Shown here piece by piece: positions 1 to 64,000 of a DNA stretch of 64,000 nt (position 1 is the first letter of the stretch; every line of letters begins with the position of its first letter). The stretch lies in contig NZ_BAJX01000005.1 in assembly GCF_000613925.1 (NCBI RefSeq), forward strand, positions 124,001-188,000, written 5' to 3'. The position numbers and the translations under genes are program-made. The notes under the pieces are model-generated. The model did not search any database. It worked only from the letters and a program-made list of their open reading frames with translations, and was not told the origin of the DNA. Origin of the DNA: Prevotella histicola JCM 15637 = DNF00424. GTDB lineage: Bacteria > Bacteroidota > Bacteroidia > Bacteroidales > Bacteroidaceae.

Positions 1-130
1 TTTTACGGATGATGCAAGTGTTGTTGAAAGCCTTGGATGCCAAGTTGCAATGGTTGAAGGGAATCGGGAAAACATCAAGATTACCACTCCTTTCGACCTT
101 AAAATAGCTGAAGTATTAATTAAAGAATAG
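1..130 (+). CDS. ispD: IspD C-terminus (2-C-methyl-D-erythritol 4-phosphate cytidylyltransferase), partial
   Basis: An open frame enters from the left edge (first full codon at base 2) and stops at 128-130, giving 42 residues. The visible tail carries TDDASVVE, then a G[20 protein letters not shown] segment, which is the conserved C-terminal signature of IspD. This enzyme joins MEP to CTP in the non-mevalonate isoprenoid pathway in the cytoplasm. ispF of the same pathway lies about 10 kb away on the other strand, so the two genes are not an operon here. recG begins 47 bases downstream in the same direction and may be co-transcribed. The identification rests on the motif only, because the catalytic N-terminal half is outside the window. 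Confidence 0.85.
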
Positions 131-177
131 GTTCAAGAGGGGGAAAGAAGAGTATATTCTCGCAAGAAAAAGACCTT

Positions 178-2274
178 ATGGACATACTATCACAGGACAT
201 CATGTATCTACCGGGGGTAGGTCCGAAACGAAAAGAGATTCTAAGCAAGGAGCTTGGAATCACTACTTATCGTGATCTTTTGGAATATTTCCCCTATAAA
301 TACGTAGATCGTACAAAGGTTTATCTTATCTCTGAGCTTTCACAAGACATGCCTTTCGTCCAAATTAAAGGGCAAATCCTCAGCTTTGAGGAGGCTGATA
401 TGGGCAGAAGGAAGAAGAGAATCATCGCACACTTTAGTGATGGACATGGCATTTGTGACCTTGTTTGGTTCAACGGAACAAAGTATATCTATCAAAACTA
501 CCAAATAGGGAAAGACTATATCGTCTTTGGTAAGCCTACTTTCTTCAATGGTAGGTTCCAATTCACGCACCCTGACATTGACGATGCAAGTCAGTTGCAA
601 CTCAATGACATGGGGATGCAACCTTTTTATATCACCACAGAGAAGATGAAAAAGGCTGGCATCAACTCGCGTGCCATGGAGAAACTGACGAAAATGCTCA
701 TCAGTAAGCTCACAACACCTCTCGAAGAGACGCTCCCACCATTCATAACAACACATCTTCACCTTATCTCTCGTGATGATGCCATGCGGAAAATACATTA
801 TCCTAAGTCGGTCGATGATACACAAAGAGCACGTGTTCGATTGAAATTTGAGGAACTGTTCTATGTCCAACTTAACATTCTTCGATACGCAAGTGACCAC
901 CGCCGTAAGTACAGAGGGTATATTTTCAACCATATAGGAGCACAATTCAACTGGTTTTATACAAAGAATCTTCCTTTTGAACTTACTGGTGCACAGAAAA
1001 GAGTGATGCATGAGATAAGGGCAGACATGGCAAGTGGAAGACAGATGAACCGTCTTCTGCAAGGTGATGTAGGCTCTGGGAAAACACTTGTTGCACTGAT
1101 GTCTATGCTAATAGCCATTGACAACGGCTATCAAGCTTGCATGATGGCACCAACAGAGATACTTGCAGAACAGCACTTACAGACGATCAAGGAGTTTCTG
1201 AAGGGTATGAACCTTCGCGTGGAACTACTGACGGGGATCATAAAGGGCAAAAAACGCAAGGAAGTTTTGGACGGATTGCTGGATGGTTCAGTAAATATTG
1301 TTGTAGGAACGCATGCTATCATAGAGGACAAGGTACAATTCCACAGTCTCGGAATGGCTGTTATTGATGAGCAACATCGCTTCGGTGTGGCTCAAAGGGC
1401 TAAGCTATGGAGCAAGAGTGAGAACCCTCCACACGTCCTTGTAATGACAGCTACGCCCATCCCGCGTACCCTTGCAATGACCATTTATGGTGATTTGGAT
1501 GTCAGCGTAATCGACGAATTACCCCCAGGACGCAAACCTATACAGACGATTCACAAGTATGATGACCAGATGGTAAGCCTTTATCAAGGTATACGCCAGC
1601 AGATAAACCTCGGCAGACAAGTATATATCGTGTTCCCACTCATCAAAGAAAGTGAGAAAATGGACCTCAAGAACCTTGAAGACGGATATCATGCAATGTG
1701 TGAAGTCTTCCCGGAATTCAAGTTAAGTAAGATACATGGGAAGATGAAAGATAAGGAGAAGGAGGAGGAGATGCAGAAGTTCGTAAACGGGACTACTCAG
1801 ATTCTCGTCGCTACAACAGTAATAGAGGTGGGAGTCAACGTACCCAATGCAAGCGTAATGATCATACTTGATGCACAGCGTTTCGGACTATCACAGCTTC
1901 ATCAGCTCCGTGGACGAGTAGGACGTGGCGCTGAACAAAGCTATTGCATACTCGTTACCAATCACAAACTGACGAAAGAAACCAGCAAACGCATAGATAT
2001 AATGTGTGACACTAACGATGGTTTTGAGATTGCAGAAGCCGACTTAAAACTCCGTGGACCTGGTGATCTGGAAGGTACACAACAAAGTGGTGTTGCCTTC
2101 GACCTCAAGATTGCCGACATAGCACGGGACGGTCAGATTGTCCAAATGGCACGGGAAGAAGCCCAGAAAATTATTGATGACGATCCAACTTGCCAGAAAA
2201 GCGAATATAATTTACTTTGGAATAGATTAAAAATGTTAAGAAATACTAATATTAATTGGGCTGCAATTTCTTGA
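178..2274 (+). CDS. recG: ATP-dependent DNA helicase RecG
   Basis: The 698-residue protein has the usual RecG length. RecG is a cytoplasmic superfamily-2 helicase that remodels stalled forks and branch-migrates Holliday junctions. The N-terminal wedge/OB region opens with LPGVGPKRKEIL (residues 11-22). The helicase core has Walker A GDVGSGKT at 296-303, the DEQH box at about 397-400 followed by RFGVAQR, motif III TATPIPRTLA, and the C-terminal motif with QLRGRVGRG. The start at 178 puts the GVGPKR element at the normal distance from the N-terminus. It follows ispD closely. No terminator is obvious after the stop. A long minus-strand frame inside it is a shadow of the coding bias. Confidence 0.97.
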   Translation: MDILSQDIMYLPGVGPKRKEILSKELGITTYRDLLEYFPYKYVDRTKVYLISELSQDMPFVQIKGQILSFEEADMGRRKKRIIAHFSDGHGICDLVWFNGTKYIYQNYQIGKDYIVFGKPTFFNGRFQFTHPDIDDASQLQLNDMGMQPFYITTEKMKKAGINSRAMEKLTKMLISKLTTPLEETLPPFITTHLHLISRDDAMRKIHYPKSVDDTQRARVRLKFEELFYVQLNILRYASDHRRKYRGYIFNHIGAQFNWFYTKNLPFELTGAQKRVMHEIRADMASGRQMNRLLQGDVGSGKTLVALMSMLIAIDNGYQACMMAPTEILAEQHLQTIKEFLKGMNLRVELLTGIIKGKKRKEVLDGLLDGSVNIVVGTHAIIEDKVQFHSLGMAVIDEQHRFGVAQRAKLWSKSENPPHVLVMTATPIPRTLAMTIYGDLDVSVIDELPPGRKPIQTIHKYDDQMVSLYQGIRQQINLGRQVYIVFPLIKESEKMDLKNLEDGYHAMCEVFPEFKLSKIHGKMKDKEKEEEMQKFVNGTTQILVATTVIEVGVNVPNASVMIILDAQRFGLSQLHQLRGRVGRGAEQSYCILVTNHKLTKETSKRIDIMCDTNDGFEIAEADLKLRGPGDLEGTQQSGVAFDLKIADIARDGQIVQMAREEAQKIIDDDPTCQKSEYNLLWNRLKMLRNTNINWAAIS

Positions 2275-2414
2275 TAAAGATTGGGCTTTTTACCCTAAAA
2301 CCGCCTAAAACTCCTCACTTGATTTACATTATTCAAGCATAATAATACATAAAAACTCCTTGTTAAAACCCCTATAAAAACTGTTAACCTGCAATTTTTT
2401 CTACATTTTTTCGT

Positions 2415-2422
2415 TATCTTTG
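2415..2422 (+). promoter_or_regulatory. -7 box upstream of the M23 peptidase gene
   Basis: TATCTTTG matches the Bacteroidota -7 consensus TAnnTTTG. No clear -33 TTTG is visible about 24 bases upstream. The leader to the ATG at 2543 would be about 115 bases. Confidence 0.6.
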
Positions 2423-2542
2423 CGACGTCTTTTAGTTCAGAATTGGACAAAAATGACGTCCATTACTGGATTATTAGTGAATAAATGAGACTCATTTGCC
2501 TCATATCCTTGACATAATAAACCGAAATAAAATAACTTAATT

Positions 2543-3547
2543 ATGAAGTTAGGAAATATAGTTAGAGCCTTTGCGCTTACTTCGCTCTTTGCTCTAACAT
2601 CACATACAGCAAATGCTCAAGACTTGCTTGCACGTCAAGCACCAATCGACAGACGAGCCAAAGCTCTTGACACTGTGGTTATCACTCGCTTACGCGAGGC
2701 TGAGGAAATAGACGAACCATCATCAGAACTCTATAACGACTGGAACAACGTATATGCACACAGGGCTGGTACACTGCCTGATGTCTATAAGATTGATTTA
2801 CGTGGGTTCTGCATGCCAACACCAAGTCGCGTCATAACAAGTAACTTCGGACGCCGTTGGGGACGTCACCACCAAGGATTAGACATCAAAGTTTATATCG
2901 GTGACACTATCCGTGCAGCCTTCTCTGGTAAAGTACGTGTAGTAAAATACGACGGAAATGGCTATGGAAAGTACATTGTTATACGACATAGCAATGGTCT
3001 TGAGACCATTTATGGACACCTCTCTAAGCAGATTGTATCTGTCAATCAGACTGTTCGTGCAGGACAACCAATCGGTTTAGGCGGTAATACTGGGCGTTCT
3101 ACAGGTTCTCACCTGCACTTTGAGACACGTCTTTGTGGCGTTGCTTTGAACCCAGCACTATTCTTTGACTTTGCTCATCAGGACGTAACTGGCGACTATT
3201 ATGTATTCCGTCGCAGTACGGTTGCACAAGAATCAGAACGTGCTACAGCTGCTCGCGGTACATCATCAAGCCTCGGTTACTCTCGTGAAAATATACAGGG
3301 GAAGCGTGGACAACGGTATTCATCTTATCAGCCGAAGACCTATAACACAGACTTCTCGAGTCATACACCTCGTTCTGAGGCTTATGCTGAAAGCGGAAAG
3401 ATTCTCTATCATAAGGTTGCCAATGGTGAAACCTTAGAGTCAATAGCCAAACAACACGGCATAACGCTTGACCAAATCTGCCGATTGAACCGTTTGGGAC
3501 GATTTACAAGAGTGGTAGAAGGACAGCTTCTGACTATCAGTAAGTAG
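2543..3547 (+). CDS. Secreted M23-family peptidase with C-terminal LysM domain
   Basis: The 334-residue protein starts with a Sec signal peptide (cleavage after ...SHTANA). The M23 (LytM/lysostaphin-type) endopeptidase domain covers about residues 95-205. Its zinc ligands fit the family pattern: HHQGLDI near 109, and GSHLHFE with H190 and H192. These enzymes cut peptidoglycan cross-bridges or act as amidase activators in the periplasm. A flexible Ser/Tyr-rich linker leads to a single LysM motif at about 288-334 (YHKVANGETLESIAKQHGI), which would bind glycan strands. The catalytic H-x-H and the first His-x4-Asp appear intact, so it is probably an active hydrolase. It is a single gene with its own promoter and a perfect hairpin at the 3' end. 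Confidence 0.92.
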   Translation: MKLGNIVRAFALTSLFALTSHTANAQDLLARQAPIDRRAKALDTVVITRLREAEEIDEPSSELYNDWNNVYAHRAGTLPDVYKIDLRGFCMPTPSRVITSNFGRRWGRHHQGLDIKVYIGDTIRAAFSGKVRVVKYDGNGYGKYIVIRHSNGLETIYGHLSKQIVSVNQTVRAGQPIGLGGNTGRSTGSHLHFETRLCGVALNPALFFDFAHQDVTGDYYVFRRSTVAQESERATAARGTSSSLGYSRENIQGKRGQRYSSYQPKTYNTDFSSHTPRSEAYAESGKILYHKVANGETLESIAKQHGITLDQICRLNRLGRFTRVVEGQLLTISK

Positions 3548-3572
3548 CGATTCAAGCTATAATAAGAAATAC

Positions 3573-3608
3573 AACAGCCTCGATAGACGCACGTCTATCG
3601 AGGCTGTT
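3573..3608 (+). terminator. 17-bp perfect hairpin after the M23 peptidase gene
   Basis: AACAGCCTCGATAGACG (3573-3589) pairs perfectly with 3592-3608 across a 2-base loop and is followed by a short T run. It lies 25 bases after the stop. Confidence 0.75.
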
Positions 3609-3721
3609 TGCATATATACATACGCAACCTGCGGAGCAGTCCTATAGAGAAAGGGAAGCAATTCTTTGATAAGCATGCAAGACATAGACGGCTTCTTTGT
3701 AAAATAATTTAGCCTATGACA

Positions 3722-3975
3722 TTTTAATAGGGCATCTTTTGGCTTCTAAAAGATGCCCTTTTGCATTGTAAAAGGTGCCCTTTTAGCATGTAAAAGACGC
3801 CCTTTTACAACCTAAAAGACACCCTTTTACAAGGCCTCATGTAACTATCTGATAATGCAGTGGTTACAAAGTCGAGAAAAGACCATTTCCTGTTATTTTA
3901 TTCTTCTTTGTGTTTTCCAAACTGTAAGTTTACTTTACTCCAGTAAACTTACACCCTCCTACTCTCTTCCTCACC
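3722..3975. repeat. Array A: family-1 22-bp palindromic element with head and tail
   Basis: The head TTTAATAG is followed by GGGCATCTTTT...AAAAGATGCCC and then four further units of 22 bp, core AAAAG-N5-CTTTT (cores ATGCC, GTGCC, ACGCC, ACACC), to about 3830. A tail follows: GCCTC, then GTAACTATCTGATAATG, GGTTACAAAG, and AAACTGTAAG at about 3920. The same head, array and tail recur at 16861 and 35128, and inverted at 29767. It sits between convergent genes. No ORF or transposase is inside. Confidence 0.8.
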
Positions 3976-4029
3976 CTTTTACACCTTATTATAATATGTG
4001 CAAAGACATCTGAGAAGGGCATTATCAAA

Positions 4030-4065
4030 CAGGCTTCTTTGAGTTGATTAACTCAAAGAAGCCTG
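4030..4065 (-). terminator. 16-bp perfect hairpin at the 3' side of the small basic protein gene
   Basis: CAGGCTTCTTTGAGTT (4030-4045) pairs with 4050-4065 around a 4-base loop. It lies about 70 bases past the stop of the minus-strand gene. The T tract is weak on both sides, so it may act in both directions or by stabilising the RNA. Confidence 0.55.
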
Positions 4066-4132
4066 CCTATTCATACGTTTGGTATAAGGTACAACAGATG
4101 TACCTCACACCAAATCCAAGTAATTAGATGGT

Positions 4133-4538
4133 TTACTTCTCGTCTACCGTGTCTGGTTTAAAGGCATCTGAGATACCTTTACCAAGCTTCTTGAAGAAAT
4201 TCTTACCACCCTGACCTATCTTTCTGGTCGCCTTACCGACAGATTTCGCACCGTCCTTAACGGCATGACCGACACCACGTGACACACTGCGGAATCCGTC
4301 TCTTACCTCATCTGCAGCTGACTCATCGTCATCATCGATCCTCGTCGTGGTACGAGTGGTGGTCTTTGTAGTGGTCTTCTTAGGAGCAGGAGTCTGCTTT
4401 ACCACACGCTCCGTTGACCTTCCATGTGCTAACGAGACGTGGTGAGGCACCAGCGATACCACTATACTCTGTCTGAGCAGATGCAGAAAGGCATATGACA
4501 GACATTACTACTAACACTTTCATCCTGATTTTTCTCAT
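4133..4538 (-). pseudogene. Small secreted basic protein, reading frame interrupted once
   Basis: Reading from an ATG at 4538 preceded by GGAGAG gives a clear signal peptide (MRKIRMKVLVVMSVICLSASA), but this frame stops early. The body of the protein is in the next frame, up to the stop at 4133. It has a Thr/Lys/Arg-rich linker, an acidic DDDDE patch and a basic Gly/Lys-rich tail with repeated GxxVGKA/GKxxFKKLGK motifs. Restoring the frame needs one base removed (or two added) between about 4400 and 4465, giving about 134 residues. Either the gene is broken or the sequence has an extra base. The function is unknown. The basic, amphipathic C-terminus is typical of small envelope-associated proteins. 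The body can also be read alone from a GTG at 4462, but then it has no signal peptide. Confidence 0.55.
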
Positions 4539-4567
4539 TGTCTCTCCTTTTTTTATTGGTTAAACAA

Positions 4568-5347
4568 TTACTTAATAACACTGCGCAGAGCAAACCACGC
4601 ATGCAACAGCAGGGTATGCACCAGTCCGTAATGCCGCTTCATAACTTCAAAACGCTCTTGAAGCGACTCCTTATGGTGCAGGGTTGTTTGCCCTTCCTGC
4701 ATATAATCAGCCACAATGGCATGAATATTTCTTAATAATAGATGACGATGCTCACCTTCTTTCATCACCCTAATACACCAATCTACATCTGCAGAATAGC
4801 GGAATGACGTGTCATAAGGTAACGCTTTGGCTATATCTGTTCGTGCATAAAACGCCTGATGACACACCAACATACCATAACGGAACGAGCGCCATGTGAG
4901 CCGTTCGGGTGGACTGAGCCGACGATGACAAAGGAAATTACCCTTGGAATCGATGATATCAGTATCACCAAAGAGGACAGCCGGTAGTTCTTCACCGTCT
5001 CCAACCTCTGCAGCTAAAGCCACTTTGTCAAGTGTTTCAGGTGCCGGAAAACGGTCGCCTGCATTCAGAAAGACAACATAATCACCTGTCGCCTGCTGCA
5101 ATCCTTTGTTCATAGCAAAGTAAAGTCCTCCATCAGGTTCGCTCTTTATCTTCACGACATGCCCATTCTCAGCCTCATCGGACTGACGCTTATAAGCCTC
5201 AGCTATACTGACTGTATTGTCTGTAGAGGCTCCATCAATAATGAGATGTTCAACATGAACATAGTCTTGCATAAGGACACTGTCTAACGTTGGTTGTAGA
5301 ACGTCCTCCGCATTATAGGTTATTGTGACTACAGAAAATGTGATCAT
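4568..5347 (-). CDS. Glycosyltransferase family 2
   Basis: The 259-residue protein has a GT-A fold. It opens with FSVVTITYNAEDVLQPTLDS, then a QDYVHVEHLIIDGASTDNT nucleotide-sugar-binding segment, and NAGDRF near residue 95, which stands where the family has its acidic metal-binding motif. The size and motifs resemble the short WcaA-like transferases that add sugars to surface polysaccharide on the cytoplasmic face of the inner membrane. The donor and acceptor cannot be read from the sequence. Its ATG overlaps the stop of the upstream GT4 gene by four bases (ATGA), so the two are translationally coupled and probably act on the same glycan. Confidence 0.9.
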   Translation of the reverse strand: MITFSVVTITYNAEDVLQPTLDSVLMQDYVHVEHLIIDGASTDNTVSIAEAYKRQSDEAENGHVVKIKSEPDGGLYFAMNKGLQQATGDYVVFLNAGDRFPAPETLDKVALAAEVGDGEELPAVLFGDTDIIDSKGNFLCHRRLSPPERLTWRSFRYGMLVCHQAFYARTDIAKALPYDTSFRYSADVDWCIRVMKEGEHRHLLLRNIHAIVADYMQEGQTTLHHKESLQERFEVMKRHYGLVHTLLLHAWFALRSVIK

Positions 5348-6618
5348 AGATGGAAACTCTTAAAGGCCATAGCCTCATTATATACTTCAATATATTGCAT
5401 AGCAACGCTACGTTGTGAATAGTTACGCTGTACTTTCCCTACAGCCGACTCGGAAAGCTCTGCGTATTCAGCCTCCTCAAGCACCCAATGTAGGCCTCTG
5501 GCAAGGTCGTCTGCATTACGATATTCTGCTACGTAACCGTTCTTTTTATGGTCAATCTCCTCTGGAATACCACCAACTTTAAAGCCTACACAAGGCACAC
5601 CACATGCCATTGCCTCCATGATAGTATTGGGTAGATTCTCCGAAAGTGAAGGTAATACGAACACATCGGTGGCATTGTAGATGTCAACAATCTGTCGGGT
5701 GTCATTCACATAGCCTAACTCATAGACCTTAAAATCAAACAATTCCTGTAACCCTTCACCATGTCCGCCCAGTACTGCAACGACAACTTCATCTCGCATC
5801 TCAGGATTCTCTGCTACCATTTTGTGACAAGCATCAATGAGATAGCTGATACCTTTATTCACATTATCAATACGTTGTGATGCGAAAAGAATGACTTTCT
5901 TATCCAAAGGTAGCTTGGTTCGCACTCGTGCCTGCCGCTTATCAGACGGTCGGAAGACGTGTGTATCAATTGGATTCGGAATGGTTTGAATCAATTGATT
6001 ACTCAGAATAGCACTTTTACGTGCCTCTTTCTCAAGCCATTTACTGCAGGTAACAAATGAAATGTTGCCCCTTTTGAGGACCTCCTTCTTATGATGAAGT
6101 ACCCGATAGGATAGATCATGGGATGAACCTCCATTGGGAAGAAGACGACAATTGCCACAATACGACTGATAACGCTGGCAGTTTAGCGTGATATGACAGA
6201 TACCTGTAGCAGGCCAAATATCATGCATTGTCCACACAACAGGCTTGCCGCTATCAAGAATCTTACGTATTCCTTTCAACGAAAGCATACCTTGATTTAT
6301 CCAAGAGAGATGGATTATGTCTGCTTCCTTGAACTCTGGGAGCTGTGTAATGTCCACTCCTGCATTGGCAATATCAATCTCAAAGAGATGTTTTCGGCTG
6401 AAATGAGAGTACCAGAAGACACACCAACGCTCCCAAAGAAAATAAAATTGGTTGCGTAAGGGGTGAGATAATCCAACGACAGTAATATCATCTGTCAGCT
6501 TATCACGTACTAACATCTTTGCTTTTACCCCGCTGTTGTTCAGAGCATCCTTGAGTCGGTTAGCAGCAACAGCTGCTCCACCGGTCTTCTCGCTGGTATT
6601 TACAATCAGTACTCGCAT
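5344..6618 (-). CDS. Glycosyltransferase family 4
   Basis: The 424-residue protein has a GT-B fold. The N-terminal donor/acceptor cleft is marked by SEKTGGAAVAANRLKDAL, which contains the Gly-rich loop. The C-terminal nucleotide-sugar motif EAMACGVPCVGFKVGGIPEEI lies at about residues 327-347 with the two glutamates of the E-x7-E signature. Four cysteines in the ICHI...CQRYQSYCGNC segment (about 145-160) could form a metal or structural site, as seen in some WcaC-like enzymes. It is the first gene of a two-gene operon with the GT2 gene and is driven by the -7 box at 6637-6644. It is likely involved in exopolysaccharide or LPS glycan assembly. Confidence 0.92.
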   Translation of the reverse strand: MRVLIVNTSEKTGGAAVAANRLKDALNNSGVKAKMLVRDKLTDDITVVGLSHPLRNQFYFLWERWCVFWYSHFSRKHLFEIDIANAGVDITQLPEFKEADIIHLSWINQGMLSLKGIRKILDSGKPVVWTMHDIWPATGICHITLNCQRYQSYCGNCRLLPNGGSSHDLSYRVLHHKKEVLKRGNISFVTCSKWLEKEARKSAILSNQLIQTIPNPIDTHVFRPSDKRQARVRTKLPLDKKVILFASQRIDNVNKGISYLIDACHKMVAENPEMRDEVVVAVLGGHGEGLQELFDFKVYELGYVNDTRQIVDIYNATDVFVLPSLSENLPNTIMEAMACGVPCVGFKVGGIPEEIDHKKNGYVAEYRNADDLARGLHWVLEEAEYAELSESAVGKVQRNYSQRSVAMQYIEVYNEAMAFKSFHL

Positions 6619-6636
6619 TCTTTTGTTCCTTTACCG

Positions 6637-6644
6637 CAAAGTTA
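6637..6644 (-). promoter_or_regulatory. -7 box of the glycosyltransferase operon
   Basis: On the minus strand TAACTTTG fits TAnnTTTG, 19 bases before the ATG at 6618, so the leader is only about a dozen bases. Confidence 0.65.
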
Positions 6645-6759
6645 CAAGAAAACAAATAAACATACAAGAAAAGTAATAAAATATTAGTTGTTTGCGTACA
6701 CAAGCAGTTGATTTGCGTCAAGAAAGATGTATTTTCTGCATAATTCATACTAAATTAGT

Positions 6760-6790
6760 TGCGAAAAACATGAAAACCACCTACCTTTGC
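6760..6790 (+). promoter_or_regulatory. Promoter of the candidate small RNA
   Basis: TTG at 6760-6762 and a perfect TACCTTTG at 6783-6790, with the spacing seen at other promoters in the window. No plus-strand gene longer than 15 codons follows before a terminator. Confidence 0.65.
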
Positions 6791-6796
6791 ATTGTC

Positions 6797-6985
6797 AAAA
6801 GGTTAATAGATTGTTTAGGTTAGTAGTAATAGATTTAGGTTTTTAGTTATTTTATTAAGGTAAACGTTTAACGATTGATCTAGGATGACAAAGGTGACCG
6901 TGAGGTTCCCTTTCATTAAAAAGGATTTCTAGTTAAACATACTACAGACGCCGATGCTCGATGAGAGTATCGGCGTTCTTCTTTT
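6797..6985 (+). ncRNA. Candidate small RNA or short-peptide transcript
   Basis: A promoter at 6760-6790 and a hairpin-plus-T-run terminator at 6949-6984 bound a transcript of about 190 bases with no gene of ordinary size. Its only ORF is 15 codons (6895-6942, MTKVTVRFPFIKKDF). The segment is AT-rich in the first 90 bases and becomes more balanced over the small ORF. The minus-strand gene beyond it points the other way, so this is not a leader. It does not show the paired ends expected of 6S RNA or the tag of tmRNA. Transcription itself is inferred. Confidence 0.45.
6949..6984 (+). terminator. Terminator of the candidate small RNA
   Basis: CGCCGATGCTC (6949-6959) pairs with GAGTATCGGCG (6965-6975) with one G-U, followed by TTCTTCTTTT. 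The minus side lacks a T tract, so it serves the plus strand. Confidence 0.7.
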
Positions 6986-6986
6986 A

Positions 6987-8606
6987 TCACATCATTCGTT
7001 CTATAACAAAGTCTTTGTTATATAGGTTTCGTCTTACTTTACCCTTCACTTTCATAAGGTTTCCCTTTGTATCATAGTAATATTCATAAGCGTCAATCTT
7101 GGTTTTCAAGTCCTGAATAGCTGGGTCCGAATCATCTACTAGGTCATCTTCTTTTACTTCAGGATCGCCCTTAAGCGTGATGATAGTCCCCTGTTCATTC
7201 TTTGATATACTGTAAGTTCCATAATCACCAAGCAGATCGAAATATCCTCTACCTGTAGTATCGCCTTCCTCAAAGTACATCTCTGGAGCTATAATAGCGT
7301 CCAATTCAGGCAAATACTGCAGAGCTCCATCGTCAATAAACTCATCCAGATGGAACAAAAGACTCTCTCCTTCAGTTGTACCCATCGTCTCATCCGTCAC
7401 CTTACTGAATCTTTTATCCCTCTTCCAGCTTGCTTCACACCACTTTTTAAGATTCTTATACCATTGATCAAACTGATTCTTATCCTTTATTTCGACGCTG
7501 GTTTCACCTGTCAGATTACTTGTTTCAATAATAAAATGCTGTTTAAGCATCTGTTTCAGCACCTTAACTTCAAGGTTATTCAGTTCCCTATCATAAGCAC
7601 TTGATGCCCAACCTGGTTGCTTAACATCGAGTCCTTCCACTATACACTCTATCCGATAAACATCACCAACCGCCAAGGGTACGAGCTTAAAGGCATGGGT
7701 TCCTGTTATCCAGTCCATATCACTATCTACTTTAATACGATAAGTAAGCATATCCCCCACTCTATATTGTGATGGAAGCAAGGGCTTGTAAGGTGGCTCT
7801 TTTACTACAGACGCTTGCAAACGCTTCATAAACAAATTACCATCCGACACGTTCTTAGCCTCTTGCCAGAAAGAGATATTCCTGTTGACAGGCACATTCT
7901 CCTTGTCTATAGGCCATCGTAACTCACCATCAATCACCATATACACATCATCTTTCTGCGGATTATTATAGAGCCTGATCAATCGTTTTGCATCCTGCCG
8001 AGTGAGCTTCAGGGAGCCAGTAACACTACCTTCAGAACTCTCCTCCTTATGTACTGCCGTGAACGAAGCTGATGGTATGGCATAAGGAGACTTCTTATCC
8101 AAGGCACAAAGGATTGACCAACCATCCATCATCCTATTCAAACCAAAACCAAACATATAACGTGAAGTATCATATAGCTGCTTCTCTCGGGCTAATTTCA
8201 GCAACTTCATCACCGTATTTTCATCCTGTGGATTCACTTGAACGTACGAAGTTTGAGTGGCTGCGCCATCCTCTCCATTATCAGCAGCCTCTGCTGCTGC
8301 AGCTGCAACATACCCTTCGGTATCGGGTAAAGTACCGAAACGCTTTTTGAAAGCAGCAGTTGAATCTGCCTCTCCAGCATCTTCATTATTATAAATCTCA
8401 TCATTGAAACGCCCGAAATACTTCTCCAAAGGTCGGGTAGTGATATGCTTCTGATAGGGCAAAAGCTTATCACTAATTGATTTTAGCAGCTCATGTGGGT
8501 CGTGCAAAACGGGATAGAAGGATATTTGTACGGGCTTCAAGCTTTGTGCAATGGTCAGTTGCAGACAGCTAACAAATACCGATAAGACAAAGATTATACG
8601 TTTCAT
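6987..8606 (-). CDS. Secreted protein of unknown function, paralogue of its upstream neighbour
   Basis: The 539-residue protein has a Sec signal peptide (MKRIIFVLSVFVSCLQLTIA, then Q) and no membrane segment after it. I do not recognise a family. It aligns by eye over its whole length with the next gene upstream (8664-10169). Shared landmarks include LLPxxxxxTxxxL near residue 50, LYDTSRYMFGFGLNR (LYDTTHYRILLSQSL in the neighbour), SPYAIPSASFT (SPSAIPSLSFT), LTRxDA, YRVGDMLTYRIKVD (YVIGDTLTYRFTAK) and LPELDAIIAPEMYFEEGDTTGRGYFDLLG (LPELTVMTVLDNFFSEGQTQGTCYFPCV). Both end just after an E-R sequence. It has an inserted Ala/Glu-rich stretch near 85-115 that the neighbour lacks. The location is periplasm or surface. 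Confidence 0.8.
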   Translation of the reverse strand: MKRIIFVLSVFVSCLQLTIAQSLKPVQISFYPVLHDPHELLKSISDKLLPYQKHITTRPLEKYFGRFNDEIYNNEDAGEADSTAAFKKRFGTLPDTEGYVAAAAAEAADNGEDGAATQTSYVQVNPQDENTVMKLLKLAREKQLYDTSRYMFGFGLNRMMDGWSILCALDKKSPYAIPSASFTAVHKEESSEGSVTGSLKLTRQDAKRLIRLYNNPQKDDVYMVIDGELRWPIDKENVPVNRNISFWQEAKNVSDGNLFMKRLQASVVKEPPYKPLLPSQYRVGDMLTYRIKVDSDMDWITGTHAFKLVPLAVGDVYRIECIVEGLDVKQPGWASSAYDRELNNLEVKVLKQMLKQHFIIETSNLTGETSVEIKDKNQFDQWYKNLKKWCEASWKRDKRFSKVTDETMGTTEGESLLFHLDEFIDDGALQYLPELDAIIAPEMYFEEGDTTGRGYFDLLGDYGTYSISKNEQGTIITLKGDPEVKEDDLVDDSDPAIQDLKTKIDAYEYYYDTKGNLMKVKGKVRRNLYNKDFVIERMM

Positions 8607-8663
8607 AGAGTTTATAAGTTTGATTGTTTGTATTCAAAATTAGCACTTCATTTATTATCAAGA

Positions 8664-10169
8664 CTATCTTACGCGTTCTATCAGAAAGCTATAACCATCA
8701 CCATTCGCCCCACTCTCGCTCTTCTCTTTCGCTTTTGGGTTGGCTGTCCACTGATATTCTAACCGTTGTATGAGCCCTTGTTTATCAATATAATAGACAT
8801 AACTCTCAAACGCAGGACTATTCTTATCCTTTGATTTGAGTGCAATTACATATCCATTATCCTTGTTTGTTATCGTGTAATCTACTAAATTATTCACACA
8901 AGGGAAGTAACAAGTACCCTGTGTCTGACCCTCTGAAAAGAAATTATCCAGCACTGTCATAACAGTCAACTCAGGTAACTGAAGTGCCATATTATCGCTT
9001 GAGAAAAACGAACTCTGCTTGTCTAACAACTCTTCTACCATCTGTTTTGAGAACATTTTCATCTCCTCTTTGCTTGCGCCATACTGTTCTGCATTGGCTA
9101 TCAGATAGGATTCCATTCCTTTAGAGAACGCCTCTTGGTCCTTAAGGTTCGAAACAGTGGTGTGCGTAGACAGGTCAGTCTCTATCATGACGCTATTCTT
9201 GCGAAACAAATAACGGGCTTGGTCTATTATTTCTTGGAAGGCTTTATCACTCTTACCAGCCTCTTCATACATAGGATAGGATATATCTGGAATACACTCT
9301 ATGCGTGTTATTTTATCGTTTACAAGCCTTGGAATTAATTGGAAAATATGTGAGTTCTTCAACTCACTCCCCCCTTGTTTGGCTGTAAAACGATAAGTTA
9401 AAGTATCACCTATCACGTATTGTGCACGATAAAGGGGCGCAAGAGATGCCTCACTCACAGCAGATGAATTCAGATGACGCACAACATCTTCTGCCTTATC
9501 TGCACTCATCTCCTGCGGAAGTTCTAAGTTAAGAGTAGAAACGCCACTGTTAACGAACATTGAGGTGAGGAACTCTCCATACAACAAGAATACGATATTG
9601 TTATCAACTTCATCATAAGTCAGCTTTGTAAAAGCCGACGCTGCATCACGAGTAAGGTCTAGCAGAAAGACGGGATTACCATCACGGCTCATGCCATTAC
9701 GCACGTCTGTGAACGAAAGAGAGGGGATTGCCGATGGACTTTTTAGGTCTATAACGTGCAAATTATACAAATGCTTATCCGAAAGAGACTGAGATAGCAA
9801 GATACGATAGTGTGTTGTATCATATAAACTCTGCTCTTTGGCTATGTTTAAAAGGCTAAGTACCGCACTTTTATTCGTTTCAGAAACATAGAAGATAGCA
9901 TCATCTGTAGGAGAGCTTTTAGCCTTATCAGCCTCTGATTCATCCGAATCATAAGTACTTCCAGAGTCTATATAACCCAACAAATCAATAAGTGACTTTG
10001 AAGTTACACATCCCTTAAAAGGCAACAATTTCTTATTAATTGAACGAATAAGGCTTGCTACATTCTTTACTGAAGGATAGACTGATAAAGGTACAAGCTT
10101 ATCATTTTGTGCAAAGCTTACTTGCAAAAGACCGAGAAACAAAAAGAAAAACAGGATAACACGTTTCAT
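8664..10169 (-). CDS. Secreted protein of unknown function, tandem paralogue
   Basis: The 501-residue protein reads from the ATG at 10169, which gives a clean signal peptide (MKRVILFFFLFLGLLQVSFA, then Q). A longer frame reaches 10226 but runs over the promoter box at 10197-10204, so it is not used. It shares its domain layout with the downstream gene at 6987, 57 bases away, and both follow one promoter, so they probably form an operon born by tandem duplication. The divergence is deep (only short blocks match), which argues for an old duplication and separate roles. No catalytic motif or lipid anchor is visible. Confidence 0.8.
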   Translation of the reverse strand: MKRVILFFFLFLGLLQVSFAQNDKLVPLSVYPSVKNVASLIRSINKKLLPFKGCVTSKSLIDLLGYIDSGSTYDSDESEADKAKSSPTDDAIFYVSETNKSAVLSLLNIAKEQSLYDTTHYRILLSQSLSDKHLYNLHVIDLKSPSAIPSLSFTDVRNGMSRDGNPVFLLDLTRDAASAFTKLTYDEVDNNIVFLLYGEFLTSMFVNSGVSTLNLELPQEMSADKAEDVVRHLNSSAVSEASLAPLYRAQYVIGDTLTYRFTAKQGGSELKNSHIFQLIPRLVNDKITRIECIPDISYPMYEEAGKSDKAFQEIIDQARYLFRKNSVMIETDLSTHTTVSNLKDQEAFSKGMESYLIANAEQYGASKEEMKMFSKQMVEELLDKQSSFFSSDNMALQLPELTVMTVLDNFFSEGQTQGTCYFPCVNNLVDYTITNKDNGYVIALKSKDKNSPAFESYVYYIDKQGLIQRLEYQWTANPKAKEKSESGANGDGYSFLIERVR

Positions 10170-10196
10170 AAAAACCTTTAAGTTAGTTATTTGAAA

Positions 10197-10227
10197 CAAA
10201 GATAAGTATAAACATTGACACTTCAAA
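10197..10227 (-). promoter_or_regulatory. Promoter of the paralogous secreted-protein pair
   Basis: On the minus strand, TTTG at 10227-10224 and TATCTTTG at 10204-10197 are spaced 23 bases apart, matching both boxes of the Bacteroidota promoter. The leader to the ATG at 10169 is about 20 bases. Confidence 0.7.
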
Positions 10228-10300
10228 ATAACTAGACAGAAACATCAAATAATCATCTTTCTAGTGGTAATCTCATTCATTTTAGATGATGGGACATGGT

Positions 10301-10404
10301 ATTACAGAAAATTACAAAGGCCTTGTAGAAGTATTACAGACGGCTTGTAGAAAGATTACAAGCGGCTTGTAAAAAGATTACAGACGCCTTGTAATTTTCT
10401 GTAA
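10301..10404. repeat. Family-2 element, copy 1 (22-bp units inside 16-bp terminal inverted repeats)
   Basis: Four stem-loop units of the form TTACA-N6-TGTAA/G start every 22 bases. The block begins with TTACAGAAAATTACAA (10302-10317) and ends with its exact reverse complement (10389-10404). A second copy in the opposite orientation lies at 20921-21025. Similarity continues on the right for about 45-80 bases (GGCGCAC...ATCGCTCTTCTA-like sequence). No ORF lies inside. Confidence 0.75.
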
Positions 10405-10635
10405 CGGCGCACCTGGAGATGTCTGCGTCGCTCTTCTAACAGTAAGCTAAACGTTAATTGCCAAGCATAGATAAACCTTAAACGAATGAATTGCGTATGG
10501 GGAGTTCAGCCTTAAGCCATACATATAAAAAGATTTATCGGACACCAATACATCAAAATATAACTGAAAGTAATTGGCAACATGGTTGGGAACAACTTCA
10601 TTCACCAACTAAAGACATACAAAACATCACAAAAA

Positions 10636-10676
10636 AAGCGGCTAATAGCAGGTTTCGATACTGCTATTAGCCGCTT
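10636..10676 (-). terminator. ispF intrinsic terminator
   Basis: A 16-bp perfect stem AAGCGGCTAATAGCAG (10636-10651) with 10661-10676. The A run at 10631-10637 becomes a U tract on the minus strand. Confidence 0.85.
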
Positions 10677-10700
10677 GGCTATTTCTTTAAATCGTAGTGT

Positions 10701-11207
10701 TTATGCTTTCACTATCAGACAAACGGCATACGCTGCCATACCTTCTTCACGCCCAACGAAGCCCATTCGCTCGGAAGTAGTAGCCTTGATGGACACTGCA
10801 TCCTCATCACAGCCAATGATTTCTGCCAGACATTTGCACATAGCAGGGATGTGCGGATTAATCTTCGGACGCTCTGCACAGACTGTTGCATCGATGTTTC
10901 CAACACGATAACCCTTGGTTGCAAGGAGCTCTATGGTCTTGCGAAGGATTACTTTTGAATCCATATCCAATGTATCGGCAGAGGTATCAGGGAAATGATA
11001 ACCAATGTCACGCATATTGGCAGCACCAAGTAACGCATCACAAATGGCATGAATGAGAACATCAGCATCACTATGTCCGAGTAAGCCAAGACTATGTTCT
11101 ATCTTAATACCACCTAAGTAAAGGTCGCGCCCCTCTACAAGTTTATGGACATCGTACCCCATTCCGACACGGAAAGATGGGATTATTGGATTTTGAGAAG
11201 TAGACAT
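10701..11207 (-). CDS. ispF: IspF, 2-C-methyl-D-erythritol 2,4-cyclodiphosphate synthase
   Basis: The protein has 168 residues from the ATG at 11207. A TTG eight codons earlier is possible but less likely. IspF cyclises CDP-ME-2-phosphate to MEcPP with loss of CMP in the non-mevalonate pathway. Visible signatures are FRVGMGYDVHKL (zinc ligands D-x-H), the GLLGHSDADVLIHAICDALLGAA block with the third zinc ligand, IGYHFPDT, and the C-terminal KATTSERMGFVGREEGMAAYAV. The protein works as a cytoplasmic homotrimer. It is the last gene of the run porU-porV-ispF. I recall this neighbourhood from Porphyromonas gingivalis, which would make the linkage with type IX secretion genes old. Confidence 0.95.
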   Translation of the reverse strand: MSTSQNPIIPSFRVGMGYDVHKLVEGRDLYLGGIKIEHSLGLLGHSDADVLIHAICDALLGAANMRDIGYHFPDTSADTLDMDSKVILRKTIELLATKGYRVGNIDATVCAERPKINPHIPAMCKCLAEIIGCDEDAVSIKATTSERMGFVGREEGMAAYAVCLIVKA

Positions 11208-11224
11208 AATACTAATTGGAAACC

Positions 11225-11251
11225 TCCGCAAACTCCTCCAAAGGGGAGGAT
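11225..11251. repeat. Short GGAGG/CCTCC palindromic spacer
   Basis: CCTCCGCAAACTCCTCC-AAAG-GGGAGGA between ispF and porV. Similar CCTCC...GGAGG spacers are, to my recollection, scattered in many Bacteroidota genomes. One copy was seen here. Confidence 0.35.
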
Positions 11252-11319
11252 GTCTTTGCTGACATATAAGCAGGAGATTATAAATAAGTTAAAGTTTAAA
11301 TCGCCCCAAACGAGTATTC

Positions 11320-12486
11320 TTACCTCCGTTTAAACAGGTCTTTGATTCCATCCATATCAAACGACAAGGAGAAACGCAGTGTCTGGTCAAGTGGATTGCT
11401 CTTGGCTGTTGCCACAACGTAACCAGCATCCAACGAGAACACACTCATCTTGAAGCCTGCACCAAAGGTAAAATACTTTCGATTACCCTTGTTTTCACTC
11501 TCATTATGGTAACCTGCACGGAGAGAGAACTTATCATTGTAAGTGTATTCTGCACCAACACTCCACTGAATCTCCTGCATTTCCTCAGAGAAACCATTAG
11601 GTGCATCACCGAAACTCTTGAAGATTCCAGAGATAGAAGACACATCATAATAGTCCTTCTGCAGGCGGTTGTCATAGTCAACTTCCGACTCATCAGCCCT
11701 ACGTTTTGGGTAAGTTGGCACGAGAAGCTTATTGGCATCTGCTGCAATAGTAAACTTATTGAACTCGTCAATAGGAATCATGAGGGATGCACCAAGGCGC
11801 AAATTGGTTGGAATAAACTCTGAACGGTTATCTCCACCAAAGGTAATCTTAGACCCAATGTTGGAGATGTTCATACCCAAACCTAACTGACACTCACGCT
11901 GACCAATGTTTATATAATTCTGATAATAGCATGAGAGGTCGGCAGCAAAGGCTGAACCAGGAGATGTATCATCCGTGAAATTGTAAGTAAGGTCTGAATA
12001 AATCCAGCGTACAGCAGCTCCCAAAGAGAAGTGTTCACTCAACATCAGTGAGTAAGCAACATCAAATGACATCTCATAAGGATTGATAGTCAATGCTGAA
12101 CCATCATTAGACTGCACCTCACCTAATGAGAAATAACGCATTGAAGCAGACACTGCACTGTAGTCACCAATACGATAATAACCTGCAAGGTAGGCAAGGT
12201 CAATGTCACTTACCAACTGTCGGAGCCATGGAGTATAGTTCAGAGACACACCAGCACGTGAGATATTAAAAGGATACTTTGCAGGATTCCAGTATTGTGA
12301 GTTCACATCTGGATCAGTAGCAGCACCAACATCACCCATACCTGCAGACCTTGCATCAGGCGCAATGGTCTGTGATGTAACCGAAGTGTTGACTGGATTG
12401 AACATGTTTCGCTTATCTTGGGCTGTCACAGTAGTAGAGACAAGCACCGCTAATGCCAAAATAGTTAATCTAAATGATTGATTCAT
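11320..12486 (-). CDS. porV: PorV (LptO), type IX secretion outer-membrane beta-barrel
   Basis: The 388-residue protein starts with MNQSFRLTILALAVLVSTTVTA as signal peptide. PorV is a 14-strand FadL-like barrel that collects cargo leaving the SprA translocon and hands it to the PorU sortase. Family marks are TIAPDARSAGMGDVGAATDPDVNSQYWNPAKYPF near the N-terminus, alternating aromatic and small residues through the barrel, and FSLRAGYHNESENKG, FTFGAGFKM and LDAGY in the last strands. An upstream ATG at 12513 adds nine residues but lies directly after the U tract of a hairpin, so 12486 is preferred. It follows porU with an intrinsic-terminator-like hairpin between the genes. Confidence 0.93.
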   Translation of the reverse strand: MNQSFRLTILALAVLVSTTVTAQDKRNMFNPVNTSVTSQTIAPDARSAGMGDVGAATDPDVNSQYWNPAKYPFNISRAGVSLNYTPWLRQLVSDIDLAYLAGYYRIGDYSAVSASMRYFSLGEVQSNDGSALTINPYEMSFDVAYSLMLSEHFSLGAAVRWIYSDLTYNFTDDTSPGSAFAADLSCYYQNYINIGQRECQLGLGMNISNIGSKITFGGDNRSEFIPTNLRLGASLMIPIDEFNKFTIAADANKLLVPTYPKRRADESEVDYDNRLQKDYYDVSSISGIFKSFGDAPNGFSEEMQEIQWSVGAEYTYNDKFSLRAGYHNESENKGNRKYFTFGAGFKMSVFSLDAGYVVATAKSNPLDQTLRFSLSFDMDGIKDLFKRR

Positions 12487-12513
12487 TCTCTTTATTTGGG
12501 GTTTCTTATTCAT

Positions 12514-12559
12514 AAAAAAAATCCATGATACAGCCCTAATCATTAGCTGTACCATGGAT
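12514..12559 (-). terminator. Attenuator-like hairpin between porU and porV
   Basis: A 14-bp stem (12546-12559 with 12521-12534, one G-U) is followed on the minus strand by seven U residues, in the spacer 18 bases after the porU stop and before the porV start. This is the layout of an intrinsic terminator inside an apparent operon. Confidence 0.7.
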
Positions 12560-12577
12560 AGAAACGTCACTTTGTAC

Positions 12578-15500
12578 TTATTTATTGTCTATGACTATGA
12601 GTTTCTTCGCCTTAGTTACCTTCGTAGCTCCATTACATGTCAGGCGCACACGGTAAAGATAGACACCCGTATGTAGCCTTCCTCCGTTATTAATAGTCAG
12701 ATCCCAATTCATTGCGAAGGCATTACCAGAGGAAACTCCAGACTCTTCATGATGCCACAAAAGCCTTCCGCTCATATCAAAGACCTCAAGAGTAATATCG
12801 ACATTGGAGCCTATGAAGTCGTGAGTTACGATGAATGTTGTCTGCGTTCGAGCTGGATTCTCTGTCGCTTCCACACTGGCATTGTCAGGAGCAAGCCCCT
12901 TCACGACATTGAAATGCAGCGTAACGGTTGACGGATTGTTCAGAATATCCCACGCACGGAACTGTAATGTGTGGGCACCTTCGGTCAATTCGGGTAGACT
13001 ATAGCCTGTTGAACCAGAAGTATAGCTACCAAAATCATAGCGAAAGTTATCATTGAGATTGAAAGTCTGCGTTGCTTTGCCATCAACAACAAGCTGCATG
13101 TCATGTCCAATGCCATTCCCTGATGCGTTAAGTCCGTCCTTATCGGTTATCTGAGCAAAGAAATAGGGTGTTGAATTCACCTTTCCACCATCAACAAAGG
13201 ATGGGTTATTGAGGTAAGCATGAATAGATGGACCTATAGAATCATTATAAACGATTTCTGAACCATGGATATGAAAGCCTTCTTCTACCCCATTTGCCAT
13301 AAGCGTATGGTCTGAACTGATTGCTGAAAGATTGATAAGTCCACTCCCATCAGCATAGTTTAGATCACGAGGTACGGCAAAAGTGAAACTAAACGCACCA
13401 TTACGCACACTGTCAGTACCGTTATAAAGAATCTTCTGACGGTCATAATACTGGAAAGCAGAGTCTGATGTCTCTTCTTGTTTCTTACATGTTATCAGCT
13501 CTCGGGTATCTCTTACGACAGAAGTAAGCAAGCCATTAAAGCCCGTTTGCTTCTCTCCACCTTTATATATATGTCCTTTTACTGTCACAACTGAACCACC
13601 TTTGAGGACAACTGAGCCTAGAGCATCAGGCACTTTACCATTAATGCTCTCTACTTTCACCTGCAGGCGTGGAAGATTCAACGACAGTGCAGGGTCACCA
13701 AGAAGGGAATATTGCAGTTTGTTTGGCGTCAAGTCACTACTAGAATTTATCAATTCACATTTTGCCAGACGCTGTGCTTCACCCAAAGTCGTTGGCTTTC
13801 CATCCGTAAAACTCAACACATGTTTCAGGAAAGCGGTGTTAATAGCTTTGTTATAGTAAGCATAAACGGTACGTGTTGTACCCCAGAAAGCAACAGAACC
13901 ACCTTTCTTATTCAACATTGCAGCCTCACCGATTGTGGGAATAGTACCATCAAAAGGCATAATATCGCAACTGGCAGTAATCCAAAGAGGAAGATTTGCA
14001 TTTGAGAAATTAGCAAAGTCACTCAGCTTAAGTACTGCTTCATGGGATATCTGATCTTCTTTTCCATGACCAGCATAGTCCATAATCAATGCACCCTGTG
14101 CTTGTTGCTGTTTTATAATAGAGCTAACTTCAGGATAGGTATTACCTGTTGCAGATGAAATACGCGTATATGAGTCCCACATTACCTTCCGAACGTAATA
14201 GTCAGGATAAGCTGCCATGATGGCTTCTGCGGTCTTATTGACGTCATTCATGTGAAGATTGTTGTTGCCATCATCGCCCATGAACATGATAATGTTCTCC
14301 CAACTGCCACCATTCTTGTTCTGTGTATAGTTGATTGTCTTGTCAACCAGGATCTGAGCATCCGTAGCTGTCGTAACAGGAAACCTTCCTACGCCTAGAT
14401 CTTCCTTATCACCACTGAGCAAATTGTCACCTTCGCCATCATCCATAAGCGTAAACCAACCGTCATTAACATAACAATCAGTCTCGCTAAAGGAGTTTTC
14501 ACTCTCGTAAGCCAGCAGATAATCATCAGGATTAAGGCTTCGACAATCAGCTGTCAGCATACGATTATCCCATACACAGTCGCCAAAGAGGAGTAAAGAC
14601 TGTGGCATTTCCTTATCATCTGTTGCCCGATCATACAACATTTTCAGATATCTGCGATAAGCCATGGCGTCAGGTGTACCGCTGGAGAACTCATTATAAA
14701 GCTCATCAGCAGGGACAACACGAACAGTAATGTTATCATGTGTGCGGTGAAAGTCGGCTAATCGTTCTGCCTGTGCCAGTAGTTTCTGACTTGTAGGAAT
14801 AATTATCACCATGTTAACAGGTGTATCTGCATGATGATCTTGGTTCGTTATGTTGTACACATACTCGGGAACTGGGAATGAAGACTTCAATGAAGGAGCA
14901 GGTGCAGGCTTATCATATGCCATCGAAATATAGTCAAGTCGCACTGGACCACCTGACACTGTAGTCAGTCGGATACTATCAGTATTCTGTAGATTATCAA
15001 GCTCATAGCTTCTTATTACTTCATAACCTTTATCATAAGAATCGCCTGGAGACACATGAATCTGAGAAAGTTGTCTTCCATTCAGCTCAACCTTAACATC
15101 TGATGCATAAGTACCTGTTGTTACGCCAACGGTTAGTATTCCCTTTGACGCCTTCCCTTTATTTACTAAAGAATATACTTTCGGTACATTCAACTTTAAT
15201 GGTGTACTCTCAAAAAGGTCACGCCCACCATGATACCAACTGTAATCATCCACTTCATGCAGCGCATGATAATCAGAAGGAGAGGGATAAAAACTATTGA
15301 TAAAAGCTGTACTATCAGCTATGGTTGCTGGTGTTCCAGAATCATCTTCAGTCAGAAAATAACAGCCAAAGTCTGAGTAAGGATTGCGAATTCTTCTTTT
15401 CGCCGTTGCAGATGCCCAACTAACAGGACCTTCCGCATAGAAAAGTCGTCTGCCATTAGACACATAAGTAGGGACTTCCTTCAGATCATCATGGGAACGA

Positions 15501-16159
15501 AGGTAGGCATCATCCAACACTTCATTTTGGAGATTGCCACCATAACCATAGATCTTTACCTTGTCAGGATTAGAGAAACCAGCACGACGTATCAGTTCAT
15601 TCGTCAGTTGATACACACCTGTTGAAGAGACTTTTATCTTTGCCCACTTGCCATTTGCAAGGACTGAATGTGCTGCATAGCGACTGGCTGCGTCTGAAGA
15701 TGCGCTTCCTACCCGTGTAGACATCGTACGTACGGATTTCTTCTTAGCAAGTGCTGACTTCGGACGAGAGGTAAGTGCTATCATGAAACTAACAAGAAAC
15801 TGCTTCTTCCCATTACGTTCAACGATAGGCGTAAGGGAGAATTCCAGAACTCCACGCTTACGATCAACTGTCATTCGTTGGTGAATAGCAGGAAGAACAG
15901 AAGGAACTTCACTTGTAAGTGCATTATAACGTGCTATGTCCTCTTTGCTCATATCTATGAACTCTGGATAACGAATCGACAGTTCATAGGTAGAGTCAGC
16001 ATAGTGTTCTCCTACAGGAATAGCATATCTAAAGCTTGGTAAAGAAGTCCCAATAGTAACATCATTAACCGTAAGATTAAAGAATCTCTGCTGCTGGGCA
16101 ACCACTTTCAGACAACCCACCAGTAACAAGAAGCAGAGTATTGTTGATAGTCTCTTCAT
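12578..16159 (-). CDS. porU: PorU, type IX secretion sortase (C25 gingipain-like)
   Basis: The 1193-residue protein has a signal peptide (MKRLSTILCFLLLVGCLKVVA, then Q). PorU removes the C-terminal signal of type IX cargo at the cell surface and attaches A-LPS. The C25 peptidase domain spans roughly residues 440-830. The catalytic pair is in place: His about 698 in DYAGHGKEDQISHE and Cys about 731 in WITASCDIMPFDG. The C-terminus ends in a type IX-like signal domain: NPARTQTTFIVTHDF, then VFDMSGRLLW, then a GVYLYRVRL strand and KKLIV at the end. Its ATG directly abuts the stop of the FAH-family gene, so the two are probably co-transcribed. porV follows. Confidence 0.95.
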   Translation of the reverse strand: MKRLSTILCFLLLVGCLKVVAQQQRFFNLTVNDVTIGTSLPSFRYAIPVGEHYADSTYELSIRYPEFIDMSKEDIARYNALTSEVPSVLPAIHQRMTVDRKRGVLEFSLTPIVERNGKKQFLVSFMIALTSRPKSALAKKKSVRTMSTRVGSASSDAASRYAAHSVLANGKWAKIKVSSTGVYQLTNELIRRAGFSNPDKVKIYGYGGNLQNEVLDDAYLRSHDDLKEVPTYVSNGRRLFYAEGPVSWASATAKRRIRNPYSDFGCYFLTEDDSGTPATIADSTAFINSFYPSPSDYHALHEVDDYSWYHGGRDLFESTPLKLNVPKVYSLVNKGKASKGILTVGVTTGTYASDVKVELNGRQLSQIHVSPGDSYDKGYEVIRSYELDNLQNTDSIRLTTVSGGPVRLDYISMAYDKPAPAPSLKSSFPVPEYVYNITNQDHHADTPVNMVIIIPTSQKLLAQAERLADFHRTHDNITVRVVPADELYNEFSSGTPDAMAYRRYLKMLYDRATDDKEMPQSLLLFGDCVWDNRMLTADCRSLNPDDYLLAYESENSFSETDCYVNDGWFTLMDDGEGDNLLSGDKEDLGVGRFPVTTATDAQILVDKTINYTQNKNGGSWENIIMFMGDDGNNNLHMNDVNKTAEAIMAAYPDYYVRKVMWDSYTRISSATGNTYPEVSSIIKQQQAQGALIMDYAGHGKEDQISHEAVLKLSDFANFSNANLPLWITASCDIMPFDGTIPTIGEAAMLNKKGGSVAFWGTTRTVYAYYNKAINTAFLKHVLSFTDGKPTTLGEAQRLAKCELINSSSDLTPNKLQYSLLGDPALSLNLPRLQVKVESINGKVPDALGSVVLKGGSVVTVKGHIYKGGEKQTGFNGLLTSVVRDTRELITCKKQEETSDSAFQYYDRQKILYNGTDSVRNGAFSFTFAVPRDLNYADGSGLINLSAISSDHTLMANGVEEGFHIHGSEIVYNDSIGPSIHAYLNNPSFVDGGKVNSTPYFFAQITDKDGLNASGNGIGHDMQLVVDGKATQTFNLNDNFRYDFGSYTSGSTGYSLPELTEGAHTLQFRAWDILNNPSTVTLHFNVVKGLAPDNASVEATENPARTQTTFIVTHDFIGSNVDITLEVFDMSGRLLWHHEESGVSSGNAFAMNWDLTINNGGRLHTGVYLYRVRLTCNGATKVTKAKKLIVIDNK

Positions 16160-16777
16160 TTATTTACAATTAAATTCAAGGACTTTTCGGTCCTCAAGAC
16201 AGCCTTCTAAATGGTCATTGATAGACACTGGACCACAAACTGCAGGACAACCCGTATAAATAATATCTCCAGTCTTAAGGGTAAAGAAGCGACTTATATA
16301 GCTGATTATTCTGTCAACAGTAAATAACATGTCGCTCGTACAGCCCTCCTGAACGGTCTTCCCGTTAATATCAAGATGGAAACGGAGGCGTTGAACATCA
16401 AGAAACTTATCCTTTTGCACCCATTCTCCCAAAGCTGCAGAACCATCAAAACCCTTACACAAGTCCCAAGGTAAACCCTTCTCTCTCAGTTTCTGCTGAA
16501 GTTCACGTGCGGTAAAGTCTATTCCAACAGTCACTGCATCATAGTAACGATGGGCAAACCGCTCAGAAATCGTCTTACCCAACCGACAGATACGCACTAC
16601 AACTTCAGCCTCACACTCTATTTTCCCCATGTCATCAGGGATAAAGAACGGTTTATGGTCTTTCAAAAGAGCCGAGTCTGCTTTCGTAAAGACAACAGGC
16701 TCTTCTGATACTGATAACGTTTCATGCAGCGATTTATTGTACTCTGCATAGTTCATACCGATAGCAAAGATCTTCAT
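16160..16777 (-). CDS. Fumarylacetoacetate hydrolase (FAH)-family protein
   Basis: The 205-residue protein has the minimal FAH fold (acylpyruvase/hydratase-type). It has MKIFAIGMNYAEYNKSL at the start, EPVVFTKADSALL, the metal-binding pattern I-E-C-E-A-E-VVV at about 55-62, YDAVTVGIDFTAR and KGFDGSAALGEW. Family members hydrolyse or decarboxylate 2-oxo acids such as acylpyruvates or oxaloacetate using Mg or Mn in the cytoplasm. The true substrate cannot be told from the sequence. The gene is directly upstream of porU (zero-base gap), which looks like transcriptional convenience rather than shared function. Confidence 0.88.
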   Translation of the reverse strand: MKIFAIGMNYAEYNKSLHETLSVSEEPVVFTKADSALLKDHKPFFIPDDMGKIECEAEVVVRICRLGKTISERFAHRYYDAVTVGIDFTARELQQKLREKGLPWDLCKGFDGSAALGEWVQKDKFLDVQRLRFHLDINGKTVQEGCTSDMLFTVDRIISYISRFFTLKTGDIIYTGCPAVCGPVSINDHLEGCLEDRKVLEFNCK

Positions 16778-16860
16778 AAGTTCTGCTTAAATAATGTATT
16801 TATTACATGAGTTTGGAATGAAATATTCCCTCCCTCTATAAAATTTTTTCCTATTTGTTT

Positions 16861-17115
16861 TTTAATAGGTCATCTTTTGCCTTCTAAAAGATGACCTTTT
16901 GCACTGTAAAAAGTGCCCTTTTGCAGTGTAAAAGACGCCCTTTTACATGGTAAAACATGCCCTTTTACAAGCCTGTTTATAACCATCTGAAATTAAGAAC
17001 ATTACAAAGGGTGAAAAAGATGACAATTGTCTATTTCACTTTTTATCACAGCTTCCAAACTGTAAGCATCTTTTACTACTGGTAATATTCACCCTTCTGC
17101 CTTATCACTTCACCT
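16861..17115. repeat. Array C: family-1 22-bp palindromic element with head and tail
   Basis: The head TTTAATAG and GGTCATCTTTT pair with AAAAGATGACC, and further 22-bp units follow to about 16970 (cores GTGCC, ACGCC, ATGCC). The tail has TTATAACCATCTGA, ATTACAAAG and CCAAACTGTAAG at about 17050, then CACCCTTCTGCC. Compared with array A, the head and first unit changed together (GGGCATC/GATGCCC against GGTCATC/GATGACC), which keeps the pairing. Confidence 0.8.
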
Positions 17116-17324
17116 CTTACACATAATCAACCTGCATGCATTGGGCACAAGTTTAGCATCTCCCTCGATTCTATCAGCACAATCAGAATAAAGACTCTTT
17201 ATATTTACACTCTATTAAGTAGCATAAACCAAGAACTATCTCTTCCTGCTTCATACCTCGTTCTACAAGCAGAACTTAGTCAACAGAGCTGCTCAAAAAG
17301 CACAATCATGCAAATAAAAACAAT

Positions 17325-17375
17325 AAAAAAAGAGAGTTACAGGAGCCTTATGGGGCTTTCCTGCAACTCCCTCTA
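17325..17375 (-). terminator. tsf terminator
   Basis: On the minus strand GAGTTGCAGGA...TCCTGTAACTC form a stem with a short internal bulge, followed by TCTTTTTTTATTG. Confidence 0.75.
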
Positions 17376-17407
17376 TTATATATCCTCTTTAAAAAGAGAT
17401 ACTAATA

Positions 17408-18406
17408 TTAGTCTGCTGAAAGTGTGAAACGCTTGTAAGCAACAACCTTAAGATCCTTGCTCTGAGCCTTCAACCACTCACCAACGCTCTGCTTGTCACC
17501 ATCACCGAACTGGAATTCCTGGTCAACAAGGCAGTTCTCCTTGAAGAACTTATTCAAACGACCTTTTGCAATGTTCTGAATCATGTTCTCATTGAGGTTA
17601 GCAGCCTTCTCAGCAGATACAGTCTTACGAATCTCAATAGCCTTATCAGCCTCCTCACGAGTCAACCAACCCTTGTTGATATTAGACTCAATGTGATCAT
17701 CACTGTCAACGAGGTTAGCATTGATACCAGCCTTCTTGATAGCTGCAACAACTGCCTTCTCAACCTGCTCTTCCTTTGTTTTCTCAACAGCAACCTTGAA
17801 TTCCTCATCCTTAACAGACTGTGGAACAGATGCTTCATCAAGAGCTACAGGCTTCATAGCAGCAACCTGCATAGCTACCTTGTGTCCTGCATCCTCATTA
17901 TTCTCGTTGAGCTGAACCATAGTAGCAAGAGTGTGCTTGTTCATATGGTCGTAAACAGAGATGTTAGCACCCTCTAAGAAGTTGTAACCATCAAGTTCCA
18001 TCTTCTCACCTGTTACACCAGAACGCTGCTGAACAGCAGTTGCAGCATCCTCACCATTAGCAAGCTTTAAAGCCTTAACCTCATCAAGGCTCTTGCATTT
18101 ATTAGCAACAGCGGCATCAAGAATCTCCTGAACCAATGCAACAAAGTCCTTACCATTAGCAACGAAGTCTGTCTCACACTTGATAGCTACCATAGCTGCG
18201 AAGTCGCCAACCTGCTTAACAAGAACGCAACCATTAGATGTTTCGCGGTCAGAACGCTTTGCAGCAATAGCCAAACCACGCTCACGGAGCAATTCTTTTG
18301 CCTTGTCGAAATCGCCATCAGCTTCTGTAAGAGCCTTCTTTACATCAGCAAGACCTGCGCCAGTCATAGCGCGGAGCTTCTTAATATCTTCAATAGATAC
18401 AGCCAT
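17408..18406 (-). CDS. tsf: Translation elongation factor Ts
   Basis: The 332-residue protein is longer than the roughly 280 residues of E. coli EF-Ts, as usual in Bacteroidota. EF-Ts is the guanine-nucleotide exchange factor of EF-Tu in the cytoplasm. The N-terminal UBA-like module reads IEDIKKLRAMTGAGLADVKKAL, followed by the KELLRERGLAIAAKRSDRET segment and the core CETDFVANGKDF, which includes the TDFV motif that inserts into EF-Tu. The C-terminus carries LVDQEFQFGDGDKQSVGEWL. It lies 121 bases after rpsB in the conserved rpsB-tsf order. Confidence 0.97.
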   Translation of the reverse strand: MAVSIEDIKKLRAMTGAGLADVKKALTEADGDFDKAKELLRERGLAIAAKRSDRETSNGCVLVKQVGDFAAMVAIKCETDFVANGKDFVALVQEILDAAVANKCKSLDEVKALKLANGEDAATAVQQRSGVTGEKMELDGYNFLEGANISVYDHMNKHTLATMVQLNENNEDAGHKVAMQVAAMKPVALDEASVPQSVKDEEFKVAVEKTKEEQVEKAVVAAIKKAGINANLVDSDDHIESNINKGWLTREEADKAIEIRKTVSAEKAANLNENMIQNIAKGRLNKFFKENCLVDQEFQFGDGDKQSVGEWLKAQSKDLKVVAYKRFTLSAD

Positions 18407-18527
18407 TTTTTGTTTTCCTTTCTAATATTATTAAATATTGTGGGCGTTGATGAGGGATGATGAACCTTACATGTAGCAACAAGAAAGGTCATTAGCACTC
18501 ACCAGCGCCCACTATGTTTCTTAATTA

Positions 18528-19364
18528 TTATTCAGCAGCTGGTGCTTCATTCTCAGCTGGAGCCTCAGCAGCTGGAGCCTCAGCAGTTGCTTCTGCCTTA
18601 CGAGCAGCACGCTTTGGCTTAGCCTCAGCAGCCTCTTCAGCCTGCTCAGCAGCAGCCTTCTCATCAGCCTTCTCAGCCTTACGCTCCTCAAGACCCTCTG
18701 CAATAGCATCGCAGCAAGCAGAAAGAATTGCCTCTACAGAATCCTTTGCATCATCATTTGCAGGGATAACGTAGTCAATATTCTTAGGATCAGAGTTGGT
18801 ATCAACAATACCAAATACTGGAATACCAAGACGATTAGCCTCTTTAACAGCGATATGCTCCTTCATTACATCAATAACGAAGAGTGCAGATGGCAGACGA
18901 GTTAAGTCTGTGATAGAACCAAGGTTCTTCTCAAGCTTAGCACGCTGACGAGAAATCTGCAGCAACTCACGCTTAGAGAGGTTTGAGAATGTTCCGTCAT
19001 TCATCAACTTATCGATGTTCGTCATTTTCTTAACAGCCTTACGAATAGTAGGGAAGTTGGTCAACATACCACCTGCCCAACGCTCATTTACGTATGGCAT
19101 GTTCACTGCTGCAGCCTTTTCTGCTACAACATCCTTAGCTTGTTTTTTAGTAGCGACGAACAAAATCTTCTTTCCACTCCTAGCTATTCCCTTAAGAGCT
19201 TCTGCAGCTTCGTCAATCTTAGCTACGGTTTTATGAAGATCAATGATGTGGATACCATTACGCTCCATAAAGATATAAGGAGCCATTGCTGGGTTCCATT
19301 TGCGACGGAGGTGGCCAAAGTGACATCCTGCCTCCAATAATTGGTCAAAATTTGTTCTTGACAT
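18528..19364 (-). CDS. rpsB: 30S ribosomal protein S2
   Basis: The 278-residue protein has the S2 signature MSRTNFDQLLEAGCHFGHLRRKWNPAM at the start, FMERNGIHIIDLHKTV, and LPSALFVIDVMKEHIAVKEANRLGIPVFGIVDTNSDP. S2 binds late to the 30S head near the platform. The last 50 residues form an Ala/Glu/Lys-rich low-complexity tail beyond the normal fold, which is common in this phylum. The gene is followed by tsf. It has a 303-base spacer upstream with a GGCGAA hairpin close to the start, which may be a leader. Confidence 0.97.
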   Translation of the reverse strand: MSRTNFDQLLEAGCHFGHLRRKWNPAMAPYIFMERNGIHIIDLHKTVAKIDEAAEALKGIARSGKKILFVATKKQAKDVVAEKAAAVNMPYVNERWAGGMLTNFPTIRKAVKKMTNIDKLMNDGTFSNLSKRELLQISRQRAKLEKNLGSITDLTRLPSALFVIDVMKEHIAVKEANRLGIPVFGIVDTNSDPKNIDYVIPANDDAKDSVEAILSACCDAIAEGLEERKAEKADEKAAAEQAEEAAEAKPKRAARKAEATAEAPAAEAPAENEAPAAE

Positions 19365-19667
19365 TTTGTTTGATTTTACTTGTTTACTTTCTTTTTTAAT
19401 TCTTTCTTGGCGAATGAGCTTCGCCAGGCTTTGTTAGAATCAACCAACGAGTAGTCCCCCGATAAGAAATCTCGCCAGTTTAGATACTAAACTTTATTCC
19501 TTCTAACCTTTGAGGTTTGACTTTTGAACTATTACCTTCGTGATTTTAGAAGTTACTTCCCGAAGTAAGAATCTCCAAACAGCACATACAATAACGTTCG
19601 ATGGTCCAAATTCGGAAATCAGCATTCAATGTTCAAATCTAATACCCAAAGCCCAGCAAAGGAAATA
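19365..19667. other. Spacer between rpsI and rpsB
   Basis: No ORF seen. It contains the rpsB-leader hairpin, a small TTACTTC/GAAGTAA palindrome at about 19552-19567, and runs that may be the rpsB leader. No strong promoter box was found. Confidence 0.5.
19408..19426 (-). promoter_or_regulatory. Hairpin in the rpsB leader
   Basis: TGGCGAA (19408-19414) pairs with TTCGCCA (19420-19426) around a 5-base loop, about 45 bases before the rpsB ATG. It could belong to a ribosomal-protein leader, but no known class was matched. Confidence 0.35.
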
Positions 19668-20054
19668 TTAACGCTTACTGAACTGGAAGTGAGCACGAGC
19701 TTTTGGCTGACCTGGCTTCTTACGTTCAACAGCACGGCTGTCACGAGTCAGGAATCCATGATCCTTCAAGTTCTTCTTATCTTCAGCGTTTACCTTAACC
19801 AATGCACGTGCAATAGCAAGACGCAGTGCCTGGCTCTGACCAGTAAAGCCACCACCATCAAGGTTGGCCTTAATGTCATACTGACCTTCAACACCGAGCA
19901 ACTGCAGTGGCTGCTTAACCACGTACTGCAGGATAGCTGATGGGAAGAATTCAGTTAAATCTTTCTTATTGATTGTGATCTTACCGGTACCTTCTGAGAG
20001 GTAAACACGCGCTACAGCGCTTTTACGGCGACCAATTGCATTTATTACTTCCAT
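19668..20054 (-). CDS. rpsI: 30S ribosomal protein S9
   Basis: The 128-residue protein has the full S9 set: NAIGRRKSAVARVYLSEGTGKITINKK, then LQLLGVEGQYDIKANLDGGGFTGQSQALRLAIARALV and the C-terminal DSRAVERKKPGQPKARAHFQFSKR. The basic tail with the terminal K-R reaches the P-site tRNA. It begins 11 bases after rplM, in the universal rplM-rpsI pair. Confidence 0.98.
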   Translation of the reverse strand: MEVINAIGRRKSAVARVYLSEGTGKITINKKDLTEFFPSAILQYVVKQPLQLLGVEGQYDIKANLDGGGFTGQSQALRLAIARALVKVNAEDKKNLKDHGFLTRDSRAVERKKPGQPKARAHFQFSKR

Positions 20055-20065
20055 CTTTCTCCTTA

Positions 20066-20530
20066 TTATTTATACTGGTTAATATCAATTGCCTTTGGCT
20101 TCTGTGCCTCGAGACCGTTGAGTTCTGTACCATCGATAACATAAAGGTTATCCAACAGATGACGACCCAGAGGACCTTTGGGTAACATACCCTTAACAGC
20201 GTGACGGATCATCTTGTCAATACCATTCTTGCGAGTACGCAACTGAGCTGGAGTATTGAAACGCTGACCGCCTGGGTAACCAGTATAACGGGTGTAAACC
20301 TTATCTGTCTCTTTCTTACCAGAGAACACAACCTTAGCTGCATTGATAATGATTACATTGTCCCCACAATCTACATGAGGAGTGAAAGTTGGCTTGTACT
20401 TTCCGCGAAGCAGCTTAGCTACCTTAGAGCAAAGGCGACCTACAATCTGATCGCTGGCATCAATAACGACCCACTCCTTCTTAGCTGTTTCCTTATTAAC
20501 GGAAATAGTCTTGTAACTTAAAGTGTCCAT
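20066..20530 (-). CDS. rplM: 50S ribosomal protein L13
   Basis: The 154-residue protein carries the L13 landmarks WVVIDASDQIVGRLCSKVAKLLRGK, HVDCGDNVIIINAAKVVFSGKK, YPGGQRF and HAVKGMLPKGPLGRHLLDNLYVIDG. L13 is an early-assembly protein of the 50S. The leader from the promoter at 20675 is about 140 bases long, enough for an autoregulatory structure. An L13 leader class has been described for this phylum to my recollection, but I could not confirm a match. Confidence 0.98.
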   Translation of the reverse strand: MDTLSYKTISVNKETAKKEWVVIDASDQIVGRLCSKVAKLLRGKYKPTFTPHVDCGDNVIIINAAKVVFSGKKETDKVYTRYTGYPGGQRFNTPAQLRTRKNGIDKMIRHAVKGMLPKGPLGRHLLDNLYVIDGTELNGLEAQKPKAIDINQYK

Positions 20531-20674
20531 TCTAAAAAATTAATAATTTTACTACTAAAAAACGTTTTCTATTTTACGACCATGTGTTTACCTAACCATG
20601 CCGCCCGGCCAAAGACAACACTATTAACATGAATCGTATGGGGCTCTAAGATTACCCCTATAATAATCGGACTG

Positions 20675-20682
20675 CAAAGATA
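20675..20682 (-). promoter_or_regulatory. -7 box of the rplM-rpsI operon
   Basis: TATCTTTG on the minus strand, 145 bases before the rplM ATG. No clean -33 TTTG at the usual distance. Confidence 0.6.
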
Positions 20683-20920
20683 GTCATTTCCAACCTTATA
20701 TATAAGAATGGCAATCATCGTTATAAATAATTTATATATATTTAACAATATCAGCCTAAATACAGAAGATTAGACATTGCTGTACACTAAACTTTTTCTA
20801 AAGAAATGGCTTAAGACTGAACTTATCATATATTATTCAATTGCTTGAGTCTTATCTTTATTTAGCTATCAACGCTTAACTTACTACTAGAAGAGCGATG
20901 CAAACATCCCATAGTGCGCC

Positions 20921-21025
20921 ATTACAGAAAATTACAAGGCGTCTGTAATCTTTTTACAAGCCGCTTGTAATACTTCTACAAGGCGTCTGTAATACTTCTA
21001 CAAGGCCTTTGTAGTTTTCTGTAAT
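20921..21025. repeat. Family-2 element, copy 2 (inverted relative to copy 1)
   Basis: Its reverse complement matches copy 1 at 10301 nearly base for base, with a 105-bp body against 104. The ends ATTACAGAAAATTACAA and TGTAGTTTTCTGTAAT are near-perfect inverted repeats (one mismatch). The flank at 20865-20920 also matches the right flank of copy 1. Confidence 0.75.
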
Positions 21026-21388
21026 ACCCTATAAGCACACGCGAAAGCAATAGTACAGGCATGAAAAAGCACATCATTTGACGACACAGGAAGAATGAAC
21101 TTACGGGTAATTATGTAAAGTTCCCATCCCCAAAAGCAGACATAGACGAATTAAAACGATGAAGAAGTTTAGCAGATAACCATAAAACAAAAGGCGACGA
21201 AAAGCAGAAACAAGACAAGAAATAGTATAAAACAAAGGACAGAATACACCCACCGACAGTCTCTTTTCATCCCTTTACGAAAACTAACCTTTATTATAGG
21301 AATACAAAGGTAAAGTTATTAAAAACTTAAAAAGAAGACGTTGAAGCCAAAAAAGATAAAAAAAATAAAGGCTTATAGAACTTTTAAT

Positions 21389-21396
21389 TACTTTTG
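21389..21396 (+). promoter_or_regulatory. -7 box of the lactonase-family gene
   Basis: TACTTTTG fits TAnnTTTG, 77 bases before the ATG at 21473. Confidence 0.5.
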
Positions 21397-21472
21397 CAAA
21401 TGCAAGTTCATGATGCAGTATACAAAGTTAAAAGCCAAAAACGACAATAAATTTATTCAATAAATATTCCAA

Positions 21473-22569
21473 ATGAAAACAAAATCTATTTTATTAGGTA
21501 TGGCACTTGCATTATGCCAGCATTCAGCATGGCCGACAATAATGTGAAAATGGTTGTTGGAACTTACACAGATGCAGGAAGCGAAGGACTTTATTCCTTT
21601 GACTTTGACCAGGTAACTGGTACGGCTACAGAGCTCAGTTCTTTAAAGATTGATGATCCTTCTTACTTTACTTTCAGCAAAAACGGACGTTATATCTACG
21701 CTGTTAGTGAGAAGAATAATTCTTTAGCTGTACTGAATAGCATTGGCTTTGACCCGACAAAGGGTACCTTTTCATTCATGAACTCACAACTGACACATGG
21801 TGCTGACCCTTGCTATGTTGCAACAAACGGCAAGATTGCAGTGACTGCCAACTATTCAGGTGGTAGCTTATCAGTATTCCCAATACTGTCAAATGGAACG
21901 TTAGACAAGTCTTTGGTACTAATGAGCAGTAAGAAAATGGGGCCCAACCGTACACGTCAGAACCAGCCACACTTCCATTGTACAATCTTCACTCCTGACA
22001 ATTACATTCTTACAACAGACTTCAGCGGTGACAGAATACTCAGTTTCACTTACAATGCAAAGGAGAAAAAACTCGAAGATCGTGGTATTGCTGCACACGT
22101 CAGACCAGGTTCTGGCCCTCGTCACTTAGTCTTTGAGCCTAACGGAAGATATGCTTACCTCATGAATGAACTATCCGGAAAGGTTATTGCATACCAATAT
22201 AAAGACGGAAAGCTCAAGGAAATACAGACTGTAGTTGCTGATGATGCACATGCACAAGGTGGTGCTGACATCCGTATAAGCCCTGATGGCAACTTCCTCT
22301 ATGCTAGTACACGCCTTAAAGGTGATGGTATTACAATCTTTAAGTTAGGTGGTGACGGTTCTCTGAGACGTGTTGGCGTACAGAAGACTGGCAGACATCC
22401 ACGCAACTTCGCTATTACTCCTAATGGGAAATACCTACTCGTTGCTTGCCGTGATGACAACACTATACAGGTTTATAGCCGTGACAAATCAACTGGTATG
22501 CTTACAAACACTCATCAAGACATTGACCTGAGCCATCCAGCATGTATAAGATTCTACCCTGAGAAGTAA
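21473..22569 (+). CDS. Lactonase-family (6-phosphogluconolactonase-type) beta-propeller protein, frame broken in the signal peptide
   Basis: From the ATG at 21473 the frame reads a signal peptide (MKTKSILLGMALAL) but then runs to an early stop. The mature protein (PAFSMADNNVKMVVGTYTD onwards) is in the next frame, reached by adding one base near 21511. The corrected length is about 365 residues. The body matches the seven-bladed YbhE/Pgl propeller family: VVGTYTDAGSEGLYSF, ANYSGGSLSVFPI, QPHFHCTIFTPDNYILTTDFSGDRI, GSGPRHLVFEPNGRYAYLMNELSG, GADIRISPDGNFLYASTR and HPRNFAITPNGKYLLVACRDDN. Cytoplasmic relatives hydrolyse 6-phosphogluconolactone. A secreted copy more likely acts on other lactones or on no substrate at all. 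A start at an internal ATG (21514) would remove the export signal. Confidence 0.8.
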
Positions 22570-22597
22570 CTATCTTCGTTACACCTTATTTATATAT

Positions 22598-22654
22598 AGT
22601 CTCCACTTATCACATATGACACTGTCATAACAGATAAGTGGAGACTTTGTTTAT
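22598..22654 (+). terminator. Terminator of the lactonase-family gene
   Basis: AGTCTCCACTTATC (22598-22611) pairs perfectly with 22633-22646 and encloses a smaller ATGAC/GTCAT stem. TTTGTTTAT follows. Confidence 0.8.
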
Positions 22655-22665
22655 ATGTATGAACA

Positions 22666-22697
22666 TTTGCATATCCAAAAGAAACAGACTATCTTTG
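22666..22697 (+). promoter_or_regulatory. Promoter of the hybrid two-component sensor gene
   Basis: TTTG at 22666-22669 and TATCTTTG at 22690-22697 match both Bacteroidota promoter boxes with 24-base spacing. The ATG is at 22742. Confidence 0.75.
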
Positions 22698-22741
22698 CCC
22701 CCATAAAACAAGGTAATAGCCCTCCTAAGTAGTAAGCAAAG

Positions 22742-25369
22742 ATGAAAAAATATATTTTTATCATACTCTCTACACTCCTTATCACAGCTTGTAATACAAA
22801 CAATAACAGGCAGTATGTCATTGGAGTATCACAGTGTTCCGAGGACATCTGGCGTGATAAGCTCAATAATGAGCTTGTCATGAGTACCTACCAACATGAT
22901 AATGCTACTCTAAAGTTTGCCTCTGCAAACGACAATGATAAACTACAGACAGAGCAAATCAATCAATTTATCAAGGAAGGGGTAGACCTTCTCATCGTTT
23001 CACCAAACCAAATACATACCATTTCATCGGTTATTGACAAAGCATACGACAAAGGAATCCCTGTCATTCTCTTCGACCGTAAGACTGATTCCAAGAAGTA
23101 TACTGCTTTCATTGGTGCCGATAACTATGAGGCTGGACACGAGATGGGACACTTCATTGCCCAACAATTAAAAGGGAAAGGGCGTATTGCAGAGATCAGT
23201 GGACTGAAAGGATCGTCGCCAGCCATAGAACGTAATCGCGGATTCATGGATGCTCTGAAGGCATTTCCTGGTATAAAAGTCGTTTCCAGACGATATGCTG
23301 ACTGGCTAAAACAAAAGGGTGAAGATGAAATGGACAGTATTATAGCACGGGATATGCCCATCAACTATGTCTTTGCACAGAATGACCGAATGGCAATAGG
23401 AGCCTTGCAGGCAACAGAAAAACACAAAATTAAAGGAATAAAGATCGTTGGTATTGATGCACTTCCCGTCCCTGGAGGTGGCATGGAGAATGTGCGCGAT
23501 GGCAGACTGGAAGCCTCTTACATCTATCCTACCCGTGGAGACCTTGTCATGCAGCTTGCTCTTAACATCTTAGAGAAGAGACCTTACAAGCGAGACAACT
23601 ATCTTAAAGGAGCACTTGTGACCCGTGACAATGCCAATGTGCTACTGATCCAAAATGAAGAGATGAACAAACAGACGGCACGTCTCACCAATCTTCATGG
23701 CAAAGTGGACACTTATCTGGCACAATATAACCACCAGAAAGTATACATCTTCCTCTTTAGCGTCATCACGTTGCTCCTTATCGGCATCATGGTTTACGTC
23801 TATCGGACTATCGTCATACGAAGAAGGATAGAGGAAGAGGCTACTAATGCAAAACTACAGTTCTTTACTAACATCAGTCATGAACTACGTACGCCACTCA
23901 CACTGATAGCTGATCCTGTAGAATACATTATCAACGACAAGAATCTTAACCCACAACAACGCAACATGCTACAGATTGTTGAACGCAATGTTGCCGTGTT
24001 ATCACAACTTGTCAGTGAGATCTTGGATTTCAGAAAGGTACAAAATGGAAAGATGAAACTGCATCTTTCCGACTTCAACCTCACTGATGACATGGGACGT
24101 TGGCTCAATCTCTTTGTCACTTCGGCACAAAAGAAACGCATAACACTACAATTGGAAGTCGCATCACCTATCTTTATTCGGGCAGATCGGGAGAAAATAG
24201 AGCGCATTTGTTACAATCTTCTTAGCAACGCCATGAAGTATACACCCCAAGGAGGTAGGATAATCTTTGGCGCAACAGCTGATAATGACCTTGTACACAT
24301 CAGCGTTTCGGACAATGGAATGGGCATTGAGGCTGGAGATATACCCTATATCTTCGATCATTTCTACCAAGCCAGAAATTCAGGGAGCGGAACTGGCATC
24401 GGACTTGCACTCGTAAAAGCCTTTACGGAGCTACATCACGGACAGGCAAACGTAACAAGTGAGAAGGGAAAAGGGAGTGTTTTCAGTATCACTCTTCCTC
24501 TCAAACAGAAAGGAGAAGTAAGCCAACAGGAGGCTCAAACCACTCCTCCACTCATTGATACCAACGAAAACTGCGGTGAGCCCAACACGGTACGCCACCT
24601 GAATGATATCATCCAGCCTACGGATAGTAACAACCCTGAAGTGCTAATCATTGATGACAACAATGACATAAGGACCTATCTCCGTTCTGCTTTGTCTGAT
24701 CTTTACAAGGTAAGTGAAGCTGCTGACGGTAAAACTGGGTTAGAAATTGCGCGCAGAATAGTTCCTGATATTATCATCTCAGACATTATGATGCCCATCA
24801 TGGATGGTTTGGAGTTCTGTAATCAACTGAAGAATGACAAGGCTATAAGTCACATTCCTGTCATATTACTTACTGCCCGTAGCCTTGATGAACAACGAGC
24901 TGAAGGATATGAGCATGGCGCTGACGCTTATATAGCTAAGCCTTTCTCACTTCACTTACTACTGTCTCGCATAGAAAACCTCATCCAAAGTCGTCGACAA
25001 TTAAGTGAATTCTTCTCTGGGAACAATGAAAATGAAGATATTAGCAAGCTGTCAACAGAGACTGACAAGAACTTCATCACACAACTTCGTAGGATTATAC
25101 AAGTGAATCTCGCTGATAGCGACCTCAGTGTAGAGAAGATTGGCGATGAAATCGGGCTTTCTCGCGTACAACTTTATCGTAAAGTGAAAGCCCTCACAGG
25201 CTACTCTCCTGTAGAAATGCTACGCAAAGCACGCCTCGCACGTGCCCGTCAACTCTTGCAGACAACTGACAAAAACGTCTCCGAAGTGGCTTATGCCGTA
25301 GGCTTTTCTACCCCAAGTTATTTCTCCAAATGCTACAAAGAAGAATTCGGAGAGAGCCCTAAGAAATAG
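22742..25369 (+). CDS. Hybrid two-component system sensor-regulator with periplasmic sugar-binding-protein sensor
   Basis: The 875-residue single-chain signalling protein starts with a signal sequence ending in ITAC. Order: a type-I periplasmic binding protein domain (about 25-305; SQCSEDIWRDKLNNEL, ...LLIVSPNQ, IPVILFDRKT, FAQNDRMAIGAL), a membrane segment at 334-354, HisKA with H380 in NISHELRTPL, HATPase with GTGIGLALVKAF, a receiver with VLIIDDNNDIR and phospho-acceptor D681 in SDIMMPIMDG, and a C-terminal AraC-type HTH (VEKIGDEIGLSRVQLYRKVKALTGYSP). This architecture with a PBP sensor rather than a propeller is that of the B. thetaiotaomicron fructose sensor BT1754. The ligand is probably a free monosaccharide. 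No susCD or glycosidase gene adjoins it, so its targets are elsewhere. Confidence 0.95.
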   Translation: MKKYIFIILSTLLITACNTNNNRQYVIGVSQCSEDIWRDKLNNELVMSTYQHDNATLKFASANDNDKLQTEQINQFIKEGVDLLIVSPNQIHTISSVIDKAYDKGIPVILFDRKTDSKKYTAFIGADNYEAGHEMGHFIAQQLKGKGRIAEISGLKGSSPAIERNRGFMDALKAFPGIKVVSRRYADWLKQKGEDEMDSIIARDMPINYVFAQNDRMAIGALQATEKHKIKGIKIVGIDALPVPGGGMENVRDGRLEASYIYPTRGDLVMQLALNILEKRPYKRDNYLKGALVTRDNANVLLIQNEEMNKQTARLTNLHGKVDTYLAQYNHQKVYIFLFSVITLLLIGIMVYVYRTIVIRRRIEEEATNAKLQFFTNISHELRTPLTLIADPVEYIINDKNLNPQQRNMLQIVERNVAVLSQLVSEILDFRKVQNGKMKLHLSDFNLTDDMGRWLNLFVTSAQKKRITLQLEVASPIFIRADREKIERICYNLLSNAMKYTPQGGRIIFGATADNDLVHISVSDNGMGIEAGDIPYIFDHFYQARNSGSGTGIGLALVKAFTELHHGQANVTSEKGKGSVFSITLPLKQKGEVSQQEAQTTPPLIDTNENCGEPNTVRHLNDIIQPTDSNNPEVLIIDDNNDIRTYLRSALSDLYKVSEAADGKTGLEIARRIVPDIIISDIMMPIMDGLEFCNQLKNDKAISHIPVILLTARSLDEQRAEGYEHGADAYIAKPFSLHLLLSRIENLIQSRRQLSEFFSGNNENEDISKLSTETDKNFITQLRRIIQVNLADSDLSVEKIGDEIGLSRVQLYRKVKALTGYSPVEMLRKARLARARQLLQTTDKNVSEVAYAVGFSTPSYFSKCYKEEFGESPKK

Positions 25370-25692
25370 ACAAGAGGAGGTTCCGCTGCAACAGGAACAG
25401 CAAACAGAGACGTTAAGAAAGTTCTTTACTAAATTACTTCGTCTAAAAATTTATTCCAGGGAAAAACCTTTTATTTTGCTCTTCATAATATTATGACTGT
25501 CAAGACATTACAAAGTGGCTTGTAAAAGACGCCCTTTTGCATTGTAAAAGGGCGTCTTTTACACATCAAAAGGGCATCTTTTAAACAGCAAAAGGTGCCC
25601 TTTTACAATGCAAAAGGGCACCTTTCATTTTTCAATAGTGAAGTTATTTTACATTCCGAGCTCAACACTTGAGATCAGAATGGTACGGATTG
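25370..25692. other. Intergenic stretch between the convergent sensor and TlpA-like genes
   Basis: Apart from array E nothing was recognised. No separate intrinsic terminator is visible for either gene, so the array hairpins could do that job for both. Confidence 0.5.
25507..25630. repeat. Array E: family-1 array with a family-2 unit at its left end
   Basis: It opens with a family-2-type unit ATTACAAAGTGGCTTGTAAA (25507-25526), which runs straight into five 22-bp family-1 units: cores ACGCC, GGCGT, GGCAT, GTGCC, GGCAC. Unit 1 and unit 2 are mutual inverses, so GTAAAAGACGCCCTTTT can pair with the next unit as a long hairpin. Confidence 0.75.
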
Positions 25693-26847
25693 CTACAATA
25701 ACTTCTCAATTTCTTCACTTAAATTCTTAATCTGAGATGGATTCTTCACAACGTTATTACCACGGTCTATGAGGTAAATGATAGGAAGAGTCTGGGCTGG
25801 AGCCGTGTAAGCTTGGCTAATACCAGAATCGTCATATACGTTTATCCAAGGAAGATTGGCAACTTGCTCTTTCCAGAAATGCTCGTTATCATCCAAAGAA
25901 ACCATGTAAATCTCCAGTCCGCGGTCATGATATTTGTTATATAAATCACGCATCTGCATGATATATTCTGTTGATCCATCTGCAGAGAACACATGGAAAT
26001 CAAGTAGGACAACCTTTCCTTTCAGGTCTGTTAGATGACGAACATTGCCGTGATTATCACGTAATGGCAGGTCGACAACACCCAATTCCTGTGCTTTTAG
26101 CTCCACGGACTTGTTCTGTGCTTTGACAATACGCTCGTCTTTCATACCCTTTATTGTGATATTATGCAGGTTCTGTGTTCGCTCTGAGCCTGGATAATAA
26201 GTGTCCCAACTTGTTGCAACAGCACCAAACACCTTGTTATCACTAGCATCTCTCGTTGGATCGAAAATCAATCTTGCCTGGTTTCCAACAACAATATACT
26301 GGAACAAGGCAAAATAACTGTATGCACGCATAGGTTCTTTGAAGATATAATTCAAAGAGACATCACGTTTATAATCATTTACAAGGACGTTCACCATAGA
26401 GTCAGCAATATCGGGGCGCTCGTTATAAAGGTCTTGACAACGTGTCTGTAGATTGATCTGTTTGAGTGCTAACTCTTTGATTTTCTCATTTTCGTAAGAA
26501 CCTTTTACGGTATAATCGGTTGACATCTGTGGGTAAGTAGCCTTTACATCAACCGTCTCAGTAGAATCAATAGCAACATTAATAATCTGTCCTGCTATGC
26601 GCAGACGATAGAACTCAGGGTTGTTCATCTTATCTCCTGAGAAAGAAAAATTGCCCTTTTCATCGAGTTTTAACGAATCAATAGTCGAAAATCCATCCAG
26701 TCCGTTATGCTCAAAGTAAAGAGTTGAATCCTTAGCATTAGCTATAGAACCAGCCACATGGAACTTTTCGCCCGTACAACTTGCCAAGACAACCAGTCCA
26801 ACAACAGCCAATCCTTTTGTCAATATGCTTCCAATATTATGCTTCAT
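25693..26847 (-). CDS. TlpA-like lipoprotein with DUF4369-type N-domain, redox cysteines absent
   Basis: The 384-residue protein has a lipobox (VVLASC at about 19-24). The N-terminal beta domain (about 25-130) resembles DUF4369, with FHVAGSIANAKDSTLYFEH, GFSTIDSLKLDEKGNFSFSG and FYRLRIAGQIINVAIDS. The C-terminal half is a thioredoxin-like AhpC/TlpA fold: VDLPLRDNHGNVRHLTDLKGKVVLLDFHVF, LYNKYHDRGLEIYMVSLDD, and TLPIIYLIDRGNN with the cis-proline loop. Where TlpA proteins have WCxxC the sequence reads FHVFSADGS, so both redox cysteines are missing. It is probably a binding or structural protein at the outer membrane or periplasm. It has its own promoter. Confidence 0.88.
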   Translation of the reverse strand: MKHNIGSILTKGLAVVGLVVLASCTGEKFHVAGSIANAKDSTLYFEHNGLDGFSTIDSLKLDEKGNFSFSGDKMNNPEFYRLRIAGQIINVAIDSTETVDVKATYPQMSTDYTVKGSYENEKIKELALKQINLQTRCQDLYNERPDIADSMVNVLVNDYKRDVSLNYIFKEPMRAYSYFALFQYIVVGNQARLIFDPTRDASDNKVFGAVATSWDTYYPGSERTQNLHNITIKGMKDERIVKAQNKSVELKAQELGVVDLPLRDNHGNVRHLTDLKGKVVLLDFHVFSADGSTEYIMQMRDLYNKYHDRGLEIYMVSLDDNEHFWKEQVANLPWINVYDDSGISQAYTAPAQTLPIIYLIDRGNNVVKNPSQIKNLSEEIEKLL

Positions 26848-26887
26848 TGCTTAATAGATATTACGTTTTTAATTGTTATGTTTTGTG

Positions 26888-26918
26888 CAAAGGTAATGTT
26901 ATTTGATAAAACAGCAAA
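26888..26918 (-). promoter_or_regulatory. Promoter of the TlpA-like gene
   Basis: TTTG at 26918-26915 and TACCTTTG at 26895-26888 on the minus strand, 23 bases apart, 41 bases before the ATG. Confidence 0.7.
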
Positions 26919-27105
26919 GCAAAAGAGTATCAAATATTGTCAATAGCGTTTCTCACAACACGCTACTATAACTGCTATTTTGTTACGTTCCGACCTATCA
27001 AAGAGCATCTTTTGCATGCTTTTCATGCACACTTATAACAATTAAAAGCATAGGGTTAGGAAAAGAGGCAACGCACTTGAATGACTCAAAATATATTCTT
27101 ATTTA

Positions 27106-27137
27106 TTTGTATGTTACATATATAATAGGTAAATTTG
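27106..27137 (+). promoter_or_regulatory. Promoter of pnp
   Basis: TTTG at 27106-27109 and TAAATTTG at 27130-27137, 24 bases apart. Confidence 0.75.
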
Positions 27138-27257
27138 CACGGATTAATTTTATGGGATGCGTGAGAAGGTTTCCTCCAAGGCTTCAGAGTCTTGCAGAAT
27201 TTACCGCTTTTCTTCCCTAAGATGTTGGTCAAAACAATAAGTATTTTTAATTTTTAG

Positions 27258-29511
27258 ATGAACGTAATTACGAAAACAGTTCAATTGCCAGATGGAAGAA
27301 CCATCTCAATTGAAACCGGAAAGGTTGCAAAACAGGCTGACGGTGCGGCAGTACTCCGCATGGGTAACACTGTACTTCTCGCTACTGTTTGTGCAGCTAA
27401 AGAGGCAGTTCCGGGCACAGACTTCATGCCTTTGCAAGTAGATTATCGCGAGCAGTACTCTGCAGCAGGTCGTTATCCAGGTGGTTTCACCAAACGCGAA
27501 GGCAAAGCTAACGACGACGAAATCCTTACATCACGCCTTGTGGACCGTGTTCTTCGTCCACTTTTCCCATCAGATTATCACTGTGAGGTTTATGTACAGG
27601 TGATGTTGCTGTCTGCAGACGGTGTTGATCAGCCTGATGCACTCGCAGGTTTCGCTGCTTCAGCAGCACTCGCAGCATCAGATATTCCTATCGATTACCC
27701 TACATCAGAGGTTCGTGTGGCTCGCATTAATGGTGAGTATGTCATCGATCCAACCTTCGAACAGATGAAAGAAGCCGATATGGACCTTATGGTTGGTGCC
27801 ACTAAGGACAATATCATGATGGTTGAAGGCGAGATGAATGAGGTTTCTGAACAGGATCTTATAGGTGCTTTGAAGGCTGCACATGAGGCAATAAAGCCTA
27901 TGTGTGAGATGCAGGAAGAGCTTTCAAAGGCATGTGGTACTGACGTAAAGCGTGAGTATGACGACGAAATAAACGACGAAGAGTTGCGTGAACAAGTACG
28001 TAAGGGACTTACGATGCTTGCTATGCAGAGGCTCAGAGTGGTGACAACGACAAGAAACACCGTGAGGAGACCTACGAGAAGATTAAGTCTGACTTCACAG
28101 AGGCTTATGATGCAGCTCATACAGAGTTGTCTGAAGACGAGCTCGAAGAGAAACATGCAGAGATAGATCGTTACTTTGCAGATGTTCAACGTGACTCTAT
28201 GCGCCGCAGTGTACTTGACACTGGCAAGCGTATGGATGGTCGTGCAACAGATGAGATACGTCCTATCTGGTGCGAGATTGACACTTTGCCAATGCCACAT
28301 GGTAGTGCACTCTTCCAGCGTGGTGAGACAATGTCACTCTCAACATGTACCCTTGGAACAAAGATGGATGAGAAAATGGTTGATAATGTACTGGAGAAAA
28401 GCTACCAACGCTTCCTTCTTCACTACAACTTCCCTCCTTTCTGTACCGGTGAAGCTAAGGCTCAGCGTGGCGTAGGACGCCGTGAGATTGGTCATGGTCA
28501 CCTTGCTTGGCGTGCATTGAAGGGTCAGATCCCAGCTGATTTCCCTTACACTGTTCGCTTGGTAAGCCAGATTCTTGAGTCTAACGGTTCTTCTTCAATG
28601 GCTACAGTATGTGCTGGTACACTTGCATTGATGGATGCTGGTGTTCCAATGAAGAAGCCTGTATCAGGTATTGCTATGGGTCTTATCAAGAATCCAGGCG
28701 AAGATAAGTATGCAGTACTTAGTGATATCCTTGGTGATGAGGACCACTTGGGTGACATGGACTTCAAGACTACGGGTACAAAAGATGGTCTTACAGCTAC
28801 TCAGATGGATATTAAGTGCGACGGATTGTCGTTCGAAATTCTTGAAAAGGCACTTATGCAGGCTAAGGCTGGTCGTGAACACATCCTCAATCTGTTGACA
28901 GAAACAATTGCAGAACCACGTGCTGAGATGAAGCCACAAGTACCACGTATCATCAATTGGAGATTCCTAAGGAGTTCATTGGTGCAGTTATCGGCCCTGG
29001 TGGTAAGATTATCCAGCAGATGCAAGAGGAAACTGGTGCAACAATCACCATCGAAGAGACTGAAGGTGTGGGCAAAGTACAGGTTTCTGCTCCTAATAAA
29101 GACGCCATTGATGCGGCTCTTGGCAAGATTAAAGCCATCGTTGCCGTACCAGAGATTGGTGAAGTATACGAAGGAACCGTACGTTCTATCATGCCTTATG
29201 GCTGCTTCGTAGAGATACTCCCAGGCAAAGACGGATTGCTCCACATCTCTGAAATAGACTGGAAGCGCCTTGAGACTGTTGAAGAAGCAGGCATCAAGGA
29301 AGGCGATAAGATTAAGGTTAAGCTCCTTGACATTGACCCTAAGACTGGCAAGTACAAGCTTTCACGTCGTGTTCTGCTTGAGAAACCAGAGGGATATGTA
29401 GAGCCACAGCGTCGTCCACGTGGTGAACGTCGCCCACGTCGTGACGGAGAACAACGTCATGATGAGCGTCGTCCACGTCATGAGAACAACAATACTGAGA
29501 GCAATGATTAG
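27258..29511 (+). CDS. pnp: Polynucleotide phosphorylase, reading frame broken twice
   Basis: PNPase degrades RNA phosphorolytically as a trimer in the degradosome. Three overlapping frames (27258-28166, 28127-29212, 28957-29511) carry consecutive parts of one protein. Domain order is RNase PH 1 ([36 protein letters not shown]), the alpha linker, RNase PH 2 ([41 protein letters not shown]), KH ([19 protein letters not shown]), S1 ([20 protein letters not shown]) and an Arg-rich tail. The breaks sit near 28000 (in GGG, where one G appears to be missing) and near 28956 (one base missing before TTGGAGATT). Adding two bases gives about 751 residues, the normal length. Both being single-base losses in a highly conserved gene points to sequencing error. 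Confidence 0.9.
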
Positions 29512-29534
29512 TCATTGAGTCTTTATAAAATAAG

Positions 29535-29574
29535 AATCCTCACAGCTACATATTGGCTTGTGAGGATTTTTTTT
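29535..29574 (+). terminator. pnp terminator
   Basis: AATCCTCACA (29535-29544) pairs with TGTGAGGATT (29559-29568), followed by an eight-T run. Confidence 0.85.
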
Positions 29575-29724
29575 GCTCTTTTTGAAATAGCGAGATGCCG
29601 TACCTAAAAACAGGGTTGTCAGTCAAAGAGAGGATGAAAGGATAGATATTAGAAACATGAAAATATACTTACAATATTAGAAGTATACGCGAACCAAAAA
29701 CAGAAGGAATTCTTCTTTTTTCAG

Positions 29725-29885
29725 CTTTGTAACCTAAACATTATCAAACAGTTATGAAGAGGCTCGCAAAAGGGCATCTTTTACAGTGCAAAAGGGCGTC
29801 TTTTACATGTCAAAAGGTGCCCTTTTACATTGCAAAAGGGCACCTTTTAGAAGGCAAAAGATGACCTATTAGAAAACAATAGGTA
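29725..29885. repeat. Array F: family-1 element in inverted orientation
   Basis: Read on the minus strand it shows the usual order: head CTAATAGGTCATCTTTTGCC, then 22-bp units (29767-29873), then the tail with GCCTC, TAACTGTTTGATAATG and GGTTACAAAG (29727-29764). This tail matches array A in the other orientation at most positions. Confidence 0.8.
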
Positions 29886-30027
29886 ATTAGTTTTTACAAG
29901 AGAGGCGTCTAAGCCTCCCACAACAGCACAAACATTGCATCTCTTTATTATGTATTTTATTCCCCGATAACATAAACCTCGCACACGAAACGAACTGTTA
30001 ATAATACTGAAAAACTTACATATTTAC

Positions 30028-30058
30028 TTGTCTTATTTTATATTAATCAATATCTTTG
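30028..30058 (+). promoter_or_regulatory. Promoter of the putative metal-uptake cluster
   Basis: TTG at 30028-30030 and TATCTTTG at 30051-30058, 23 bases apart, 23 bases before the ATG at 30081. Confidence 0.7.
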
Positions 30059-30080
30059 TTCCCAAATAAACGAAGAGTTA

Positions 30081-30419
30081 ATGACAAAACGTAGGTACAA
30101 TTTGAAGCGTATCTTCATTGCATGGCTACTCTTGGCACTGTTCATGTTGCCAATGGTTGTTAAGTCTGTGCATATTTGTCAGGTGAATACTGAGCTCTCT
30201 ACATGCGACCAAGGCTATGGTCACCATGGACAGAACCACAATGCAGACACCTGTCAGATTTGTCATTTTGCCTTCTTCAACTTCCTTCAAGCAGCAAACA
30301 TTCAGTTGAATGCTGTTGCTATCACCGTCTTAGGCTTCCTCTTCCTTGTGAGTGTCACCTCCTATGTGCGCCCAGAAGTTGAAGTCATCAGCCTTAGGGC
30401 TCCCCCAACACGTTTATAA
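30081..30419 (+). CDS. Small His/Cys-rich membrane protein
   Basis: The 112-residue protein has an N-terminal hydrophobic segment (about 10-28), a short external loop, a second hydrophobic segment (about 66-93) and a C-terminal RAPP-type end. The loop is full of metal ligands: HICQ, then C, then GYGHHGQNHNADTCQICHF, giving four Cys and six His between residues 31 and 64. The layout (short, two helices, Cys/His loop, directly before a TonB receptor) resembles the DUF2946-like peptides that accompany metal receptors in Bacteroidota. A role in copper or zinc handling is inference. It is the first gene of the cluster and is followed by a 226-base structured spacer. Confidence 0.7.
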   Translation: MTKRRYNLKRIFIAWLLLALFMLPMVVKSVHICQVNTELSTCDQGYGHHGQNHNADTCQICHFAFFNFLQAANIQLNAVAITVLGFLFLVSVTSYVRPEVEVISLRAPPTRL

Positions 30420-30645
30420 TTAAGGTATTCCCAACGCCACAAAGACGTTGTTTGGGATTACTATTGCCGTAACAGACAAGGGAGAACTGTGTCTTGTTAC
30501 ATTTCCTTTAAGGGATGATTATATCCTCTTATTGGCTTCAAACCATTATGTTACGGCACACTTTATCTGCCTGATCATCAAGTCTACGTGTACTTGAAGC
30601 GTGCAGAAATCAACTATTTTTATCAATATTCTATAACATTTAGAA
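30420..30645 (+). promoter_or_regulatory. Structured spacer before the TonB receptor, with alternative pairings
   Basis: GCCGTAACA (30467-30475) can pair with TGTTACGGC (30549-30557), a perfect 9-bp long-range helix. Part of the same segment (30470-30481) can instead pair with CTTGTTAC (30493-30500). A separate hairpin lies at 30429-30460 and a TCAAGT/ACTTGA stem at about 30589-30609. Mutually exclusive pairings of this kind are typical of attenuators and riboswitches. No known class was recognised. Confidence 0.4.
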
Positions 30646-32802
30646 ATGAAAAAAGCGTTATCAGCTTTTGTTCTTTCTCTTGTTTGCATGGCTATGTTTG
30701 CAGGTAATCATCTGTCAAAGCCTCTCCTTTCTAAAGCAAAAGAGGGCGTCGACAGTAGTATTGTCATGCAGGATGTAACCGTATTGGGCAACAGAGAGAA
30801 GGATCTCCAGATGAGATCATCCGTCAATACCATCAGTATTGGCAAGCAATTCCTTCAAAACAATTTTGCAGGAAGCCTGATGCAGACACTCAGTAATATA
30901 CCAGGCGTCAAAGCGATGAGCATTGGGTCGGGACAATCCAAGCCTACAATACGTGGTTTAGGGTTCAATCGTATGGTTGTAACAGAGGACGGTATCAAGC
31001 ATGAAGGCCAACAATGGGGCGATGACCATGGACTGGAAATAGACCAGTTTGCCATTGATCACATCGAGGTTGTGAAAGGTCCGGCAGCCTTACTGTACGG
31101 TTCTGATGCCATAGGAGGTGTCATCAACTTATACAGTAACTATATTCCAACAAAGAAATTCCAAGGAGGAGTATTGCTTTTTGGCCGTAGTAACAACGAA
31201 TCATTGGGTTTATCTGCACGTTTGCAAGGCATTATGAACCACATTTATTGGAAGGTTAACACCACTCTTATCGACTATGCTGATTACAAGGTACCCACAA
31301 ACAGTATTCAATATTACTCCTATGATATCCCACTGAAGGATCAACGCCTTCGTAACACAGCAGGATTTGAGCGAGATGGAAGTGTTACTATCGGCTACAA
31401 AGGATATAACTTCCACACTGAACTGAAGCTCACTGACTCCTACTCTAAGAGTGGTTTCTTTGCAAATGCACATGGTTTGGAAGTCAGACTGTCAAGCATT
31501 GACTATGACAAGTCGCGTCGTGACATTGATTTACCTTACCAAAGTGTGAATCATCTGAAGGTGATGAGCCACACGGTTTACCAACAAGGGGCTCTTGCTC
31601 TTGAGGCAAATCTTGCTTATCAGAACAACCATCGCAAGGAACTTTCCGAACCAATATCACATGGTTACATGCCAACTCCACCGAATACATTGGAGCGTGA
31701 GTTCAAGAAAGATACCTATACAGCAAACATTATGATGCGTCTTGCCCTGAATGAGCAGCACATGCTCTCCGCAGGTATCAATGGTGAATATCAGCATAAC
31801 CGCCGTAATGGATGGGGATTCATCATCCCTGACTTCGAAACAACATCCTTTGGCGCTTACGCCTTCGACAGATACACTATCAAAAAGGACTTGATTGTAA
31901 ATGCGGGGGTACGATATGACCACGTAACAACCAATATTCACAGTTATAACGATTGGTTCAAGACACCTATCAATACCACTGATTCCGTTTACAAACAGCG
32001 TTCTCAAGACCTTCATAGGTCGTTTAACAGCCTTACATGGTCGGCTGGTATCAACTATGCTACGGGCAATTGGATCCTGAAAGCAAACATCGGGAAGAGC
32101 TTCCGTGTACCTATTCCGAAGGAATTGGGCACCGATGGTATAAATTATCACATCTTCAGATATGAGAAAGGTAACCCTACGCTCAATCCAGAGGAGTCTT
32201 ATCAGTTAGACTTGGGGCTTCGTTGGGGGAATGATAAGGTCACTGTACAGTTTGATCCTTACCTTAATTACTTCCCGAACTACATCTATATGAACCCAAC
32301 GCCAAACTATTATGAGGGTCTTCAGTGGTATTATTACACACAGAGTCGTGTCATTCGCTCTGGTTTTGAGCTGCAAGCCAACTGGAAGATACTTCCTTTC
32401 CTAAGCGCAGAGTTCAAAGGTGAATATCTATATGCTGAACAATTGTCGGGTGAAAAGAAGGGTTATACGCTTCCTTTCTCAACTCCTTGGTCGGCAGACA
32501 TGACCCTTAAGTATGATTATTGCCAACAAAAAGTAGGTAATGAAGGCTTCGTTGCACTTAATTTCCACGTCATTGGAAGGCAAAACAACATTGTTCCACC
32601 AGAGAAACCAACCCCTGGATACTACACATTGAACCTTTCTGCAGGAAAAGACTTTGCCTTTGGTGATAAAAAACTGCACTTGAGCCTTAACGCAGAGAAC
32701 CTTTTGAACCGTAAATATTACGATCATACGAGCTTTTATCGGCTTATTGACGTGCCAGAACCTGGTAGGAACGTGGCTTTAATGGTTGGATTTGAATTTT
32801 AA
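30646..32802 (+). CDS. TonB-dependent outer-membrane receptor, probable metal uptake
   Basis: The 718-residue protein has a signal peptide (about 1-19). The plug domain is clear: SSIVMQDVTVLGNREKD at about 38-54, FAGSLMQTLSNIPGVKAM, PTIRGLGFNRMVV, IDHIEVVKGPAALLYGSDAIGGVINLYSN. The rest is an alternating-strand beta barrel ending in a terminal F (MVGFEF). It lacks the carboxypeptidase-like domain of SusC proteins. The plug contains GQQWGDDHGLEIDQF, a His/Asp-rich loop of the kind seen in ZnuD-like zinc receptors. With the His/Cys-rich peptide upstream and two DUF4625-like lipoproteins downstream, the best guess is a divalent-metal receptor. Iron complexes cannot be excluded. Confidence 0.88.
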   Translation: MKKALSAFVLSLVCMAMFAGNHLSKPLLSKAKEGVDSSIVMQDVTVLGNREKDLQMRSSVNTISIGKQFLQNNFAGSLMQTLSNIPGVKAMSIGSGQSKPTIRGLGFNRMVVTEDGIKHEGQQWGDDHGLEIDQFAIDHIEVVKGPAALLYGSDAIGGVINLYSNYIPTKKFQGGVLLFGRSNNESLGLSARLQGIMNHIYWKVNTTLIDYADYKVPTNSIQYYSYDIPLKDQRLRNTAGFERDGSVTIGYKGYNFHTELKLTDSYSKSGFFANAHGLEVRLSSIDYDKSRRDIDLPYQSVNHLKVMSHTVYQQGALALEANLAYQNNHRKELSEPISHGYMPTPPNTLEREFKKDTYTANIMMRLALNEQHMLSAGINGEYQHNRRNGWGFIIPDFETTSFGAYAFDRYTIKKDLIVNAGVRYDHVTTNIHSYNDWFKTPINTTDSVYKQRSQDLHRSFNSLTWSAGINYATGNWILKANIGKSFRVPIPKELGTDGINYHIFRYEKGNPTLNPEESYQLDLGLRWGNDKVTVQFDPYLNYFPNYIYMNPTPNYYEGLQWYYYTQSRVIRSGFELQANWKILPFLSAEFKGEYLYAEQLSGEKKGYTLPFSTPWSADMTLKYDYCQQKVGNEGFVALNFHVIGRQNNIVPPEKPTPGYYTLNLSAGKDFAFGDKKLHLSLNAENLLNRKYYDHTSFYRLIDVPEPGRNVALMVGFEF

Positions 32803-32847
32803 TTAAACAATATACCACTTAATTCTACAAACAAAATGAGAACGTGA

Positions 32848-32900
32848 AGGGATGCTTGTGGAGCGCTGCCCACAACAGGTAATATCTCCATAGCATCCCT
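32848..32900 (+). promoter_or_regulatory. Nested hairpin between the TonB receptor and the first DUF4625-like gene
   Basis: The outer stem AGGGATGC (32848-32855) pairs with GCATCCCT (32893-32900). The inner stem TTGTGG (32856-32861) pairs with CCACAA (32870-32875). No U tract follows, so a terminator is unlikely. RNA processing or stability control fits better. Confidence 0.5.
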
Positions 32901-32974
32901 GTCACACAACCGAGAACAAAGAAACAAAGAGTAAATAAACCAAGACGAAAGTCTTATCAAAAACAAATTAAACG

Positions 32975-33712
32975 ATGAAAAAGAAGTTTTTTATTGGCGC
33001 AATGGCGCTGTTGAGTGTTTTCACTATGGCACTTACATCTTGTGATAATGATGATGACCCTACAACAAACGGTAACATCGAGTTCAAAGACATGGAGTTC
33101 GGACATGACAACGAGAAAGTTGGCACCATTGGTGACGACCTTCACTTGGAATGTAAGATTACTTCAAACTCTAAAATCACGGGCATTAACGTTACACTTG
33201 TAAAGGATGCAAACAACAAAGTAGAGAAATCATACACCAATAACAAGTATATTGGAGTCAAAAACACTACCTTCCACGAGCATCTTGACCTCCCTGAGAC
33301 ACTTACAGAGGGCGAATATGAGTGCACCATCACTGTTACTAACACAGAAGGAGCCGTAAAGAGCATTAAAGAAAAGATCACTTTAAAGAAGAAAATAGTA
33401 GATCCTAATGCTCCAAAGATTGAGAATCTGCAGGTAAACACAATGGAAGGAACACCTAATGGTAAGCTTACTATCACAGCAAACATTGAGACTAAGGACC
33501 CAGTTGATGAGATTGAGATCGAGTTCCATGGTGATAAAGAGCATGAAATGGAGGTTGATGGCTTCAAAGGAAAGACTGGTAGCTTCACGTTTACCAAGGA
33601 AATCACCATCCCAGCAGAGTGCCAAGCTGGCGAATATCACATCCACTTCACTGTAAAGGACAATAAGGGACGTGAGACTACTGAGGAGATTGAGGATTTC
33701 ATCATCAAGTAA
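32975..33712 (+). CDS. DUF4625-like lipoprotein
   Basis: The 245-residue protein has a lipobox ending ALTSC near residue 23, followed by an acidic DNDDDP stretch that is a typical surface-export signal of Bacteroidota lipoproteins. Two Ig-like repeats follow (about 33-145 and 150-245). Each has a phrase like K-I-T-x-I-N-V-T-L and ends with a G-E-Y-x-C/I-x-x-x-V strand (EGEYECTITVTNTEG; AGEYHIHFTVKDNKGR). His residues cluster in the second repeat (HGDKEHEMEV, YHIHF). It follows the TonB receptor with a nested hairpin in between. It probably binds the receptor's substrate at the cell surface. Confidence 0.75.
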   Translation: MKKKFFIGAMALLSVFTMALTSCDNDDDPTTNGNIEFKDMEFGHDNEKVGTIGDDLHLECKITSNSKITGINVTLVKDANNKVEKSYTNNKYIGVKNTTFHEHLDLPETLTEGEYECTITVTNTEGAVKSIKEKITLKKKIVDPNAPKIENLQVNTMEGTPNGKLTITANIETKDPVDEIEIEFHGDKEHEMEVDGFKGKTGSFTFTKEITIPAECQAGEYHIHFTVKDNKGRETTEEIEDFIIK

Positions 33713-33749
33713 GAACACTTAAAGAAGTATTAAAATACAACAACACGAT

Positions 33750-33808
33750 AGTCTCTGAACCCGTAGAGAAACGGAAATCAGTACGCATTCTCTACAGGTA
33801 AAGAGACT
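33750..33808 (+). promoter_or_regulatory. Nested hairpin between the two DUF4625-like genes
   Basis: The outer stem AGTCTCT (33750-33756) pairs with AGAGACT (33802-33808). The inner stem GTAGAGA (33763-33769) pairs with TCTCTAC (33789-33795). The plan is the same as at 32848-32900, with different sequence. Confidence 0.5.
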
Positions 33809-33831
33809 CAATCACACAAAAGAAAGACATT

Positions 33832-34317
33832 ATGAGAAAGATTTTGTTCAGTTTAACTGCTGCTGCTGCACTACTCACTATGGTTGCATGCACTAGTAAC
33901 GATGACATTGTAAAAGACAATGAATTGCCTGTTATCACAGACGCAGGCATCACTGCGAACCCTGTAGATTGCCAAGTCTATAGCCGTGGAGAAACGATTC
34001 CATTCCGTTATCGCTTCACTGACAATGAAGAATTAGGCAATTACAACATCGAAATACACAATAACTTCGATCATCACACACACGGTACGCAAAAAGACAA
34101 CTGTAAACTCGATCCAAAAAAGGAGAGTAAAGACTACAAAAACCCATGGGTATATAAGCAAGACTTTACCATTCCACGTGGAGACAAGGCTTATGACGCC
34201 AAACAAGACATTCAGATTCCAGCTGATAGAGATACTGGCGACTATCATTTTGTCATCCGTGTCACCGATCAGGCAGGCAATCAACAACTGCGTTCAATGC
34301 CTATTAAGATAAAATAA
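33832..34317 (+). CDS. DUF4625-like lipoprotein, short
   Basis: The 161-residue protein has a lipobox ending MVAC near residue 20 and then TSNDD. A single Ig-like domain carries ELPVITDAGITANPVDCQVYSRGETIPFRYRFTDNEELGNYNIEIHNNFDHHTHG. The segment HNNFDHHTHG packs four His, as expected for a metal-binding surface. The end (DTGDYHFVIRVTDQAGN) matches the last strand of the neighbour's repeats. It has the same export-type signal and the same cluster as the longer protein, so they are likely partners of the TonB receptor. Confidence 0.78.
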   Translation: MRKILFSLTAAAALLTMVACTSNDDIVKDNELPVITDAGITANPVDCQVYSRGETIPFRYRFTDNEELGNYNIEIHNNFDHHTHGTQKDNCKLDPKKESKDYKNPWVYKQDFTIPRGDKAYDAKQDIQIPADRDTGDYHFVIRVTDQAGNQQLRSMPIKIK

Positions 34318-34353
34318 TAGTTAAAACATTCTCGATTTACAAATAAAATGCAA

Positions 34354-34361
34354 TATCTTTG
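34354..34361 (+). promoter_or_regulatory. -7 box of the NlpE-like gene
   Basis: TATCTTTG, 45 bases before the ATG at 34406. Confidence 0.6.
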
Positions 34362-34405
34362 CAGGTCGAGAGTTAAAAAATAGTTAGAAACAAAAGTAGA
34401 TAATT

Positions 34406-34867
34406 ATGAAAAAGATTATGTTAATGGTAGCTGCTTGCGCAGCTATGGTAGCTTGTAACAATGGCAAGACTACAGCAAACAATGAGAGTAATGACAGTGC
34501 AGCTCAGGACACAGCAGCAGCTGGTGACTCAGCTGTTTACGAGGGTATGACACCTGCAGCAGACGTTGCTGGTATCAAATATCGTGTTGCTTTGGCAAAG
34601 GATTCATCTAATGGCTTCAGCGTTGTTGAGTCTTATATGAAGTCAAACACCGAGGCTGACACTACATACAACTACACTGGTAAGTATCAGGTTATCAAGA
34701 AGGACGTAAAGGGTAAGAGCAATACTTACTATCAGTTCGAGCTTGGTAAGGACAACAAGACCAACTTCCTCGTAGTAAACGACTCTACTCTCCGTCTTGT
34801 TAACAGCGACTTTGAGGAGCCAGCAGTTAACTCTAAGGACATGAACTACGATCTGAAGTTGAAGTAA
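34406..34867 (+). CDS. NlpE-like lipoprotein without the CxxC
   Basis: The 153-residue protein has a lipobox (MVAC at 14-17), an Asn/Ser/Ala-rich linker to about 45, and then a compact beta domain. The opening YEGMTPAADVAGIKYRVAL lines up with the NlpE phrase Y-x-G-x-L-P-C-A-D-C-x-G-I, but both cysteines are replaced (A and V). The following YNYTGKYQVIKKD and YYQFELGKDNKTNFLVVNDSTLRLVNSD match the NlpE N-domain strands. NlpE senses envelope stress and surface contact. Without the CxxC this protein cannot do the disulphide-dependent part. It has its own promoter and terminator. Confidence 0.72.
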   Translation: MKKIMLMVAACAAMVACNNGKTTANNESNDSAAQDTAAAGDSAVYEGMTPAADVAGIKYRVALAKDSSNGFSVVESYMKSNTEADTTYNYTGKYQVIKKDVKGKSNTYYQFELGKDNKTNFLVVNDSTLRLVNSDFEEPAVNSKDMNYDLKLK

Positions 34868-34904
34868 TAATCAACCGAATATTGCGCTAATAGCGCTAAA
34901 AAAC

Positions 34905-34947
34905 AAAGGGGCTTATCAAGGTTTCACTCCTTGTACAAGCCCTTTTT
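34905..34947 (+). terminator. Terminator of the NlpE-like gene
   Basis: AAAGGGGCTTATCAAGG pairs with CCTTGTACAAGCCCTTT around a short loop, followed by TT. A GCGCTAATAGCGC palindrome lies just before. Confidence 0.8.
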
Positions 34948-35127
34948 CTGTTTTATCCATCATCCTGTAACGGGGCAAGTGTACTCCTTACGCCTGTTTC
35001 CTACTAACCATTCTTTCATATTCGTACAGCCTCTGCAGGCACGGTAGCCATTGTTTGATGAATAGCAGGAAATATCTTAAAACACAACTTACACCTCCCT
35101 TTTGTAAGGATTATTCTTACTCACAAT

Positions 35128-35395
35128 TTAATAGATGCTCTTTTGCCTTCTAAAAGACGCCCTTTTACATGGTAAAAGATGCCCTTTTGATGTGTAAAAG
35201 GTGCCCTTTTACAACGCAAAAGGGCACCTTTTTAAACACCTCCTGTAACCTATTGGTTTTCAAAACGATACAGAAGCCGTTTTTTAGCACATTAACTGAT
35301 TTTACAAAGAGACCACTTCTCAAAACTGTAAATAATCTTTCCTCTTAGCTTTTCCCATATTCTACTCCTTCTACCTGGTCCTTTTTCTTTCCCGA
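35128..35395. repeat. Array G: family-1 22-bp palindromic element with head and tail
   Basis: The head TTTAATAGATGCTCTTTTGCC is followed by 22-bp units (cores ACGCC, ATGCC, GTGCC, GGCAC) to about 35234. The tail CACCTCCTGTAACCTATTGG, ATTTTACAAAGAG, AAAACTGTAAATAATCTTT and TACTCCTTCTACC parallels arrays A and C. Confidence 0.75.
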
Positions 35396-35590
35396 TCCTC
35401 ACATTTCAGGCAATAAAGGATACGACCTTCGCCCCGCAACATCCTATCACATCATGCCTATAGGGGCATTATACAAAGGAAACAAAAGGCAGGAAAGCAA
35501 GTGTGTTCCTCATCAGGGGGTGCTATAGTTCGAAGATAATGAGAACTTAACTGTGCTTACCTACAGAAAGACTGCACTGGATTTATACTA

Positions 35591-36525
35591 TCAACTGAGT
35601 TTTGTCATCTCCCGAATGACAGCTTCCTGCTGACGATAAAAACTCTTTTCATCCACTTCAGTGACGGGTATCACCTCTGCCAAGCTTGCTGCAAGATTCT
35701 GCATCTCCCACGTAATGGCATATCCAGCTTGCTTACGTGCTGCAATACACTTGTCCAATTCGTATTTCGCCCTGGCCTTATCACGACTGAATAGCAAACC
35801 TGCCAGCGTATAACGCATACGCTGACGGAACTTCTCTTCACGTTGTGACGAGATAGCTTTGCAGAGTAAAGCTATCTTTTGTTGCTCATCATCAAGGAGA
35901 TTGGACAACTCATGAAAGAGATAAGACTGTCGATGCTTGGATATAAGACGTAGATAAATCTCAATAGCCTTGTCTTTCTTCCCCATGATACGATAGACTA
36001 TGGCTTTATAACGCTGATTATTCATGTTATAAGGGCTGTGCTTCAACGCCTCTGCCAATATAGGTGCAGCTTTCAATGCAACGTCAACTGTTGGTGTAGC
36101 CTCAACCTCTTTGAACACTTTTCCCACAATACGCATCCCCGTTGAAGGGACTGGATGCCCGTTACTTTGCCCTGTTGTCCAGTCTTCATCAGCAAGTCTG
36201 GTGATGCCCCACTGCGTGATGAAGCTGATCATTGAGAATGAAGGATGATGCTCGAAGACAAGTATTGCAGCACGCATCATGCACTTTGCCCTTTCAAATC
36301 CTTATCCTCCATTGTCGGATAGAGTCGCATCAAACTCTGAAAGATTTTGTAAGCTTCTTCTAATCGGCGCTGCTGATAGCGTAACTGCATCATGTCAACC
36401 CCCACCCAGAACATCGCTATCGTGGTGTAATGTCCCTTATGCGTTGCATACATAGGGACGATAGCTGCATAAGCCTCCTCAGTTCGCCCTTGCTTTCGTA
36501 GTTCAAAGATATCCTTTACTTCCAT
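35591..36525 (-). pseudogene. TPR-like cytoplasmic protein, split by a one-base frame break
   Basis: Two frames meet at 36277-36280. The first (36277-36525, 82 residues) starts MEVKDIFELRKQGRTEEAYAAIVPMYATHKGHYTT, and the second (35591-36280, 229 residues) carries on with MMRAAILVFEHHPSFSMISFI, then EDWTTGQSNGHPVPSTGMRIVGKVF. The helix DLKGQSA|MMRAAILVF reads through smoothly if one base is added, giving about 311 residues. The phrase G-H-x-x-P-S-T and the helical pairs AIEIYLRLISKHRQSYLFHEL and AKYELDKCIAARKQAGYAI suggest a TPR-type scaffold resembling the DUF7017-type proteins I recall. The function is not known. The ATGA overlap could also be real translational coupling of two peptides, but the pattern of other single-base losses here favours an error. 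Confidence 0.6.
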
Positions 36526-36542
36526 AGCATTAAGATTAAAAG

Positions 36543-36591
36543 AAGGCAGACCCCAAGCCGAAACAGTATGTTCAGCTTTAGGATCTGCCTT
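36543..36591 (-). terminator. Terminator of the first susD-type gene
   Basis: AAGGCAGA (36543-36550) pairs with TCTGCCTT (36584-36591), with extra pairs CCCCAAGC/GCTTTAGG inside. Confidence 0.6.
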
Positions 36592-36624
36592 TTCGTTATG
36601 ATTTATTGATCAAATTCCAGTTAG

Positions 36625-38387
36625 TTATTGATTGGTTACTGTAAGACTTCCAGACGTATCTGGGTTCGGCTTACATGCCACATTGTTATGTGTTTCATAC
36701 TCCAATATGAAGTAATTGAGCCATGGACAAACATAACCAGCCTTGGAATTGATTTGCGCATTAGGCTCATAATTAGTATTATCTTTGCGTCTGATCTGCT
36801 GAGCAAGGCGTTTATTATCAAAGTAAACAAGACCTTCTCCCCAAAACTCAATACGCTTCTGTATCAACAACTCCTTTATAAACTCATCCATAGTGGTAGC
36901 ATTACCAGCCTGATAAGAGCCATCCGTGTAACGATAGTCATTGATGAACGACTTCAAAGCAGCTACACCGGCAGCTACACCGTCGAGATGTGCAGTGCAT
37001 TCAATGTCGATAAACTTCATCTCCTCTACACGCATCAAAGGCAAACTAATGAATTGTCCCTCATAAGTGTCTACCCTATTACCCTTTGCTGGACGGAATT
37101 TCGTGTTTACATAAGCTGGAAGAGCCTTCCATTCCTCCTCATCTAACAGAGAATTCTGTACTTTATGGCCTGCAATCATCAGAGATTCATACTGCTTGTA
37201 ACCGTCATGTGTACCCGCTGCATCAGGTGAAACCCATGAATAACGGCGCCAGTCACCTTGTCCGATCTGCCATATAGCCAACTACCTATCATGCGGAAAG
37301 CCTCATAAGCACGTGTCAATCCCCAGTCAGTCTCGGTTGTTACACTACTTGTAAACGTATAATAGATATACGGTATCTGCTCACGTGTACTGTAACCTAA
37401 GCACCACATCCATGCCTGATTAGGCGTATTGAATCCCGTCTTAGGGTCAAGCCACTCCGTTTCTGTCACCGGACTGTATCCTGTAGAAGCCAACCGTGCG
37501 TAGTCACGAGCCTTCTCATAACACTCACGAGCCGTATGAATGCCTAACTTATCATACGTTATTGCCGTTGAATCTTCGGCTGCTATCGCCTTATCTAAGT
37601 CTGAACTGGATTTGTCAAAACGGCTTGCCATATCCAACCAAAGACGTGCTTTCAATCCATAAACAACACTAAGATCGGGCATTTTCTTATCAGAACGTAC
37701 ATAACCTTGTAGATACTTTTCTGCATTATCAAGGTCTGTTAGGATGAAGCGATACATCTTATAGAAAGGAGCTCGTGGATTATGACGCATCTCAGAGTCA
37801 GGTGTTTTCTCTGTCACGATGGGCACTGTAAGTCCCCATATATTGTCTTTCGTAGCCTTATCATCCAGACTTGCGATACCAGTTGGCTTAAATTCGAACT
37901 GCCGAGCTATGTCTAAATAAGCCATTGCACGATAAGTCAATGCTATACCAAGGTAGTTCTTTGAAGTCTCAGACGCCGTTGCAGGATCTATAACACTTGC
38001 AAGATTATTGCACGTAGCTATGAAATTGTAATAATAACGATAAGTGTAATAAGCCTTAAAACGCGTTTCTGTACCGCTTTCTACAGATGGCCAATAGCTA
38101 TAGTTACTACTATAGACAGGGAAATCAGCCCCAAGAACCTCTCTATAGAACATCTGACAAGGATAACCCCAGTCATTAGTAGGATACCCACTACTACCCC
38201 ATGAATTGATATCAATCACATAAGAGATGATACCATTCAGTAAACTTTGTTGTGAAGAAGTCAGATTCTTCACTTGCTGGGCAGTAAGTGTCGATGACGG
38301 ATCAATGGTATCAATACATCCTCCAAGGCTAAATGTCGTTGCAACAAACGTCAACGAGAAGAGATATCTTAATATACGGTGTTTCAT
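36625..38387 (-). CDS. SusD/RagB-family outer-membrane lipoprotein, frame broken once
   Basis: The start at 38387 gives MKHRILRYLFSLTFVATTF and a lipobox (LGGC). The ORF continues upstream to 38417, but that extension overlaps the SusC stop. SusD proteins bind glycans at the surface and close over the SusC barrel. Marks are TPR-like helices with YYTYRYYYNFIATCNNL, ALTYRAMAYLDIARQFEF and VYGLKARLWLDMASRFD, and the C-terminal MDEFIKELLIQKRIEFWGEGLVYFDNKRL. The frame changes near 37278, where WLYGRSD should read WAIWQIGQGDW. One missing G in a TGGG context repairs it and gives about 587 residues. It is paired with the SusC gene 29 bases upstream. No glycosidase gene adjoins the pair, so the substrate may be peptide or glycan. 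Confidence 0.88.
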
Positions 38388-38416
38388 AATTTTGTTTTTT
38401 TTCATTTGAAATGACA

Positions 38417-41400
38417 TTAGAATGTAACTTTAATACCGCCAGAGACTGTTCTGGAAGGGCTATAAGTTGCCGTACTACTACTTCCGGAGAACGATCCACG
38501 TGGGTCAAAGCCCTTACGTTTGCTCCAGTAATACAGGTTATCTGCAGCCAGATAAACACGTATACTACCCAATCCAAAACGCTGAATCAGATGGTTTGGA
38601 AGTGTATAACCGAAGTTAAGATTCTGCAAAGTCAAGTAACTTCCACTGATAAGGAAGCGATCACTAAGTGAAGAAGAGTTCGCATCATTGTATTGCCAAC
38701 GTGGGATATTACTTGAGGTATTGGTCTCTGACCATGCATTAAGCATATCTTTATGAATTGCAAAGCCAGTAGATGTACCACTCGGAACGCCCATCATCCC
38801 TTCATAACCATAGTCACAAGACTTCCCACCAAGGGAGTAAGAGAATGAAACGGACAAGTCGAAGCCATAAGCTGTTAGTGTTGTGCCGAATCCACCATAG
38901 AGGTCTGGATGTGGACTTCCACATGCATAATAGTCTGCATTACCATAGACATCAGTCGTCTTGAGGCTTCCATCCGTATCATTGTAGTACCACATAGCCT
39001 TTCCTTCACTTGATACACCAGCATAACGTGGGATATACCATTCGTAAATAGGGAGTCCTTCAGCATAGAGTCTGCTACCATTCATATAACCAGCATGCCC
39101 ATCTACGACGAGATCTGCCTTAAGAGCATCTGCCAATCGGGTAATTTTGTTCTTGTAAGTTGTGGCATTAAAGTTCACATCCCAATTGATATTCTTGGTT
39201 CTAAGAAGTGTAGCTGAGAGGTCAAACTCCAATCCTTGGTTCACCATATCACCAATATTGTCATACATTCCACTATAACCAGCAGAATAAGGTGCGAATA
39301 CAAAGCAGAGCATATCAGTCGTTTTCTTATAGAAATACTCAACACTTCCGCGTATCCGACTATTCAAAACTTCATAGTCAAAACCAACATTGAAGTTGTT
39401 ATTGGTTTCCCAAGTGATATTAGGATTACCCTTTTCATTGAGTACCAGACCAACCTTACCATTGCTATTCACGATGCTGTAAGTATCAATATAATGGAAA
39501 TCACCGATATTATCATTTCCTTGCTGACCAAAAGAAGCCTTCAACTTCAACATATTCATCCAACGGAAAGGCTTCATAAACTTCTCTTTTGTGAGAATCC
39601 AGGCACCTCCTACAGAATAGAAGTTACCCCAACGATGAGCTGGATCGAAGCGACTTGAGGCGTCACGACGGTAAGAAACACTTCCGAAATACTTCTGATC
39701 GTAATCGTATTGACCACGGAAGAAGAAGCCTTCTGACTCATAAATACTATTACCAGACTCACCTGTATTGTCTAATTTAATAGCTCCAGCCAGTGTCTGA
39801 TTGGTAAAGTAAGATGCCATACCAGTCTTTGAGCCGAACAAATTCTCATAACTACTACGATAGAACTCATGTCCTAAGAGTAATTCCATGTGATGATGAC
39901 CAAACTCATGATGGTAATTTGCGAGCTGTTGGAAGTTATATGAGTAAGTCTGTTCACTTGATCTTGATACGAAACCAGTAGGGTAAGCCGTATGACTGTA
40001 TCCATAAAATGGTTGTGTTGCTTCTGTTCCACGAGAGTCATAGCTTGTTACTGCGCCATTAAGAGTAATCTTTAACCCAGTAATCGGCATAATATCAGCA
40101 TAGCCAAAGAACGAATACATGTTGTTCTTACTAGTGTTTGTATTCAAACGATTCTCCTGTAATGGATTAAGATTAGGCAACACTGGACGCATATAACCAA
40201 TCACTGAGCCAGCTCCATAATCGTACATTGGACCATTTTCGTCCGTCAGAATATTACCCTGTCCATCACGTATATAGCAGGATAGAGGGGCGCCATATTG
40301 TTAATTTGATAGAAAAGACCATTGCCAGTAGATGGAATTACATGATACTTTGTACGACTGAAGTTCACGTTTGTACCAACTTTCAACCAATCCAAAGCCT
40401 CATAATCAGCCTTAGCACGTACTGTAATACGATTGAAATCAGAGTAATAAGCAATACCTTCATTGTTCAAATATCCTAAAGAAAGATAGTACTGCATCTT
40501 GTCACTACCTCCTGTCAGGCTGATATCATACTCTTTTCGCAAGCCGTTTCGGAACCCTAAGTTCTCCCAATTATCAGGTTTTATCATGTAGTCTTTACCT
40601 TTATAATTGAAGACACGGCCTAATGTAGCATTTGGATTGATACGTCCATCAGCCCCAATGAGCTCTTCTCCAGCAGGAACAGTGAAGATTGGATAACCCA
40701 AACCACCAGATGCACCAGAAGAAATCAATTGCTTATTAGCGGCAATCGTAGCTTGAGCAGGTGTTAATCCTAAACCATTTACTTGATAATTATATAATGC
40801 TTTATAATATAATTCATAGTATTTAGCAGGGTCAGAAATCGTTTCATAGTCTCGTTTAATACGACTGTTAACACCCCATTTCATATCAATTGCTATGTGT
40901 GCCTTACCTGCTTGTGCATGTTTTGTGGTCACCATGATAACGCCATTGGCACCACGCGCACCATAAAGGGCTGTTGAAGAAGCGTCTTTCAGTACTGTAA
41001 CCGATGCGACATCGGCTGGGTTAAGGTTATTCCAACCGCCATCATAAGGTGCACCATCCACGATAATAAGTGGTGCCTGACCAGCACTGATACTGCTGAA
41101 ACCACGTACACGGATGGCAGGAGTAGCTCCTGGCTCACCACTATTGTCTACGATCTGCACACCAGCAGCCTCACCCTTCAAGCTACTCATCACATTATTG
41201 AGTTGCTTATTCTCAATTTTCTTCGAGTCAACAATAGCAGCTGAACCCGTAAAAGCTGAACGTTTCTGTTCTCCGAAGGCTGTGATGACAACTTCATCCA
41301 GTGTAGAATTCTCATTGACCATAGTGATTTTCATCGTCGGTCGTGCTGGAATCACTATAGTTTTCATGCCGACATAAGAGACGGTCAGCTTAGCTCCAGG

Positions 41401-41598
41401 CTTCAAGTTGTTCAAAGTAAAGTTGCCATCCATGTCTGTCGCCGTGATATTCTTTGCGTCTCCAACGACCTGAACCGTAGCACCTATAACGCTTTCTCCA
41501 GTCTCATCGACGACGACTCCCTTAGAAGTAAATGGTTGCTGCGCATAGCTTACCACCGCTGTCAGCACCAATAGTGAAATTAGTATGAGTCTTTTCAT
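38417..41598 (-). CDS. SusC/RagA-family TonB-dependent receptor, frame broken once
   Basis: The corrected length is about 1060 residues. A signal peptide (MKRLILISLLVLTAVVSYA) is followed by a carboxypeptidase-like domain (GVVVDETGESVIGATVQVVG), the TonB box region (STLDEVVITAFGEQKRSAFTG) and a plug with VRGFSSISAGQAPLIIVDG and SVTVLKDASSTALYGARGANGVIMVTTK. The barrel ends in the motif ...TVSGGIKVTF. The break lies near 40266-40280, where PLYPAIYV|MDR must pass into RDGQGNILTDENGPMYDYG. One added base restores it. The gene opens a SusC-SusD operon and has a strong promoter at 41663-41693. Confidence 0.88.
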
Positions 41599-41662
41599 AT
41601 CAAAAGGTAGGTTATAAAATTAGTATTCTCTAGATTCATAAACACGATATTATTTTATTTCG

Positions 41663-41693
41663 CAAATATAAATAAAACTTTTAAACGAACAAA
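41663..41693 (-). promoter_or_regulatory. Promoter of the first SusC/SusD operon
   Basis: TTTG at 41693-41690 and TATATTTG at 41670-41663 on the minus strand, 23 bases apart. Leader about 60 bases. Confidence 0.7.
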
Positions 41694-41975
41694 TTAATCA
41701 CAGATATTTCTTAAAAAAAATATTTTATCGCCACGAAAACAAGGATACAATAAGCTTTATAAGCGTATTTCGTACAATATATAATAATCAATTGATTCTT
41801 TCTATTAATAAAAAAGAAAGCTCTACAGAACCCTCTTACCATGGAATATCGGTATTCTTTCCTTACAAAACAGAACTGTATGAGATGCAAAAAGGCTATT
41901 ATAACTCACAGATAGAGAATAGATACAGAGACGGGGAATGCTTATAATGTAATAAAAAATCAGCATGTGCAAAAC

Positions 41976-42155
41976 AATAGATGCTCTTTTGCAATGTAAA
42001 AGAGCATCTTTTGCAATGTAAAAGAGCATCTTTTGCAATGTAAAAGGGCATCTTTTGACGTGTAAAAGGTGCCCTTTTGAAGTGTAAAAGGGCGTCTTTT
42101 ACTTTGCCCATCATAACATATTGGATATCTGAATGTTACAAATGGAGAAATAGAG
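41976..42155. repeat. Array H: family-1 element with near-identical units
   Basis: AATAGATGCTCTTTTGCAATG is followed by two identical 22-bp units AAAAGAGCATCTTTTGCAATGT, then three that differ (cores GGCAT, GTGCC, GGCGT), to about 42102. The tail has CATAACATATTGG and ATATCTGAATGTTACAAAT. Two frames that cross the array are chance products. Confidence 0.8.
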
Positions 42156-42313
42156 TCTTATCTTTAAAAACACGACACCAAGCAAAGAGCAATATTGTAA
42201 ATGATTTTTCAATCTAAGGAAAACAGTCTGGTAATATGTTAGTAGGTCTTAAATATAAGGGATATCTCAATGAATTAACGTACCTTTGTGGGAGAATAAT
42301 AAAGAAGAAAAGA

Positions 42314-42852
42314 ATGAAATATCTACTTGTATCAGACATTCACGGCTGTTTACCAGCCTTGGAGAAGGTGCTACAGTTCTATGACAGAGAGCATTGTGAC
42401 ATGCTTTGCATCCTCGGTGACATACTTAATTACGGTCCACGCAACTCTATTCCAGAGGGAATCGATGCTAAAGGAATCGTTGAAGCACTGAACAAACGTG
42501 CCAATGACATCATTGCTGTGAGAGGAAACTGTGATGCTGAAGTCGACCAAATGCTACTGAAGTTCCCTATGATGGGAGACTATACGTTACTGGTTGACGA
42601 GGGGCGTAAGTTGTTTCTCACCCATGGACATATATATAATAAGGAGAAAATGCCACAAGGCACGTAGATGCTATCGTATATGGGCACACTCACCTCTGGG
42701 AACTAAGCCAACAGGATGACACCTTGGTATGCAATCTCGGTTCAATAACATTCCCTAAGGGTGGAAATGTCCCCACATTCATGACCTATGAACACGGTGT
42801 TTTCACGGCATATACCTTAGATGGGAAAGCCTTGAAACAGGAACGAATATAA
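42314..42852 (+). CDS. YfcE-like metallophosphoesterase, frame broken once
   Basis: It reads from the ATG at 42314 (MKYLLVSDIHGCLPALEKVLQFY); a frame reaching further upstream to 42236 has no RBS support. Metallophosphatase motifs are DIHG (metal site), GDILNYGPRN, GNCDAEVD, LTHGHIYNKEKMP and, after the break, VDAIVYGHTH. The frame stops early at about 42667. Inserting one base near 42663 restores V-D-A-I-V-Y-G-H-T-H and runs to the stop at 42850-42852, about 179 residues, close to the 184 of E. coli YfcE. YfcE is a phosphodiesterase of the cytoplasm with Mn. The physiological substrate is not known. The gene converges on dusB with a shared terminator. Confidence 0.85.
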
Positions 42853-42898
42853 GAAAATGGCTACTTTGACGGCGTAATCTCATCTGGTTACGAAAGAA

Positions 42899-42945
42899 AA
42901 GTAATAGGGCTTACGGAACTCTTCATTCCATAAGCCCTATTACTT
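42899..42945. terminator. Bidirectional terminator between the YfcE-like gene and dusB
   Basis: AAGTAATAGGGCTTACGGAA (42899-42918) pairs with 42926-42945 with one mismatch. The right arm reaches the first base of the dusB stop codon. A and T runs flank both sides. Confidence 0.8.
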
Positions 42946-43904
42946 TATACCTCTTTCAACTTCTCTCTGCATTCTTCCAAGATAGTAAGAAGCTCATCCA
43001 TCTTCGTTGCACGAAGCATTGAGATGCGTGTTTGCTTAAAGTCGGAAATACCTTTAAAGATAGGTGATGCTGCCAAATGCCGACGTGTATGGAGAATACC
43101 ACGATACTCATCAATCCGTTCAACATTGATTCTCAGCATTTCTTCAAGTATATCAATCTTCTCATCGAGTGAAAGTTCCTTTCCACTTTGGTTGAATAAC
43201 CACGGACAACCAAAGGTTGCACGACCTATCATCACTGCATCCACACCATAACGATCGAACTTTTCGCGGGCATCCTCAACACTTGTCACATCGCCATTAC
43301 CAATAATAGGAATATGAATGCGTGGATTCTTCTTCACTTCACCTATCAAAGTCCAGTCTGCTTCACCAGTATACATCTGTGCACGCGTACGTCCATGGAT
43401 GGTCAAAGCTTGTATTCCACAATCCTGAAGTTGCTCTGCCAGATCGGTAATGATAAGGTGATCATGATCCCAACCCAACCGAGTCTTCACCGTTACAGGG
43501 ACATTCACAGCCTTAACGACCTCACGTGTTATCTCCAACAACAAGGGAATGTTCTTCAACATACCTGACCCAGCACCTTTGTTTGCCACCTTCTTTACAG
43601 GACAACCAAAGTTAATGTCTATCACATCAGGCTTTACCTGCTCAACAATCTTTGCAGCTTCAACCATAGAAGCTACATCCCGACCGTATATCTGTATACC
43701 AACTGGGCGCTCACCATCATCAATCACCATCTTTGACAGTGTCGACTTAATACTCCGAATGATAGCATCAGCCGAGACAAATTCCGTATAAACCATTGCT
43801 GCCCCAAAGCGTTTACACATCTTTCGGAAGCCTATATCCGTCACATCTTCCATCGGGGCCAAGAACAATGGGCGTTCCCCTAAATCTATTGTTCCTATTT
43901 TCAT
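42945..43904 (-). CDS. dusB: tRNA-dihydrouridine synthase, DusB type
   Basis: The 319-residue protein reads from the ATG at 43904. The frame extends to 43928 but passes over the promoter box at 43910-43917. Dus enzymes reduce uridine to dihydrouridine in the tRNA D-loop using FMN and NADPH. Family marks are PLFLAPMEDVTDIGFRKMC, VGIQIYGRD, DVIDINFGCPVKKVANKGAGSGMLKNIPL (with the catalytic Cys in NFGCP), VPVTVKTRLGWD, LTIHGRTRAQMYTG and IPIIGNGDV...GVDAVMIGRATFG. I assign the B subfamily from the compact C-domain; this is less certain than the family. The transcript appears to be leaderless. Confidence 0.92.
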   Translation of the reverse strand: MKIGTIDLGERPLFLAPMEDVTDIGFRKMCKRFGAAMVYTEFVSADAIIRSIKSTLSKMVIDDGERPVGIQIYGRDVASMVEAAKIVEQVKPDVIDINFGCPVKKVANKGAGSGMLKNIPLLLEITREVVKAVNVPVTVKTRLGWDHDHLIITDLAEQLQDCGIQALTIHGRTRAQMYTGEADWTLIGEVKKNPRIHIPIIGNGDVTSVEDAREKFDRYGVDAVMIGRATFGCPWLFNQSGKELSLDEKIDILEEMLRINVERIDEYRGILHTRRHLAASPIFKGISDFKQTRISMLRATKMDELLTILEECREKLKEV

Positions 43905-43909
43905 GGGTG

Positions 43910-43917
43910 CAAAGGTA
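43910..43917 (-). promoter_or_regulatory. -7 box of dusB, leaderless layout
   Basis: TACCTTTG on the minus strand lies six bases before the ATG at 43904. The expected start of RNA is at or next to the start codon. Confidence 0.6.
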
Positions 43918-44070
43918 AGGAAAAGCAAGAAAGTAAAAGAGTAAAACTAAAAAAAGCTATGCTTATAATAAAGGGTATAATAAGCTTTCAAGAGACTTCC
44001 TTTCTAATATTTTTATTTTGATATATAGGATTTTAACATGCAAATAATTCTGATTTACGAAATATTTGAT

Positions 44071-44078
44071 TATATTTG
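44071..44078 (+). promoter_or_regulatory. -7 box of higBA, leaderless layout
   Basis: TATATTTG lies seven bases before the higB ATG at 44086, so RNA should start at or beside the ATG. Confidence 0.55.
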
Positions 44079-44085
44079 CAGCAGA

Positions 44086-44388
44086 ATGAGAATCATTTCA
44101 CATAAAAAATTAAAGCTCTTTTATGAGCAAAGAGAACACAATGATGCCAAAGTTCCATTAGAACGGTGGTATGATATAGCCTGTCATCGCACCTGGCATT
44201 CGCTTGGAGACATTCGTCAAGACTATGGAGATACCGACATGGTAGGTAACCAAAGATATGTATTTAACATCCATGGAAACAAATATCGTTTAGTAGTTGT
44301 TGTGCAATTCACTATCCAACGTATTTACATACGGTTTGTCGGGACACATAAACAATACGATAAAATTAAAGATATAACAACCATATAA
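44086..44388 (+). CDS. higB: HigB-family toxin (mRNA interferase)
   Basis: The 100-residue protein starts at the ATG at 44086 (MRIISHKKLKLFYEQ). The RelE-superfamily fold of HigB cuts mRNA on translating ribosomes. The C-terminal phrase is the family signature: VGNQRYVFNIHGNKYRLVVVVQFTIQRIYIRFVGTHKQYDKI, in which the G-N-K-Y-R-L and the I-R-F-V-G-T-H-x-x-Y strands carry the active-site region. The order toxin first, then antitoxin, is usual for higBA. The antitoxin ORF follows 21 bases later. The -7 box is close to the start, so the mRNA is probably leaderless. Confidence 0.9.
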   Translation: MRIISHKKLKLFYEQREHNDAKVPLERWYDIACHRTWHSLGDIRQDYGDTDMVGNQRYVFNIHGNKYRLVVVVQFTIQRIYIRFVGTHKQYDKIKDITTI

Positions 44389-44409
44389 ACTATTAAAAAG
44401 GATATATCA

Positions 44410-44772
44410 ATGACGGAAATTACTAAGACACAATATGAATTTGCACTTCAAAGGATAGAAGATCTACTCCCTTTGGTTAACGACTCTACGCCAAGAGATA
44501 ATCCAAACTGCATAGAGTTAGAACTTATGAGTGACATAGTAGAAGAATATGAGAAGGAATATTACCCTATAGAAAAGCCTTCTCCTGCAGAACTCATACG
44601 ATATAGTCTGAAAGAAAAGAAGATAACACAGAAGCAATTAGCAAAAGAATTGGGTGTTAGTCCAAGCCGAGTTAACGATTATGTAAGCGGGAAAAGTGAA
44701 CCTGGACTTAGTCTTGCAGGAAAAATTTGCCATATATTAGGAATCATGCCTGAGGCTATCTTGGGGTTATAA
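44410..44772 (+). CDS. higA: HigA-family antitoxin (XRE-type HTH)
   Basis: The 120-residue protein has an N-terminal helical part (about 1-55) that would wrap the toxin, and a C-terminal XRE helix-turn-helix at about 65-115: IRYSLKEKKITQKQLAKELGVSPSRVNDYVSGKSEPGLSLAGKICHIL. The C-terminal HTH and N-terminal toxin-binding part are the reverse of the Proteus HigA order but common in this subfamily. It probably represses its own operon. Confidence 0.9.
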   Translation: MTEITKTQYEFALQRIEDLLPLVNDSTPRDNPNCIELELMSDIVEEYEKEYYPIEKPSPAELIRYSLKEKKITQKQLAKELGVSPSRVNDYVSGKSEPGLSLAGKICHILGIMPEAILGL

Positions 44773-44831
44773 CACAACAGAAAGAACCTAACTACAACAC
44801 ACTTTGCAACCCAGTTGCAAAACATTATCCT

Positions 44832-44839
44832 TACCTTTG
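44832..44839 (+). promoter_or_regulatory. -7 box of the P-type ATPase gene
   Basis: TACCTTTG, 36 bases before the ATG at 44875. No clear -33 TTTG at the usual distance. Confidence 0.6.
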
Positions 44840-44874
44840 CTGCAGAATATTAAGCAGTAACAGGTATTTGAATT

Positions 44875-46752
44875 ATGAATAAGAAACTTTTAAGAATCAT
44901 TCTCGCAGCTATTCTCCTGGTAGGAGCATGGCTTGTGGAGCGTTATGCAGGACTGGCTACATGGCAGATCCTGCTTGTTTATCTCGTCCCTTACCTACTT
45001 ATCGGTTATGATGTGTTAGGTGAAGCTGTAGAAGGGATCATGGAGGGAGATCCTTTTGATGAGGATTTCCTGATGGCATTGGCTACCATTGGAGCTCTCC
45101 TGATAGGTTTCCTACCAGGTGCAGAGACGCAGTTCCCAGAAGCGGTCTTCGTGATGTTGTTCTTCCAAGTGGGTGAACTCTTCGAAGATTATGCGGAAGA
45201 CAAGGCACGCGACTCTATCTCTGAGCTGATGGATATACGTCCTGACGTAGCTTATGTGGAACGAAACGGGGAGGTAAAGGAGGTCAATCCTGAAGAAGTA
45301 AGCGTTGGAGAGACTGTCATCATCAAACCTGGAGAGAAGATTCCACTTGACGGAACAGTGCTGGAAGGTGCTTCGAGCCTTAACACCGTTGCCCTTACAG
45401 GGGAGAGTATACCACGCGATGTAGCCAAGGGAGACGATGTCATATCGGGATGTGTGAACCAATCGGGTGCATTAAAGGTGAAAGTAACAAAGGCTTTCAA
45501 CGACTCTACCGCATCAAAGATTATACAACTTGTTGAGAATGCAAGTGAAAACAAGTCGAAGAGTGAGTCACTCATACGGCGTTTTGCCCGTGTTTATACT
45601 CCTATTGTGGTAATAGCAGCACTTGCCTTAGCCATCATCCCTCCTTTCTTTTACGACAATTATGCCACAGCCTTCAGCACTTGGCTCTATCGGGCACTAA
45701 CCTTCCTGGTTGTAAGTTGTCCTTGTGCACTGGTCATTTCTATCCCATTGACCTTCTTTGCAGGTATCGGTGGAGCATCTCACAAGGGTATTCTCATCAA
45801 AGGAGGTAACCACATGGATGCACTGGCAAAGCTCTCTACGGTGGTATTCGACAAGACTGGAACACTCACACATGGCTCTTTTGAAGTGGAAGCGGTGCAC
45901 CCTGAAACGATTGACGAGAAGGAACTGCTCCATTTGGCAGCCCATGTGGAACGCTTCTCTACGCACCCTATCGCCGTCGCCTTACGCAATGCGTATCCCA
46001 ATGAGGCTGACAGTTGCGTGGTAACTGACACCAAGGAGATTGCAGGACAGGGTATCACGGCTGTTATCAATGGGAAGACTGTCAGTGTGGGGAACGACAA
46101 AATGATGGCAACACTCGGCATCAAGCCTCATGCATGTAAGCTTTGTGTACACCATACGGGTACTACAGTGCATGTAGCTATCGACGGACAATACGCTGGA
46201 CACATACTCATTGCCGACCAACTGAAGGATGATGCACGTAAAGCCATCGAACAGTTGAAGCGTCTGGGGGTACAAAGAACCGTCATGCTTACTGGTGATC
46301 GGGATGAGGCAGCACGACAAGTTGCTGAGCAAACGGGCGTCACGGAATATCATGCCGAACTACTCCCTGCTGATAAGGTAAGCCACGTAGAACGACTATT
46401 AAAGGATAAGCAGACCGGTACATCTCTGGCTTTTGTCGGCGATGGTATCAACGATGCTCCCGTATTAGCACGTGCTGACGTAGGCATAGCAATGGGTGCT
46501 TTGGGCAGTGATGCTGCCATTGAAGCTGCTGACGTAGTACTGATGGACGACAAACCATCGAAGATTGCCCTTGCCATCCGTCTTTCTCGCCGTACAATCT
46601 TCATTGCAAAAGAGAATGCTTGGTTTGCTATCGGCATCAAAGTGGCGGTCCTACTCCTCGCAACCGTTGGCTTTGCAAACATGGGATGGGCTGTCTTTGC
46701 CGATGTCGGCGTGATGGTTCTCGCTGTACTTAATGCTATGCGTGCAAGATAG
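44875..46752 (+). CDS. P1B-type heavy-metal-transporting ATPase (Zn/Cd-type), no N-terminal metal domain
   Basis: The 625-residue protein lies in the inner membrane. Family marks are ELMDIRPDVAYVERNGE, the actuator loop TGES (TVALTGESIP), the metal-binding CPC at residues 282-284 (SCPCALVISIP), the phosphorylation site D326 in DKTGT, the HP motif (STHPIAVALR), TGDRDEAA and GDGINDAPVL. CPC with a following Ser/Pro run fits Zn/Cd/Pb exporters. An HMA (heavy-metal-associated) N-domain is absent; the protein opens with a membrane helix. A CxxC (CKLC, about 420-423) in the nucleotide-binding domain is not usual for the family. It lies beside higBA but has its own promoter. Confidence 0.93.
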   Translation: MNKKLLRIILAAILLVGAWLVERYAGLATWQILLVYLVPYLLIGYDVLGEAVEGIMEGDPFDEDFLMALATIGALLIGFLPGAETQFPEAVFVMLFFQVGELFEDYAEDKARDSISELMDIRPDVAYVERNGEVKEVNPEEVSVGETVIIKPGEKIPLDGTVLEGASSLNTVALTGESIPRDVAKGDDVISGCVNQSGALKVKVTKAFNDSTASKIIQLVENASENKSKSESLIRRFARVYTPIVVIAALALAIIPPFFYDNYATAFSTWLYRALTFLVVSCPCALVISIPLTFFAGIGGASHKGILIKGGNHMDALAKLSTVVFDKTGTLTHGSFEVEAVHPETIDEKELLHLAAHVERFSTHPIAVALRNAYPNEADSCVVTDTKEIAGQGITAVINGKTVSVGNDKMMATLGIKPHACKLCVHHTGTTVHVAIDGQYAGHILIADQLKDDARKAIEQLKRLGVQRTVMLTGDRDEAARQVAEQTGVTEYHAELLPADKVSHVERLLKDKQTGTSLAFVGDGINDAPVLARADVGIAMGALGSDAAIEAADVVLMDDKPSKIALAIRLSRRTIFIAKENAWFAIGIKVAVLLLATVGFANMGWAVFADVGVMVLAVLNAMRAR

Positions 46753-46795
46753 AACACTGATTTCGCAATCAATTTTATACACGTTTCATCATCAA

Positions 46796-46940
46796 TTCCT
46801 ATAGGATTCGCTTCCGTTTCCTATAGGATTTGTTTTTGTTTTACCCGTACTATTTCCTATTATCACGCTTAGATAATTAATTATCACGCTTAGATAATAC
46901 TTTATCAAACTTAGATAATACTTTATCACGCTTAGGTAAT
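46796..46940. repeat. Family-3 repeats (21-bp stem-loop units)
   Basis: Four units TTATCACGCTTAGATAAT or near variants start every 21 bases (46860-46940). Each is a TTATC/GATAA hairpin with a 7-base loop. Before them are two copies of the palindrome TCCTATAGGA (46798-46807, 46819-46828). Confidence 0.75.
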
Positions 46941-47129
46941 TAAATAAGAAGCATAGAAAACCATTCTAAAGCACGCACTTCACAAACATAAAACACATAC
47001 AAAAGAGATACAAAAGCAGAGTATCTGCAGTGTGAAGCATGAGCAATACTATCTTAAACAATATTAGAACGCTATTCAAACAACATAAAAAAAGAAACAG
47101 AAGGAAGAGTATAAGGAAAGTTTTATGTA

Positions 47130-47137
47130 AATTTGTC
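47130..47137 (+). promoter_or_regulatory. -7 box of the small secreted protein gene
   Basis: TAAATTTG, 18 bases before the ATG at 47155. Confidence 0.55.
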
Positions 47138-47154
47138 GCAAAGAACAGCTCACT

Positions 47155-47751
47155 ATGAACGTACGTATTGCTATATCTTTCCTGTGGCTGATGCTACAAT
47201 TCGCGCCTTTACATGCCCAGCAAGTATTGGTGTGCGACGGTGCATCCCACTTTCCAATACGGGATGTGCTGGTCATGGCAGACGGCAAACGAGTGGGGAT
47301 GACTACTTGGGAAGGACTCATTCAGTTGCCTGATTCGTTCCAGACAGCAAGCTTCAAGAAGAAGGGTTATGCCCCTGAGAAACTCTTGCGTGAGGAGGTT
47401 CTTCGTGACACTGTCTTCCTTTTCCCTGCTGAACACTATCTTGACGAGGTGGTTGTCGTGGGGAAACAGATGGTTGATGGGCGTGCCTTATTAGAGAAAA
47501 TGCCGAAACGTGACATCCTGGAGAAGCGCCCACGCGCAGTTCTTGGAGGTTTCGACTTAGGCGTAATGCTCGATAAACGTTATCGGAGGGATAAGAGACA
47601 CGTCGCACAACTGCGTGAAGTGTTCAAGAAAATGGATAAGATAGGAGAAAAGGAGGACCCGATATTAAAAGCCTATAGGGAGACACAGATGGAACTTAGA
47701 GCTGACAGTATCAAGCAGAACACATTGAAAAAACATCAGGACACCAAGTAG
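47155..47751 (+). CDS. Small secreted protein with carboxypeptidase-like regulatory domain
   Basis: The 198-residue protein has a signal peptide (cleavage after ...APLHA, then Q). Residues 22-90 resemble the carboxypeptidase-regulatory-like fold seen at the N-terminus of SusC proteins (VLVCDGASHFPIRDVLVMADGKRVGMTTWEGLIQLPD). After this comes HYLDEVVVVGKQMVDG, which looks like the TonB-box/plug lead-in (D-E-V-V-V-V-G). The barrel is absent and the C-terminus is Lys-rich and helical (AQLREVFKKMDKIGEKEDPILKAY). It may be a decayed receptor or a stand-alone adaptor. No partner gene was recognised nearby. Confidence 0.7.
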   Translation: MNVRIAISFLWLMLQFAPLHAQQVLVCDGASHFPIRDVLVMADGKRVGMTTWEGLIQLPDSFQTASFKKKGYAPEKLLREEVLRDTVFLFPAEHYLDEVVVVGKQMVDGRALLEKMPKRDILEKRPRAVLGGFDLGVMLDKRYRRDKRHVAQLREVFKKMDKIGEKEDPILKAYRETQMELRADSIKQNTLKKHQDTK

Positions 47752-47804
47752 TGAGCACGGAAAAGAACATGGTTCAAGACTAAGAAGTTCTGATACAGAC
47801 ATAG

Positions 47805-47835
47805 AAAAAGGACGCACTTACTCGTGCGTCCTTTT
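47805..47835. terminator. Bidirectional terminator between the small secreted protein gene and the GH13 gene
   Basis: GGACGCAC (47810-47817) pairs with GTGCGTCC (47824-47831). A5 precedes and T4CCT3 follows. Confidence 0.8.
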
Positions 47836-47857
47836 CCTTTTTATGGGTAGTCGGTCC

Positions 47858-49603
47858 TTATTCAGCTATCTTAAATACTGCTGCTGAGATTCCATTGAGT
47901 TCAACAGCATCTTCCGTCTTACCAGTTTTGTAACTTGCCTTACCCGTCATTATCAATGACTTTGCTTTACCAAGATGCACAATATTGGCAGATACTTTCT
48001 TGTCACTGGGGTTGATTGCGACAACAACGGTCTCACCTCCTGACGTACGTTTGTACACCATAGGATAAGGTTGGGACTCTTTGCTCACCAAAGTCCAGTC
48101 GCCATTACCGCGCAAAGCAGGTTGTGAATGACGTAAACGGGTGAGTTCACGGGTGTAGTTCAGCAGAGAATGTGGGTCATTCTGTTGTGCCTCAACAGTC
48201 AACTTACCCTTTTCAGTATCTACAGGGAAGTAAAGCTGAGACGGATTACAGGTAGAGAAGCCAGCAGTAGGACCTGATGTCCATTGCATTGGCGTACGGG
48301 TACCGGCACGTTCGTTACTTCCTTCCTTGCTTGGCAGGTCCATCTGATACTTCATACCGATCTCATCTCCATAATAAATGAATGGTACTCCTGGCATTGT
48401 CAGGAAGAAAGTCATAGCCACTTTCAGCTGATCGGGGGTGTTACGTGTACCGATATTCGGACGCTGATAGTCATGATTGGCAGACGGAATAGCTATATAA
48501 CCAAGATCCTTCGTAGCATTATAGACTTCAGAGAAGTTATCAACGAACTCCTTTACCTCACCTTTACCAGCCTTATCGAAGTAACAGAACTTGTAATCCT
48601 TTGATATATCCTGTCCTGGCCATGGCTTACCCCACGGTGTATTACGGTCGAAGAAGAGTGAAGGATAACCTTTTATCCCGAAATGAATCATGAAGTCAAT
48701 ATTAAAACCTGCTGGAATAGCCACTGCAGGATCGCTCCATTCAGAGATTAACACGCACTCTGGATAGTTCTCATCCTTCCATTCACGCATCTCATTCCAT
48801 AGCTTTGACACCTCTTTCTTACCCCAGTCATTCTTAACAAGGGATGATGCCATGTCTACACGGAAGCCATCTACACCTTTATCAAACCAGAAAGCCATGA
48901 TATTGCGCATCTCCCGACGTACTGCCTGTGGTCCTGGAGCTGTCACAGGTTGCTCCCAAGGCTGGTTAGGGTCGGGCTTTGCAAAGCCATAGTTTAGTGC
49001 TGGCTGACATTCAAAGAAGTTCTTCTCATAATATTTACCACGCTTTGCATTCATCTCTACGTAACGTCCACGGGTACTTGAGGCTGGATTGGCTTCTTTA
49101 TGACGTTCGGCAATCTCCTTCTTGTCCCCTTCTGAGATGCTGTCCGTCCAAATAAAATAATCTGAATAACGACTGTTCCTATCACCATTGGCACTCTCCT
49201 TGAACCATGGACACTTTGTACTTGTATGGCCAGCAACCAAGTCGAGACATACCTTTATGCCCCTTTTGTGTGCTTCTTTGACAAGGTTCACCATGTCAGT
49301 ATTGGTTCCAAAGCGTGGATCTATCTTATAAAAGTCTATCACATCATAGCCACCATCAAACCAACCAGACTCAAAGACAGGGTTCAACCATATCGCATTG
49401 ACGCCAAGTGACTTGATATAATCAAGCTTTTGGGTGATACCAGGCAGGTCACCTATACCATTTCCATCTGTATCCATATAGGAAGATGGATAAATCTGAT
49501 AGAAGATTGCATCACCAAGCCACTTCGGATTAGTCCCCATCTGAGCTGATGCTGACATCGTCATAGCACATGCAAGTGCCATAGTTAGAAGTTGTTTTTT
49601 CAT
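47858..49603 (-). CDS. Secreted GH13 alpha-amylase-family glycosidase
   Basis: The 581-residue protein has a signal peptide (MKKQLLTMALACAMTMSASA, then Q). The catalytic barrel starts KWLGDAIFYQIYPSSYMDTDGNGIGDLPGI. The GH13 catalytic triad is in place: nucleophile D250 in GFRVDMAS, acid E288 in LISEWSDP, and D378 in ANHDYQ. The GDLPGITQKLDYIKSLGVNAIWLNP opening resembles alpha-glucosidase/oligo-1,6-type enzymes. A beta-sandwich C-domain ends the protein. Next to the SusC/SusD pair this enzyme probably acts on alpha-glucan oligosaccharides in the periplasm. It has its own -7 box. Confidence 0.93.
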   Translation of the reverse strand: MKKQLLTMALACAMTMSASAQMGTNPKWLGDAIFYQIYPSSYMDTDGNGIGDLPGITQKLDYIKSLGVNAIWLNPVFESGWFDGGYDVIDFYKIDPRFGTNTDMVNLVKEAHKRGIKVCLDLVAGHTSTKCPWFKESANGDRNSRYSDYFIWTDSISEGDKKEIAERHKEANPASSTRGRYVEMNAKRGKYYEKNFFECQPALNYGFAKPDPNQPWEQPVTAPGPQAVRREMRNIMAFWFDKGVDGFRVDMASSLVKNDWGKKEVSKLWNEMREWKDENYPECVLISEWSDPAVAIPAGFNIDFMIHFGIKGYPSLFFDRNTPWGKPWPGQDISKDYKFCYFDKAGKGEVKEFVDNFSEVYNATKDLGYIAIPSANHDYQRPNIGTRNTPDQLKVAMTFFLTMPGVPFIYYGDEIGMKYQMDLPSKEGSNERAGTRTPMQWTSGPTAGFSTCNPSQLYFPVDTEKGKLTVEAQQNDPHSLLNYTRELTRLRHSQPALRGNGDWTLVSKESQPYPMVYKRTSGGETVVVAINPSDKKVSANIVHLGKAKSLIMTGKASYKTGKTEDAVELNGISAAVFKIAE

Positions 49604-49701
49604 CGTTTTAAGTTTTTAATTCCCATAAGAAAGACGCACTTCCCTCTGGTTATAGGTACAATAGATACCATATATACTCACGTTAGTAATATTCTTTACT
49701 G

Positions 49702-49709
49702 CAAAAGTA
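49702..49709 (-). promoter_or_regulatory. -7 box of the GH13 gene
   Basis: TACTTTTG on the minus strand, 99 bases before the ATG at 49603. Confidence 0.5.
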
Positions 49710-49788
49710 CATATTATAATCTGAAAAGAAGACAGTAACAAGGAATATCTTTGAAGAGAACACACGCCCATACAAGGCTCATAAACAT

Positions 49789-49820
49789 AAAAAAAGTCGG
49801 AATGCATAAGGCATTCCGAC
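49789..49820 (-). terminator. Terminator of the second susD-type gene
   Basis: GTCGGAATGC (49796-49805) pairs perfectly with GCATTCCGAC (49811-49820). On the minus strand a U7 tract follows. Confidence 0.85.
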
Positions 49821-49844
49821 CAAAAAAATCAGAGAGTAAACTAC

Positions 49845-51566
49845 CTACTTAGTGTAACCTGGATTCTGATGAAGATTCCTATTTAGGTTCAACACTTCGT
49901 AAGGAATAGGGTAAACACAGGTATAACCTTGAGTATCATCATTGTAATCACCAGCTGAAGCATTATGCCAAACATTAGGATAACGGTCAGCTGTTGGCTG
50001 TGTAAAGGTGCAGAAACGAATCTGATCTTGTCTACGAACGCCTTCCCAAGCCAGCTCTATCATACGCTCATTGAGGATATCATTGAGGGTAAGTGACGTA
50101 CGTGCAGTTGCATGTGCACGACTACGAATCTGATTGACAAGTGTTAGGGCGTCTGCAGTATTACCTAATCGATACTCTGCTTCAGCCTTCATCAACACGG
50201 CATCACCGTAACGCCAGATAACAAGGTCATTGTTATACTGTCCCTGTGCGGCTGCTGTTGGATCGTATTCATACTTCTTAAAACGTGCACCAGCACACTT
50301 AACGTCATGCTTATCAGCATTATTATCGAAGTCAACCTTTACTGCCAATGGCTTATAAGTAAGTGGACCACCTACTCCATCATCAACAATCTTACCAGTC
50401 TGCTGGGTGTATTCCTGCTCAACCCAGTAGTTCAGACGCAGACGTGGGTCTTCATCGCTCTCCTTATAACCCATAACCTTCATGGCTTGAACCGTACCAC
50501 ATGCACCATTCCACCCATTGAAGCCAGCTGCACTGGCATGATTATAGTGTACAGAGCGGATAAGATTGTAGTCAGTAATCTTATAAGTCTTGTCGTCATT
50601 GGGCCGAACAAAGATGTTTTCGTTGGAGTTCTGGTTCTGAGTAACGAAGTTATCTGCATAATTAGGAGATAGTGAATAACCTAAACCAGCGATCTTGTCA
50701 ACGCAATACTTAACTGTTTCCCAGCAATTACGTGATGTTCCGTCAACAGTCATCATGATATTTTTACCCATTGCAGTAACATTTGCGCCAAGAGTTTCGC
50801 TCGCTTTGCAGGCTTTTGACTTATCATCACCAACGAAAGCCTTATAGCTATCAATGGCTGTTGCATCCGTTTTATAGACAGGAGCATTCAAAGCACACTT
50901 TGCAAGACACATGTAAGCTATAGGTTGGGTGATACGTCCATAGTATTTACCAGTCTTCTGACTCTGATCAGGAGCAAGTTCTGGCAACACTTCCGTGAGT
51001 TCTTTCACTACAAAGTCAAACACTTCTGAGCGGTTACTCTGCTTAACATCCTTGATACTCTGTGTGGAAGAGGTTACAACAGGTACCTGTCCAAACAAGT
51101 CCATAGCATAATAATAGTAGATAGCACGCAATGCACGCAACTCAGACACGTATGCTTTATAGTCTGGATGGTCAGTAAGCAGTGGTGTCAACTGGTCTAT
51201 TGACCCATTACACTGCCCGATAATCTTATAGATATTCTTCCAGTTGTTATTGTAAGTATCCACAGATGATGCGAAATTATGCAGGAAGAAGTTCTGCCAT
51301 TTACCACCATCTACCCAGTCACCCTGCCTTCCTGGAAGGATAGCTTCATCTGAAGTAAACTCCTGCAGACAGTGGATCGCATCCGTACCACCATATATTC
51401 CATCACCAATCTCCGAATAAACCTTAGCAACAGAGTTCACATAGGTAAGTGTAGAGTTGGCAAAAGCTTCACTTTCTTTAAACTTACTTTGTGGTGTTTC
51501 ATCCAACGAACAGCTTGTAAGGAGTGCTGTGGAAAGGAATACTACACTAAAAATATATTTCTTCAT
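49845..51566 (-). CDS. SusD/RagB-family glycan-binding lipoprotein
   Basis: The 573-residue protein has a lipobox (LLTSC) near residue 19. SusD marks are SLDETPQSKFKESEAFANS, ELRALRAIYYYYAMDLFGQVPVV and ITQPIAYMCLAKCALNAPVY in the TPR region, and the C-terminal LNERMIELAWEGVRRQDQIRFCTF. The protein closes with YPIPYEVLNLNRNLHQNPGYT, normal for the family. It forms a two-gene operon with the SusC gene 21 bases upstream and probably binds an alpha-glucan, given the GH13 gene next to it. Confidence 0.93.
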   Translation of the reverse strand: MKKYIFSVVFLSTALLTSCSLDETPQSKFKESEAFANSTLTYVNSVAKVYSEIGDGIYGGTDAIHCLQEFTSDEAILPGRQGDWVDGGKWQNFFLHNFASSVDTYNNNWKNIYKIIGQCNGSIDQLTPLLTDHPDYKAYVSELRALRAIYYYYAMDLFGQVPVVTSSTQSIKDVKQSNRSEVFDFVVKELTEVLPELAPDQSQKTGKYYGRITQPIAYMCLAKCALNAPVYKTDATAIDSYKAFVGDDKSKACKASETLGANVTAMGKNIMMTVDGTSRNCWETVKYCVDKIAGLGYSLSPNYADNFVTQNQNSNENIFVRPNDDKTYKITDYNLIRSVHYNHASAAGFNGWNGACGTVQAMKVMGYKESDEDPRLRLNYWVEQEYTQQTGKIVDDGVGGPLTYKPLAVKVDFDNNADKHDVKCAGARFKKYEYDPTAAAQGQYNNDLVIWRYGDAVLMKAEAEYRLGNTADALTLVNQIRSRAHATARTSLTLNDILNERMIELAWEGVRRQDQIRFCTFTQPTADRYPNVWHNASAGDYNDDTQGYTCVYPIPYEVLNLNRNLHQNPGYTK

Positions 51567-51586
51567 AACTGTTTTCCTTTTGATAA

Positions 51587-54559
51587 TTAGAAATTAACTG
51601 CAACATTAAAAGAGAAGGTACGTGTCAGTGGGAACAGTCGTTTGTCATCAACACCAAGTGTTCCGTAAGTCGTACGACCCTCATCAACGCGAACAAGTGA
51701 AGCAGAATTGATCATTGGAGTCAAGCCTTTGTATCCTGTAATAGTACATACATTGTTGACTGCAAGCCCAAGATGAATACTCTGAATCCAATCAGCCTTG
51801 AGTTGTTTCTTGTTAAATGTATACCCAAGTGTGATATACTCGAAGTTCACATAGTCACCTTTCTCCAACCAGTAATCAGAGATTTGGATATCCTTGATAC
51901 CCTTTTCTGGTGCATCTGCCAATACATTATAGGTTGGGAAGTTGTTCATGTTGCTGTAAGTCATGCCAGTACCGTTGTAGATCTTATGTCCAAAGGCACC
52001 ATTAAACTGCATTGCAAGGTCCCAATTCTTATATTTAAAGGTGAAATCCCAGCCTAAATAAGCCTTAGGAATAGCCTGTCCACATACGTAACGGTCGCCA
52101 GAATCACCCGTATCAATTGTACCATTCTTATCCAAATCTGTAATTATATACTGTCCATTAGCATTAATCCCTTCGCAATGAGGCAGATAAAAGACACCTA
52201 TTGGCTGACCTTCGATAAGATAAGTAACGCCCGTATTTTGCGTTAAACCAGCCGCATTGATATTTGCAACAGCAATATGTTCACTCGTTGTCAGCGCCTG
52301 TCCCTTGTAAGTACCACTCAAAGTGTTCAGCTTATTCTGCTGAAAACTGAGGTTAAGACCTGAGTTGAAGGTGAAATCCTTTGTACGAATGATATCACCA
52401 CGTACACCAATCTCAAAACCAGAGTTGGTCATCTGTCCCATATTAGCCAACAAAGTGTTGTAAGTAAATGGTGGAACAGGAACAGTATAAGTATAAAGAA
52501 GATCCTTTGTCTTTGAAGTGTACCAGTCCAAAGTAACATTCAAACGGCTCTGGAAAGCAGAGAAATCAACACCAACATCGAAGGTATGCTTTACTTCCCA
52601 CTTCAAATCAGGGTTGTCATTACTCTGAATAGCATAGGTAGTAGTGTTGGAACCATTGACAAGTGTCACTCCATTAGGTGCATAAAGAGCCAAAGAATTA
52701 TAAGGAGCGATGACATCCTGATTACCAGTAACACCATAACCGAGGCGCACTTTCAGGTTATCAATCCAGCGAATGTTCTTCATAAACGCTTCTTGAGATA
52801 CTACCCATGCAACAGAAGCTGATGGGAACCAACCCCATTTATGGCCTTGACCCAACTTTGAAGAACCATCTGTACGGAGGTTAACCGTAGCTATATAGCG
52901 GTTACCATACATATAATTCAAGCGAGCCATGTATGAACTCAAGGTATATTCAGATGCTTCTGATTCAACATCTCCCCAAGAAACATTCGCTCCAGACTTC
53001 ATATTGTTATAACCGAAGTAGTTTGTATCGAACTTAAAGGACTGTCCTGAATTCCAGAAAGTCTTATAACGCTGGCCTTCCATCAAGGCTAAAGCATCGA
53101 TATGATGCTCTCCAAAGTCCTTTGTATAGGTTAGTTGGAGGTTGCCCATGATGTCTGTACGCTTCATATTATGGATATATGCCCATCCATTACCATTGAT
53201 ACGACCCTGCTGGATGTCGTTAGGAACGTAACGTTTGTGGTCCAGATTCAATCGGGTATAACTACCAAAGGCACTCAAGAAGAGTCCATCAGCAATAGTC
53301 CATGTAGCCTTTCCATGTGCATTCAGCGACCCTACGTCAAAGCGATCCTTCACTTCAAGCTGTCCAAGTGGGTTATAAATCTCATTAGCCAGCTTGTCTT
53401 CGTCCCATTCACCAGTCGTTACGTTCTTATATGTTGGGTAAGTTGGATTGTAAGCAGCTGCAGAATAGAACATCTTCTGTGGGTCATACTGCATCTTACC
53501 GTCTCTTTCACTACCAAGAACACCAAGCTCCAACTTCAGTTTTTTGTTGAAAGCGTACTGTGTAGCATCAAGTTTTACGGTGTAATTCTTCATATCAGAG
53601 TTCTTCAAAGCACCCTGACGCTGTATGAAACCAAGGCTTGCACGATAGTTACCATGGTCGTTACCAGATGAGAAAGCAACATTATGGCTTTGCGTAAGAC
53701 CAGCAGAGCGTTCTATTTCGTCAAACCAATTGGTGTTACCACCAAGGTCAGTAAAGGCTATACCCATGTTGGTAGCAGTCTTACGATAGGCATCTGCACC
53801 CAACATCTTCAGATTTTTGAATACGCTGTTCACACCAACAGTACCATTATAAGAGATGTTAGCGAAACCATTCTTACCTTTTGTAGTTGTCACAACAATA
53901 ACTCCGGCTGCACCACGTGAACCATACTGAGCCGTCTCTGACGCATCTTTCAGGATTGTCATGCTCTCAATATCATTTGGCTGAAGGGCATTGAACATTG
54001 TCATGTCACTAAAAACGCCGTCAATAATCACCAAAGGATCATTACCACCAGAGAGAGATGAGGTACCACGAACGCGGATATTCGTTGCTCCCATAGGGTC
54101 ACCACCATTCTGACTGATGACTACACCAGTCACTTTACCCTTCAAAGCATCTGCTGCACTGGTAACAACTCCCTTGTTCATGCCTTCCTTTCCCACGCGT
54201 TCAACCGCACCTGAGACCGTACGTTTAGTACCAACGGCATAACCAACGACAACAACTTCATCCAATTGTTTGTTGTCTTGACTGAGACTAACATTAATGT
54301 TTGATTGATTACCTACGACAACTTCCTTGTTGCTATAGCCAATGTAAGAGAACACAAGTGTAGCACCAGGCTTCACATTCGTAAGTTTGTAATTACCATC
54401 AAGGTCCGTTACGGTACCACCTTGTTCACCTTTCACTTGGATGGTCGCCCCAATCAATGGTTCACCCGACGCATCCTTCACGTTTCCTTGCACCGTTGAT
54501 TGGGCAAAAGAACTCATTGAACACATCAAACCAATGGCTATCGCCACGGTCTTCTTCAT
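51587..54559 (-). CDS. SusC/RagA-family TonB-dependent receptor
   Basis: The protein has 990 residues from the ATG at 54559; six more residues are possible from 54577. A signal peptide (KKTVAIAIGLMCSMSSFA) is followed by the carboxypeptidase-like domain (VQGNVKDASGEPLIGATIQVKGEQ), DEVVVVGYAVGTKRTVSG, and a plug with VRGTSSLSGGNDPLVIIDG and MTILKDASETAQYGSRGAAGVIVVTTTKG. The 22-strand barrel ends in TRTFSFNVAVNF. The frame is intact. It is the lead gene of a SusC-SusD-GH13 locus and is controlled by the promoter at 54761-54792, with an inverted repeat further upstream. The nearest sensor gene of the SusR or hybrid type is not adjacent. Confidence 0.95.
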   Translation of the reverse strand: MKKTVAIAIGLMCSMSSFAQSTVQGNVKDASGEPLIGATIQVKGEQGGTVTDLDGNYKLTNVKPGATLVFSYIGYSNKEVVVGNQSNINVSLSQDNKQLDEVVVVGYAVGTKRTVSGAVERVGKEGMNKGVVTSAADALKGKVTGVVISQNGGDPMGATNIRVRGTSSLSGGNDPLVIIDGVFSDMTMFNALQPNDIESMTILKDASETAQYGSRGAAGVIVVTTTKGKNGFANISYNGTVGVNSVFKNLKMLGADAYRKTATNMGIAFTDLGGNTNWFDEIERSAGLTQSHNVAFSSGNDHGNYRASLGFIQRQGALKNSDMKNYTVKLDATQYAFNKKLKLELGVLGSERDGKMQYDPQKMFYSAAAYNPTYPTYKNVTTGEWDEDKLANEIYNPLGQLEVKDRFDVGSLNAHGKATWTIADGLFLSAFGSYTRLNLDHKRYVPNDIQQGRINGNGWAYIHNMKRTDIMGNLQLTYTKDFGEHHIDALALMEGQRYKTFWNSGQSFKFDTNYFGYNNMKSGANVSWGDVESEASEYTLSSYMARLNYMYGNRYIATVNLRTDGSSKLGQGHKWGWFPSASVAWVVSQEAFMKNIRWIDNLKVRLGYGVTGNQDVIAPYNSLALYAPNGVTLVNGSNTTTYAIQSNDNPDLKWEVKHTFDVGVDFSAFQSRLNVTLDWYTSKTKDLLYTYTVPVPPFTYNTLLANMGQMTNSGFEIGVRGDIIRTKDFTFNSGLNLSFQQNKLNTLSGTYKGQALTTSEHIAVANINAAGLTQNTGVTYLIEGQPIGVFYLPHCEGINANGQYIITDLDKNGTIDTGDSGDRYVCGQAIPKAYLGWDFTFKYKNWDLAMQFNGAFGHKIYNGTGMTYSNMNNFPTYNVLADAPEKGIKDIQISDYWLEKGDYVNFEYITLGYTFNKKQLKADWIQSIHLGLAVNNVCTITGYKGLTPMINSASLVRVDEGRTTYGTLGVDDKRLFPLTRTFSFNVAVNF

Positions 54560-54760
54560 AAACGATTTCCTGCTCATGAGGGATTAGATCTTTTTAAATT
54601 AGTTATATATTTAGGTTCTTATTATTATTCTTTGTTCTCTATGGCTTCTATCAATGGCCCTGTCATGGTTCGTAAGTGATAGTTCTGTCTTCGGTTTTTT
54701 CTTGTTCGTTAAGGCATAACATCGTTACGATTGTTATAGGCTTTAGATTCTTATTGGGGT

Positions 54761-54792
54761 CAAAGGTATTTTATTTTTTTAATATCTCCAAA
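54761..54792 (-). promoter_or_regulatory. Promoter of the second SusC/SusD operon
   Basis: TTTG at 54792-54789 and TACCTTTG at 54768-54761 on the minus strand, 24 bases apart. The leader is about 180-195 bases. Confidence 0.75.
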
Positions 54793-54837
54793 CATTATGT
54801 TGATTTTTTAAAACGTACTTCATCAACTATAACGCAT

Positions 54838-54872
54838 AAAAACTATATCACAGCATGTTACATATAGTTTTT
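54838..54872. promoter_or_regulatory. Candidate activator site upstream of the second SusC promoter
   Basis: AAAAACTATAT (54838-54848) and ATATAGTTTTT (54862-54872) form an 11-bp perfect inverted repeat with a 13-bp spacer, about 45-80 bp upstream of the -33 box. The size suits a dimeric AraC- or SusR-type regulator. Confidence 0.5.
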
Positions 54873-55109
54873 ACTATAGAATATTTTTGTGAAAAATGTC
54901 GCTTATCAATTGATTTTATGACAAAATAACAAAGAAAACAGACGAACAAAAACATGTAAGACCAGTTAATTAGGAGTACAAAAACATTGTTTTTTATCGT
55001 TTAGAATAAGGTATAAATCAAGATTTCTGCCTAAAGAAAACACCTAACTTAACCTAAGATATTGCTCTTTCTCTTTCTTATAAATCACCAATGGACATTG
55101 GTATGTGCA

Positions 55110-56075
55110 TCAGAAATTAGTCAGTTGCTGATCTTTCCCGAAGAAGAATGGCGAGAGATGCAGTCTATCCATCAGCCAAGTGATAGCAAAAGAGCCTGCA
55201 ACGGCAAGCGAAACACTGATGACGAGGAAAAGCATTCCCGTAGAATCAAGTTGCAGAAGAAATGCCTGATAACTCTTAGCAAGCATGGTGAAAAGAGGTG
55301 AAAAGAGCAACAGAGGAAGTGTGTTACGCCCAATGAAAAGCAAAAGACGGCGTAACGGGGAATAAAAAGGAAAGTGAAAAAGCCACATCAGCAGACTGAT
55401 AACGAGGTATACGATGCTTGCTCCTGCAAAGGAAGCACGATCATAATGGCTATTATCCAGGCATAATGCCACCAAAGGAATGATAACCCACCACCGAGCA
55501 GGGAAGGCTTTACGGAAGTCGACCACGCTTTGACGAATGAGAACACCCACAAAGAAGTAAGCGGCATTAGCCCATGAAAGGAGTCCACAACCCAAGGAAA
55601 GTACCCCAAGGAGCACTGCCAACAAAGCTGCTTTCCCTTGCCAAGGTAACCGAGGGACGCAGAAACAGATATAATAGCTTGCCCCGCAGAGTATCAATGT
55701 GTGCAGATACCAGTACGGACCGATAGGATGTAAGAAGATCTTGTTCAGTAATAGCCCTACAGAGAGATGGTCAATGTGCTCACGAATAGGCAACAGTGAT
55801 GCCATCACAGTGTAACCTATCTCCATCACAGCATAAGGTATCAGAATCCAAAGCAGCGTATGTCCCACCCTACTCCACGACTTCCGAACATTAAAAAGAT
55901 AACCTGACACTAAGAGAAAGCCTGGCATGTGGAAGGTATAAACCAATTGTTTGGCTACAGGATAGGTGTTGCCTATATATATAAGGTGGAAGGCTATCAT
56001 CAGAATGATGAAAACACACTTGAGGAAATCAAGTTCTTCAATCCGCTTATCACCCAATGTTATTGGTATTCTCAT
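55110..56075 (-). CDS. Acyltransferase-3 (OafA/WecH-type) membrane protein
   Basis: The 321-residue protein has about nine or ten hydrophobic segments. The first helix carries RIEELDFLKCVFIILMIAFHLIYIG, with the family His in the membrane helix, followed by YTFHMPGFLLVSGYLF. These are the standard motifs of the family that moves O-acyl groups onto sugars in surface polysaccharides. The Arg/Glu pairing and the H-x-P motif (FHMPGF) are present. The substrate is unknown. It is a single gene with a short leader, downstream of the promoter at 56091, and is not linked to a glycan cluster in this window. Confidence 0.9.
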   Translation of the reverse strand: MRIPITLGDKRIEELDFLKCVFIILMIAFHLIYIGNTYPVAKQLVYTFHMPGFLLVSGYLFNVRKSWSRVGHTLLWILIPYAVMEIGYTVMASLLPIREHIDHLSVGLLLNKIFLHPIGPYWYLHTLILCGASYYICFCVPRLPWQGKAALLAVLLGVLSLGCGLLSWANAAYFFVGVLIRQSVVDFRKAFPARWWVIIPLVALCLDNSHYDRASFAGASIVYLVISLLMWLFHFPFYSPLRRLLLFIGRNTLPLLLFSPLFTMLAKSYQAFLLQLDSTGMLFLVISVSLAVAGSFAITWLMDRLHLSPFFFGKDQQLTNF

Positions 56076-56090
56076 GCTTGCAAAGATAGG

Positions 56091-56098
56091 AAAATGGC
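56091..56098 (-). promoter_or_regulatory. -7 box of the acyltransferase gene
   Basis: TATCTTTG on the minus strand, 15 bases before the ATG at 56075. Confidence 0.6.
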
Positions 56099-56209
56099 GT
56101 CATATGACAAAGAACTGACGTAAAAAAAGCATCTGCAACACCCTTTTACAGGCATTACAGATGCATGAATTTTTATAGAGAAAATAATATTAGCCTTTCT
56201 GTTTGTGTA

Positions 56210-58627
56210 CTAATTATCGTAAGGAGAGGTCCTCCAAAGACGTACAGGGGCACTCATAATGAAGTTAAGTTTAAATCTTGGATCATCTTTTGCGCCTTGT
56301 GCTACATTACCAGTCGTAGGAACGTTTATGTAAAGATAGTGTTGGAAGAAACCACAAGTCTCATTTCCGCCCTGCGAACCCATGAAAGCAACCGCCTGTT
56401 TAGGTCGAACGCCACCCAATCCGAGCATTGCTCCCGTACCATCAGAGTTCTGTGGAGTATATCTTCCAGTGGTTGTTGTATTGTCAGGAGTCCAATATTG
56501 TGTACACTTTCCTAAGGTTGATGTGTCGTAATACCAGAACGTTTGGTTACCAGCTTCTGCAGCACTATTCACTCCTGCGTATGGAAATATGCGCTTAGTA
56601 TCGGTTGGATAGGTGGTACCATTACTTGGATCAGCCCAGAAATCCTCCGTATCTATGTCGTCCATATCTAGTACAAAGCGTGGACCAAGGTAGCGTTGGG
56701 TGAGCACAGCTGCCCCGTTTACATCTTCGTAGCGTATGGTATAGCGATAGTTATTATTGTCTATCCATGTTGGATTGCCGTCAAGTCCTGCGCTAACTCG
56801 TGTTGGAGAAGCTGTTACATGCCCCATATAAAGCTGTCCTTCTCCGCTATTGGTAATGTAATCGGGCTTTTTCGACATACCAATCATATAGGCAATAAGT
56901 TTGCCGTTGCTATCTTTCACACCCTTAGAATAGGAATGGAACACGAGTTTAGTGGTGCTCCAACCCGGTAATTTAGCAGGAGAAACAATACCGACAGAAT
57001 ACTTATAGGTTGCACCAGCATTACGGAAGCCTGCAAAACCATAGTATTGTGCAATGATGCTACGCCAGTATTCGTTGCCAGCAAACATATATCCAGACGG
57101 TATAGAAGCCAGTTTGTCGGTTATCTTTTCTGTGTTTGCAGCATATTCTTGGTAAGTATAGCGTTTTGTATTAGCCACATTATAATCGTTATCAACCGAC
57201 AATTCGGCATCAGTACCAAAGTTATCGTGCTTTGCAATGTAGCTTAATGGTGGGAATTTGTATACCACACTGCCCCTTGCCGGATAGTTAGCACCCGATG
57301 TATAAGGTTTTAACGAACCGTAAGCAGGTATCATATTAATGGACGAAGGCACAACTTTAGTAGCCGAACTGGTCTCTGTAGGCACAGCCATCAGTAGGAA
57401 CTGTGTTTTAGCAACACGGTTTACGGTGTAATTAGTGCTTGTTGCAGATTCCATATTATCACTATACAGCTTCACAGCTTGTGTTTGTGGAGCCATCCAA
57501 ACATATATGTAGCTGGGTGCTTCGCTATTATTTGGAACATTATCGAAGTTGTTTCCCGTTGCATCTTTTAGGAAAGTGTGGTCGTAATAAGTAAGTGCTG
57601 TATTGAATTTCTTACTTAAATCGTTATCAGCCTTAGCATTATTAGCCTTCTCTTCAGCATAGTTTGCAATGTATTCGCCCTTAATACGGAAGTGTTTTTT
57701 GGCAATAAGACCATCTGATCCTATCATTGCATTGTCGGTTAATGGGCGTTGATAGAACTTAAAAGCCTTGAAAGCATCTTGGAAAGAGGTAGATGTTGCC
57801 GATGCAATATTGGTATCTTTCGTGTCAATTAAGTCGGTTGTTGGAACCTCATCAAATACTTTTAAGTCGAACTGACCGCACAAAATGTTGCTTGTTATTA
57901 TGCGAACGCCATTGTATTTAAAGCCAAATCCGGTTTTGTTAGTAACCTTTAGTCGAACAATTGTTCCGAACTGCTTAAAGCGAACAGGGTCTTTTGCCTT
58001 AATAGTTTTATTGGCTTGATTGGTTTCTAACTTACGCCAGCTGAACACGTACGGTATGTTTGCGCCCCATTTAACCTTGTTTCCGGCAACATCTCGTGCC
58101 ACATGTCCTTCCACAAAACCATTAAATTTCACCTGATTAGCACCAGGAAGAGGCTCTCCACCCAGTATTCCGCACACAAACCATGTACCTTTACTAAGGT
58201 CGGTACCCGCCTTCATCTCGAACGTTTCGGTTGGTTCGAGCGTTAAATTTCCCCCTTTTGCGTAGGTCCATTTGGTAATAACCTTTGTTACAGGCTGTGT
58301 TGTGTCGGTGCTTTTAAATATCAATAGCACTGGCACTTTGGTACCGTTGGCAAGCTCTGTGCCCTCGTTTGTACCCTTATTGTATATACCTACGGGAGTA
58401 GGAAAGCCAGTGTTGTCGTCTGTTTCGTATCCAATGGCGTTGTTTGGAGGGTCTGCTCTACTTGTAAGAGCGGGTTTGTCGGCTTGCATATTGCCTTCCA
58501 TTGCCATCGAAACAGTAATACCTGGCTGGTTGTCTTCACCATTTATGTTGTCTACAATGTCCTTATCTGCACAGCTTGCAAATAGTAATGCACATATTGC
58601 AAGGCATGAATAGAATAATTGTTTCAT
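56210..58627 (-). CDS. Large fimbrillin-like surface lipoprotein
   Basis: The 805-residue protein has a lipobox (LFASC at about 15-19) and then DKDIVDNINGEDN, the typical acidic start of a surface lipoprotein. I do not recognise a defined family, but size, signal and the end (YLYINVPTTGNVAQGAKDD, then APVRLWRT) are those of fimbrillin-type major surface proteins in Bacteroidales. Many Asn/Thr/Tyr-rich beta strands and no Cys in the mature body point to a stable extracellular fold. Its codon use looks a little richer in CG-ending codons than its neighbours, a possible sign of transfer, judged by eye only. A 57-residue ORF lies upstream in the same unit. Confidence 0.7.
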   Translation of the reverse strand: MKQLFYSCLAICALLFASCADKDIVDNINGEDNQPGITVSMAMEGNMQADKPALTSRADPPNNAIGYETDDNTGFPTPVGIYNKGTNEGTELANGTKVPVLLIFKSTDTTQPVTKVITKWTYAKGGNLTLEPTETFEMKAGTDLSKGTWFVCGILGGEPLPGANQVKFNGFVEGHVARDVAGNKVKWGANIPYVFSWRKLETNQANKTIKAKDPVRFKQFGTIVRLKVTNKTGFGFKYNGVRIITSNILCGQFDLKVFDEVPTTDLIDTKDTNIASATSTSFQDAFKAFKFYQRPLTDNAMIGSDGLIAKKHFRIKGEYIANYAEEKANNAKADNDLSKKFNTALTYYDHTFLKDATGNNFDNVPNNSEAPSYIYVWMAPQTQAVKLYSDNMESATSTNYTVNRVAKTQFLLMAVPTETSSATKVVPSSINMIPAYGSLKPYTSGANYPARGSVVYKFPPLSYIAKHDNFGTDAELSVDNDYNVANTKRYTYQEYAANTEKITDKLASIPSGYMFAGNEYWRSIIAQYYGFAGFRNAGATYKYSVGIVSPAKLPGWSTTKLVFHSYSKGVKDSNGKLIAYMIGMSKKPDYITNSGEGQLYMGHVTASPTRVSAGLDGNPTWIDNNNYRYTIRYEDVNGAAVLTQRYLGPRFVLDMDDIDTEDFWADPSNGTTYPTDTKRIFPYAGVNSAAEAGNQTFWYYDTSTLGKCTQYWTPDNTTTTGRYTPQNSDGTGAMLGLGGVRPKQAVAFMGSQGGNETCGFFQHYLYINVPTTGNVAQGAKDDPRFKLNFIMSAPVRLWRTSPYDN

Positions 58628-58708
58628 AAAGAAAAAGTTGTAAGAAAGTCTTTTTAAAAGAGAAAATGAGCTCCTCTTTGGTTATAAAATCTTAGTAAAA
58701 TTGGTTCG

Positions 58709-58882
58709 TTAAGGGTCTTGATCGTCTATTCCTGCCGTATTATCTTCAGGGTCTGGTTCGTCATTTCCTGGATCTAAGTGCCCATTGATACCACTCCTTG
58801 CGTGGAAACCACCCTCCAAAAGCTCATCGGTGTAGAGGCTTATGACCTCTGCCATGGGCTTAACATACTCTGTTCTAATCAT
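58709..58882 (-). CDS. Small 57-residue ORF upstream of the fimbrillin-like gene
   Basis: Starts MIRTEYVKPMAEVISLYTDE and ends acidic (DEPDPEDNTAGIDDQDP). The type K-P-x-x-E-V-I, then a Leu/Glu helix, then a Gly and acidic tail is common in short Bacteroidales proteins that sit beside surface-protein genes. It has a promoter 120 bases upstream and is followed 81 bases later by the large lipoprotein gene. No signal peptide is visible. It could be an export or regulatory helper; nothing stronger can be said. Confidence 0.6.
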   Translation of the reverse strand: MIRTEYVKPMAEVISLYTDELLEGGFHARSGINGHLDPGNDEPDPEDNTAGIDDQDP

Positions 58883-59003
58883 AATCAAATAATAAGTTTA
58901 GGTATAAAAATTTCGTTTCTTTAGTTCGTTTCATTGGTTCTCTGGGCAAATTAAGTGGCTTTTTGAGGTTAATTTATATCGCCCGCAATTCTGTGAACCG
59001 TTG

Positions 59004-59034
59004 CAAATTTATATATAATAATGCAAACCTCAAA
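59004..59034 (-). promoter_or_regulatory. Promoter of the small ORF and fimbrillin-like gene
   Basis: TTTG at 59034-59031 and TAAATTTG at 59011-59004 on the minus strand, 23 bases apart. The leader to the small ORF is about 115 bases. Confidence 0.65.
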
Positions 59035-59190
59035 TCATCAAATACACTATTTAATCTTTTTTAAACATATGGTAGCAGAGGCAGAAGAGAGAGGTTGGAA
59101 GGTGAATAACGCACCAATAGTAGCAGCCTGACTAATAGAGAATTACCCATATACGCACCTTTATTGTAAAGACTATTCATAACTGCAAAA

Positions 59191-59345
59191 TAAAAGGTGC
59201 TCTTTTGCAATGTAAAAGATGCCCTTTTGCATGGTAAAAGGTGCCCTTTTGATGTGTAAAAGACGCCCTTTTGCAATGTAAAAGGGCGTCTTTTACAACA
59301 CGATTTGTAAACTCTTGATTATCTGAACGTTACAAATCCAAAAAT
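59191..59345. repeat. Array I: family-1 22-bp palindromic element
   Basis: Five 22-bp units run from 59191 to about 59296 (cores GTGCT, ATGCC, GTGCC, ACGCC, then inverted GGCGT). The tail at 59297-59345 reads GATTTGTAAACTC, ATTATCTGAACGTTACAAAT, very near the tail of array H. The last unit pairs with the one before it as a long hairpin. Confidence 0.8.
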
Positions 59346-59470
59346 AATCGGTTTAGAGTTGCATTTCATGTTATTGGCTATTTTAATTTGTAAAGTAATA
59401 TTCTACCACGGAATCTCTGCTTTTTTGAGGCGGTATATACGCCTTTCGGGGATATTACATGCCTAAAAAA

Positions 59471-59491
59471 GGGACACCGAAGCGGTGTCCC
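59471..59491 (-). terminator. aspA terminator
   Basis: GGGACACC (59471-59478) pairs with GGTGTCCC (59484-59491). The A6 before it gives a U tract on the minus strand. Confidence 0.8.
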
Positions 59492-59516
59492 TTATCATGA
59501 AGAATACTTTTCAGTA

Positions 59517-60929
59517 TTACTTAACCATATCAGTTGAGTCGAGCATGTGCTCTGGATTCAGGATAGCATCAAGCTTTTCCTTCGTCAAAATCTTCTTCTC
59601 AAGCACGAGATCATATACAGAACCACCAGTCTCAAGAGCCTCTTTGGCAATCTTGGTACTGTTCTTATAACCAATATATGGGTTCAAAGCTGTCACAATA
59701 CCAATTGAATGTTTCACCATTTCAAGGCAACGCTCCTTGTTAACAGTGATGCCATCGATACACTTCTCACGCAGAGTGTCCATAGCATTAGGCAACCATG
59801 TGAGGTCTTCAATAAGACATTCTGTGATGATTGGCTCCATAACGTTCAACTGAAGCTGACCTGCTTCGGCAGCAATCATAACAGTTGTGTCGTTACCAAT
59901 AACCTTAAAGCAGGTCTGATTGGTTACCTCTGGGATGACAGGGTTCACCTTACCCGGCATGATACTTGACCCTGGAGCCATTGGAGGAAGGTTGATTTCA
60001 TTCAAACCACAACGAGGACCAGAAGCCAAGAGGCGCAAGTCGTTACAAATCTTAGACAGTTTAACAGCCAAACGCTTCAAAGCACTTGAGTAACTAACGT
60101 ATGCACCCGTGTCAGGAGTAGCCTCAACGAGGTCGGCTCCAGCAACGAATTCCATACCAGTAAGCTCAGTAAGTCTCTCAGCACATACCTTTGGGAAGCC
60201 CGGAGCTGCATTCAAACCAGTTCCAATGGCTGTTCCACCCATATTGATCTCGTGTAAAAGAGCAGCATTACGGTTGAGGTTTGCAATCTCTTCTTCCAAC
60301 GTATTGGCAAAAGCATTGAACTCCTGACCACTTGTCATTGGCACTGCATCCTGCAACTGGGTACGTCCCATCTTGATAACATGCTTGAACTCCTCACCTT
60401 TCTTGCGGAAAGCAGCAATCAATGCACTCAAAGAAACAATAAGATTCCTGTTCATACGGATAAGAGCAAGGCGTATTGTTGTTGGGTAAACATCGTTGGT
60501 TGACTGTCCACAGTTCACGTGGTCATTAGGATAACAGTACTGATATTCACCTTTCTTATGGCCAAGTATCTCCAAAGCACGGTTAGCAATAACCTCATTG
60601 GCATTCATATTAACAGATGTACCAGCACCACCTTGTACCATATCAGTAACAAAGTTCTCGTGTAACTTACCTCCAATAATCTCGCGACAAGCCTGTGCAA
60701 TGGCGTCAGCTATCTTGTCATCAATCTGACCAAGGGCATGATTAGTCTCAACAGCAGCCAACTTAACATAAGCAACAGCGATAACATAATCAGGATAGTC
60801 GCACATTCGCTTGCGTGAGATGTGATAATTGTTAATCGCACGTTGCGTTTGTACACCGTAATATGCCTCCTCTGGCACTTTCAACTCACCTAAGAGATCA
60901 CTCTCTACACGGAATTTCTTTTCTTCCAT
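59517..60929 (-). CDS. aspA: Aspartate ammonia-lyase (aspartase)
   Basis: The 470-residue enzyme turns L-aspartate into fumarate and ammonia. Class II fumarase/aspartase marks are RVESDLLGELKVPEEAYYGVQTQRAINN, NFVTDMVQGGAGTSVNMNANEVIANRAL, PNDHVNCGQSTNDVYPT and the signature GSSIMPGKVNPV near 318, whose Ser is the catalytic base. In aspartases the GSSxMPxKxN loop is followed by TNQTCFKVIGND, as here, which separates it from fumarase. It is the last gene of the unit dcuB-ansB-porin-aspA and joins asparagine or aspartate use to fumarate respiration. Confidence 0.96.
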   Translation of the reverse strand: MEEKKFRVESDLLGELKVPEEAYYGVQTQRAINNYHISRKRMCDYPDYVIAVAYVKLAAVETNHALGQIDDKIADAIAQACREIIGGKLHENFVTDMVQGGAGTSVNMNANEVIANRALEILGHKKGEYQYCYPNDHVNCGQSTNDVYPTTIRLALIRMNRNLIVSLSALIAAFRKKGEEFKHVIKMGRTQLQDAVPMTSGQEFNAFANTLEEEIANLNRNAALLHEINMGGTAIGTGLNAAPGFPKVCAERLTELTGMEFVAGADLVEATPDTGAYVSYSSALKRLAVKLSKICNDLRLLASGPRCGLNEINLPPMAPGSSIMPGKVNPVIPEVTNQTCFKVIGNDTTVMIAAEAGQLQLNVMEPIITECLIEDLTWLPNAMDTLREKCIDGITVNKERCLEMVKHSIGIVTALNPYIGYKNSTKIAKEALETGGSVYDLVLEKKILTKEKLDAILNPEHMLDSTDMVK

Positions 60930-60981
60930 AACTTTAAATTTAATGATTGTGTGTATTTGTTATTATCTTATTTCAGGATCA

Positions 60982-62190
60982 TTAATACGCCTTTATTCTA
61001 TACTTGATACCCAACTCGATACGGTTTGTATTGTACTTATCAAGTCCGCTCTTAGCTGTATAACTAACCTTTCGACCTATATAAGCAAGGAAAACACGGA
61101 GATCCTGGCTCTTAACAGGATAGTATTCAACGCTCCCTACGTAGCCATAACTCTCACGATAGTTCTTGAATTGCTCAACCTTTGTGGCGCTGGCAGTCTC
61201 ATACATACCCTTCAACATAAGGTTCCATTGTGGTGCAAACTGCCAGTTGAGCTTCGTAACGAATGAGTTGTAATGCACATCACTCATCCATACGTTAGCT
61301 AAAGAAGGAGCTGAGACGAGTCCAGAAAGCTCATTTGACACAATACCTAACCGATCGAGGCCATCAAATTCACCCATATAATCGAAATAAATCTGTAGCT
61401 TTGAAAGGTTCAACTGCTGACCAAGGAAGAGCAAACGACTGTACTTATGACGTGCTTCTCCTTGTAATCCCCATGACCAACGGGTCTGTAATTTATTGCC
61501 AAAGAAGCTACCATTCCAGTTAACAATATAGGTTAGCGGATTGCGTGAAGCCTCCAAAGGACGGGAACTTGTCGCATTCCCCTCAACAGCTACCGAGCCA
61601 TTACCATATACTTCACCGAACTTCTCGTTATGAGAGTTTGTCACTTCAAAGACAAATTCCTGTGTTGGTACAGGCTTAATAGTAGCTGCCACACCTGCCA
61701 TATAGTTATCCATGGTTCCTACCATATCGGAGAATTCATAGATATACATAGGGTTTTCATCAAACTCAAAGCCTCCCCAGGTCTGGCACATCTTACCACC
61801 TTCGAGCTTAAACTTATCTGAGAACTTATAACCTACCATCATAATATCCGTCGCTTTAGCAAAGTTGTCTCCACTCTTAGCTGCATTTGACTTATTAAGA
61901 CGGTGACGGAAACGATAGTAAAGCTTATCTGTCAGGTTACCTTTAATCTCCAAACGAAGCTGTTTATTCTCAAAGTTTGTACTCCATTTGTGGTCTGCAT
62001 CCGACTGAACTTGTGCACTTGCAGCATAGTTAAAGTAGACATTGAACATGTCATTGTGCTTCTGTAGCTTTGCAACTTCCTCTGCAAGAGACTTGAATTT
62101 GGCGTCATTGGCTCCATAGCCATGGTTGTCCTGTGCTGAGACTCCTAATGAGAGAGCCAGGAAACTGGTTAGTAGTAGAGTCTTTTTCAT
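60982..62190 (-). CDS. Outer-membrane porin (OprO/OprP-like)
   Basis: The 402-residue protein has a signal peptide (MKKTLLLTSFLALSLGVSA, then Q). A short N-terminal coiled coil (FKSLAEEVAKLQKHND) as in trimeric porins is followed by a 16-strand-like barrel with alternate aromatic residues: FENKQLRLEIKGNLTDKLYYRFRHRLN, FKLEGGKMCQTWGGFEF, TRWSWGLQGEARH and a last strand NRIELGIKYRIKAY. It lies between the L-asparaginase and aspartase genes, so it may let amino acids or C4-dicarboxylates pass. Substrate choice is an inference from position. Confidence 0.8.
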   Translation of the reverse strand: MKKTLLLTSFLALSLGVSAQDNHGYGANDAKFKSLAEEVAKLQKHNDMFNVYFNYAASAQVQSDADHKWSTNFENKQLRLEIKGNLTDKLYYRFRHRLNKSNAAKSGDNFAKATDIMMVGYKFSDKFKLEGGKMCQTWGGFEFDENPMYIYEFSDMVGTMDNYMAGVAATIKPVPTQEFVFEVTNSHNEKFGEVYGNGSVAVEGNATSSRPLEASRNPLTYIVNWNGSFFGNKLQTRWSWGLQGEARHKYSRLLFLGQQLNLSKLQIYFDYMGEFDGLDRLGIVSNELSGLVSAPSLANVWMSDVHYNSFVTKLNWQFAPQWNLMLKGMYETASATKVEQFKNYRESYGYVGSVEYYPVKSQDLRVFLAYIGRKVSYTAKSGLDKYNTNRIELGIKYRIKAY

Positions 62191-62327
62191 ATTAGTTTGG
62201 TTTTCAGTTATTATTAATAAATATGGTAAGTACTACCATTTTAAATGCCATAAAAAGGTTTGTTGAGGTGTATACAGTGGGGACAGACGCCTTCCGACAC
62301 CCATCCCTACCCGTTAACACCTTAAGT

Positions 62328-63383
62328 TTAGTACTCGTTGAAGTACTGTTGTATCTTCTGCCAGTCCTTGGTTTTTGTCAAAGCAAGCATGAGAAGAACA
62401 CGCGCTTTCTGTGGGTTGAGGTTCAAAGATGCTACAAAATGATACTTCGCATCATCCACTTCACCGTTGAGATTAGTAGGACCAAAGGGTACACGACTTG
62501 ACCGAACAATCTGTATACCACTGTTCTGTGCCTTCAAAGCAACGTCGAACACGTCCTTATAGAAGTTACCATCACCTACTCCAGCGAGGACAATTCCATC
62601 AAACTTAGCATTTACGAAAGCCTGGATTGGCAGTGGAGAACAGTTTGCATAACCATAAACAATGCCAACTTTTGGCAGACTTGTGAGGTTATCAACATTG
62701 AATTCAGAGGTAAGACCTTGCTTAGCAACTGGCTTATGGAGGAAGTATGGCTTACCATTGTACACATATCCCATCTCACCATAGAGCCCTCCTTTGAAGG
62801 TAGAGACGTCAGTTGTATGGGTTTTGATGACTGACTTAGCCTCAAAAAGCTCATTGTTCATACAAACCATTACGCCATGTCCCTTTGAAGAAGGGTCTAC
62901 TAAGGTACAGATACCATTATAAAGGTTAGCTGGACCATCGGCACTAATGGCTGTAGAAGGGCGCATTGAACCTACCATCACTACTGGTTTATCCGTATGA
63001 ACAGTAAGAGAAAGGAAATAAGCTGTCTCTTCCATAGTATCCGTTCCATGCGTAATAAGAACGCCATCATAGCCCTCTTTGTTCAGAAGATCATTGATAC
63101 GCTTAGCCAATTTCAGCCAAACTTCATCATTCATGTCCTGACTTCCAATGTTAACAAGCTGTTCGCCTGACACGTCAGCAATGTCCTTAATCTGTGGAAC
63201 AGCATCAATGAGGGTCTGAACGCCTACCTGTCCTGCCCCATAAGCAGAACTTGTAGCTGATGCAGAGACGCCCGCAATGGTTCCACCTGTGGCAATAATG
63301 CGAATCTTTGGCTTCTGTGCGTATACGACAGTAGACATAACCAATGCCAAAACTGTCACAAATGTGATTTTAAGGATTCTCAT
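62328..63383 (-). CDS. ansB: Periplasmic L-asparaginase (type II)
   Basis: The 351-residue protein has a signal peptide (cleavage after ...STVVYA, then Q). The enzyme splits asparagine into aspartate and ammonia. The two asparaginase signatures are present: IRIIATGGTIAGVSAS with the catalytic Thr at about 34, and DGVLITHGTDTMEETAYFLSLTV with the second Thr-Asp pair at about 110. Also FKGGLYGEMG and the terminal KDWQKIQQYF. Its periplasmic location makes aspartate available to the aspartase and the C4-dicarboxylate transporter. The gene follows dcuB with an 88-base gap in the same direction. Confidence 0.95.
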   Translation of the reverse strand: MRILKITFVTVLALVMSTVVYAQKPKIRIIATGGTIAGVSASATSSAYGAGQVGVQTLIDAVPQIKDIADVSGEQLVNIGSQDMNDEVWLKLAKRINDLLNKEGYDGVLITHGTDTMEETAYFLSLTVHTDKPVVMVGSMRPSTAISADGPANLYNGICTLVDPSSKGHGVMVCMNNELFEAKSVIKTHTTDVSTFKGGLYGEMGYVYNGKPYFLHKPVAKQGLTSEFNVDNLTSLPKVGIVYGYANCSPLPIQAFVNAKFDGIVLAGVGDGNFYKDVFDVALKAQNSGIQIVRSSRVPFGPTNLNGEVDDAKYHFVASLNLNPQKARVLLMLALTKTKDWQKIQQYFNEY

Positions 63384-63471
63384 AAGAATTCGTATTTATA
63401 AGTTAAACATTTCCTATTTTATCATTGACCTAAGGCTTTGAAGCCCCATGTAGTACCGTAAAACAGTGATT

Positions 63472-64000
63472 TCAACGGAAGAATTGAACCATCAATACTC
63501 CCAGCAAAATAGACACTATAGTGGTGATGAAACCAGGTATCTGGAAACTATGATTGATGACATACTTACCAACACGTGTCGTTCCTGTACGGTCAAAATC
63601 AATGGCTGCCACCTCCGTCGGATAGTTTGGAAGGAAGAAATAGCCATTACAAGCTGGGAACATAGCAATGAGTAAAAGCGGATTGATACCCAAAGCGATG
63701 CCAACAGGATAGAGTGTAGTTACTGTAGCAGCCTGTGAGAAGAGCATGATGCTCAATAAGAAGAGGGCAACAGCGAAGAGAATAGGTGTAGAAGAGATCA
63801 TTGAAGACAGTGCTGCATCAAGAATCTTCTCATTACCAACATAGAAAGTATTACCCATCCATGCTATACCGAAGATGGCAACGACAGCATTCATTCCTGC
63901 TTTGAATATGTTTCCATTGACAGCATCTCCCACTTTACCCTTACCAACGAGCAGAATCAAAGCGGCATCGGACATCATTATCATCTCAATAGTCTGACTC
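63472..64000 (-). CDS. dcuB: Anaerobic C4-dicarboxylate transporter DcuB-type, N-terminus beyond the window
   Basis: The C-terminal 176 residues lie in the window. The frame stays open to the last base, so the gene continues to the right. The Dcu family moves fumarate, aspartate and succinate across the inner membrane by antiport. Conserved parts are SDAALILLVGKGKVGDAV, GIAWMGNTFYVGNEK, a long hydrophobic segment SSTPILFAVALFLLSIMLFSQAATVTTLYPVGIALGIN, PACNGYFFLPNYPTEVAAIDFDRTGTTRVGKYVINHSFQIPG and the final helix. Assignment to the B subtype is tentative; DcuA is the alternative. It is the first visible gene of the asparagine/aspartate unit and the promoter is outside the window. Confidence 0.9.
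   Translation of the reverse strand, partial: SQTIEMIMMSDAALILLVGKGKVGDAVNGNIFKAGMNAVVAIFGIAWMGNTFYVGNEKILDAALSSMISSTPILFAVALFLLSIMLFSQAATVTTLYPVGIALGINPLLLIAMFPACNGYFFLPNYPTEVAAIDFDRTGTTRVGKYVINHSFQIPGFITTIVSILLGVLMVQFFR

Follow-up and report, generated by a model that had tools for sequence, protein, structure and literature searches.

A dispersed intergenic element of Prevotella with a core of five palindromes at a 22-bp pitch

BOX elements of Streptococcus pneumoniae are modular, with end boxes around a repeated middle box whose copy number varies. The element that we describe here from a Prevotella genome shares this modular design, and it differs from BOX, by description rather than by sequence, in the varying number of the BOX middle unit. 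The BrickBuilt MITE of Porphyromonas gingivalis has 19 copies with 1 to 22.8 units of 23 nt, and carries terminal inverted repeats like GAGACCTTTGCA that are common to IS5 elements (PMC4596501). BrickBuilt resembles the Prevotella element in being a dispersed, intergenic element of the Bacteroidales with tandem units between a leader and a tail and predicted long stem-loops (PMC4596501), whereas the Prevotella element has mostly five palindromic 22-bp units, terminal direct repeats and ~190 copies, and has neither the BrickBuilt-type terminal inverted repeats nor a widely varying number of 23-nt repeats. The REP, BIME and REPIN sequences associated with RAYT are likewise short palindromes in many intergenic copies, sometimes paired (see PMC3733652). 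In contrast to these, the Prevotella units stand in a fixed five-unit frame with ends of its own, in a genome where no Y1 transposase was found: a search for Y1_Tnp (PF01797) gave no match in this genome (a 95% complete draft) or in the genomes G170, G156, G372, G422 and G423, and matched 5 of the 15 genomes searched, including the array-bearing G010 (P. bivia), G077 and G247. The consensus, read by eye, has no constant GTAG/CGTC foot of the kind that flanks a 20-40 bp palindrome in REP sequences, and CGTC occurs inside units with a GGCGT centre. BrickBuilt and the REP-type sequences are relatives by design, and the decisive features of theirs that we tested for were not found in the Prevotella element. 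In a search of open-licence papers, including passages of PMC4349605 and PMC5771137, we recognised no description of this element.

Architecture of the element and copying of whole elements

The window (the whole stretch of 64,000 nucleotides that was analysed) contains 28 exact matches to AAAAG-N5-CTTTT, where 100 dinucleotide shuffles average 0.25, and the whole genome (2.95 Mb in 55 contigs) contains 457 exact two-unit matches per strand reading, with none for a reversed control pattern. All seven arrays that an earlier note on this DNA had claimed in the window are present, and its figure of about five units per array agrees with the unit counts, which are five in six of the arrays and six in the array at 41976. 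Element 1 spans 3697-3937 on the forward strand, with its left end at 3697 and five units at 3726-3828, followed by the right block and a right direct repeat that ends at ~3937. Element 2 (16836-17075, forward strand; five units at 16864-16966) lies in the spacer between the FAA-hydrolase and EF-Ts genes, and both of its ends are degenerate and approximate. Elements 3 and 4 are on the reverse strand, the former (25416-25654; five units at 25524-25626) in a convergent spacer and with a poorly conserved right end, the latter (29659-29898; five units at 29768-29870) with approximate ends. The remaining three are on the forward strand: element 5 (35103-35342; five units at 35130-35232; approximate ends) in a convergent spacer, element 6 (41942-42210; six units at 41976-42100) in a divergent spacer and with an approximate left end at 41942-41948, and element 7 (59165-59403; five units at 59192-59294), again with approximate ends. 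The earlier array coordinates were correct for these cores but fell short of the elements, which extend ~28 bp on one side and ~109 bp on the other. What had been called a single decayed unit, CAAAGAGCATCTTTT (26999-27013, forward strand), is indeed a unit with one mismatch; no recognised element frame surrounds it, and its decay from an array has no support.

We counted arrays in a sample of 822,499 bp, 28% of the genome, and obtained 61, of which 47 have five units, 6 have six, 4 have four, 3 have three and 1 has seven. Some of the six- and seven-unit calls contain a spurious unit with three mismatches (e.g. at 16841, 25634 and 41954). The arrays C33:1734, C55:126467 and C54:90960, also among the 61, appear unrelated on inspection. 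Extrapolation from the sample gives an estimated ~193 arrays genome-wide (57 x 457/135), and 57 of the 58 placed elements lie between genes by crude gene calls (ORFs of at least 100 aa). Of the 200 neighbouring unit pairs whose starts are 20-23 bp apart, 197 show a step of exactly 22 bp, and five further unit pairs are spaced 42-51 bp.

The 22-bp array is the core of a dispersed non-coding element of ~240 bp. The element opens with the left end TTGTAAAATAATTCA; next come the five AAAAG-N5-CTTTT units, spaced at 22 bp, then a TTGTAAC...GTTACAAA block, and the right end TTGTAAGATTATTTC closes it. In a consensus alignment of 47 of the 60 copies from the sample (in the other 13 the block is off its standard place or a flank is missing), conservation begins on the left with TTGTAAaa..aATTcac, ~28 bp ahead of unit 1; the units are followed by the block, TTTgTAACct.TTGATaaTctgtagGTTACAAAg, and by a weakly conserved AT-rich stretch, and conservation terminates at TTGTAAg.tTATTTc. 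Terminal inverted repeats are absent, and the two ends are direct repeats. The units are position-specific: unit 1 shows the lowest regularity, and units 3 and 4 are joined by a linker with the consensus Ga.gTGT.

At two unrelated loci, C51:99181 and C55:122039, an ungapped match with 213 of 240 bases identical begins at one terminal repeat and stops at the other. Because this match ends at both terminal repeats, the earlier proposal that whole elements were copied, instead of units being amplified singly, is well supported, and it is further borne out by the conserved ends, the position-specific linkers, the copy number of ~190 and the distance from left end to block, which is 143-144 bp in 43 of the 49 sampled copies with clear ends (11 of the 60 elements, without recognisable ends, were left out of this count). 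We take the copied unit to be the ~240 bp bounded by the two terminal repeats, rather than the array itself as the earlier note had it. The six off-length copies measure 100 bp (three units), 121 bp (four units), 164 bp, 165 bp, 166 bp (six units) and 215 bp; the 165-bp case (window 16864) has five units by count, its left end probably being miscalled, and the left end of the 215-bp case is probably false. A minisatellite made by slippage is unlikely for this genome, given the one length shared by these 43 copies. Direct repeats of 4, 6, 8 and 10 bp flanking the 47 elements were not above shuffled partners, and old copies would have lost them. The MITE-like traits present are the size, the non-coding sequence, the estimated number of copies and the clean copying of a whole unit.

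Conservation of the arms and number of units

For the comparison of the arms with the rest of the element, sites were chosen by right block and left end, not by the arms, which retained 38 of 48 sites and dropped the 10 right-block sites without a left end. At the 38 sites, the arms of units 2-5 match at 0.96-0.99 and those of unit 1 at 0.83, and the major base at the central five positions reaches 0.57-0.65. At least three of the five units are in place at 41 of the 48 block sites, and the one inspected among the seven sites short of units proved to be a block read on the wrong strand. Between nearest-neighbour copies (n = 47, from the 28% sample, with closer sisters possibly lying in the other 72% of the genome), 34% of the non-arm bases differ versus 2.9% of the bases in the arms of units 2-5, an arm divergence ~twelve times lower than that of the rest of the element. 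Non-arm identity over all pairs is 0.51 versus 0.28 outside the element, and identities above 0.85 outside the arms are limited to two pairs (4 of the 47 copies), of which one is a local duplication. Since even the nearest copies differ so much at their non-arm bases, most of the sampled copies are old; with old copies and kept arms, recent copying fails to explain the uniformity. For this genome it is well supported that the arms are conserved far more strongly than the remainder of the element, and we regard selection as the most probable reason. Homogenising exchange would level the central bases, a few bases away, together with the arms, and would therefore not explain the contrast. Other Prevotella also have AAAAG/CTTTT arms at a 22-bp pitch, around central words that differ.

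The unit count is narrow but not five everywhere. A copy number constant at about five, as claimed in the earlier note, holds for 47 of the 61 sampled arrays but not for homologous segments of other genomes: in a segment common to L155, L222 and contig C40 (3.5-5.7 kb) of the window's genome, the array has five units in the latter, four in G393 and three in P. aurantiaca, and the unit number is therefore not mechanically fixed. In P. bivia, 13 of 22 arrays have five units and 9 have four (L047 and L060, the same array in opposite orientation, are both counted), and among 30 loci from a mixed set of other Prevotella 13 have four units, 4 have five, 5 have three and 8 have two (one two-unit locus, L021/L160, is entered twice).

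Two four-unit families in the same genome are unrelated to the five-unit element yet of the same design. The first has TTACA...TTGTA units at a ~22-bp pitch, framed in the window (10306-10407 and 20920-21026) by TTACAGAAAA and TTTTCTGTAA, and numbers exactly four units in 7 of 7 arrays of the 822-kb sample. The other has units of the type TTATCACGCTTAGATAA, whose centres occur in both orientations, a 21-bp pitch (window 46859-46945) and exactly four units in 5 of 5 arrays of the same sample. These fixed counts were taken to speak for the reading of the arrays as selected platforms that we propose below.

Distribution in the genus and stability of element sites

Judged by EF-Ts identity (96% to P. 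multiformis and 95% to P. jejuni, with the records nearest the window possibly omitted), the window's genome is a Prevotella near these two species. Among 398 genomes of the genus, themselves part of a larger group, 30 contain the strict two-unit pattern; the window's genome tops the counts by far, followed by genomes with 69, 49, 48 and 32 matches, and one of the 30, G368, hits the control pattern equally often. The pattern, which can miss diverged versions such as that of P. multiformis, was absent from all 136 genomes searched in other genera of the family and from all 24 searched in other families of the order. With one element (window 59140-59420) as query, no match on phages or plasmids was found; the strict pattern matched one viral contig.

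Searching with the right block, we found a longer element of 450 to ~590 bp, with the precise right end ATTTAACGGAAGAACC, in P. multiformis and in G170, which we take to be P. melaninogenica ATCC 25845 with its two chromosomes; the longer element was also matched in G156 and G372. First-look candidates number 108-230 per genome, at most 40 of which were scored, and the P. melaninogenica-type element has truncated variants (L228, L230, L233 and L234). The left end lies 143-144 bp from the block in all 12 loci read in G170 (12 of 40 block matches) and 142-144 bp from it in all 20 loci read in P. multiformis. The corresponding distances are 130, 152, 152, 143 and 152 bp at five P. jejuni loci with weak left ends, 152 bp being no whole-unit step, and 98 and 127 bp at two loci of P. 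aurantiaca. In the P. melaninogenica and P. multiformis version, several units lack symmetric arms though the spacing persists, so the arms are dispensable in some lineages.

We compared G170 with G156 and G372, whose main aligned blocks are 92-97% identical, and examined 13 elements. The diverged elements are present at all alignable sites, 9 of 9 in G156 and 8 of 8 in G372 (four of the 13 are uncovered in each genome, and one more in G372 falls within a replaced segment), and no clean empty site was seen among these 17 alignable of 26 element-genome cases. A different element of 200 bp, whose ends resemble AACCCAAATCGGTCATTAGA and look inverted, occurs in G156 (L238 and L239) but not in G170 (L226 and L227); its presence and absence at two sites means that the comparison can detect insertions. 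An array at every orthologous spacer, which the earlier note had named as refuting its proposal, is what we see when the diverged version is followed across three closely related genomes, but the single spacer of the window that was compared differs. This FAA hydrolase/EF-Ts spacer, the site of element 2, has no array in P. multiformis, P. jejuni or P. bivia; in P. aurantiaca, 3.1 kb separate the two genes, and this interval includes a related short array at ~0.3 kb from the FAA gene. From this sequence comparison, a gain of the element in the window's lineage is likely at this one site.

In the P. melaninogenica-type version, the array regions show 6.4% substitutions versus 6.0% in other intergenic DNA, and no constraint is seen in the substitution rate of orthologous elements. 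The same regions have 6 indels versus 16.6 expected (Poisson P 0.003), a result drawn from 13 loci and two comparisons with one genome in common, all six indels falling in one of the two; a smaller array-region set has 1 indel versus 7.4 expected. The array region was chosen for this test after the first result, and the initial impression from gap columns shrank once events were counted. The flanking parts of the element show a similar deficit, and for whole elements in the first 60 kb there is no depletion in one pair (P 1.0) and a nominal one in the other (P 0.04), with 6 + 3 events. We regard the indel depletion as only suggestive of constraint.

A 4.5-kb segment is 93% identical between G156 (L154) and contig C35 (12.6-17.2 kb) of the window's genome and carries an array along, which suggests that this array-bearing segment may have been shared horizontally between the two genomes. 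The loci L154, L155 and L156, which are common to other genomes, contain ordinary-looking genes by eye, with the array in a spacer.

Proposed function and alternative readings

We consider it about an even chance (roughly 0.5) that this is an old copied element whose arrays selection keeps as platforms for a putative dimeric DNA-binding protein. The element would be genus-restricted and non-autonomous, copied whole into an estimated ~190 mostly intergenic Prevotella sites; its core is formed by five 15-bp palindromes with AAAAG/CTTTT half-sites ten bases apart and a pitch of exactly 22 bp. As 22 bp is two helical turns, all five palindromes would face one side of the DNA. Selection at individual copies would keep the arms, the spacing and the number of units and let the centres, linkers and flanks drift, and the array may serve as a cooperative landing platform for a sequence-specific protein. 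That a dimeric protein would read the arms is suggested by half-sites of identical sequence, set ten bases apart, and by a pitch of two helical turns; such a protein may be chromosome-organising, insulating or inherited from the element. Tentatively, the proposal may be extended to ~200 phased five-palindrome platforms, each selected, for a putative chromosome-organising protein, with at least three parallel systems (five sites at 22 bp, four at 22 bp and four at 21 bp) and with words replaced between species.

The main rival is that the array acts as a folded nucleic acid, in which paired units form RNA hairpins or DNA cruciforms that terminate transcription arriving from either side or shield the ends of mRNA. 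We find this doubtful as a general account, and it fits P. bivia better: neighbouring units there are perfect reverse complements in 0.35 of pairs versus 0.23 when shuffled, a complementarity that would favour folding over protein reading in that species, and adjacent units in the mixed set of other Prevotella are perfectly complementary in 0.41 versus 0.13 of cases, under a null that mixes species and with L021/L160 again entered twice. In the window's genome, however, neighbours are not complementary beyond chance (0.22 versus 0.24, mean z -3.5), units 1 and 5 being complementary beyond expectation (z 4.1 and 4.8) and units 3 and 4 less so than expected (z -4.0), and the arms remain AAAAG/CTTTT, which is more than mere complementarity asks for; pairing of neighbours inside these arrays was accordingly set aside. 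By the crude gene calls, the spacers of 57 elements are 24 convergent, 25 tandem and 8 divergent versus 70, 225 and 74 among all 369 spacers, an excess of convergent spacers that suits transcription ends but would also be expected if promoter insertions are lost. The mean predicted RNA folding energy of 47 elements is -72 kcal/mol on the forward strand, a raw value for the native sequences, and RNAalifold, run on 32 copies of the P. melaninogenica type and from P. multiformis, found no supporting covariation. An RNA gene with covarying structure was rejected on this result and on the lack of an Rfam match: at gathering thresholds the arrays of the window are unmatched, the only find being an L13-Bacteroidia ribosomal leader RNA at 20586-20658 (62.6 bits), and seven related loci searched at E up to 0.5 gave three matches, all under gathering scores.

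We considered two further accounts. That the element is a dead MITE-like repeat, copied whole and no longer selected, its uniform number reflecting descent only, agrees with a substitution rate close to that of other intergenic DNA in the P. melaninogenica-type group, with its presence in 17 of 17 alignable cases and with the fewer units in homologous segments of two other genomes; the twelve-fold lower divergence of the arms between nearest copies in the window's genome and, modestly, the deficit of array-region indels make it improbable. We give still less credence to a living sequence population moved by an arm-reading transposase, in which the arms are kept since only intact copies move. 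The clean copy between unrelated loci and the FAA/EF-Ts spacer that lacks an array in three species are what such movement would leave, but closely similar pairs are confined to the two noted above, no Y1 transposase was found in the window's genome, and target duplications are not in excess.

Bacterial tandem repeats usually vary in unit number, and here number, spacing and arms are kept over many loci as the rest drifts, which makes the function directly testable. If the reading of the arrays as selected platforms is true, they would amount to a binding system that spans the chromosome, or else to a dispersed element of a new kind, in a genus common in the human mouth and gut.
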